Of a stretch of DNA of 36,049 nucleotides, positions 1-36,049 are shown in pieces. Under the pieces are notes generated by a model. It was not told where the DNA came from. It worked only from the letters and a program-made list of their open reading frames with translations, and made no database searches. The position numbers were made by a program, and so were the translations under genes. Every line of letters starts with the position of its first letter. Positions within the stretch are counted from its first letter, which is position 1. This DNA comes from Pirellulales bacterium (GTDB lineage Bacteria; Planctomycetota; Planctomycetia; Pirellulales; JAICIG01), in contig DATLUO010000049.1 of assembly GCA_035533075.1 (NCBI GenBank), positions 1 to 36,049 of the forward strand, in the 5' to 3' direction.

Positions 1-511
1 GCGAGAAGCACGTCGGCGGCAGCCCGAAGGCGGCCGCGCGTTGCTTGGCGTCAACCCGATGTTGTGGCCCCGCGGCCGGTATCGCCCTCAGCGGGGAAAA
101 TGAGGAGGAGAGAGGCCGCGGTGGAATTTTGGGCCGCGCCGTTTCGTATTGCTGGCAGACGGGAAAAACAGCGGGCCGATGGCCGGTCGTGCGTACCCCG
201 CGGCGAAACGAATGTGGACCTTTCTGGCAGTTCGTGGCGGAGCGTCTAAAGTGTAGAGGCAGGCAGCTCGGCATCATGGCAGCCCGCCGCGGCAATCGCC
301 GTGGCCGCGCGGCGGCACGCACAGTTGGGCACGCACGCAAACCGATGGGGTGGTTTTGCACGGAAACCTCCCGAGCCAGTCGCGCGGTAGAACGAAAAGG
401 TGCGGGCAGGTGTCGGGACTCAGTAGCCTGACGCAAGGATCTTTGGAAATCTGGTCTGTTGTCAGTGGTCAGTTGCCAATGGGCCGTGGCGACTTGGGCG
501 TCTTCGGGCGC
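1..511. other. Non-coding left edge, no gene recognised
   Basis: No reading frame here has a recognisable protein. The frames that are open look like chance open frames in GC-rich DNA, without a convincing start site or family motif. Around 459-478 there is a run of GTCAGTGGTCAGTTG type, a kind of short repeat often dispersed in bacterial genomes. Nothing else was identified. Confidence 0.5.
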
Positions 512-706
512 GAGTTGCGCACCTTCGCAAAAACGCGGCGTTTTTTGGGGGTTGGCAGTTGCGCGTCTTCGCTGGCGCACGGTGTTTTTGGCGTTTCCGC
601 AACCGGCGGTGGCTCGCTCGGGAGACCGGCCGCGGCCTTGCCGCCGAGTTGCGCACATTCGACAAAACGCGGCATTTTTTCGGGTTGGCAGTTGCGCATC
701 TTCGCT
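512..706. repeat. Direct repeat pair, about 62 bp each
   Basis: Two copies of a roughly 62-bp unit lie at 512-573 and 646-706. Both start with GAGTTGCGCAC and end with TTGCGC(G/A)TCTTCGCT. Each contains an A-rich/T-rich inverted segment; in the first copy AAAAACG-CGG-CGTTTTT can fold as a short hairpin followed by T residues, while the second copy has lost part of the symmetry. The second copy ends exactly where the sigma-factor remnant becomes readable, so the repeat may mark the junction of an insertion or deletion. Confidence 0.7.
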
Positions 707-839
707 ATCTTGCGAAGCATCGAGGAGCTTGACTGGCCGGAGATCGGCAAGAAAATGGACCGCACACCCAACGCCGCCCGCGTTCTCTGGGCACGGGCAC
801 TGAAACAACTCCGCCCCCCGCATCGAAGAACGGCTGTAA
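707..839 (+). pseudogene. C-terminal remnant of a sigma-70 family (ECF-like) sigma factor
   Basis: The plus frame reads as the region-4 helix-turn-helix of an extracytoplasmic-function type sigma factor: an LDWPEIGKKMDRTPNAAR segment followed by LWARALKQLRP, which is how planctomycete ECF sigma factors usually end. The rest of the gene (regions 2 to 3) is missing; upstream there is only repeat DNA. A run of six C residues at about 821-827 breaks the frame just before the natural ending RIEERL-stop, whose stop codon is at 837-839 in another frame. Truncation plus frameshift make it a dead remnant. The family call is fairly secure; exact boundaries are not. Confidence 0.65.
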
Positions 840-847
840 GCAGCGGC

Positions 848-1993
848 TCATTCGGGCAGGGCCAGCGTGGCACGGCGGCGGCGATGGCGCCAGCGCCGGC
901 CGACCACGCGCGCCAGCTTGCTCGGCTCGATTTCGAGCACGCCCAGCAACCGCACCAAGGCCCAGGCCGACCGCAGACTCACGCGGGGCCGAGCGCAAAG
1001 GTAACGCTCTTCAAAGCGCGGTCGAAAACGGCTCTTGTAGTGATACAGCCCGGCCGTATCGAACACGAAATTGAAGTAGCGGCCCGCCAGCGACAAACTG
1101 CGGCGCACCAGAGTGCTGTCTCCAGGAATCGGCGCCGCGGCACGCAAGCCCGGCACCAGACAGAGCGACACCCGCCGCACGTTTTCTTGCCGCAGAGCCT
1201 CGATGGCCTCGTGCATCAAGAACGGGACCGTGCCGCGCACCGCATCGTGCCTCTGGCGGTAGATTTCGAAAGCCCAACCAGCGCCGTTGCGATAGGGGTT
1301 GCAAACGAGAAAACCCTCGCAGCGATCTTGAGAACGGGCCACAAAGATCCGCCGGCGGCCGAGACGGGCCGGATCGAAGCTGCCATCGAGGAAACGCAGT
1401 TCGGCCGATTGCGGTTTGCCGGCGAGAAAGGCGGCCGACAGCTCCGCCAACTCGACGGTCACCCCTGCCCATTCGGCGGCGGTCATCTGCTCGCGGACGC
1501 ACTCGCGCACGGCCAGCCGCTGCCGGCGACAGTGATTGACTTGCCGGCGCAGCCATTGAAACGGCTTGCCCTGGCAGCTCCAGTCGCCGAGATCGAGAAC
1601 GGCCTCTTCGCCCAGTTTCGTCGCCTGGAAACCATGTCGGCGAAACAGCGGTAAATCGTCCTCGGCCACATTGTAGAACGACAGCCACTCGCCGCGGCCG
1701 TCGGCCTGGGCCACCAGCTCGGCCAGCAACGTCTCTCGGTGGTCGCGGGGCGCGATGAGTCCGCCACCCGCCTGCAGATACCTGCCAACGCGGACGAGAG
1801 CGACCAGTCCCCGACGCTCGCGCGACCAGAAGACTTCGCGCTCGCGATCGGTGGCCAGGTACGAATCGTAGTATTGTCCGTGACGGAACGCGATGGCCTC
1901 CAGCGAGCGCGGCCCGCGCGCGGTACTCGTTCTGACGAGCGGCGGAGCGGCGTAGGAATTGGACCCATCGACTTCCTGACAAACCGGCAGCAT
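848..1993 (-). CDS. DUF2156 / phosphatidylglycerol lysyltransferase C-terminal-domain protein
   Basis: A 381-residue protein without obvious membrane helices that reads as a DUF2156 protein, the GNAT-fold catalytic domain also found at the C-terminus of MprF lipid aminoacyltransferases. Seen features: an early block YDSYLATDREREVFWS, a central LGEEAVLDLGDWSCQGKPFQ segment (typical acceptor-side strand), and a C-terminal FNFVFDTAGLYHYKSRFRPRF block, the characteristic end of these domains (YxFKxKFxPxW-like). The start is well supported: an AAGGAGGG ribosome-binding site lies about 8 bases before the ATG at 1993. It is divergent from the toroid-methyltransferase gene. By family it may transfer an aminoacyl or acyl group to a lipid or wall precursor; the real substrate is unknown, and without the membrane domain it is not a classical MprF. 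Confidence 0.85.
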   Translation of the reverse strand: MLPVCQEVDGSNSYAAPPLVRTSTARGPRSLEAIAFRHGQYYDSYLATDREREVFWSRERRGLVALVRVGRYLQAGGGLIAPRDHRETLLAELVAQADGRGEWLSFYNVAEDDLPLFRRHGFQATKLGEEAVLDLGDWSCQGKPFQWLRRQVNHCRRQRLAVRECVREQMTAAEWAGVTVELAELSAAFLAGKPQSAELRFLDGSFDPARLGRRRIFVARSQDRCEGFLVCNPYRNGAGWAFEIYRQRHDAVRGTVPFLMHEAIEALRQENVRRVSLCLVPGLRAAAPIPGDSTLVRRSLSLAGRYFNFVFDTAGLYHYKSRFRPRFEERYLCARPRVSLRSAWALVRLLGVLEIEPSKLARVVGRRWRHRRRRATLALPE

Positions 1994-2184
1994 AGAACCG
2001 TACCCTCCTTGGCGCGGGCGAGCGAAAACGGAAAGGGCTGATTCTAGCAGGAAGCGCCGGGCGTGGTAACACGGACTCACTCGCTGACTTGCCTGGGCTG
2101 CGCAAACTGGCATTGGAGCAGACCGGGCGACGGGCGATAATGCCGCCCCTTGGGTCCGGTACTTGGTCGTGCTTTGACGCGCCG

Positions 2185-3897
2185 ATGCACAGCGACATTT
2201 TGAGATCGAACCGTGGCCCGGAAGGCGACGGACCGGCCGTCGCCGCCCCTCGGTGGCCCGCTTGCTCCGCAAGCGGAACCCCCGTCACCAGCGACTTGGC
2301 CGCCGATCGCGCCTGGCCCTGGCACCGGCGGCTTGCGTCGGCCGCCACTCGCCGTGTTCGGGCCTGGTGCCGGAGCGCGGCCGACGACCACCGGCCGACG
2401 CCCGTCGAGTCGGCGGTCAATTGGCTGAACCAACAGTCGCGCTCCGTCGGGCTGGCCGTGCGATGCGGCGCGCCGCCGTGCCCAGGGTTGACCGCGGCGC
2501 TCCTGCCGACGTTGCTGGAATTTGGGCAGCTCGAATTGCTCGAGGACTGGCTCGGGTGGCTGTTGTCGGCGCAGCGGTCGGATGGCAGCTTTACACAAGC
2601 AGGCATGGATGTCGGCTCCTTTCTCAATACGGCCGAAGCGCTCGTCGCTCTGACCGAGTTGGCCGCAGCCGGAATGGTCGTCGCCCACGATCCGGCCCGA
2701 CGCGCCGCCGAGTACCTAAACCAGCGGCTGGCGGATTTCTCTCTCGCGGGCACGGGCGGCGATCGTCGGCTGCGGACGGCGGTGTCGGTCCGCTGCGCGG
2801 CTGCATTGTCTGGGGCTGGACCGTGGTTGGGGTCAAAACGTTGGCAACAGACCGCCGATGACGTTCTCGTCCGATCGCGCGGCGCGGTCGATTGGCACTT
2901 GTGGAACGAGCCGGGCCGCCTGGTCGTCCAGGCCGCGGATGCTTGGCTGACGTTGGGCGAGGTCGATTTGGCACGCGACATCCTACGTTGGCCCTCGTCT
3001 CGGCAACGCCGCGATGGATCCGTGCCCGCGACGGAGCACGCCACCTGGGGCGAGAACGACGTGCTGGCACACTTGTCGGCCCTCTGGTTCCGTTTGGGCG
3101 AGCGCGATCGGGCCGATCGAGCACTCGCGTTTTTGCACCGGCAGCAGCGGCCCAGCGGCGGCTGGTGGCAGCGATGGGGCCGCTCTCTGCCGACGGGTGA
3201 ATCGGCTTGGGCGGTCAACCATTATCTCGATGCCGCCCGGCTGCAAGTCGCCACGTCGTTTGATCAGCCCAACGAGTTGCCGACCGCCATTGCCGCAAAC
3301 GACGGTCGCTTGGTTGCCGTTCGCGACTGGCTCGCGACACTGGGTATCGCGCCGAAAGTGGCCGACGTCGGCTGCGGCCCCGGCAGGTTTCTATGCGAGT
3401 TGAGGCGTGTCGTTCCCCATGCGCGGCTGGTCGGCATCGACCCCGCGCCGGCCATGCTGCGCCGACTGCCGCCGGGCATCGAAAGCCGCACCGGCAGCCT
3501 GTTGCGCATTCCGGCCGGCGACGGAGAGTTCGACGGGGTCTTCGCCGTGGAGTCGCTGGAGCATTCGCTGCTGCCCGAACGGGCGGTGGACGAACTTTGC
3601 CGTGTGGTGCGGCCGGGCGGGAAGATTCTCATTATCGACAAGCATCGCGCCCGGCAGCCGTTGTCGCTGCACCAGCCGTGGGAGCGGTGGTTTTTGCCGG
3701 AAACGGTCGAGCACTGGATGGCGCGGCATTGCGGCGACTTGCGTGTCGAACCGATCACGCACGGCCCGGCCGGAAAAACCGGCCTGTTCCTCTGTTGGCA
3801 AGGCACGCGGCGGGCATGCGCCTATGCGTCCCCTGCCGAAGTCTCCGGCAGCGTGCCCAAGCTGGCCAGAAATTCGCTCATTTCGCCGGCAGCATGA
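2185..3897 (+). CDS. Toroid (terpene cyclase/prenyltransferase-like) domain fused to a SAM methyltransferase
   Basis: About 570 residues if started at the ATG at 2185; the frame is open from a TTG at 2089 and another ATG lies at 2140, and none has a convincing ribosome-binding site, so the N-terminus is uncertain. The first ~300 residues show repeated QW-like motifs of the alpha/alpha toroid fold (LLSAQRSDGSF, RQRRDGSVPA, HRQQRPSGGWW). The last ~200 residues are a class I SAM-dependent methyltransferase: motif I VADVGCGPGRFL, then VGIDPAPAML, and RPGGKILIID. Toroid domains occur in squalene/terpene cyclases and prenyltransferases; here the domain lacks a visible DxDD or DxDDTA acid motif, so it may bind rather than cyclise a polyprenyl or lipid substrate. 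The divergent DUF2156 gene would fit a lipid or surface-modification role, which is inference. Its 3' end overlaps the convergent TPR gene by 76 bases. Confidence 0.85.
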   Translation: MHSDILRSNRGPEGDGPAVAAPRWPACSASGTPVTSDLAADRAWPWHRRLASAATRRVRAWCRSAADDHRPTPVESAVNWLNQQSRSVGLAVRCGAPPCPGLTAALLPTLLEFGQLELLEDWLGWLLSAQRSDGSFTQAGMDVGSFLNTAEALVALTELAAAGMVVAHDPARRAAEYLNQRLADFSLAGTGGDRRLRTAVSVRCAAALSGAGPWLGSKRWQQTADDVLVRSRGAVDWHLWNEPGRLVVQAADAWLTLGEVDLARDILRWPSSRQRRDGSVPATEHATWGENDVLAHLSALWFRLGERDRADRALAFLHRQQRPSGGWWQRWGRSLPTGESAWAVNHYLDAARLQVATSFDQPNELPTAIAANDGRLVAVRDWLATLGIAPKVADVGCGPGRFLCELRRVVPHARLVGIDPAPAMLRRLPPGIESRTGSLLRIPAGDGEFDGVFAVESLEHSLLPERAVDELCRVVRPGGKILIIDKHRARQPLSLHQPWERWFLPETVEHWMARHCGDLRVEPITHGPAGKTGLFLCWQGTRRACAYASPAEVSGSVPKLARNSLISPAA

Positions 3898-4166
3898 GCG
3901 TTGCCTTGCTGCCGGGCCTGCTCGATGCCATCGCGCAACACGGCCCGCGCATCGTCGATCCTGCCCAGGCGCGTCAACTGCTGGCCCGACATGAAGAAAG
4001 CCGGCACGTAAGGCGGCGTGTCGGCCATCAGTCCGCGCAGCGTTTCCAGGCTCCGCTCGTGGTTGCTTTCTTTGTCCAGTTCCATCGCTAGACTATAGCG
4101 CAGGAATACGTCGCGCGGATCGTCCGCCAGCATCGACTCAATTCGTTCGCGGCGTGATGGGGGCAT
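3822..4166 (-). CDS. Small TPR-repeat protein
   Basis: A 114-residue protein with a helix-rich, tetratricopeptide-like pattern: DVFLRYSLAMELDKE, then YVPAFFMSGQQLTRLGRIDDAR, then AVLRDGIEQARQQG. Two to three TPR-like helical pairs suggest a protein-interaction role. It starts 5 bases after the leuD stop codon and reads in the same direction, so it is probably the last gene of the leuC-leuD transcript. It runs tail-to-tail into the methyltransferase gene with a 76-base overlap. No enzymatic motif is visible. Small TPR proteins beside leuD seem common in planctomycetes, but that comes from memory. Confidence 0.8.
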   Translation of the reverse strand: MPPSRRERIESMLADDPRDVFLRYSLAMELDKESNHERSLETLRGLMADTPPYVPAFFMSGQQLTRLGRIDDARAVLRDGIEQARQQGNAHAAGEMSEFLASLGTLPETSAGDA

Positions 4167-4171
4167 AGGTT

Positions 4172-4759
4172 TTAAGCGTGCGCCGCTTCGTAAGTGGCAA
4201 TCTTGTCTTCGTGCGCCAGCGTCAGTCCGATGTCGTCGAGTCCGTTCAGCAGACAGTGCCGCCGGGAGTCGTCGACGTCGAAGCTCAGCGTCAGCCCGTG
4301 CTCGTCGCGGACCGTGCGCGACTCCAAGTCGATGGTCAGCTTGTAACCGGGGTATTGAGCCATGCGCCGGAACAACTCATCGACTTGCTCCTCCGACAAC
4401 CGCACGGGCAGCAGGCCGTTCTTGAAGCAGTTGTTGTAAAAAATATCGGCGAAGCTGGGCGCGATGATGCTGCGAAAGCCGAAATCTTCCAACGCCCAAG
4501 GAGCATGCTCGCGGCTGGAACCGCAGCCGAAATTGCGCCGCGCCAACAGCACGGTGGCGCCCTGGTATTCGGGCCGGTTCAGCTCGAACTTCGGATCGGG
4601 CGAGCCGTCGGGCAACTGTCGCCAATCGAAGAACAGAAACTGCCCGAAGCCGGTCCGTTCGATCCGCTTCAAGAACTGCTTGGGGATGATCTGGTCGGTA
4701 TCGACGTTGGCCCGGTCCATCGGAACGACCAGGCCGCTGTGGGTGGTGAAGGGTTTCAT
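4172..4759 (-). CDS. leuD: 3-isopropylmalate dehydratase small subunit
   Basis: LeuD, 195 residues, usual length about 190-205. With LeuC it forms the aconitase-like enzyme that isomerises 2-isopropylmalate to 3-isopropylmalate in leucine biosynthesis. Seen motifs: [20 protein letters not shown] near the N-terminus and the swivel-domain signature [15 protein letters not shown] around residue 80, followed by [21 protein letters not shown]. The ATG at 4759 gives the family-standard N-terminus MKPF; an in-frame upstream GTG is less likely. Unusually it does not directly follow leuC: two other genes on the same strand lie between them. Function is secure. Confidence 0.97.
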
Positions 4760-4793
4760 ATCGGTCTTTCTGTATCTCCCCGTTGGTACCAAG

Positions 4794-5732
4794 TCACGCA
4801 GCAGATAATGACGGACTCGCGGAGGTCACGATTTCATCATGTGCCAACCGCCTGCGCGCATGCAGCTCTTCGCGGAAACGACCATTGCTTTGCGCCGATG
4901 CTTTTGGTTGTGAGGCAATCGCAGTAGCCCGCCCTAGTGGCGCAATCTTATCCGCTTCGCTGGCGGCGGTCATCGCCTCAGCCTCTTCTCCAAGAAGCTC
5001 ATGGCTGAGCGCCTTGCTATACATTGCGGCAGACGCAATTGCGGAGCGCCATGGCGCGGATGGAGCTTCCGGCAAGCTCCCGATACCGCGATTGACGAGT
5101 TGAATGACCTCGCGCAATTCCATCTCGAATCCAGATCCAGGAATTGACTCGAGGCTATCGAAAAGAACATCCGCCGACAGCAGCAGTAAATACGGATCCG
5201 CCACATCTAACGTCAGCCGCGCTGCTTCCGCTTTTGCCAGTTTTGCTTGTCCCGAGCTCAAGAGGAACCGGAAATACAGTGCTAAGAATCGAACATCGCC
5301 CGGACTCAGCCGAATCGCGTCGGACATGAACACCGCTGCCGGAGCGTACTGCCCCAGGTCTGCCCAAAGAATGCCGCGTAAGACGGCGACATCACGCGCC
5401 GGCAGTCGCCCCTCGTTCTCGCGCAAGAATCTCAACGCGCCGTCAAAATCCCTGGTCGCGAGAAGCGATCGGAATTCGGCGCACAGGGCGTCGGGCACTT
5501 CGCCCGACTGTGTCCGCTCGGTGCCTACATGCGAAAGATCTGCCGCCAAGCCGTCCAGTCGGTCTAGGTCCGCCCTGGTCAGCCGCTGCCAAAGGAAGTC
5601 CATTTCGTCCCTTAGTTCTTCCCCTTCAGCGCTTTCGTCCTGACCAGCGGCGACAAGCGATCGCAACTGGCAAAACAGACGACAGTACTCCGTGAATCCA
5701 GGCGCACAGGAAGCAGCGGTTTCGATTATCAT
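4794..5732 (-). CDS. Repeat-rich (TPR-like) protein inserted between leuC and leuD
   Basis: A 312-residue protein of unknown function. From about residue 85 it looks like helical hairpins of the TPR type ([55 protein letters not shown]). No signal peptide, membrane helix or catalytic motif is visible. It starts 4 bases after the stop of the upstream gene at 5737-6156, which implies translational coupling, and ends 34 bases before leuD. The tight pairing with a possible Tse2-like protein raises the idea of an effector-partner or toxin-immunity pair. That is inference from position only; an ordinary scaffold protein is as likely. The frame is intact. Confidence 0.8.
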
Positions 5733-5736
5733 ACGG

Positions 5737-6156
5737 TCACTCCTCTATTTGCCACTGGTCGCGCGTGGCCACCAAAGCGGCCAGGTAATCCGCCAAGGGC
5801 ATCCCAAACGCTGGCTCGACCAAGCCATGATCTTCGCTTTTGAGCTTCAACACCAGGCCGTGTGCGACCGGCCCTTCCTCGAACGGCCCAGACCCCATGT
5901 ACCAACAAGCGTCGGCATCGTAGCCTGAGACTTCCGGAACGCGGTGCGCGAAGCGCTTCGGTATGCGATGTTTTGGCAACCGCTCCAGGCTTGGCGACAC
6001 CGACATCCCGCCACGCCCAGGCTCGACGGTTCCATCGTCATTGACCTCGACGTCGGGACGAGGCGACGGCGGCAGCCGAACTCCCAGCGAACGAGCCGTG
6101 TTGCCTACCTTCGGCTTCTCACCGTCGCGCGTCATGACGCGGTAAATCAGCGGCAT
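5737..6156 (-). CDS. Conserved small protein, possibly Tse2-like ADP-ribosyltransferase fold
   Basis: A 139-residue protein. The layout recalls the Tse2-type ADP-ribosyltransferase toxin family: MPLIYRVMTRDGEKP at the start, then ARSLGVRLPP, a central GRGGMSVSPSLERLPKHRIP block, and the C-terminal tail MPLADYLAALVATRDQWQ. The resemblance is from memory and no NAD-binding residue could be verified, so the functional label is tentative. The ATG at 6156 lies 12 bases after the leuC stop, with AAAGAG as a weak ribosome-binding site, and the gene stops 4 bases before its partner at 4794-5732. Both ride in the leu transcript. A plain planctomycete conserved protein is the alternative. Confidence 0.75.
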   Translation of the reverse strand: MPLIYRVMTRDGEKPKVGNTARSLGVRLPPSPRPDVEVNDDGTVEPGRGGMSVSPSLERLPKHRIPKRFAHRVPEVSGYDADACWYMGSGPFEEGPVAHGLVLKLKSEDHGLVEPAFGMPLADYLAALVATRDQWQIEE

Positions 6157-6168
6157 CTCTTTTTCCGA

Positions 6169-7593
6169 TTATACCGTACCCTTGTACTTCCAGTCGCGGA
6201 TATCCACAAAATGCCCTTCCACCGCGGCCGCCGCGGCCATGGCGGGCGAAACCAGGTGCGTGCGGCCGCCTTTGCCTTGACGGCCCTCGAAGTTGCGATT
6301 GCTGGTCGACGCACAACGCTCGCCGGGCGAAAGCGTGTCGGGGTTCATCCCCAGGCACATGCTGCAACCCGCCTCGCGCCATTCAAATCCCGCTTCCTGA
6401 AACACGCGGTTCAGCCCCTCGCGCTCAGCCTGCGCCTTGATCTGTCCGCTGCCGGGCACCACCATCGCATGCACCTGCCGCGAAACATGATAGCCCCGCA
6501 CCACGGCCGCCGCCGCCCGAAGATCCTCGATGCGGCTGTTCGTGCAGGAACCGATGAACACGCGGTCGACGGCCACCTCCGCCAGCGGCGTGCCCGGTTT
6601 CAGCCCCATGTAGTCCAAGGCACGCGCCGCGCTCTTGCGATCGTTCTCGTTGCCGAACTCCGCCGGGTCGGGCACCTTGGCCGTCACCGGTGCGACCTGC
6701 GCCGGGTTCGTGCCCCAGGTGACCTGCGGAACCACGTTGCCGGCGTGGAAAACCTCCACGCGGTCATAAACCGCGCCGGCATCGCCGGGCAAATCGCGCC
6801 AGCGGGCCACGGCGGCCTCAAAGTCGCGAGGAGCGAACTCGCGACCGCGCAGGTAGTCGAACGTCTTTTCGTCGGGTGCGATCATGCCGGCCCGCGCCCC
6901 GGCCTCGATCGACATGTTGCAAACCGTCATTCGCTCTTCCACGCTCAACGCGCGGATCGCGTCGCCCGTGTACTCGATGCAGTAGCCGGTGCCGCCGTCG
7001 GTGGTGATCTGGCCGATGATATAGAGAATCAGATCCTTCGCGGTGACGCCGGGCGCCAGCTTGCCGTCGACCCGCAACTCGAAGGTCTTGGGCTTGTATT
7101 GCAGCAACGTTTGCGTGGCCAGCACGTGCTCCACTTCGCTGGTGCCGATGCCGAAGGCCAATGCACCGAACGCGCCGTGCGTGGCCGTGTGGCTGTCGCC
7201 GCAGACGATCGTCATGCCGGGCTGCGTCAGACCCAACTCCGGGCCGATGATGTGGACGATGCCCTGCTGGCGATCGTTCAAATCGTAAAGCCGGATGCCG
7301 AACTCGTGGCAGTTGTTCCGTAGCGTGTCGATCTGTTGTTTTGAGATCGGGTCGGCGATCGGCAGGCGGCGGTCGGTGGTGGGCACGTTGTGGTCGGGCG
7401 TGGCCACGGTCCGCTCCGGCCGCCGCACCTTTCGGCCCGCCAACCGCAGTCCCTCGAACGCCTGCGGGCTGGTCACTTCATGCACCAGGTGCAGGTCGAT
7501 GTAAAGAATCGTCTGCTTGCCCGGCTCGGCATCAACCACGTGCGAGTCCCAGATTTTCTCAAACATCGTGCGGGGCGAAACGGCGGACGGCAT
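6169..7593 (-). CDS. leuC: 3-isopropylmalate dehydratase large subunit
   Basis: LeuC, 474 residues, the usual size. It carries the [4Fe-4S] cluster and catalyses isomerisation of isopropylmalate together with LeuD. Seen motifs: [11 protein letters not shown] near the N-terminus, [38 protein letters not shown] (first cluster cysteine) and the [10 protein letters not shown] pair of cluster cysteines near residue 415, then [19 protein letters not shown]. The ATG at 7593 gives [15 protein letters not shown]; a further in-frame ATG at MFEKIW would give the family-minimal start. It is first in a minus-strand run: leuC, 5737 gene, 4794 gene, leuD, TPR gene. Confidence 0.97.
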
Positions 7594-7932
7594 GGCGGCT
7601 CGGCTGTGAAAAGAAGACACGTAAGGTTTAACGGAAATGCGGCTTAGGCTGTGGGCCCGGCAAATCGAGGACTCAGCGGAGCCTGCGGCCAGAATTCTCA
7701 CGAATTATGCTACGCGGCCTGCGCCGCTCGCGACCCAGTATTATAGTCAAGCGAGGCAAGGCTTGCGAGCGGCACCCCACTTCTGGCAACTGGCAATCGC
7801 TACCAGTTGTTCGCCGCCTTAAAGTCGCTACGGCCGGCACCCCGATTCTATCCACGTGGCTGCCAGCGTCGTCTTGCCGCCCGCCCGCTTTTGATTCGTC
7901 TACTTGCGATACCGACTGGGCTGAGGGGGGTT
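7594..7932. other. Divergent intergenic region upstream of leuC
   Basis: About 340 bases between the divergent leuC and the 7933 gene. It must contain the promoters for both directions, but no convincing -35/-10 pair was found. A segment of type GCGAGGC-AAGG-CTTGCGAGCGGCACCCC near 7750-7775 resembles the short dispersed sequences elsewhere in this window. No terminator, riboswitch or leader peptide with leucine codons was recognised. Confidence 0.4.
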
Positions 7933-8517
7933 ATGGGTTCGAGCGAGTCGAAACCGGTCACGGCATTAGGATTCTTGACGGTCGTCGAACACGAACTGCA
8001 CGGCTTGTTCGGCGGCTATTTGCTGCTGAACTCCAGCGGCCGGCCGCTGGAGTTTCACTGCACCGCGCCGATCAAGCCGAATCGTGCCCAGGAAATCCTC
8101 TACGGGCCGACGCTCCAGCCTTACCTCTACGGCGAGCAGATCGGCCAGGCGTTGATCGCCAAAAGCCAAGCCAAACCACTCGCCGTTTGCACCGACCTGC
8201 CCGCCGTGCTCGCCGCCCGTGATTTTGTCTCGCTACCGATCGTGCTGGTGGCCGATCCGCCCGAGGCACAGCAAGCCGAGGAGGATGCGGCGCCTGCCAC
8301 CGGCGGCAGAATGGTGCGCATCGACAGGCCGCACGGCCAGCCTGACGTGGTCCGTTTCGAGTTGGGTCGCAACCGGCTGGCGGTGTCATCGCAGCATGCA
8401 GACGACCGTGTGGAACTGGCCGAACGGCTCGCCGCGCTTGCCGATCGTTTCGACCTGGCTGAGCCGTTCGACCGCATTCGCAATGCCATCGAAGAAGCGC
8501 AACGGACCGGTCGATGA
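7933..8517 (+). CDS. Conserved hypothetical protein encoded with a SNF2 helicase
   Basis: A 194-residue protein of unknown function. The start at 7933 (MGSSESKPVTALGFLTVVEH) is chosen because GAGGGGGG lies just upstream as a ribosome-binding site. The sequence looks like a roadblock/profilin-type or similar alpha/beta fold at the start (LGFLTVVEHELHGLFGGYLLL, then SSGRPLEFHCTAPI), but no family was confidently recognised. Its stop codon overlaps the start of the SNF2-like helicase gene as ATGA, so the two are translationally coupled and probably work together. It has no membrane segment. Confidence 0.8.
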   Translation: MGSSESKPVTALGFLTVVEHELHGLFGGYLLLNSSGRPLEFHCTAPIKPNRAQEILYGPTLQPYLYGEQIGQALIAKSQAKPLAVCTDLPAVLAARDFVSLPIVLVADPPEAQQAEEDAAPATGGRMVRIDRPHGQPDVVRFELGRNRLAVSSQHADDRVELAERLAALADRFDLAEPFDRIRNAIEEAQRTGR

Positions 8518-10256
8518 ACGTCAACGGTTGGCAATCCCTGCAAGCCTGGAGCTGGCGCGCGACAGCCGCGCCGACGGCCAGCATCGATATTCACACGATC
8601 AATCTGCCGGCCGACTCGCTTCCCGAAGCCACAAGCCGGTTCGAGTCGCTCACCCGGCCGGGGATTCTGAGCGTGCCGCTGCCGCCGCCCCGCATCAAGG
8701 TCAAGCATTTTGTTTTTCCTGCGATCACGGAATTGCGAACTGTCCTGCCACCGCCGATGGCAGCGGCGCCGGAGCCGCCCATTCATGCCAGTCAATCTCG
8801 CAAAGCGACCCGCATCCACCCACCCAACGAGATCATCAAGCTCGAAGACCGCTTGTATTACACGTTGCAGCCGCCGCTGGAAGCGGTCATCGGCAGCCAG
8901 CTCCTTCATTTTCCGGTCCATCCCTATGCCTATCAGCTTGAAGGCGTGGCTTTTCTTTATCCGCGCTATGCGGCGATCCTGGCCGACGAAATGGGCCTGG
9001 GCAAGACGATGCAGGCCATCACGGCCATCCGCCTGCTGCTGCACGCCGGCGAGCTGCGCAGCGCGCTGATCGTGTGCCCCAAACCCTTGGTGACGAACTG
9101 GCAGCGCGAGTTCCATCAATGGGCGCCTGAAGTGCCGCTCGCGGTCATCGAAGGCGATCAGGCCAAGCGCCGCTGGCAGTGGCAATTGACGGAAAGCCCG
9201 GTCAAGATCGCCAACTACGAGCTGCTGCACCGCGACCGCGAGCTGCTCACCTCCGGGATACACTTCGACCTGGTGGTGCTCGACGAATCGCAACGCATCA
9301 AGAACCGATCGAGCACGACTTCGCAAATCGTGCGTTCGATCCCGCGCAGCCGCAACTGGGCGCTGACCGGCACGCCGGTGGAAAACAGTCCCGACGACCT
9401 GGTCGGGATTTTCGAGTTTCTTTCGCCCGGCTACCTCACGCCGCAGATGAAGCCCCGCCGCATGGGCAAGCTGGCCAGCGATTACATTCTGCGGCGCACC
9501 AAAGACAAGGTGCTCACCGAGCTGCCGCCCAAGATGTTCCGCGACGCCGACGTGACGCTCACGCCCGAACAGCGCGAGACGTATCGCCTGGCCGAAGAAG
9601 ACGGCGTGTTGCGGCTGACCGAAATGGGCGAAGGGGCGACGATTCAGCATGTTTTCGAGTTGGTGTTGCGGCTCAAGCAGATTTGCAATTTCGATCCGGC
9701 GACCGGTTCGAGCGCCAAGCTTGAGCGGTTGGCCGCCGACCTGGAAGAGATCGCGGCCAGCGGGCAAAAAGCGCTCGTCTTCAGCCAATGGGTGAAGACG
9801 CTCGACGTGCTGGGTCGGCGGCTGGCCGGCTTTCGCCCGTTGGCCTACCACGGCGGTGTGGCATCGCGGAAGCGCGACGACGTGATTCGTGAATTCAAAG
9901 AAGATCGCGAGCGTCCGTTGTTGTTGATCAGTTATGGGGCGGGCAGCGTGGGGCTGAACCTGCAGTTTGCCGAATACGTGTTCTTGTTTGATCGTTGGTG
10001 GAACCCGGCGGTCGAAGACCAGGCCATCAACCGCGTGCATCGCATCGGAGCGGCCGGCCCGGTGACGGTGACGCGCTTTCTGGCCCTCGAGACCATTGAG
10101 GAACGCATCAATCAAATCCTCGAAGAGAAGCGCGAAATCTTCGACACGATCTTTTCGGGCACCGAACCGCACAAGCACAGCGGCCTGTCGCGGCAAGAGA
10201 TTTTCGGGCTGTTCCAGCTCAAGTGCCCCAGCGGGCCGATCGAGCTGGCGGCGTAG
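8514..10256 (+). CDS. SNF2/RapA-family DEAD-like helicase
   Basis: A 580-residue SNF2-type double-stranded DNA translocase. Seen helicase motifs in order: motif I ILADEMGLGKTMQA (about residue 160), Ia LIVCPKPLVTNW, motif II as LVVLDESQ (DESQ instead of the more common DEAH/DEGH), motif III ALTGTPVEN, motif IV LVFSQW, motif V ISYGAGSVGLNLQFAEYVFLFDRWWNPA, and motif VI INRVHRIG. Length is that of a compact SNF2 core with a ~140-residue N-terminal extension and no extra C-terminal domain. It is coupled to the preceding gene by an ATGA overlap. Family proteins remodel protein-DNA complexes or RNA polymerase; the specific target is unknown. The position upstream of the origin cluster may be incidental. 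Confidence 0.93.
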   Translation: MNVNGWQSLQAWSWRATAAPTASIDIHTINLPADSLPEATSRFESLTRPGILSVPLPPPRIKVKHFVFPAITELRTVLPPPMAAAPEPPIHASQSRKATRIHPPNEIIKLEDRLYYTLQPPLEAVIGSQLLHFPVHPYAYQLEGVAFLYPRYAAILADEMGLGKTMQAITAIRLLLHAGELRSALIVCPKPLVTNWQREFHQWAPEVPLAVIEGDQAKRRWQWQLTESPVKIANYELLHRDRELLTSGIHFDLVVLDESQRIKNRSSTTSQIVRSIPRSRNWALTGTPVENSPDDLVGIFEFLSPGYLTPQMKPRRMGKLASDYILRRTKDKVLTELPPKMFRDADVTLTPEQRETYRLAEEDGVLRLTEMGEGATIQHVFELVLRLKQICNFDPATGSSAKLERLAADLEEIAASGQKALVFSQWVKTLDVLGRRLAGFRPLAYHGGVASRKRDDVIREFKEDRERPLLLISYGAGSVGLNLQFAEYVFLFDRWWNPAVEDQAINRVHRIGAAGPVTVTRFLALETIEERINQILEEKREIFDTIFSGTEPHKHSGLSRQEIFGLFQLKCPSGPIELAA

Positions 10257-10319
10257 CGGTTGGTCCATAGTATCCCGCAGTCGGTTGCCAGGAACCGAAA
10301 ATCCGCGTACCGTGCCGTA

Positions 10320-11270
10320 ATGCCCGCAACCGCCTTACTCAAACTCGCCGAACGGTTCCCGGTGATCGTGACGCTGGAATTGGCGGCCGTGGTCGTCACG
10401 CTTTGGTGGTGGTCGGGCGGCAATGTCGAACTGCTGACCGTCGATGCGCGAATCTGGCAAGGGCAAATCTGGCGGCTGGTCAGCGCGGCCTTGCCCCACT
10501 ACGACATGATCCACCTCGCCTTCAATCTGTCCTGTGTCGCGGTGTTCGGCAGTCGCGTCGAAGAGGTTTTTGGCCCGCTCGTCACCACCGCGTTGCTGCT
10601 GGTCTTCGCCGCCGGTTCGATGGTCGCCGATTACGACCTGGCCGACGGCGGCGTAGGTCTGTCGGGCGTCGCTTATGGACTGTTCGGCTTTCTGTGGGTG
10701 CTGGCCAAACGCGATCGGCGGTTCGCCGACGCCATCAGCCCGCAAACCACGCAATGGCTCGTCCTATGGCTGTTCTTGTGCATCGGCTTGACCTACACGG
10801 GCACATGGCGCGTGGCGAACGTGGCACACGCGGCCGGTGCCGGCTTCGGCGCGTTGGCGGGGCTGGTGATGGCGCCGCCCAGCGGCTATCGCAGACCACT
10901 CGCCGCCGCCGCGCTCGTCGCCGCTTTGGCCGCCGTGCTGGCCGCCGGCGCGTTCGCCCGTCCCTACATCAACTTTACCGGCGCCGCCGGACGGGAGTTG
11001 GACAAACTGGCCATCCAAGCCATCCAGCGCGGCGACAACCAAGCTGCGGCGGACTTGCTGGAACGGGCCGTCCGCTTGCGCCCAGCGCGATCGGAATGGT
11101 GGCACAATCTGGGAGTCGCCTACCACAGGCAAGGTCGCGACCGCGACGCCGCGCGGGCCTTTCGCCGTGCCTACGAGCTGAATCCGGCCGATTCCGAGGC
11201 CCGTGAGGCCGCCGAAGGGCTCGAAACCTCGGCGGCCATGGATGATCTCCTTCGCGAGCGGTCTCCTTGA
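10320..11270 (+). CDS. Rhomboid-family intramembrane serine protease with C-terminal TPR
   Basis: A 316-residue membrane protein. The first ~230 residues are a six-helix rhomboid core: the HxxxN-like loop MIHLAFNLSCVAVFGSRVEE, the catalytic serine in GVGLSGVAYGLFGF (GxSG), and the catalytic histidine in ANVAHAAGAGFGALAGL. The serine-histidine dyad is intact, so it should cleave transmembrane substrates in the cytoplasmic membrane. The last ~85 residues form a cytoplasmic TPR pair (GDNQAAADLLERAVRLRPA; WWHNLGVAYHRQGRDRDAARA), a common rhomboid fusion that may bind substrate or partner. The ATG at 10320 is preferred over an upstream TTG. It follows the helicase gene by 63 bases on the same strand. 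Confidence 0.92.
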   Translation: MPATALLKLAERFPVIVTLELAAVVVTLWWWSGGNVELLTVDARIWQGQIWRLVSAALPHYDMIHLAFNLSCVAVFGSRVEEVFGPLVTTALLLVFAAGSMVADYDLADGGVGLSGVAYGLFGFLWVLAKRDRRFADAISPQTTQWLVLWLFLCIGLTYTGTWRVANVAHAAGAGFGALAGLVMAPPSGYRRPLAAAALVAALAAVLAAGAFARPYINFTGAAGRELDKLAIQAIQRGDNQAAADLLERAVRLRPARSEWWHNLGVAYHRQGRDRDAARAFRRAYELNPADSEAREAAEGLETSAAMDDLLRERSP

Positions 11271-11442
11271 TTCATCTTTCTGACGGCCGGGGAAGGCCAT
11301 CCTCCGATCCTCGCTAGGCTGCCAACTGGCTGGGACCTTCAGCGAACAAAACAGGGCCGCGTATTTCTTGGCCTCCGTTGCTTCGGCTTGCTGGTGGCGA
11401 TTGTTGGGTTTAGACTCGAAGCGTCCTTTGATCGGATTTATC

Positions 11443-12114
11443 ATGCCCCAAGCCATGAGTACTGCCACTCCTCTGACTGTCGTTGATCTGGCCGAGCTTT
11501 TTGGCCCGATTCCGGCCTGGCGCATCCGCAGTGTTCCGGCGCCAGGAACCGCCACCGAGCAGGACGTGCTCGACATCGAGGCCCGTGAAGATTGCTTGTG
11601 TGAACTGGTCGACGGCGTGCTGGTGGAGAAAACCGTGGGATATGAAGAATCATGCCTGGCTATCGAGCTTGGCAGACTCATCGGTAATTTCGTCAAAAAA
11701 CACCGTTTGGGGCGCGTGTCGGGCGAAGGCGGCATGATGCGACTCTTTCCGGGACTCGTGCGGATTCCAGATGTCGCCTTCGCCGAGTGGAGCAAGTTTC
11801 CTAGCCGTGGCTACACAGGCAAACCACTGCCTGACCTGGTCCCCGACTTAGCGGTTGAAGTTTTGAGCAAAGGCAACACTGCCAAGGAAATGTCGCGGAA
11901 ACTTGACGACTACTTCGACGCTGGTGTGCGCCTCGTTTGGTTCGTGGAACCTCGCCAAAAAACCGTGCAGGTATTCACCAGCAAAGAATCGCACACCGTG
12001 CTCCACGAGCACGACACCCTGACAGGCGGCGACGTGTTGCCGGGTTTCGAAGTAGCCCTGAAAAAGCTGTTCGCCGAATGGCCCAGACCGCGGCAACGGA
12101 AGCCGAAGAAGTAG
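11443..12114 (+). CDS. Uma2 family (DUF820) PD-(D/E)XK endonuclease-like protein
   Basis: A 223-residue Uma2 family protein, a restriction-endonuclease-fold family that is greatly expanded in planctomycetes and cyanobacteria. Seen motifs: AREDCLCELVDGVLVEK (the ELVDG signature), RIPDVAFAEW with the catalytic-type Asp, and DLAVEVLSKGNTAKEMSRKLDDYFDAGVRLVWF with the ExxS/EVxS core. Start at the ATG at 11443 (MPQAM...), with a second ATG four codons later equally possible. It ends 4 bases before the cysteine desulfurase start, so the two are probably co-transcribed. Its biological role is unknown for the family in general. The residues needed for nuclease activity appear present. Confidence 0.92.
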   Translation: MPQAMSTATPLTVVDLAELFGPIPAWRIRSVPAPGTATEQDVLDIEAREDCLCELVDGVLVEKTVGYEESCLAIELGRLIGNFVKKHRLGRVSGEGGMMRLFPGLVRIPDVAFAEWSKFPSRGYTGKPLPDLVPDLAVEVLSKGNTAKEMSRKLDDYFDAGVRLVWFVEPRQKTVQVFTSKESHTVLHEHDTLTGGDVLPGFEVALKKLFAEWPRPRQRKPKK

Positions 12115-12118
12115 TGCC

Positions 12119-13330
12119 ATGTCCGACGCCCTCTATCTCGACAACAATGCCACCACGCCGCTCGCCGCCGAAGCCGTCGAAGCGATGGCCCGCGCGGCTC
12201 AAGAGTGCTGGGGAAATCCGTCGAGCCAGCACGCCTTCGGCCGCCGAGCACGACAGGTGCTGGAAGACGCCCGTGAAGCGATCGGCAGCTTGCTCGGCGC
12301 CGACCTGAACGGCTTTCCGCCCGATCGCGTCATCTTTACCAGCGGCGGAACGGAAGCCAACAACCTGACGATGTTCGGGCTGACCGCATCCCACGCTTCG
12401 CCAGGGCAGGTGATCATTTCCGAAATCGAGCATCCTTCCGTAGCGGGTCCGGCCGACATGCTCGCGAGCCAAGGTTGGCAGGTCGATAAACTGCCGGCCG
12501 CTCCCAGCGGCGAAGTGCTCGTCGACGAGCTGCATCGTCTGCTGCGGCCCGATACGCGCCTTATCTCGGTGATGCTTGCCAATAACGAAACCGGCGTTTT
12601 GCAACCGGTCGAGCGCATCGCACAAATCGCCGCCGAGGCGGGCGTGCCCGTTCATACCGATGCCGTACAGCCCGTCGGCAAGCTGCCGGTCAACTTCCGC
12701 CAGCTTGGCGTGGCGACGATGACCGCCACCGCGCACAAATTCCACGGGCCGATCGGCATCGGCGTGCTCGTCGTGCGGGCGGGTATTGATCTCAGGCCCA
12801 TGCTTTTCGGCGGCCATCAGCAAGAAGGTTTTCGACCAGGCACCGAGCCGGTGGTGTTGGCGGCGGGCATGCGCGCGGCGCTCGAAGGCTCGCATCGTGA
12901 AGGCGATCAGCGCCGCCGGCGCATGCAGTCGTTGCGAGATGAATTCGAAGGTTTGCTGCTCGCCGAGTTCCCCGGTCTGGTGATTCATGGACGCGACGCT
13001 GACCGCTTGCCGCACACCTCGCACGTCGCGTTTCCAGGCGTCGATGGGCAGGCGTTGGGCATGGCGTTGGATCTTGCCGGCATCGCGTGCTCGACCGGTT
13101 CGGCCTGCGCCAGCGGGTCGAGCAAGCCTTCGCCGATTCTCTTGGCGATGGGCGTCGCCGAAGGGCTGGCCCGGTCGAGTTTGCGATTCAGTTTCGGTGC
13201 GTCTTCGACCGCGGCGGAGATGCGGGAAGCGGCTCGACGTATCATCGCTACTTACAATGACTTGCGGCACCGGCGGCCGGCCGAAAAATTCGCCGCCACC
13301 CGTCGCGTGACAGCGGCAAATCCGCTATAA
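12119..13330 (+). CDS. Cysteine desulfurase (NifS/IscS class V aminotransferase)
   Basis: A 403-residue pyridoxal-phosphate enzyme that removes sulfur from cysteine for Fe-S clusters or thio-modification of tRNA. Seen motifs: LYLDNNATTPLA at the N-terminus, FTSGGTEANNL, VHTDAVQPVGKLPV, the PLP-lysine context TATAHKFHGPIGIG, FRPGTEPV, and the catalytic-cysteine loop ACSTGSACASGSSKPS near residue 325, with the long loop of the IscS/NifS group. It precedes dnaA, and a TATAAT box overlaps its stop codon. No iscU or suf genes are in the window, so it cannot be assigned to ISC, NIF or tRNA thiolation. Confidence 0.95.
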   Translation: MSDALYLDNNATTPLAAEAVEAMARAAQECWGNPSSQHAFGRRARQVLEDAREAIGSLLGADLNGFPPDRVIFTSGGTEANNLTMFGLTASHASPGQVIISEIEHPSVAGPADMLASQGWQVDKLPAAPSGEVLVDELHRLLRPDTRLISVMLANNETGVLQPVERIAQIAAEAGVPVHTDAVQPVGKLPVNFRQLGVATMTATAHKFHGPIGIGVLVVRAGIDLRPMLFGGHQQEGFRPGTEPVVLAAGMRAALEGSHREGDQRRRRMQSLRDEFEGLLLAEFPGLVIHGRDADRLPHTSHVAFPGVDGQALGMALDLAGIACSTGSACASGSSKPSPILLAMGVAEGLARSSLRFSFGASSTAAEMREAARRIIATYNDLRHRRPAEKFAATRRVTAANPL

Positions 13331-13331
13331 T
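13326..13331 (+). promoter_or_regulatory. Candidate -10 box of the dnaA promoter
   Basis: A perfect TATAAT overlaps the stop codon of the cysteine desulfurase gene, placing a start site near 13338, about 58 bases before the preferred dnaA start. No convincing -35 element is seen 16-18 bases upstream, so this is a weak call. Confidence 0.35.
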
Positions 13332-13395
13332 CAGCCGATTGGCAAGCAGGCGATTTTTTCAAGCGGGTGCGCGGCGGTTGAGGACGGAGCCGATT

Positions 13396-14610
13396 TTGAC
13401 AAACGGCGTTGTAATTCTTCCCCTGATCGGACATTGGACGAGCGAGACCGATCTCGCCACGCCCGAGGCGCCGGAGCGCGGCTTCGTGCTCGGCCCCGAA
13501 AATCGCTTGGCCGCCGGAACAATCCAAAGGCTGCTCGACATACAAACCCGAAGCGTCAGCGAGGCCGATAGCGCAGGCCAACAAACCCGAAGCTTCAGCG
13601 AGGCCGATAGCGCAGGCCAAGTCGGCGTTGCAGGCGACGCCCCTCACCCCAGCCCGGGGCACCCACTTGTGGGCCCGGAAGGAGAGGGTGTTTTGCGACA
13701 CCTCTCGCCCATCGTCATCCACGGTGTGCCGGGCACCGGCAAGTCGCATTTGGTACACGGCCTGGTCGCGGCCTGGAAGCGACGCCGTCCCGATGACACA
13801 GCGGTGTTGCTCACGGCCGCCGATTTCGCCCGGCAGTTTGCCGATGCGGTCGACAAACGGGCCGTCAGCGCGTGGCAGGCCGGCTTTCGCTCGGCCGATC
13901 TGTTTGTATTGGAAGATTTGCTGTACCTCTCGACCAAGCCGCCCGCGCAGGCCGAGTTGCTTCACGCGCTGGATGCATTGGCCGACCGTGGCAGTCTGGC
14001 GATCGTCACTTCGCGACTGGCGCCGCACGAGCTGTCGAACTTCCTTCCCGGCCTCATCAGCCGCCTGAGTGCCGGCTTGGTTGTGCCGCTGGCGCCGCCG
14101 GAGTTGGATACCCGCCGTCAGATTTTGTCGAGCTTGTGCGAAGCCCGAAGTCTCCATCTGGGCGACGGCGCGTTGCGGCTCTTGGCCCGTTCGCTTGCCT
14201 CGACAGCCCCCGAGTTATCGGGCGTGTTGGCCAACCTCGAGCTGGCTGCGAAATCGGCGGGCAAGCAAATCGACGACGCCTTCGTGGCGGCTTATCTAGG
14301 CCAGCGCGTGGCCGCGCGGCAACCGCCGTTGAGGGCCATCGCCTCGCACACCGCTCGCTACTTTGCTCTCCGCGTGGCCGAGTTGCGCAGCCCCTCGCGA
14401 CGCCGCGGCGTCGTGATGGCCCGCGACGTGGCGATGTATTTGGCCCGTCAGCTCACCGGCAAGAGCTTGAAGCAGATCGGCGAGTATTTCGGCGGCCGCG
14501 ATCACACCACCGTGCTCCACGGCTGTCGGAAGACTGAGGATCTGATGCGAACGGACGCGGCGACGTTCGACGCCGTGCTCGAACTGCGGCAAGGCCTGGC
14601 AACCGGGTGA
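13396..14610 (+). CDS. dnaA: Chromosomal replication initiator DnaA, short form lacking domain I
   Basis: About 404 residues if started at the TTG at 13396, which has AGGACGGAG as ribosome-binding site six bases upstream; no ATG is available. DnaA binds origin boxes and opens oriC. Seen features: the domain III opening FVLGPENRLA, Walker A HGVPGTGKSHLV, Walker B-like LFVLEDLLYL, box VII region ISRLSAGLVVPL, and the domain IV DNA-binding signature ending GGRDHTTVLHGCRK. The usual domain I/II (about 100 residues) is missing. Instead of about 20 residues between FVLGPENRLA and Walker A there are about 75, made of dispersed-repeat sequence translated in frame (two 13-residue units QTRS(V/F)SEADSAGQ, then a second element). 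dnaN, a DUF721 gene and gyrB follow, as at bacterial origins. Confidence 0.92.
   Translation: MTNGVVILPLIGHWTSETDLATPEAPERGFVLGPENRLAAGTIQRLLDIQTRSVSEADSAGQQTRSFSEADSAGQVGVAGDAPHPSPGHPLVGPEGEGVLRHLSPIVIHGVPGTGKSHLVHGLVAAWKRRRPDDTAVLLTAADFARQFADAVDKRAVSAWQAGFRSADLFVLEDLLYLSTKPPAQAELLHALDALADRGSLAIVTSRLAPHELSNFLPGLISRLSAGLVVPLAPPELDTRRQILSSLCEARSLHLGDGALRLLARSLASTAPELSGVLANLELAAKSAGKQIDDAFVAAYLGQRVAARQPPLRAIASHTARYFALRVAELRSPSRRRGVVMARDVAMYLARQLTGKSLKQIGEYFGGRDHTTVLHGCRKTEDLMRTDAATFDAVLELRQGLATG
13543..13619. repeat. Tandem 38-bp repeat units inside dnaA
   Basis: Two units at 13543-13580 and 13582-13619 begin CAAACCCGAAGC and end GATAGCGCAGGCCA, differing at one base. The period of 39 bases keeps the dnaA frame and encodes a 13-residue repeat. 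Immediately downstream, about 13639-13690, is a second repeat-like stretch (CCCTCACCCCAGCCC ... GGAAGGAGAGGGTG) of the imperfect-palindrome kind dispersed in many genomes. Confidence 0.8.
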
Positions 14611-15058
14611 ATGTCATGAATCACGAAGTTCAATATGTAAGGTGGGACCAGCGAGCTTGCGAGCGCCGGCCCACCGATAGCGACGTCGTTTATGGTGGGC
14701 CGGCGCTCGCAAGCTCGCTGGTCCCACCTTACGTGGAAAACCCGTTGCGCCACCGTTCACGCATGTCCGGCAAATCCGATTTGTCGACACCGACCAGCTT
14801 GGCCCTCAAAACGACTGTTTGACGCTAAACAATGGCTAACGCAACGCGAACAGCCCACGAACCGCTTTTGCACACCAGCCTAACAGCACCTAAATCCGCT
14901 TGTTGAAACGACCTGCAAACGCCCGCACCACGAAACTGACATTACCGCCTCGCGGATTACTGTTACTGCTGTAAAAGATATCTACCTAATCAATTACCCC
15001 GCTCCGCCCGCTCGTTGATTCGGGCCGGCCGACAAAGCACCAAGGAAGTGAAACCCCG
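14611..15058. other. Putative origin of replication region (dnaA-dnaN intergenic)
   Basis: The 448 bases between dnaA and dnaN are the classical place for oriC. Visible candidates are CGTGGAAAA at 14732-14740 (complement TTTTCCACG, two changes from a DnaA box), TTTTGCACA near 14865, and a relatively AT-rich stretch at about 14945-15000 including TGTAAAAGATATCTAC that could act as an unwinding element or dnaN promoter. No consensus TTATCCACA box was found, so the call rests mainly on gene order. The first part is filled by a large perfect inverted repeat. Confidence 0.45.
14637..14732. repeat. Perfect 39-bp inverted repeat (dispersed palindrome)
   Basis: The arms are 14637-14675 and 14694-14732, identical on opposite strands without a mismatch, separated by an 18-base loop. 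Each arm starts GTAAGGTGGGACCAGCGAGC and ends GCCGGCCCACC. Arms of this type look like a dispersed palindromic (REP-like or MITE-like) element rather than a terminator, since no T-run follows on either side. Confidence 0.95.
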
Positions 15059-16183
15059 ATGAAAGTCGTTTGTGATCGCGAAAAGCTTTTAGCCTCTTTT
15101 CAAACCGCCAGTGCTGCGGCCCCTGCCCGCAGTCCCAAGCCCATCTTGCAGAACGTCAAGTTCGAGGTCAGCGGCAGCGGCGAGACCATCGGCACGATGA
15201 TGGCCACCGACCTGGAAGTGGGCGTCCGCGTGAACTCGCCCGGCATCCACGTCGATGCGGAGGGGAGCGCCATTCTGCCTATCGCCCGCTTCGGTTCCAT
15301 CTTGCGTGAGTCGTCCGACGCCCAGTTGCGGCTGGAGACCGACGGGCAGGGCACGATTGTCCGCGGCGACCGTAGCGAGTTCCGCCTGCCTGCCGAGAAC
15401 CCCGATGAGTTTCCCGCCGTCGCTCAATTCAACGAATCGAAATACCACGAGTTGCCCGGCCGTCTGTTCCGCGAGATCATCCGCCGCACGGTGTTCGCCA
15501 CCGATGTGGAGAGCAGCCGCTACGCTTTGGGCGGCGTGCTGGTCGAGCTGACGGCCGACAAGATCACCGCCGTCGGCACCGATGGCCGCCGCCTGGCGAT
15601 GATGGAGGCCCCGGCCCGATCGGTGGGCGGGCACCTCACCGGCGACAACATGACGATCATTCCCACCCGCGCCATGCACTTCATCGAGCGGGCGTTGGCC
15701 GACGGCGAGGCCGAGGTGCAGATCGCCACGCGGGCCAACGACGTGCTGGTGAAGACGGCACGGGCCACGATCTATTCGCGGCTGGTCGAAGGTCGCTTTC
15801 CGAAATGGCGCGACGTGTTTCCGCGCCGTCCCGACGCCACCAAGATCGAGATGGTCGTTGGGCCGTTTTATTCCGCGGTACGGCAGGCGGCCATCGTCAC
15901 CGACGAAGAGAGCCGCGGCGTCGACTTCACCTTTGGCGACGGCAAGCTGGTGCTGGCCGGCCGTTCGGCGAGGGTCGGGCAGTCGCGCGTCGAGCTGCCG
16001 ATCGCCTACGACGGCAGCTCGATCACCATCACGCTCGATCCGCGTTACATGAACGATTTTTTGAAAGTGCTCGATCCCGAAAAGAATTTCACCTTGGAGT
16101 TGAAGGACGCCGAGAGTGCCGCGGTTTGCCATACCGACGACGGCTACGGCTACGTGATCATGCCGCTGGCGCGGGAAAGGTAG
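15059..16183 (+). CDS. dnaN: DNA polymerase III beta sliding clamp
   Basis: A 374-residue sliding clamp, the usual length (about 365-380). It forms the ring dimer that tethers polymerases to DNA. Seen features: MKVVCDREKLLASFQ at the start, PILQNVKFEVS, RYALGGVLVEL and TDGRRLAMME (clamp hydrophobic-pocket region), EGRFPKWRDVFP, and the family ending YVIMPLARER in which VIMPL forms part of the peptide-binding pocket. Ribosome-binding site AAGGAAG lies about 10 bases before the ATG. It sits between the putative oriC and the DUF721 gene, as in other dnaA-dnaN clusters; recF is absent from the cluster. Confidence 0.97.
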   Translation: MKVVCDREKLLASFQTASAAAPARSPKPILQNVKFEVSGSGETIGTMMATDLEVGVRVNSPGIHVDAEGSAILPIARFGSILRESSDAQLRLETDGQGTIVRGDRSEFRLPAENPDEFPAVAQFNESKYHELPGRLFREIIRRTVFATDVESSRYALGGVLVELTADKITAVGTDGRRLAMMEAPARSVGGHLTGDNMTIIPTRAMHFIERALADGEAEVQIATRANDVLVKTARATIYSRLVEGRFPKWRDVFPRRPDATKIEMVVGPFYSAVRQAAIVTDEESRGVDFTFGDGKLVLAGRSARVGQSRVELPIAYDGSSITITLDPRYMNDFLKVLDPEKNFTLELKDAESAAVCHTDDGYGYVIMPLARER

Positions 16184-16195
16184 GAGAGGCGGACT

Positions 16196-16305
16196 CTGTA
16201 GGGAACGGACTCCGTGCCGTTCCGTGAATCGAAAGTGGATCGCCGATTGGCAGGTCGCGGAACGGCACGGAGTCCGCGGAACGGCACGGAGTCCGTTCCC
16301 TACAG
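16196..16305. repeat. Palindromic repeat, 29-bp perfect arms, type TGTAGGGAACG
   Basis: The arms 16196-16224 and 16277-16305 are perfect reverse complements beginning CTGTAGGGAACGGACTCCG. A partial extra copy of the right arm lies at about 16257-16276. The element fills the gap between dnaN and the DUF721 gene. A related unit is at 19557-19601 in the left flanking repeat of the CRISPR island. Confidence 0.9.
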
Positions 16306-16319
16306 AAGAACCGTACCCG

Positions 16320-16646
16320 ATGACTTTCAAACCAAAACCAACCGGCCCGCGGCGGCCGCAAAAAGTGGGCGACGTGCTGGCCGAGTTGATGGCCCGCCGC
16401 GGCTACGCTCGCCAACAGGCCTCGGCCAACTACGATGCGGCCTGGCGCGAGGCGGCCGGCGAACTGCTGGCCCGGCAGACGCGCGTGGGCGTGGTGCGGC
16501 GCGGGGCGCTGGAAGTGACGGTGGCCAACTCGGTGTTGTTGCAAGAATTGACGTTTCAAAAACAAACCATCCTGGGGCGACTTTCCCGCCTGTTGCCCGA
16601 CGAGCGAATCGACAAGCTACGGCTGCGTGTCGGCCCGATCGAATGA
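16320..16646 (+). CDS. DUF721 / DciA-like replicative helicase loader candidate
   Basis: A 108-residue DUF721 protein. Family members include DciA, which helps load the replicative helicase DnaB in bacteria without DnaC or DnaI. Seen: QKVGDVLAELMARRGYARQQ, then AWREAAGELLARQTRVGVVR, GALEVTVANSVLLQELTFQK, and IDKLRLRVGPIE, which is the KH-like core of the family. The ATG at 16320 is chosen because upstream codons lie in the palindromic repeat. The position between dnaN and gyrB is typical for DciA genes. The role is inferred from family and position. Confidence 0.88.
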   Translation: MTFKPKPTGPRRPQKVGDVLAELMARRGYARQQASANYDAAWREAAGELLARQTRVGVVRRGALEVTVANSVLLQELTFQKQTILGRLSRLLPDERIDKLRLRVGPIE

Positions 16647-19247
<2,601 letters not shown>

Positions 19248-19274
19248 GGTCGGACGGCCGAAAGGATTCGGTAC

Positions 19275-19424
19275 ATGCAGATCAACGCGGAGCACTATTT
19301 CAATGCGTCGATCGAGCGAATTCATCAAGCTCGGCGTCTGTATCGCGCTGGCGATAGCTACGCGTTTTCGATGTACGCGTCCGGCTTGGCAGTAGAGTGC
19401 ATCCTCAGGGCTTTTCGGTGGAGG
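19275..19424 (+). pseudogene. Truncated HEPN-like gene, N-terminal fragment
   Basis: Directly after gyrB, a frame begins MQINAEHYFNASIERIHQ and continues with ARRLYRAGDSYAFSMYASGLAVE, ILRAFRW. This is the opening helix pair of HEPN-domain proteins (AxxxYxxxxYAxAxYxxGLAxE-type). After about 50 residues the frame runs into the flanking direct repeat and becomes antisense repeat sequence, so the rest of the gene is lost. HEPN proteins are often RNases or nucleotidyltransferase partners in toxin and defence systems. The family call comes from the pattern only. Confidence 0.5.
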
Positions 19425-19755
19425 GGCCAATGCCAGGCAATCGGCCGTGCGGCCGCAGCCTTGCCCCAGTTCCTTCACCACGAAGCCCAGGCTGCGAAAG
19501 GCGTCGGCCGTGCGCTCTTCGAACAACAGCGGGACCGGTTTGTCACCGTCGGCCGCTCTGTAGGGAACGCCCTCTGTGGCGTTCCGCTCCGTGGCGTTCC
19601 GCACACCCCGCGCCAGATCCGCCAGGTCGCACAATGCGGCCGGCAAGAAGGGAAACCGCACGCCCGCGCCGCCGTAGCATAACCGTCCTCGGTTGTGATC
19701 ATCACGGTTGTAGGTGCGGCTGCCATCTCCGCGACCATCCACATCGGCCTCTTCG
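19423..19755 (-). pseudogene. Left copy of the duplicated gene fragment flanking the CRISPR island
   Basis: Read on the minus strand this segment encodes DGRGDGSRTYNRDD, then GAGVRFPFLPAALCDLADLA, and PLLFEERTADAFRSLGFVV followed by GQGCGRTADCLALAP. It is homologous to 26742-27027 in the same orientation. At least three differences between the copies fall at third positions of this frame (GAT/GAC, AAC/AAT, CGT/CGC), so both descend from a real coding sequence. The fragment has no start and no natural end, and it is interrupted by a TGTAGGGAACG-type palindromic unit at 19557-19601. The FEERTADAFRSLGF...ADC pattern recalls the N-terminal part of a PD-(D/E)XK nuclease domain, but this is uncertain. 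Confidence 0.7.
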
Positions 19756-20192
19756 GCGCGCCGGGGCCCGCGGCGCCGTGGTCTTTGGCGGCGGGGCCGC
19801 CGTTTCGTCGCGGTTTTTTCACGGGAGGGTCATTCATGGGCCGGTTCCTCTTTGTTGAAATCCGAAGCAGGGGGGTTGGTTCGCGGCCTTGGGGCACGGT
19901 CCGTTGGACTGCGCAAAATCGTCGATTTCGGCCGTCAAAAAAAACGCCCAAAGCTGACGCGGAATCTGTTGCGCTCGCCACCATCCAGGCTTGCCCCGCT
20001 GGAGCGGTGATTGAACGCCAGAGACCGATTGCCACGGTTCGTCGGCCTAAAAGCTTCCCTCCTTTTACCCGCCGGCTGGCTTGGGATGTGCAAAGTGAGC
20101 ATGGCGATCCGCGCGACGAGCGGCCCGCCACGACCGGCCAACGGTGAGCGCTGCGCTCACCGTTAAACAGTGCGGATTTGGCCGGTCCGCCA

Positions 20193-20218
20193 CGGCTATT
20201 GCAAATTTGCACGAGCCG
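20193..20218. repeat. Hairpin with GCAAATTTGC core, copy 1
   Basis: CGGCT-ATT-GCAAATTTGC-ACG-AGCCG. The core is a 10-bp palindrome and the 5-bp arms are complementary. A further outer pair CCGCC (20187-20191) and GGCGG (20227-20231) extends the symmetry. Confidence 0.8.
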
Positions 20219-20477
20219 CAAAACACGGCGGATTTAGGCATGGTATACCCCAGAAGAGCGGGCTTGGCGGTGGTTCCCCGTTCGCCAATCTCCGTGGCGC
20301 CGAGAGCTTGCACGCTTGCGTCCGCCGCCTTTCATGGGATCTTGTCTGCTGACTTTAGCCGGCCGCTGGCTTGTGGCGCATCGGGCAGCCAACTGCGCAG
20401 TTGCATGTCCGCCAGGTAAAGCGGCGTGGCGACACCCCACCGGTTAGCTACGCCGCAGCGAAAACCCCCGAGAAATC

Positions 20478-20505
20478 CTCGTTATTGCAAATTTGCACAA
20501 ACGAG
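20478..20505. repeat. Hairpin with GCAAATTTGC core, copy 2
   Basis: CTCGTT-ATT-GCAAATTTGC-ACA-AACGAG. The same ATT-GCAAATTTGC-AC core as copy 1, 285 bases away, but with a different and again fully complementary 6-bp arm. Confidence 0.8.
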
Positions 20506-20749
20506 ACGGCGGGCGGCGGCGCGGAAGCGGCGGCTCAGTATACGGGCAGGCGCCGTCGGCCAGGAAGCTTGTCGCCGCTCGGTTCCGTCGATCCCGCTCG
20601 CGACGCAGTCTGCGCGGCCCTTGGCGCCGTCTCGGCTTCCGCGATTTCGTATCGCGGAGTGGACGGCGGCGGTCGCGTGGGCTAGGATTACGCCAAGCTT
20701 CATCTAAAACCTTCAGCGTCGACATCGAACCGCCGACTACTCCGCCTCT

Positions 20750-20785
20750 GTTGCGGATTGCTCGCAGGCCGGGATTGGTTACACT
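20750..20785 (+). CRISPR. Single (solo) type II-C CRISPR repeat
   Basis: A 36-base unit starts GTTGCGGATTGC and ends GATTGGTTACACT. It was identified because it complements the tracrRNA anti-repeat at 26433-26467: GTTGCG pairs with CGCAAC, a 6-7 base internal loop follows, then CGCAGG and CGGGATTGGTTACAC pair with one C-U mismatch between them. That stem-bulge-stem layout is the normal repeat:anti-repeat duplex. The GTTG start and the TACACT end resemble Neisseria-type II-C repeats, whose 3' end carries an extended -10 promoter. The crRNA sense is the plus strand, facing the minus-strand cas operon. No second copy was found, so array size is one. Confidence 0.8.
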
Positions 20786-20834
20786 CTCCCGCCCGGAAGT
20801 CGGCAATTGACATGACCTTGCGGCCGTTGGGGCG

Positions 20835-21164
20835 TCAGAAAAGTTCGAGTTGATCGCCGGGCAGTTCGACCGGACGGCGCATTTTCCCCCAAAAAATGCG
20901 CATCCGCTCGAACTGCTTGTCGGTAATGGTGATGATCCGGACTTCGCCATCAGGGGGCACTCCGCGCTCGACGCGCTGAATGTGGATCGCCGCATTCTCC
21001 TCGCTCGGGCAATGCCTCAAATAGACCGAAAACTGCATCATTGTAAAGCCGTCTTCCAGCAGCAATTTGCGGAAGCGCGCGTACTCCTTTCGGGCACGCT
21101 TGGTGTCGACGGGCAGGTCGAACATCGTCACGACCCACATGCATCGGTATCCGCTGATTCGCAT
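20835..21164 (-). CDS. cas2: CRISPR-associated endoribonuclease-like protein Cas2
   Basis: A 109-residue Cas2 from the ATG at 21164; an internal ATG at 21140 would give the common short start MWVVTMFDLPV. Cas2 is the dimeric bridge of the Cas1-Cas2 spacer integrase. Seen: VVTMFDLPVDTKRARKEYAR (beta-1 and the conserved Asp), FRKLLLEDGFTMMQFSVYLR, and VRIITITDKQFERM. It overlaps the 3' end of cas1 by 37 bases (13 with the shorter start). The solo CRISPR repeat is 49 bases beyond its stop codon, on the opposite coding sense. The protein looks intact. Confidence 0.95.
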   Translation of the reverse strand: MRISGYRCMWVVTMFDLPVDTKRARKEYARFRKLLLEDGFTMMQFSVYLRHCPSEENAAIHIQRVERGVPPDGEVRIITITDKQFERMRIFWGKMRRPVELPGDQLELF

Positions 21165-22072
21165 GGCCGGGGAATCTCCAATCGGCGTGCCGCGCCTTGA
21201 AAGCACTGCACCAACGACGCCGCGTAGCGGTGCAGGGCGACCAGCAGGGGGCCTCGGCCCTCGTCGGTTTCCGTGGGGACGGCCAGCAATTCCAACAGCG
21301 CGGCCTTCGTCGGCTGATCGAGTTCGTTCTGCCCGGCCACGAGCAACTGCCGCACGCGCTCGTCGACGACGGGGCGCAACGGTTCCAGCAAGTCGTCGGC
21401 CAGGCAAAAGGCATTCGCACGGTGCGAATGGTGCAGGCCCAGCGAGGGGAGCAGTCCCGCGGCCACGAGCGCCCGTGCCACCGCCGCGCGCATCACGGCA
21501 TAGCCGTAGTTTAGAAGCGCGTTGGCACCGCCGCCGTCGGGATCGCGGCGGAAGGTGGCGAAATCGGCGCGCCGATCGTCGGGCGCCTCCGTCAGCCAGG
21601 CCGACCAATAGGTCTTGGCGGCTTGTGCCTCGCGGTTCGTCGAATCGCCGGAGCGCACTTCGCTGGCGAGCTGCAGCAGCCTGCGGTGCGAGGGCGAGTC
21701 GGCGGCGAGATTGGCCGCCTGAGCGCGGATTTTTGCCTGCACGATCTGCCGCCACAAGCGTTTGCAGAGGGGTTTGCCCGCCTCGATTTGTTCGCGCACG
21801 CGCCATACCACTTGGCTGTGGTCCGCCAGCGGCACCAGCATGGCGACCGGCAAGTGGTCGCGGCCACAGATCACCAGCGTGGCGTCGGCCTGCGCCAGCG
21901 AGGCCAGCGCGGCGTGCGTATAGGTGGCCTGCGGGTGGTCGACGACCACCACGCCGATGTCTTCGCAGGGGATGCTGCCGACCGTTTCGTCGCCGCGCTT
22001 GAGCGTGAGCTGATTGAGCCGCACGCAGAGGTGCGCGGGTTCGCGGGAGACTTCGATGGTGCGTTTAATCAC
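21128..22072 (-). CDS. cas1: CRISPR-associated endonuclease Cas1
   Basis: A 314-residue type II Cas1 integrase, started at the GTG at 22072 because the family N-terminus is (M)IKRTIEVSREPAHL; a TTG at 22099 would add nine atypical residues. Cas1-Cas2 inserts new spacers at the leader repeat. Seen: LVICGRDHLPVAML, NREAQAAKTYWSAWL with the first metal-binding Glu, LLPSLGLHHSHRANAFCLADDLLEPLRPVVDE with the catalytic His and Asp. All three metal ligands are present, so it should be active even though only one repeat is seen. It follows cas9 by 99 bases; a 14-bp perfect palindrome ACGCTAATTAGCGT (22140-22153) lies in that gap. Confidence 0.95.
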   Translation of the reverse strand: MIKRTIEVSREPAHLCVRLNQLTLKRGDETVGSIPCEDIGVVVVDHPQATYTHAALASLAQADATLVICGRDHLPVAMLVPLADHSQVVWRVREQIEAGKPLCKRLWRQIVQAKIRAQAANLAADSPSHRRLLQLASEVRSGDSTNREAQAAKTYWSAWLTEAPDDRRADFATFRRDPDGGGANALLNYGYAVMRAAVARALVAAGLLPSLGLHHSHRANAFCLADDLLEPLRPVVDERVRQLLVAGQNELDQPTKAALLELLAVPTETDEGRGPLLVALHRYAASLVQCFQGAARRLEIPRPCESADTDACGS

Positions 22073-22171
22073 GCGGCGGTTCTCACGGGCGGCAGCCAAT
22101 TACCATCCGTGTCACGATCGCGGTTCTTCCTACTACTTAACGCTAATTAGCGTCGAAGCGGAATTCCAGTC

Positions 22172-25100
22172 TCAATCCCTCACGAGCTCCGCAATTTTGC
22201 CGAGCGGGCTGACCCGGACCTTCGCGGCGTGGGGCTTGCCGGGCGGCGCCAATTCCTTCAGGTCGCTCGGCGTCGCCGTGAATTGTTCGCGCTTTGAATT
22301 CGGCACTTTTTTTCCCTCGGCGTCCTTGCGCTCACCGGCCGCACGGGCGTCCCAATGGGGCACCAGCACAATGCCGTTGGGCTTGTCGAGTTTAGCAACG
22401 ACGAAGTAGCCGACCGGCCCGGGCGGCTCACCTTTCTTCGCGGGCTTGCCCTTCATCATCAGCATCTCGCCCTCGCAGAGGCTCATCACAAACCGCCCGT
22501 CCTTCTCGTTGTCGGACCGGTCCACAAGCGGATGGGCCGACTCGATCTCCCGCAGCAGCGGGCGGTACTTGGCCCGCTCGGCTTTCGAGAGCTTGCGAAA
22601 ATCCGTCGGTTTTGGAATATCGGCCTTTCGTACCGCGCGCAGTTTGGCGAGCTTGCGCTGCGCGGCCTCGAACGCGGAAACGACCTCACCTTTCCAAACC
22701 TCGACTCCTTTCTTGTTCGCACGGACGCGAACCTCAATGTGATGATTATTTTGGCCGTCGTAAAGGCGTATCGACGTTGGATCATCGAGCTTCCGACGTT
22801 TCCCGGTCGCATAATCACAGTGATCGCGGCCAACGGTTACTGGGTCGTTGTTGCTCCACAGTAGAACGACGCTATGGATGGGTACGCCGCTATCCTGCGT
22901 AAGCGGCCCGTGAAGATCGATAGACCGTTTCAGTTCGACCTTTGTGAATGAATCAGGGTTCAGCCCACGTTGCTCAATCCGCCTTCGTAGTAGGCGTCGC
23001 AGACCGGGGTCGCGCACGATTCCACCTTTTTCAGGCTTTGGATCAACAATTCTTCTGGTAAAGGCATTTGACTTTATGAATCGACGAGCCGCCTTTTCCG
23101 CCTCCGGCGCAGACAGCCTCTTCTTGCCGACGCGAAATCGCCGTGCCAGTCGCTCGATCGCCTCGTCATCGCTCTCTTCACGGGGTAGACGTAGATGCGT
23201 CGGCTTTAGGAAGTCCGTTGGTGCCTCGCCAATGACTGCCTGGCGTACGGTTACACGCGTCTTGACGAGCTCACAATGGACTGTTCCGTTTTGCTTCCAA
23301 ACATCGACCACGGGTCCATACTGCGTTGCTTTATGCAGCGCGCCGATGAGCTTGCGCTTCACATGGCGGTGACAGACTGGCCGCTCCACCGGGCCGTCGC
23401 CAAACACCGCGTCCTCGACCGCCTCGCGCAATTTGTCGCCGGTATTGAAAGGCCGCGGCGGCGAGATGGGATGGGCGCGGCGGTAATTCTCCATTTGCTG
23501 CTCGTCGGCCGTGTTGACTCCCTCGACGTCGGCCCTCATCTCGCGCTTGTCCCAGTCGGCGCGAACCTGTTCCGTCGTCAGTGCAATGACAACCGCGTCG
23601 ATCGCATGATGCCGATGATCGCCTCGGTCCTTTTCCCTGCGCTGTTGTTCTTGCTCGGTGGTGAGTCCCTTCCGCTTTTTGTCATGGCGATCGAAGAACA
23701 GCCCCCACTCGCGCCGCAGGCGGCTGGTCCAGATGCCGTCGGTCGTGAAAATGCGCCGCTCCCCGCCCCGCTCCGGCAAGCCCTTTCCGTCGTAAATGGC
23801 GTCGGCCAGGTAGGCCATCACCTGGCGCGTGGCGTATTTCGTCGCCGCCTCCTGCCGCGCGGTCATTTCCCGGATGTCCTTCACTTCCTTTTTGAACTGA
23901 TCGAGCTTCGCCTTGTCATCCCAGGCCCTGAAATAGCACGACCAAAGAGCCATGCCGTTGGCGTTTTTCATGTCGGAAGCCTTGGGGCGTTCGACGTCGG
24001 CATACATTTTTTCAGCCCAAGCAATGCCTTCGGCGAAACCTCCTGGGAGCGTCAACTCCCAAAATTGACGCGGCGTGCGCCGCTCCATCTCGCGGTTGCA
24101 CTTGGTATGTGCGAGGACGATGTTGCCAAGGCCGTTGTGACCGCCGCTAGCGCGTGGGATGATGTGAGCGACTTCGCATCCTTCGCCGATGGCCGCCTTG
24201 CGGAGCGTCAGGCCATCGTTCCCGTCGGGGCCGATCCGCTTTCCGCATAGCGGGCAAATGCAACCTTGCTGGACGGCCAGTACAACGCGGTCGACCGCCG
24301 CGCGCTGCTGCGTCGCGCTCACGGAGTGAAGATTGAACTCCTCGAGGATGTCATTCCGAATTCGATTCCGTAGGCGGTTCTTGAACAGCAGCCGGTCGGC
24401 GTCTTTTTTCCCCATCCGTGCTTCGCGGGCCAACTCGATAAACACGTAGTCGGGCCGCCTGCGAAAGGTCACCATATACTCGACCAGGTGCCGCCGCACC
24501 TCGTGGATCGCTTTCCGCACGACCGGATTGCTGAGAAGCGGGGCGGGCGGCGGCTCGGCAAGCGGCTTGCCGTCGCAATCGAGCACCGGCTCACCGTTGT
24601 GGTACAGGACGTGTTTGGCCAAGTAATGGCGGTCCCTCGCTGTGGCGCCCTTGGCGCCCGTGGCATAGCGTTTGAATTCAGGCGAATTTTCAGCGTTCTC
24701 GTGCGCTTCTGAAGACGATAGCCCTTCCTCCAGCAGCGCCTCTGTGAGCTTTCGCTTGACGGCCTGAGCATGAGCCTTTCGGGCCTCGATCTGTGTCATC
24801 CAGCGATGTCGGGCGGGGTCGAAAGCGGTGTCTTTCCGCCAACGAACTGGAATCTGCCCGTCCTGGCCATCCACTTCCGTAAACGCCTCATCCATGTAAG
24901 GAAGGATTTTGCAGACAGCGCGGCGACTCATTTTCAGTCGCTTGGCATCGAGCTTGGGCCGGCGTTTCCAGGCGGCGACGAGCGCATCCGCCTGAGTTTC
25001 GGAAAGCGCGGCCCACGTCATCACGCCGCTTTTCAAACGCTCCGCCGCACCCTCTTGCTCGGGATCGAATTTCAGGATTGCGCGATTGATTCCCTCGCGG

Positions 25101-26374
25101 ACGTTCGCCCGCATTGCCGACCATTTGTCGAGCGTTACCGCGCCGTGGACGATCTCGCGGCTGAACCAGTCGGTGTTAATCTCGCGGTTTTCATCGGCCT
25201 CGATGTTGAAGCGAAATTGGCTGTGCTTGCTGAACCGTTCGCCCCAGCCTTCATCCGCGGTGCCCATGAGCCGCCGCAGATCGCTCACCGTGACTTTCGT
25301 TTTCGGGCGCTCGGCCGCCGAACCGTTTGCCTTCTTGGTTTTCTTGGGCTTTTCCATGCCGAGCGGCCCGCTCAAGTAGGCCCTGATTTTCTCGCGTTCC
25401 TCGACCGTGAGCGGCCGCGGCGGCTTGCCGCGTTCAATGATCTTAAGATTGTTTACTGTCTCAATGACGAGGTAGCACGAGGCGTACATGTCAGCGTGCG
25501 GGGCGCAGCGTTCCGTGGGCTCGAGAACGCAGCGCCCCAAGGTGCCAAGATCCCACGACGCCCGGCGCTGGCCGAATAGTAAACCGCGATGACGCCAAAT
25601 CGCGTCGCCTGATTCGTCGTCGAGCGTCCGGCGCAGTTCATCCGTGAGCAGCGGCGCCGGCTCGCCGGCGAGCGACTTTTGCTTATCCCAAAGCCGGCGG
25701 AATTCATCGCGGATCATTTCGCGGTCGGCGCAGTGCTCATAGATGCCTGGTTTATTGCGGACCGCCGCGCGAAACTCACGTGGGCCTTTGCGCTTATCGG
25801 TTGGTCGCCGGTCCGGTGTGGTAATGGCGGTCACGCGCTGGGCCCGAATTGCGGCGATGAATTCGCCGAACGTCCCCACGTTCAGATCTCGCATTTTTGC
25901 GCGCACTTCGTTGATGGCGGCCTTCACTTTTCCGTCATCGCCGCTGTCACCGTCATCGGTTTCGTCGGGTTCGGCGAGTTTGAGTCCGAGCGCGCCGCGA
26001 CGCTGCGCTAGGTGCAGGAGTACGCGACCAAACTGATGTGCCGTCAGCGGCTCAGCCAGACCTCTGCGCCGCAGTTCCCAAGGGTCCGTGGTTTCCAACA
26101 GCCGCTTGAATTCCTCAGAGGTGGGTGGCAACAGGCCCACCTCGATGAGCTTCAACCGCAACTCGCGTTTTCGCGTGGCCCGCCGCCGTAGCGTGATTCG
26201 CGTCCGCCGTGTCATGCGGCGCTTGGCGTTCTTCGGATCACCGCGCTTGTCGTCCGACTCGTCAACGCCGGCAGGGAAGATCGAAACTCCCGCGGTGATT
26301 TCGCCGCTGTCTGTATCGGTCCACACGGAGCCGACGGAGTTGGAACCAATGTCGAAGCCGAGGTAGGTAGGCAT
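22172..26374 (-). CDS. cas9: CRISPR-associated endonuclease Cas9 (type II-C-like, large)
   Basis: A 1400-residue Cas9, long for II-C (commonly about 1000-1150). The ATG at 26374 gives MPTYLGFDIGSNSVGSVW, the RuvC-I start with catalytic D8; upstream in-frame codons lie over the tracrRNA promoter. Domains in order: RuvC-I; Arg-rich bridge helix (RRMTRRTRITLRRRATRKR, about 50-75); a long REC region; RuvC-II FIELAREARMG with Glu near 646; a zinc-ribbon-like CPLCGKRIG; HNH CEVAHIIPRASGG...GNIVLAHTKCN with His737 and Asn760; RuvC-III DHRHHAIDAVVIAL near 920; then about 450 residues of wedge/PAM-interacting region. The residue before the HNH histidine is Ala736, where most Cas9 proteins have Asp. 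The frame is intact. cas1 and cas2 follow; no csn2 or cas4 is present. Confidence 0.97.
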   Translation of the reverse strand: MPTYLGFDIGSNSVGSVWTDTDSGEITAGVSIFPAGVDESDDKRGDPKNAKRRMTRRTRITLRRRATRKRELRLKLIEVGLLPPTSEEFKRLLETTDPWELRRRGLAEPLTAHQFGRVLLHLAQRRGALGLKLAEPDETDDGDSGDDGKVKAAINEVRAKMRDLNVGTFGEFIAAIRAQRVTAITTPDRRPTDKRKGPREFRAAVRNKPGIYEHCADREMIRDEFRRLWDKQKSLAGEPAPLLTDELRRTLDDESGDAIWRHRGLLFGQRRASWDLGTLGRCVLEPTERCAPHADMYASCYLVIETVNNLKIIERGKPPRPLTVEEREKIRAYLSGPLGMEKPKKTKKANGSAAERPKTKVTVSDLRRLMGTADEGWGERFSKHSQFRFNIEADENREINTDWFSREIVHGAVTLDKWSAMRANVREGINRAILKFDPEQEGAAERLKSGVMTWAALSETQADALVAAWKRRPKLDAKRLKMSRRAVCKILPYMDEAFTEVDGQDGQIPVRWRKDTAFDPARHRWMTQIEARKAHAQAVKRKLTEALLEEGLSSSEAHENAENSPEFKRYATGAKGATARDRHYLAKHVLYHNGEPVLDCDGKPLAEPPPAPLLSNPVVRKAIHEVRRHLVEYMVTFRRRPDYVFIELAREARMGKKDADRLLFKNRLRNRIRNDILEEFNLHSVSATQQRAAVDRVVLAVQQGCICPLCGKRIGPDGNDGLTLRKAAIGEGCEVAHIIPRASGGHNGLGNIVLAHTKCNREMERRTPRQFWELTLPGGFAEGIAWAEKMYADVERPKASDMKNANGMALWSCYFRAWDDKAKLDQFKKEVKDIREMTARQEAATKYATRQVMAYLADAIYDGKGLPERGGERRIFTTDGIWTSRLRREWGLFFDRHDKKRKGLTTEQEQQRREKDRGDHRHHAIDAVVIALTTEQVRADWDKREMRADVEGVNTADEQQMENYRRAHPISPPRPFNTGDKLREAVEDAVFGDGPVERPVCHRHVKRKLIGALHKATQYGPVVDVWKQNGTVHCELVKTRVTVRQAVIGEAPTDFLKPTHLRLPREESDDEAIERLARRFRVGKKRLSAPEAEKAARRFIKSNAFTRRIVDPKPEKGGIVRDPGLRRLLRRRIEQRGLNPDSFTKVELKRSIDLHGPLTQDSGVPIHSVVLLWSNNDPVTVGRDHCDYATGKRRKLDDPTSIRLYDGQNNHHIEVRVRANKKGVEVWKGEVVSAFEAAQRKLAKLRAVRKADIPKPTDFRKLSKAERAKYRPLLREIESAHPLVDRSDNEKDGRFVMSLCEGEMLMMKGKPAKKGEPPGPVGYFVVAKLDKPNGIVLVPHWDARAAGERKDAEGKKVPNSKREQFTATPSDLKELAPPGKPHAAKVRVSPLGKIAELVRD

Positions 26375-26396
26375 GTGAAAACCGAGCGCGAGACCC

Positions 26397-26425
26397 TTGA
26401 CGAAGCCGTCCGTGACATTTATCCT
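26397..26425 (+). promoter_or_regulatory. tracrRNA promoter
   Basis: TTGACG at 26397-26402 and TATCCT at 26420-26425 are separated by exactly 17 bases. A start about seven bases further, near 26432, coincides with the first base of the anti-repeat. The promoter lies just upstream of cas9, reading away from it. Confidence 0.7.
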
Positions 26426-26431
26426 GTTCCT

Positions 26432-26535
26432 CCGTGTAACCAATCCCGTCCTGCGGTTTTACGCAACAAGAGTAAATCGCAGGCACCGCCTTACGGCGAC
26501 CGCCGCAGCCCGCACAAACGGCCTGCGGCTTTTTT
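26432..26535 (+). ncRNA. tracrRNA
   Basis: About 104 nt, divergent from cas9. Parts in order: anti-repeat 26433-26467 (GTGTAACCAATCCCG, then U, CCUGCG, a GUUUUA loop side, CGCAAC), which pairs with the solo CRISPR repeat; a linker with AAGAGUAAAU; a nexus-like hairpin CGCC-UUAC-GGCG at about 26487-26498; and a terminator hairpin GCCGCAG...CTGCGGC followed by six T. The promoter, duplex, nexus and terminator together make the call strong. The RNA would recruit crRNA to Cas9 and permit RNase III processing. Confidence 0.85.
26502..26535 (+). terminator. Intrinsic terminator of the tracrRNA
   Basis: A 7-bp stem GCCGCAG (26502-26508) / CTGCGGC (26523-26529) with a 14-base loop, followed by T at 26530-26535. 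Confidence 0.85.
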
Positions 26536-26660
26536 GTTGCCGCTGCAGATTAACGCGCCTTCCGAGTGGCTGCAACCATTGTCCGGAATGCCATGCCAAG
26601 CGGCGGAGCACGCTCCTGCGTCCCGCCGTCTGCGGTCCACGGCCTACGTAGCTATTTGAC

Positions 26661-26689
26661 CCGCCATGGGAAACCAGGGCGGCTTTTTT
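26661..26689 (+). terminator. Second intrinsic terminator downstream of the tracrRNA
   Basis: CCGCC-A-TGG-GAAA-CCA-G-GGCGG-C followed by six T. The stem has one A-G mismatch and closes on a GNRA-type GAAA tetraloop. It is 150 bases beyond the tracrRNA terminator, so it either backs it up or ends a second transcript lying in 26536-26660. Confidence 0.75.
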
Positions 26690-27147
26690 CATGCGCCGGC
26701 GCGGGGCCCTGCCACGAGCGGCCAGCCAAGGTCGGTCGGCCGGGGCCAATGCCCGGCAGCGGCCGACCGGCCGCAGCCTTGCCCCAGTTCTTTCACCACG
26801 AAACCCAGGCTGCGAAAGGCGTCGGCGCAGCGCTCTTCGAACAACAGCGGAACGTTTGCCTCGTCGTCGACCGACGCTCCGCAGGCCAGGTCGGCCAGAT
26901 CGCGGAGTCGGGCCGGCAAGAAGGGAAACCGCACGCCCGCGCCGCCGTAGCATAACCGTCCTCGGTTGTGCTCATCGCGATTGTAGGTGCGGCTGCCGTC
27001 TCCGCGACCATCCACATCGGCGTCTTCCTCTCTCGGCGAAGGCGAAGAGATCCTGATTCCCGCGGCGGCGATGGAATCGCGATCATGCCCCTCGGCACGC
27101 ATCTGGAGTACCGCGTCGCGCTGCTGCTGGTTGATCCGCTTCGGCAT
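26689..27147 (-). pseudogene. Right copy of the duplicated gene, C-terminally truncated HTH-containing protein
   Basis: On the minus strand a 152-residue frame starts MPKRINQQQRDAVLQMRAEG, HDRDSIAAAG (a helix-turn-helix-like opening), then enters the shared part DGRGDGSRTYNRDEHNRGR, GAGVRFPFLPARLRDLADLA and PLLFEERCADAFRSLGFVV. Homology to the left copy covers 26742-27027 (about 286 bp) and stops at GCGR; the remaining residues up to 26689 run through a T-rich terminator and look non-native. So this copy keeps the N-terminus and has lost the C-terminal part. A fusion of an HTH segment to the start of a PD-(D/E)XK-like nuclease is the best guess, at low confidence. Whether it is expressed is unknown. 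Confidence 0.6.
26742..27027. repeat. Direct repeat (right copy) flanking the CRISPR-Cas island
   Basis: Same orientation as 19423-19755. Both copies begin GGGGCCAATGCC and end CCACATCGGC(C/G)TCTTC. Longest shared blocks include the stretch around CGTAGCATAACCGTCCTCGG. The left copy is longer because of an internal palindromic unit. Together they bracket about 7 kb containing cas2, cas1, cas9, the tracrRNA and the solo repeat. Confidence 0.85.
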
Positions 27148-27407
27148 TCCGCACACCGTCCCGAAAGCCCAACGCCGCAAACGGCGCGGCATCATGCCCG
27201 TATTTTGTGGCGTTCGGACGTCCAAAAGTCAACGACACCTCCGGCTTTTTGCCGCCGAACGCCTTTCGCCGTCTGCGGTGTCGTTGGGCGTCGCCGCGTC
27301 GGGACCTGGCAAGAATCGAGCGGGAGTGACGCGACATGGCGGTTTAACCGGACCGCTGAAAGCCTTACACTGGGCAATTCACACTCAGCTTCGAACAACG
27401 CCCCCCA

Positions 27408-30227
27408 ATGTCTTACTTGGAACTTGCCATCCTGCTGCCCTGCCACAGCCTGGAAGACTTTCCGGTCTATCAGGAAGGCCCCGACGCCGAAGGGCTGCTG
27501 GCCGCCTGGTCGGCCCTCTGGCACCCGGTTTTGCTGGCCGACGCGGGGCGGTTGCCGACCTGGTATCGGGCCGACAGCCCGCCCGACGAAGTGGCCGACC
27601 GGCTGTTCGTGGTGCCCGCCCCCAGCGAGCCGCTGTTGATCGCCGGCTGGACCAGCCGCGCGCACGACGAACGGGCGTGCGTGGTGCGCAAGACGCGCGA
27701 GCGAGACCAGATCGTGGCCGCGGCGTTGGCCAGGCTGCCCGACGCGCCCCAGGTCGATCGAGAGCTGACCGCCGATTTCTTGGCACTGGGCGTGTGCTAC
27801 CTGCTCGTCGAGCTGCTGACACGGCAGATGCGGTACATGAGCAACATCGACGAGATCCATCTGCGCAATCAAGCGGTGGCGGCGGCGACGGCGGCCTGCG
27901 AGCGGCGCCATGACGATGCCCGTGAAAAGCTCCGTGCGTGCTTTGAAGTGCTGACGGAGGCCCGCGAGCGGTTTTATCCCGTCGAGGCCTATTTGATCGA
28001 CCTGGTGCTGGTCGCGCCCACCACGCTGGGAGCGAACCTGCGGCAGGAGCTGGCCGACCCGGTGCCCAAAAGTCTGCTCATTTCGGGCGAGCTTGTCGAA
28101 CGGCTGGCCGAGCAGCAGCCGGAGACGCTGGCCGCACTGCGCGAGGCCTTGGAGCGAAAAAGCGTGTCGTTGGTGGGCGGCGAGTACCTGGAAGACGAAG
28201 TGCCGGTGCTGCCGATCGAAGCGGTGCGGCACGAGTTCGAGCGCGGTCTGGCCGTCTACCAGCGTGTGTTGCAATCGCGGCCGCGGGTCTATGGCCGGCG
28301 TCGATTTGGATTGTCGCCGCTGCTTCCCGCACTGCTGAATTCCGCGGGCTTCACGGGCGCCTTGCACTTCACGCTCGATGAAGGGCAGTTTCCTCACAGC
28401 GGCCAGTGCAAGACCCGCTGGGAAGGTCTCGACGCCAGCAGCATCGACGCGCTCAGCCGCTTGCCGCTCGACGCCAGTAAAGCCGAAAGCGTGCTCGGCT
28501 ATTCGCGAAAGATGGGCGAGACGATGGACATGGACCACGTGGCGACGCTCGTGTTTGCGCATTGGCCTGGGCAAACCAACCTCTTTTTTGGCGATCTGCG
28601 TCGCATGGCGGCCTACGCGCCCGCGCTGGGCAGGTTTGCCACGCTCGACGACTATTTTCAAAGGACGGACCGGCCGGGCGAGCTGACCAAGTTTCGGGCC
28701 GATCAATATCGAGCACCTTACTTGCGGCAGGCAATCATCCGCGAAGAGGCGAATCCGCTGTCGCGCATCGCCGATCGCCATGCGGGCCGAGCGCGGTGCG
28801 AAAGCGCGCGCGCCGTGGCGGCCTTGGCCGACATGCTGGCCGGCTCCCGCGTGGGCCCACAGATCGATTTGGAGGCCGTCGGTCCGTGGGGCGGCCTTCC
28901 CAGGCCGTCTGAGCCTAACGACGGCCTAGGAAGGCCGCCCCACGCTGAGTTGGCCGCCGCCGCACTGGCCGAAAAACTGTCGGGCGCCACCGCGTCGCCC
29001 GGTCATCTTCTGTTCAATGCCCAGCCCTTCGCCAGGCGAGAAGTGTTGCGCCTCCCGCCGTCGGAACTGCTTCCCGCCACAGGTGGACCGGTCGTGACGT
29101 CTCAAACGGCGAGCGATGCGACGCAGGTCGTCGTGGAACTGCCGCCGATGGGCTTTGCCTGGGTTCCGCAGGGAACGGCGCCGCCCGCCGCGCCGGCGGC
29201 GAAGCGCAAACCGAAGACTGCCGAAAAAGAAATGGCCATCCAGAACGATCTGGTCCAAGTCGTGGTCAGTCGCGAAACCGGCGGCATTCGCTCGGTCTAC
29301 GACGCCAACCAGCGCGGCAACCTTCTGTCGCAGCAACTCGCCTTTCGGTTGCCGCCGCCCAAACCGAAGCCGGGCGATGTGTGGCGCGACCCCGACGCAG
29401 ACGCCGGCTATTCGAGGATGGTCGCGCGCAGCGTGGAGATCACGGCAGCCGGGCCGGCTTACAACGAAGTCACGAGCAAGGGCGAGCTGGTCGACCCCGA
29501 AGGCAAACGGATCGCGGGCTTCACGCAATGCGTGGGGTTGTGTCGTGGCTCGCGGGTGGCGGTGCTGGAGATCGATCTCGACACCGACGTGCCGCCACGT
29601 GCCGATCCGTGGAACTCGTATTATGCGTGCCGTTTTGCCTGGGGCGATGAATCGGCCGAGCTTCGCCGCAGCGTGGGTCTGACTTCGCAGGCGACCGACG
29701 CCCGCAACTTGGAGGCGCCCTACTTCATCGACGTCCGCGCGGCGAAAACGCGGGCCACGGTCCTGACCGGCGGCTGGCCGTATCATCGCCGTGTGGGCAA
29801 CCGCATGCTCGACAGCCTGCTCATCGTGCGCGGCGAGTCGCGGCGGCGGTTTCGGCTGGGGATCGGGGCCGGCCTGGCCCATCCGGCGCAGCACGCCTTG
29901 GCGCTCCTCGACCCTCCGCTGGCGCTGGAGCGAAACGCGCCGCCCAAATCCGCTTCGGGCTGGCTGTTTCACATCGACGCCAAGAACCTGGTCGCCACCC
30001 ACTGGGACGCCGTGGTCGAGGGCGACCGCGTGGTTGGTTTTCGCGCGCGTCTGTGGGAAACCGAGGGTAAAGCCGGCCGCGTTCACCTGCGTTGCTTCCG
30101 GGCGCCAACCGCCGCGCGGCAAATCGACTTTGCCGGCGAAAGGCTCGTCGAACTGCCTGTTGAGGGCGATACCATCGTGATCGACTTCTCGCCCTTCGAA
30201 TGGTTGGAAGTAGAAGGGCGGTGGTAG
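27408..30227 (+). CDS. GH38-like (alpha-mannosidase-type) large protein
   Basis: A 939-residue protein. The second half has the GH38 C-terminal beta-sandwich pattern (NDLVQVVVSRETGGIRSVYD, then NLLSQQLAFRLP), and the middle has a barrel-like block VGGEYLEDEVPVLPIEA, RPRVYGRRRFGLSPLLPALL, NSAGFTGALHF that aligns by eye with the GH38 catalytic domain. In true alpha-mannosidases that block carries the nucleophile in WxxDPFG; here it reads YGRRRFG (about residue 298), so the nucleophile seems absent and hydrolytic activity is doubtful. No signal peptide is visible. A palindromic repeat is inserted in frame at about residues 493-512. The start ATG at 27408 has no clear ribosome-binding site. It is convergent with the higBA pair. 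Confidence 0.8.
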   Translation: MSYLELAILLPCHSLEDFPVYQEGPDAEGLLAAWSALWHPVLLADAGRLPTWYRADSPPDEVADRLFVVPAPSEPLLIAGWTSRAHDERACVVRKTRERDQIVAAALARLPDAPQVDRELTADFLALGVCYLLVELLTRQMRYMSNIDEIHLRNQAVAAATAACERRHDDAREKLRACFEVLTEARERFYPVEAYLIDLVLVAPTTLGANLRQELADPVPKSLLISGELVERLAEQQPETLAALREALERKSVSLVGGEYLEDEVPVLPIEAVRHEFERGLAVYQRVLQSRPRVYGRRRFGLSPLLPALLNSAGFTGALHFTLDEGQFPHSGQCKTRWEGLDASSIDALSRLPLDASKAESVLGYSRKMGETMDMDHVATLVFAHWPGQTNLFFGDLRRMAAYAPALGRFATLDDYFQRTDRPGELTKFRADQYRAPYLRQAIIREEANPLSRIADRHAGRARCESARAVAALADMLAGSRVGPQIDLEAVGPWGGLPRPSEPNDGLGRPPHAELAAAALAEKLSGATASPGHLLFNAQPFARREVLRLPPSELLPATGGPVVTSQTASDATQVVVELPPMGFAWVPQGTAPPAAPAAKRKPKTAEKEMAIQNDLVQVVVSRETGGIRSVYDANQRGNLLSQQLAFRLPPPKPKPGDVWRDPDADAGYSRMVARSVEITAAGPAYNEVTSKGELVDPEGKRIAGFTQCVGLCRGSRVAVLEIDLDTDVPPRADPWNSYYACRFAWGDESAELRRSVGLTSQATDARNLEAPYFIDVRAAKTRATVLTGGWPYHRRVGNRMLDSLLIVRGESRRRFRLGIGAGLAHPAQHALALLDPPLALERNAPPKSASGWLFHIDAKNLVATHWDAVVEGDRVVGFRARLWETEGKAGRVHLRCFRAPTAARQIDFAGERLVELPVEGDTIVIDFSPFEWLEVEGRW
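28885..28944. repeat. Palindromic repeat inserted in the GH38-like reading frame
   Basis: Arms 28885-28908 and 28921-28944 (24 bases each, one mismatch) with a 12-base loop; the left arm begins CGTGGGGCGGCCTTCC. It is translated in frame as GPWGGLPRPSEPNDGLGRPP, a glycine/proline-rich linker unlike its surroundings. Confidence 0.9.
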
Positions 30228-30294
30228 GACATCCCCGCGAAAAAACGCGCCAGGGGCGACGTCTTCGAATGGACGGAAGAATGCAACGAGCGAT

Positions 30295-30624
30295 TCAGCC
30301 CGCCATGACTCGCACCTTGCCTTGCGCCCGCGGGCGTGGAGGAGAGACGGTAATTTGCACGTCGCAGCCCAGCGCGTTCAAAAAGCGGAACAGTCGGTCG
30401 GTCGAGAAACCGTCCAGCCGGCCATTCAGCAAGGCAGAAACCTTGGGTTGGTTGATTCCCAAAATCTTACCTGTGGCTGCTTGGGTCAAGCGGCGTTTTT
30501 GTACAATTCTCAGGATCCTCGCCGCTAATTCGGCTTTCGCCAAGTATTGTTCGGGATTTGGAATCCGTAGGTCGGCAAACACGTTGCCGCTACTCTCGTG
30601 GATCGCTGTACTTTCCTTGCTCAT
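30295..30624 (-). CDS. higA: HigA-type XRE antitoxin
   Basis: A 109-residue helix-turn-helix protein. Seen: AELAARILRIVQKRRLTQAATGKILGINQPKVSALLNGR, the XRE helix-turn-helix with the short family pattern LTQxxxxxxLGIxQPxVSxLxxGR, then FSTDRLFRFLNALGCDVQITV, typical of the HTH_37 antitoxin group. It would neutralise the toxin and repress the operon. Its start overlaps the toxin stop by four bases (30621-30624), so the pair is coupled, with the toxin gene first as in higBA loci. The C-terminal tail is basic and proline-rich. Confidence 0.92.
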   Translation of the reverse strand: MSKESTAIHESSGNVFADLRIPNPEQYLAKAELAARILRIVQKRRLTQAATGKILGINQPKVSALLNGRLDGFSTDRLFRFLNALGCDVQITVSPPRPRAQGKVRVMAG

Positions 30625-31001
30625 TCTTTGAATTCCTGCCGGTATTGCTCCGCGGCGAGTTTCAGCCGCCCCTTGATGATCGCGAGATGCGTCATGGGTG
30701 TGGCGGTCCCTTTCTTCGATTTTTTCTGAAACGCATGCAGAACATAGACAATCTTCGAGAACTTCACGGTATAAACGGCGCGATAGGTGTTTCCGTCATG
30801 GTCGACGACAACCTCCAGTACGCCTGCGCCGCCGAAGCCTTTGAGCGGCTTTGCCTTGACCGCCTTCATACCGATTTGCGCCAGGTAGAGAGCGTAACCC
30901 GCTTCTCGACGAGCCTCGCGCGGAAACGCATCGAGTTCTTCCTTCGATGTCCCCACCCAGCGCAACGGCTTCATGGGCGTCGCCGAAGTCGGATCGTCCA
31001 T
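30621..31001 (-). CDS. higB: HigB/Gp49-type (RelE superfamily) toxin
   Basis: A 126-residue member of the phage-derived Gp49-like / HigB family of ribosome-dependent mRNA interferases. Seen: KPLRWVGTSKEELDAFPREARREAGYAL at the N-terminus, then AKPLKGFGGAGVLEV, the core strands NTYRAVYTVKFSKIVYVLHAF, and QKKSKKGTATPMTHL. The order FxKKSxKG with basic residues is the usual active-site neighbourhood. The start ATG at 31001 follows a promoter so closely that the message may be leaderless. Antitoxin gene directly downstream. Frame intact. Confidence 0.92.
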   Translation of the reverse strand: MDDPTSATPMKPLRWVGTSKEELDAFPREARREAGYALYLAQIGMKAVKAKPLKGFGGAGVLEVVVDHDGNTYRAVYTVKFSKIVYVLHAFQKKSKKGTATPMTHLAIIKGRLKLAAEQYRQEFKE

Positions 31002-31004
31002 GTG

Positions 31005-31035
31005 ATACTATCCCATTTGCGGGATGATGAGTCAA
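31005..31035 (-). promoter_or_regulatory. higBA promoter and candidate operator
   Basis: On the minus strand TTGACT (31035-31030), 17 bases, then GATAGT (31012-31007), predicting a start at about 31000, at the toxin ATG. A 16-bp inverted repeat ATCCC-GCAAAT-GGGAT (31025-31010 on the minus strand) lies between and over the promoter elements, where a HigA dimer could bind and autoregulate. Confidence 0.6.
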
Positions 31036-31061
31036 GCGATTGTTCTGTGCCGCTCATGTCC

Positions 31062-32024
31062 TCAAACCAGCGCCTCGGCGGCCAGCTCCAACGAATCATA
31101 GCCGCCGCATTCGCCGCTGGCGACAACGCGTTCCAGCGCGTCGATCATCTCGCGGTCGTGGCTGAACTGCTGATCGCGGCGCAGCTCCTCGATGGCTTGT
31201 GCCGGCGGCATGGCGCCGCGGCCGGGCTGGATCTCCGCGGTCATTTCGTCGTAGGCACGGGCGATCCAGATAATTCGCGTGCCCAGCGGAATGTCGCCGG
31301 ACGATTGCGGGTCGTGGCCCACGTCGTCCTGGTGTACCAACAGCGGGCTGGCCCCGCTCAGCACCGAACCCAAGGAGTGAATCAGATCGATGCCTCGGAA
31401 CGTGTACTGATCGAGCTTGGCGGGATCCGTCTCCAGCGTGCCCACGGCTTTGCGAAACACGCGCGTGGTCACTTCGACGTTGCCGATGTCGTACAGCAGA
31501 GCGGCGATCCGCACGTCGTCGACCAGCTTGAGCGGCAGCCGCATGGCCACGGCCACTTTCTGGCTCAGCTCGGCCACGCGGACCGAACGGGCTTTCAAGC
31601 GGTCATTGGCGCTTTGCAAATACCGCGACAGTACTTCGACCACGCCCACATAGGCCTCGTGCAGCTCGGCGGTCTTCGCCTTGCGTTCGTCGCTCAACGT
31701 GCCCACGAGAATGGACACCAGCCCCAGCACGGCGCCCCACACGGTGACCACCAGACCGATGGTCAAGGGCGAGTAGAAGCTGGCGAAGCCCGACAGGTTC
31801 GTCACGGTCACAATCGACGCCGACGTGACGCAAAACACCGCCAGAATGCCCGCCCGGTAGGTGCCCAGGAAAAACGCGCAGAGCACCACGGGCAGATAAA
31901 ACAGGTTCAATACCACCAGCTTGTATCCATGCACCTGGTAGAACAAACACGTCAGGCCGATCACCACGATCAGCAACATGATTTCGAGCGTATGCTGTAG
32001 GCCACGATCTTGTTTTCGCCGCAT
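31062..32024 (-). CDS. Membrane protein with degenerate HD-GYP domain
   Basis: A 320-residue protein. The first ~110 residues hold about four membrane helices (LEIMLLIVVIGLTCLFYQV; LVVLNLFYLPVVLCAFFLG; IGLVVTVWGAVLGLVSILVG). A coiled linker leads to an HD-GYP-like domain in which catalytic residues are replaced: LLYDIGNVEV instead of LLHDIGKxxx, a missing His in the QYTFRG helix, the HHExxDGxGYP motif reduced to VHQDDVGHD, and IARAYDEM instead of IADxYDAM. It therefore should not hydrolyse cyclic-di-GMP but could bind it or a partner. AAGGAAA lies upstream of the ATG at 32024. It follows the intact HD-GYP gene by 64 bases on the same strand. Confidence 0.88.
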   Translation of the reverse strand: MRRKQDRGLQHTLEIMLLIVVIGLTCLFYQVHGYKLVVLNLFYLPVVLCAFFLGTYRAGILAVFCVTSASIVTVTNLSGFASFYSPLTIGLVVTVWGAVLGLVSILVGTLSDERKAKTAELHEAYVGVVEVLSRYLQSANDRLKARSVRVAELSQKVAVAMRLPLKLVDDVRIAALLYDIGNVEVTTRVFRKAVGTLETDPAKLDQYTFRGIDLIHSLGSVLSGASPLLVHQDDVGHDPQSSGDIPLGTRIIWIARAYDEMTAEIQPGRGAMPPAQAIEELRRDQQFSHDREMIDALERVVASGECGGYDSLELAAEALV

Positions 32025-32088
32025 GGCTGGTTTCCTTGAATAGCGAAGTGATGGTTACGGGACAGAGTCTAAATATCTGGTTCATACT

Positions 32089-33510
32089 TTATGCCGGCGC
32101 GGCGGCCAGCAAGCGCGGGCTGGACGGTTCGTTGTGCTCTTCGCCGGCCGGAGTCGCGACGCGCAGCGAAAGCCGCGCGGCCGCGGCGTATTGTTCGGCG
32201 ATCGCGCGAAATTCTTCTTCGATTTCGAGAAACACTTCGACCAGCCGCGGATCGAACTGCTTGCCCGCCCCGTTGCGGATCATGTGTACGACCTTGTCGT
32301 GCGGGAACGGCTCTTTGTAAGGCCGGCGGCTGACCAGCGCGTCGTAGTTGTCGGCGATGGCCACGATTCGGGCAGCCAGCGGAATCGCCTCGCCTCCGAT
32401 TCCGTTGGGGTATCCGTTGCCGTCCCAGCGTTCGTGATGGCACAGCGCGATCTCGCGGGCCATCTGCAAGAAGTTCGAGGCGCCGAGCCGGCGCTCGATC
32501 TCCGCCAGACACTCGCCGCCGATGGCGGCGTGCTTTTGCACCTCTTGGCGCTCGTCGGCGGTCAGGGGACCGGGCTTGTGCAAGATGGCATCGGCGATGC
32601 CCACTTTGCCGATGTCGTGCAGCACCGAGCTCGATTCGATCAGACGCACGAACCCCGGCGTAATCGCTTCGCGGTATTCAGGACGTCGCCGCAAAGCGGC
32701 GGACAGCCGTTGGCAGTAGAGGGCGATGCGCTCGACGTGCTCGCCCGTGTCGCTGTCGCGTGATTCGGCCAGTTTTGCCAAGCCGAAGATCACCGCGTCG
32801 CGCGTCCGCAGCAAGGCCTGCTCGCGGCGCACGGCGCGCTCTTCCGACTTCTGCAGCTCGTCGGTCAATTCGTCGCTGAGCCGTTTGCCGGCCATAAACG
32901 TGCAGATCGAGAGCAGGCCGCTCAGCCAGAGGAACGTCATGAGGCCGACCAGCGGCGCCGCCGAATGGAAATCGGCCGGAGACATGAGCACGTTTTCGGC
33001 TGCCCGGCAGACGATCAGCGTTCCGGCTTCTTTCGGCAGGCGATAGGCCAAGGCGAATTGCGGTCCTCGCGGCGTGGGGAACGTGCCTTGCACGCGATCG
33101 ACGCGTGTCTCCGGCGCGGAAAAACTGTCCGTCGTCCAGGCCACGGCGTCGCCTGGGGCCAAAGCCGTCTCCCCGACCGCTGAGAATGCGCTGCGGACGC
33201 GCCAGTTCGGACCCACCATCAGCACCCCGTCGCCGGCAGCCAAGTGCGACTTCGCACACTGCTTTTGGACCGCGGCCAGCGCGGCATCGCTCGACAAATC
33301 GAGCGGGCGGCTGACGGCCAGCAAAGGTCCGGCCACCAGGGACAGCGCGTCGACCGCCCGGTCCTCGGCGGACCGGCCCGCGGCCAGGAGCAAAAAGTGG
33401 TCGTGCATCCAAAGCCCCAGGGCCACGCATGCCACCTGCGCGACGATTCCCACCCCGATATAGGTAATCAACCTGCGCATGTGCCCGATCTCGATCCAGA
33501 AGAAGGTCAT
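32089..33510 (-). CDS. HD-GYP domain cyclic-di-GMP phosphodiesterase, membrane-anchored
   Basis: A 473-residue protein, start ATG at 33510 (MTFFWIEIGHMRR). An N-terminal membrane helix (YIGVGIVAQVACVALGLWM) is followed by a ~165-residue extracytoplasmic sensor region and a second helix (LVGLMTFLWLSGLLSICTF), then a coiled segment and a complete HD-GYP domain: SSVLHDIGKVGIADAILHKPG, the KHAAIGGECL helix, HHERWDGNGYPNGIGGEAIPL, and IADNYDALVSRRPYK. All metal ligands and the GYP loop are present, so it should degrade cyclic-di-GMP in response to an external signal. It is probably co-transcribed with the degenerate HD-GYP gene downstream. Confidence 0.93.
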   Translation of the reverse strand: MTFFWIEIGHMRRLITYIGVGIVAQVACVALGLWMHDHFLLLAAGRSAEDRAVDALSLVAGPLLAVSRPLDLSSDAALAAVQKQCAKSHLAAGDGVLMVGPNWRVRSAFSAVGETALAPGDAVAWTTDSFSAPETRVDRVQGTFPTPRGPQFALAYRLPKEAGTLIVCRAAENVLMSPADFHSAAPLVGLMTFLWLSGLLSICTFMAGKRLSDELTDELQKSEERAVRREQALLRTRDAVIFGLAKLAESRDSDTGEHVERIALYCQRLSAALRRRPEYREAITPGFVRLIESSSVLHDIGKVGIADAILHKPGPLTADERQEVQKHAAIGGECLAEIERRLGASNFLQMAREIALCHHERWDGNGYPNGIGGEAIPLAARIVAIADNYDALVSRRPYKEPFPHDKVVHMIRNGAGKQFDPRLVEVFLEIEEEFRAIAEQYAAAARLSLRVATPAGEEHNEPSSPRLLAAAPA

Positions 33511-33710
33511 CGTCTCATCCTGCCTGAGAACCGATGCTCCGCTGGTAAAAACATAGGCTATGGCGGCGCAAGCGCGGGCGGCGACCGGCTTCTGCCTAGG
33601 AAAGCCGACGGCGCCGGCTGCCGCGGATGCCAACGAGAGGGTTGGCGCCAAAAAACCGGCTCATGTCGCGCTGCGCGACCGTGCCGGAAGCGCCCATGCG
33701 CGTCACGGCG

Positions 33711-33754
33711 CAAAAACAAACGGGCGTTCCGGCACTGTCCAGCCGAAACGCCCG
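33711..33754 (-). terminator. Intrinsic terminator after the DUF3467 gene
   Basis: On the minus strand a 13-bp stem CGGGCGTTTCGGC / GCCGGAACGCCCG with one G-U wobble, an 8-base loop, and the tail TTTGTTTTTG. It lies 36 bases beyond the DUF3467 stop codon. Confidence 0.85.
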
Positions 33755-33790
33755 CTCAAAGCAGATTCCAGCCCTTGCCTGGGTACACGC

Positions 33791-34204
33791 TTAGCGTCCG
33801 CCCCGCATCGAGGGCACCACGCGCTTCTGCACGTCGGTTTCCAACACGCCGAACGCCTGCTCGTGGCGCTGCACGGTGAGTTGCAAGGCGTGCAACATGC
33901 GCTTGGCGGTGTAGAAGTTGGTGACGATCCTTTGGTTGACGACCACCGGCTCGGTGGGCACGCCGAACGGTTGCGGATTCAATCCGAAATCGATGATCAG
34001 CTCTTCAGGCGTGCCGGTGACCCGACAGAAGTTCGCGTACATCGCAATCATCTTCGAATCATCGACCTTCACGCCCTGCTGGGCCTGGGGCTGCTGGGCC
34101 TGGGGCTGCGCCCGGCCGGCGTCGCCGCCGGAAGCCCCTTCGGGGCCGCGTTCATCTTGCTTTTCAGTTGCACTCGACACGGAAGACTCCTTTGATTTTG
34201 CCAT
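33791..34204 (-). CDS. DUF3467 protein
   Basis: A 137-residue protein. The N-terminal ~45 residues are low-complexity, charged and Gln/Ala-rich (AQPQAQQPQAQQG). The C-terminal part is the DUF3467 domain: MYANFCRVTGTPEELIIDFGLN, then PVVVNQRIVTNFYTAKRML and LHALQLTVQRHEQAFG. This short conserved domain has no known activity; its beta-rich fold resembles small regulators. Monocistronic: it has its own strong terminator, and the next upstream gene ends about 110 bases away. Confidence 0.9.
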   Translation of the reverse strand: MAKSKESSVSSATEKQDERGPEGASGGDAGRAQPQAQQPQAQQGVKVDDSKMIAMYANFCRVTGTPEELIIDFGLNPQPFGVPTEPVVVNQRIVTNFYTAKRMLHALQLTVQRHEQAFGVLETDVQKRVVPSMRGGR

Positions 34205-34314
34205 AATTCTGATTCTCCAAGGCCCGCCGCGTAGGAACTCTCGCGACGTCGGGGCTTGCTGTGGTTATACCACAATCGACCTGATCACAGTAGGCACCGA
34301 CCAACGGGTGCGGT

Positions 34315-34599
34315 TCAGTCCTTCAGCTTCCCCGCAAAGCCCGCCGACTCGAACGCCCTGCCTCGTATCAGGTCGACGAACTTGACGGCCAACACGTCTT
34401 GAAAAGCCATGAGCACTTTTCGGGCCCCCATGTTGTCGGGCGTTTTTCGCTCCAGCAGCAGCATGCCGTCGTTCGACAGAAAACCGTCGAACGGCACCTG
34501 GTCGCCAAAGCTGGTCACGACAATGCCGCGGGTGGGCACGTCTTTGGGCCAGTTTTGGAAATACCGTTGCCAGGCCGAACCGCCGGCCGTCTCCGCCAT
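34315..34599 (-). CDS. Small conserved protein, unknown function
   Basis: A 94-residue protein. The start ATG at 34599 (MAETAGGSAWQRYFQNWPKD) has GGGAGGA just upstream and is preferred to a longer frame opening. A central VTSFGDQVPFDGFLSNDGMLLLERKTPDNMGARKVL block looks like a small beta-barrel (LSm-like or similar) but no family is assigned. It has no signal peptide. The frame is intact, with good coding character. Homologues are expected mainly in planctomycetes. Confidence 0.8.
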   Translation of the reverse strand: MAETAGGSAWQRYFQNWPKDVPTRGIVVTSFGDQVPFDGFLSNDGMLLLERKTPDNMGARKVLMAFQDVLAVKFVDLIRGRAFESAGFAGKLKD

Positions 34600-34722
34600 C
34601 GTTGGTCCTCCCTCGATCAAAAACCAACCAAACGTAGCACGCAAAAAAGAGACGGGGCTGAGGAAAGATGCACACGAAGGTGCCGGTTGCACAGCCTGCG
34701 ACGGGCCTTTCGGATGTGCCGG

Positions 34723-35271
34723 CTAATCGCTGTCGCCGCTGGCGGTCTGCGGCTCGGCCGGTGGCGATGGCTTGGCGGCCAGCTTGGCCGGCTTGCCTCG
34801 GCGTGCCGTGGAGCTGCGCGGGTCTTTGAAAACCTCCTGGCCCTTGAACACGCGGCGGTATTTGATCCGCTCGTCCGAATCGTAGGTGACGAGCACCTGC
34901 ACTTCCGTTCCGTCGGCCCAAATCTCGGCCGGAATGCCGATGACTTCCCAAAGCCCGCCGGTTGCCACGTCGGCCGCCCCATGCACAAAGGCCCGGCCCA
35001 TTTTGGCGCGCTTCGTATAGCCCTGCTTGAACGAAAAGACGTCTTCCACCGTGCCGTCGGGCTTGGGTTTGGTAAAGGTCGGTGCGCCGAGTTCGGCAAT
35101 CACCTGCGCTCGCGGCGTCCCTTCGTGCAGCACGCCCAGGTTCTTTTTGTCTGGCTGGCGAGAGGCCTTCACGGCGGCACAACCGGAAATCCCCGCGACA
35201 AAAAACACGGCTGCCGCGCACGCAATCGCGCGCGGCAACAGCCGTCGTTTCAGCCCGAGAATATCGTCCAT
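34723..35271 (-). CDS. Predicted lipoprotein
   Basis: A 182-residue secreted lipoprotein. The N-terminus has a basic stretch (KRRLLPRA), a hydrophobic core (IACAAAVFFVAG) and a lipobox ending ISGC, so Cys31 should be lipidated after cleavage. The mature part contains LHEGTPRAQVIAELGAPTFT, similar to the SmpA/OmlA-type motif (GMTxxEVxxxLGxP), and VLVTYDSDERIKYRRVF. Such domains often assist outer-membrane assembly, though this relation is by pattern only. The C-terminal tail is Lys/Pro-rich. Monocistronic as far as visible. Confidence 0.85.
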   Translation of the reverse strand: MDDILGLKRRLLPRAIACAAAVFFVAGISGCAAVKASRQPDKKNLGVLHEGTPRAQVIAELGAPTFTKPKPDGTVEDVFSFKQGYTKRAKMGRAFVHGAADVATGGLWEVIGIPAEIWADGTEVQVLVTYDSDERIKYRRVFKGQEVFKDPRSSTARRGKPAKLAAKPSPPAEPQTASGDSD

Positions 35272-35479
35272 GGTCCACCGAAGCAGGGAAAGGCGGCGGA
35301 ATATAGTCGCTACTACCTTGGTCGGTCAATGCGGAACCGATTCTGCAATGGGCCGGGGTGCATAAGGGGAATTGCGCGCGGAGCGGATTCGGTGGAAAAT
35401 GTCAATCGGAGAGTTTGAAGGTTTTTTGTATGCTAGCCGCCGAGCTGGGCGGATTGGGAAGCCCAGAGAAGAAACGACC

Positions 35480-35811
35480 ATGTTCAAGGATGAACAGAAT
35501 GATCCGTACGAAGATCACAGCGAACACGAGTGGCAGACCTTTGTGAGCCTTGCCGAGCGACTGGAAATTCCGCTGCGCGAGCTGCTCCAGGAAGATGTCC
35601 GGTTCTCGGACATGGAGTTGGCTGGGCATAAGCTGGGAAGGGCGGTGGCACAAATCACCACCGAACGGCTGGCCTTCGCCCGTGCGGAGCGGATGACCGG
35701 GCCTCAACCCTGTCCGGTCTGCGGGCGGCAGTGCCCGCTGGTCCATGAAGAACGGGAATTGAAAACGATCGATGGGCCAGTCGAACTGGTGCGGTCCCAT
35801 CAGTCCCATGA
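35480..35811 (+). pseudogene. ISKra4-type transposase, N-terminal fragment
   Basis: From the ATG at 35480, the frame reads HEWQTFVSLAERLEIPLREL, LGRAVAQITTERLAFARAERM and the zinc-finger block GPQPCPVCGRQCPLVHEERELKTIDGPVELV, typical of the N-terminal third of ISKra4-family transposases. The following CHCxxCxxxFFP segment expected next is absent: homology stops near 35800, just before the end of an opposing transposase fragment. The open frame continues to 35881 but its last ~25 residues are antisense to that fragment. The gene is therefore truncated and inactive. Confidence 0.8.
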
Positions 35812-35812
35812 T

Positions 35813-36049
35813 TTATGCGGCGATTTCAAGTGGAACGAGACGATTCTGGCCGGGAGTTTGTTCGGTGGCGGTCTGCCATGATACGAACATCTGGTCCCGA
35901 ACGGTGGACCAGGTCTTGCTCAGGACGGCAAGCCGCAGGGCCAGAATCGCCGCGCCGCCCTCCTCTTCCCACTTCATGCCAGAGCATTTGAAACGCTGCG
36001 AGAAGACGATTTTGCAGGCCGCTTCGGTCACGCCGCTACCAATCGGCGT
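35813..36049 (-). pseudogene. ISKra4-type transposase, C-terminal part, runs off the window
   Basis: The minus strand from the window edge reads PIGSGVTEAACKIVFSQRF, KCSGMKWEEEGGAAILALRL and SKTWSTVRDQ, the conserved C-terminus of ISKra4-family transposases. The rest of the gene lies outside the window, so it may be a complete element or another fragment; I list it as partial. Its stop codon at 35813-35815 abuts the point where the plus-strand fragment loses homology, which suggests that this element inserted into the other one. Confidence 0.75.

Follow-up and report, generated by a model that had tools for sequence, protein, structure and literature searches.

A type II-C CRISPR-Cas locus of a planctomycete combines complete cas9, cas1 and cas2 genes and a matching tracrRNA with one solitary CRISPR repeat, and the comparison with related loci makes it probable that an ordinary array was contracted here by the deletion of repeat-spacer units until the leader-proximal repeat alone was left. 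The stretch of DNA that was analysed (the window, 36,049 nt) is one whole contig (G000:C49) of an assembly of 8.54 Mb that is 99% complete and consists of 296 contigs. From left to right, the window carries dnaN, gyrB (to 19247), an interval of 1.5 kb, the 36-nt repeat, cas2, cas1, cas9 and the tracrRNA. The three cas genes are located on the minus strand, the repeat and the tracrRNA on the plus strand. The features are as follows:

19423-19754, no strand assigned: dispersed genomic repeat between gyrB and the CRISPR repeat, with a further copy at 26742-27027
20750-20785, plus strand: single 36-nt CRISPR repeat, unique in the genome and arrayed in relatives
20786-20834, no strand assigned: leader interval of 49 nt between the repeat and the cas2 stop, with a length of 47-50 nt kept in relatives
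20835-21164, minus strand: cas2 (PF09827, TIGR01573, PADLOC Cas2_II)
21128-22099, minus strand: cas1 of type II (TIGR03639, 228 bits; alignment with 5xvn)
22172-26374, minus strand: cas9, 1400 aa (TIGR01865, 344 bits; RuvC and HNH motifs)
26434-26535, plus strand: tracrRNA, with the anti-repeat at 26434-26467 followed by hairpins and a T-run (pairing; fold z-score -3.5; homologues in relatives)
26655-26690, plus strand: remnant with similarity to the 3' end of a second type of tracrRNA (22-nt match with G011; compared with the tracrRNA tails of G469 and others)

Since family scans of the ORFs around the operon detected only cas9, cas1 and cas2, without csn2 or cas4, the layout of the locus is that of type II-C. 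The scores of Cas2, Cas1 (type II) and Cas9 exceed the curated cut-offs, and none of the three frames is interrupted by a stop in the window. The catalytic residues E, H and E of Cas1 align with those of 5xvn. Cas9 possesses both domains that define a type II effector, RuvC (motifs FDIGSNS, IELARE and HHAID; Pfam RuvC_III) and HNH (motif CEVAHIIP; Pfam HNH). Differences between families in cas9, cas1 and cas2 concentrate at third codon positions, which shows, at the level of sequence, a long-term constraint on the cas genes; as this is a comparison between families, the constraint may be older than the loss of the array. In the Cas9 tree, the window protein groups with those of G018 and OFTM33 in a clade of full support, outside which G454 is placed, and the Cas9 of G239 is 60% identical to it over the whole length and encoded in the same layout.

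The repeat, GTTGCGGATTGCTCGCAGGCCGGGATTGGTTACACT, occurs once in the window, with zero occurrences expected, and once in the whole assembly when up to three mismatches are allowed or a relaxed pattern is used; neither search revealed another CRISPR array carrying it in this genome. No second unit is present on either side of 20750-20785, since within 2.6 kb the closest other 36-mer differs at 17 positions, as many as in shuffled DNA. An array is defined by at least two repeats separated by a spacer, and the window contains one repeat only. Because a near-identical 36-mer is arrayed at a spacing of 65-66 nt in relatives, the unit is, on this sequence comparison, a genuine type II-C CRISPR repeat and not merely a stretch complementary to the tracrRNA. 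Genome G018, from another family of the same order, carries the window 36-mer with one mismatch in two copies 65 nt apart, and OFTM33, named Phycisphaerales bacterium, carries a related 36-mer in three copies. In addition, a pattern search of 392 genomes of the phylum detected six other genomes with arrays of this repeat family, each containing 5 to 55 copies.

The predicted duplex of the repeat with the anti-repeat comprises 6 bp (GTTGCG/CGCAAC), an internal loop and then 21 of 22 possible pairs, in keeping with the repeat-complementary tracrRNA of type II systems. Its energy is -53.1 kcal/mol, whereas unrelated 36-mers of the window reach about -33.6 kcal/mol at best; the entries at -44.4 and -39.1, although stronger, overlap the tracrRNA complement and the repeat itself and were set aside. 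The window repeat pairs with the window tracrRNA better than the repeats of 23 relatives do, and the locus's own repeat was the best partner among 24 in 11 of the 12 loci tested, including the single-repeat loci G000 (the window) and G008. The latter displays a compensated change, GATACACT/GTGTATC, that is common to repeat and tracrRNA. Judged by these predicted pairings, repeat and anti-repeat co-vary across the clade. The original prediction had described a single 36-nt unit beside cas2, no second unit at the expected spacing, a duplex of 6 bp, an internal loop and 21 bp with one mismatch, and intact-looking Cas1, Cas2 and Cas9. These statements were borne out, with exact coordinates for the unit and all catalytic motifs looked for being found, and the genome search that it had proposed returned a single copy at up to three mismatches. 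Just left of the repeat, at 20687-20701, GATTACGCCAAGCTT is identical to a 15-mer from the lacZ-alpha polylinker that common cloning vectors carry, a likeness that is probably due to chance.

A Cas1 search of 396 genomes of the order provided about 27 close loci, which were taken with their flanks. In about 20 relatives, the array is positioned on the same side of cas2 as in the window, with the repeats pointing at cas2. The nearest repeat is 47-50 nt away from the cas2 stop, the exceptions being G580, which is divergent, and G545, in which cas2 is broken. As the window repeat is canonical and its distance of 49 nt matches this spacing, the surviving copy is, by sequence and position, the leader-proximal repeat through which acquisition would proceed. 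In II-C arrays, spacers enter via the last repeat, repeats bear their own promoters and the first repeat is an 'extra' one (PMC12080349; PMC12638026). Degenerate repeats, taken as the mark of the oldest array end, are found at the end far from cas2 in G494 and G545, which fits this published polarity; the single repeat of the window itself gives none. Two blocks, CTAA and TTGCG, are weakly conserved in the leaders of the relatives. In the window, CTAA is replaced by GGAA, a deviation that may impair acquisition. The start of the leader (20786-20800 in the window, and its counterparts in relatives) tends to complement the centre of its own repeat, with 5-7 bp in many loci and a mean longest stem of 4.8 versus 4.3 in permuted pairs (a mean reached by 8 of 300 permutations). 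A leader-repeat hairpin is not claimed, the register varying between loci.

Additional solitary repeats of the same family were observed on the tracrRNA side of cas9 in G490, G494, G502, G043 and G011 (L095:5185, L075:11583, L083:3516, L087:3435 and L012:4039), and one of these, in G011, directly precedes a HicB-like ORF. In G770 (L074), which has cas9, cas1, cas2 and a leader-like interval, no recognisable repeat is present left of cas2 within the 193 nt that remain up to the contig end.

Comparison with close relatives, as suggested alongside the original prediction, demonstrated that loci of the same layout hold between 1 and 46 repeats. Counted over the loci whose arrays stay within a contig, the numbers are 1 (G000, G008 and G561), 2 (G018), 3 (OFTM33 and G545), 4, 5, 7, 18, 21, 27, 32, 32, 35 and 46. 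The single repeat is the low tail of this distribution and not a property of the window effector, since G239, which shares its Cas9 clade and layout, holds at least 29 repeats. The idea that the clade with the large Cas9 inherently has mini-arrays (1, 2 and 3 repeats in G000, G018 and OFTM33) was rejected on the same grounds, with at least 29 repeats in G239 and at least 5 in G167, both of that clade.

Several explanations for the solitary repeat can be weighed against each other. Collapse of an array to one repeat is the best supported of the options that had been proposed, because long arrays are present in relatives that share the layout and the Cas9 clade of the window, and because it is the leader-proximal repeat that survived; the loss itself is deduced from these relatives and not from a conspecific with a longer array. 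That the locus was never expanded, as had also been considered, is unlikely. Deletion of spacers in blocks is a common event with a heavy-tailed distribution (PMC11472070), and loci with a lone repeat were already recorded in a survey that covered Escherichia and Salmonella (PMC2886076). An assembler could instead have joined the left flank, one repeat and the leader while skipping the units of a real multi-repeat array, given that an identical 36-nt repeat is shorter than the k-mers common in early assembly steps and that the assembly is fragmented. This is unlikely, as long arrays in this group break contigs and do not collapse (the contig terminates within or at the array in G469, G454, G552, G753, G043, G490 and G513), whereas the window contig runs through the repeat site, and independent assemblies also present short arrays of 1 (G008, G561), 2 (G018) and 3 (OFTM33) repeats. 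That the Cas9 is served in trans by active arrays at another genomic site or on an unbinned plasmid would agree with the intact tracrRNA and effector and with the solitary or short repeat clusters that occur away from cas2 in relatives (near the tracrRNA in G490, G494, G502 and G043). The 99%-complete assembly, searched as described above, gave no support to this earlier suggestion and makes it quite improbable; related Cas9 proteins were found neither on plasmid records nor in viral contigs.

A locus that was newly acquired or reset with one repeat, and whose expansion is still to come, is highly improbable: leader and one repeat do constitute a minimal acceptor and a transfer is plausible, with the window Cas1 being closest (72%) to that of G028 from another family, but a donor array had to shrink to one repeat anyway and the interval left of the repeat is old enough to have been filled by dispersed repeats. 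Only a very slight chance is assigned to a non-immune function, in which a fixed repeat-derived RNA would act with the tracrRNA and Cas9 to regulate or sense something. Here, the fact that three loci adjacent to gyrB, from three families, have only one or two repeats and yet a co-varying tracrRNA can be counted in favour, whereas the would-be guide sequence differs among these loci, finds no genomic target beyond chance and is not preceded by a sigma-70-type promoter, and arrays of the ordinary kind are found in close relatives that share the machinery. The 20 nt to the left of the repeat had four other genomic matches, all with three mismatches, which were rejected as self-targets against seven for a reversed-pattern control, and no exact match was detected in viral contigs, so that the non-immune role raised in the original prediction gained no positive evidence. 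The single spacer of G018 likewise had no exact match in viral contigs, in which no window-type repeat was found. Terminator-like sites at 19758-19814 (plus strand) were not clearly above shuffles.

Representatives of three families within one order have cas loci immediately downstream of gyrB (window 16656-20785; L009:7763-10663; L011:2640-5281). The distance from the gyrB stop codon to the start of the repeat is 44 nt in G008, 135 nt in G018 and 1,502 nt in G000, where the interval has taken up dispersed repeats. All three loci have one or two repeats, versus 1 of 13 other complete arrays (hypergeometric 0.007, calculated by hand after the data had been seen). This association represents a lead and not a result, and could be due to ascertainment, since contigs break at long arrays, which conceals gyrB. 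The cas1 gene of G008 is an open frame of 320 aa. In the Cas1 tree, G000, G008 and G018 are not grouped exclusively. The possibility that the three represent a II-C lineage long kept at one or two repeats and not decaying, through a continual reset of memory or a task that needs no spacers, is considered quite improbable. G018 has two tracrRNAs (L009:16498 and L009:16987) that flank a HicB-like ORF; one belongs to the window type, the other to the G008 type. In the window, the second (G008-type) tracrRNA is represented only by a similar tail at 26655-26690. The presence of both types in one genome and of the tail in the other suggests that a Cas9-tracrRNA module may have been replaced beside a persisting cas1-cas2-repeat unit. 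No shared, conserved gene was found on the right flank of the locus or, in relatives lacking cas genes at that place, behind gyrB, and an empty site could therefore not be reconstructed.

Under the favoured contraction, the window locus would now store no guide. A promoter within the repeat, as is usual in II-C, would drive transcription into the leader and antisense to cas2 without meeting a further repeat, and a guide-like 'extraneous' crRNA could be obtained only by read-through from the left of the repeat. Because II-C arrays acquire through their last repeat, Cas1-Cas2 could still use the solitary copy as an acceptor and the locus could rebuild its memory. As cas1, cas2, a leader and one repeat represent the minimal acceptor, the system is probably emptied yet rechargeable and still able to acquire. 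With its Cas9 machinery complete and only a leader and one repeat beside it, such a locus would be a natural 'blank tape', allowing a test of whether memory-less machinery is retained for future acquisition and of how often II-C arrays get wiped and rebuilt. The present weight of this single case, at the low end of 1 to 46 repeats in relatives, is modest.

The locus resembles known type II-C systems in its gene order, its type II Cas1 together with Cas2, the tracrRNA pairing, the 36-nt repeat and the presumed acquisition end adjoining cas2, and departs from them in having one repeat and no spacer. Its Cas9 of 1400 aa is longer than that of most relatives studied here (about 1050-1150 aa). As in contracted or single-repeat loci (PMC2886076; PMC11472070), the array was probably cut to one repeat by the loss of units, but the set of cas genes is complete here and the repeat has kept its match to the tracrRNA. 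The window repeat is also the 'extra' repeat described for II-C ecrRNAs (PMC12080349), and any RNA derived from it would be an ecrRNA; in contrast to those, it is unmutated and has no other crRNA to compete with. Solitary repeats of viruses and mobile elements (Racr, PMC10651486; mini-CRISPR arrays, PMC6858448) share the feature of one repeat without an array. These are located in viral genomes away from a cas operon, whereas the window repeat occupies its native chromosomal place by intact cas genes, 49 nt from cas2 and next to dnaN-gyrB, and thus does not represent a virus-borne repeat or RNA anti-CRISPR. The locus can be regarded as a further case of the known single-repeat loci, with a small chance that the loci adjacent to gyrB hold something beyond this.

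The interval 19423-20517 is a mosaic of dispersed repeats, and the copies at 19423-19754 and 26742-27027 are 77% identical, share the same orientation and lie one on each side of the cas cassette. Further to the right, at 30295-31001, two neighbouring minus-strand genes encode a Gp49-like protein (PF05973) and an HTH_37 protein (PF13744), which is the composition of a HigB-HigA toxin-antitoxin pair.
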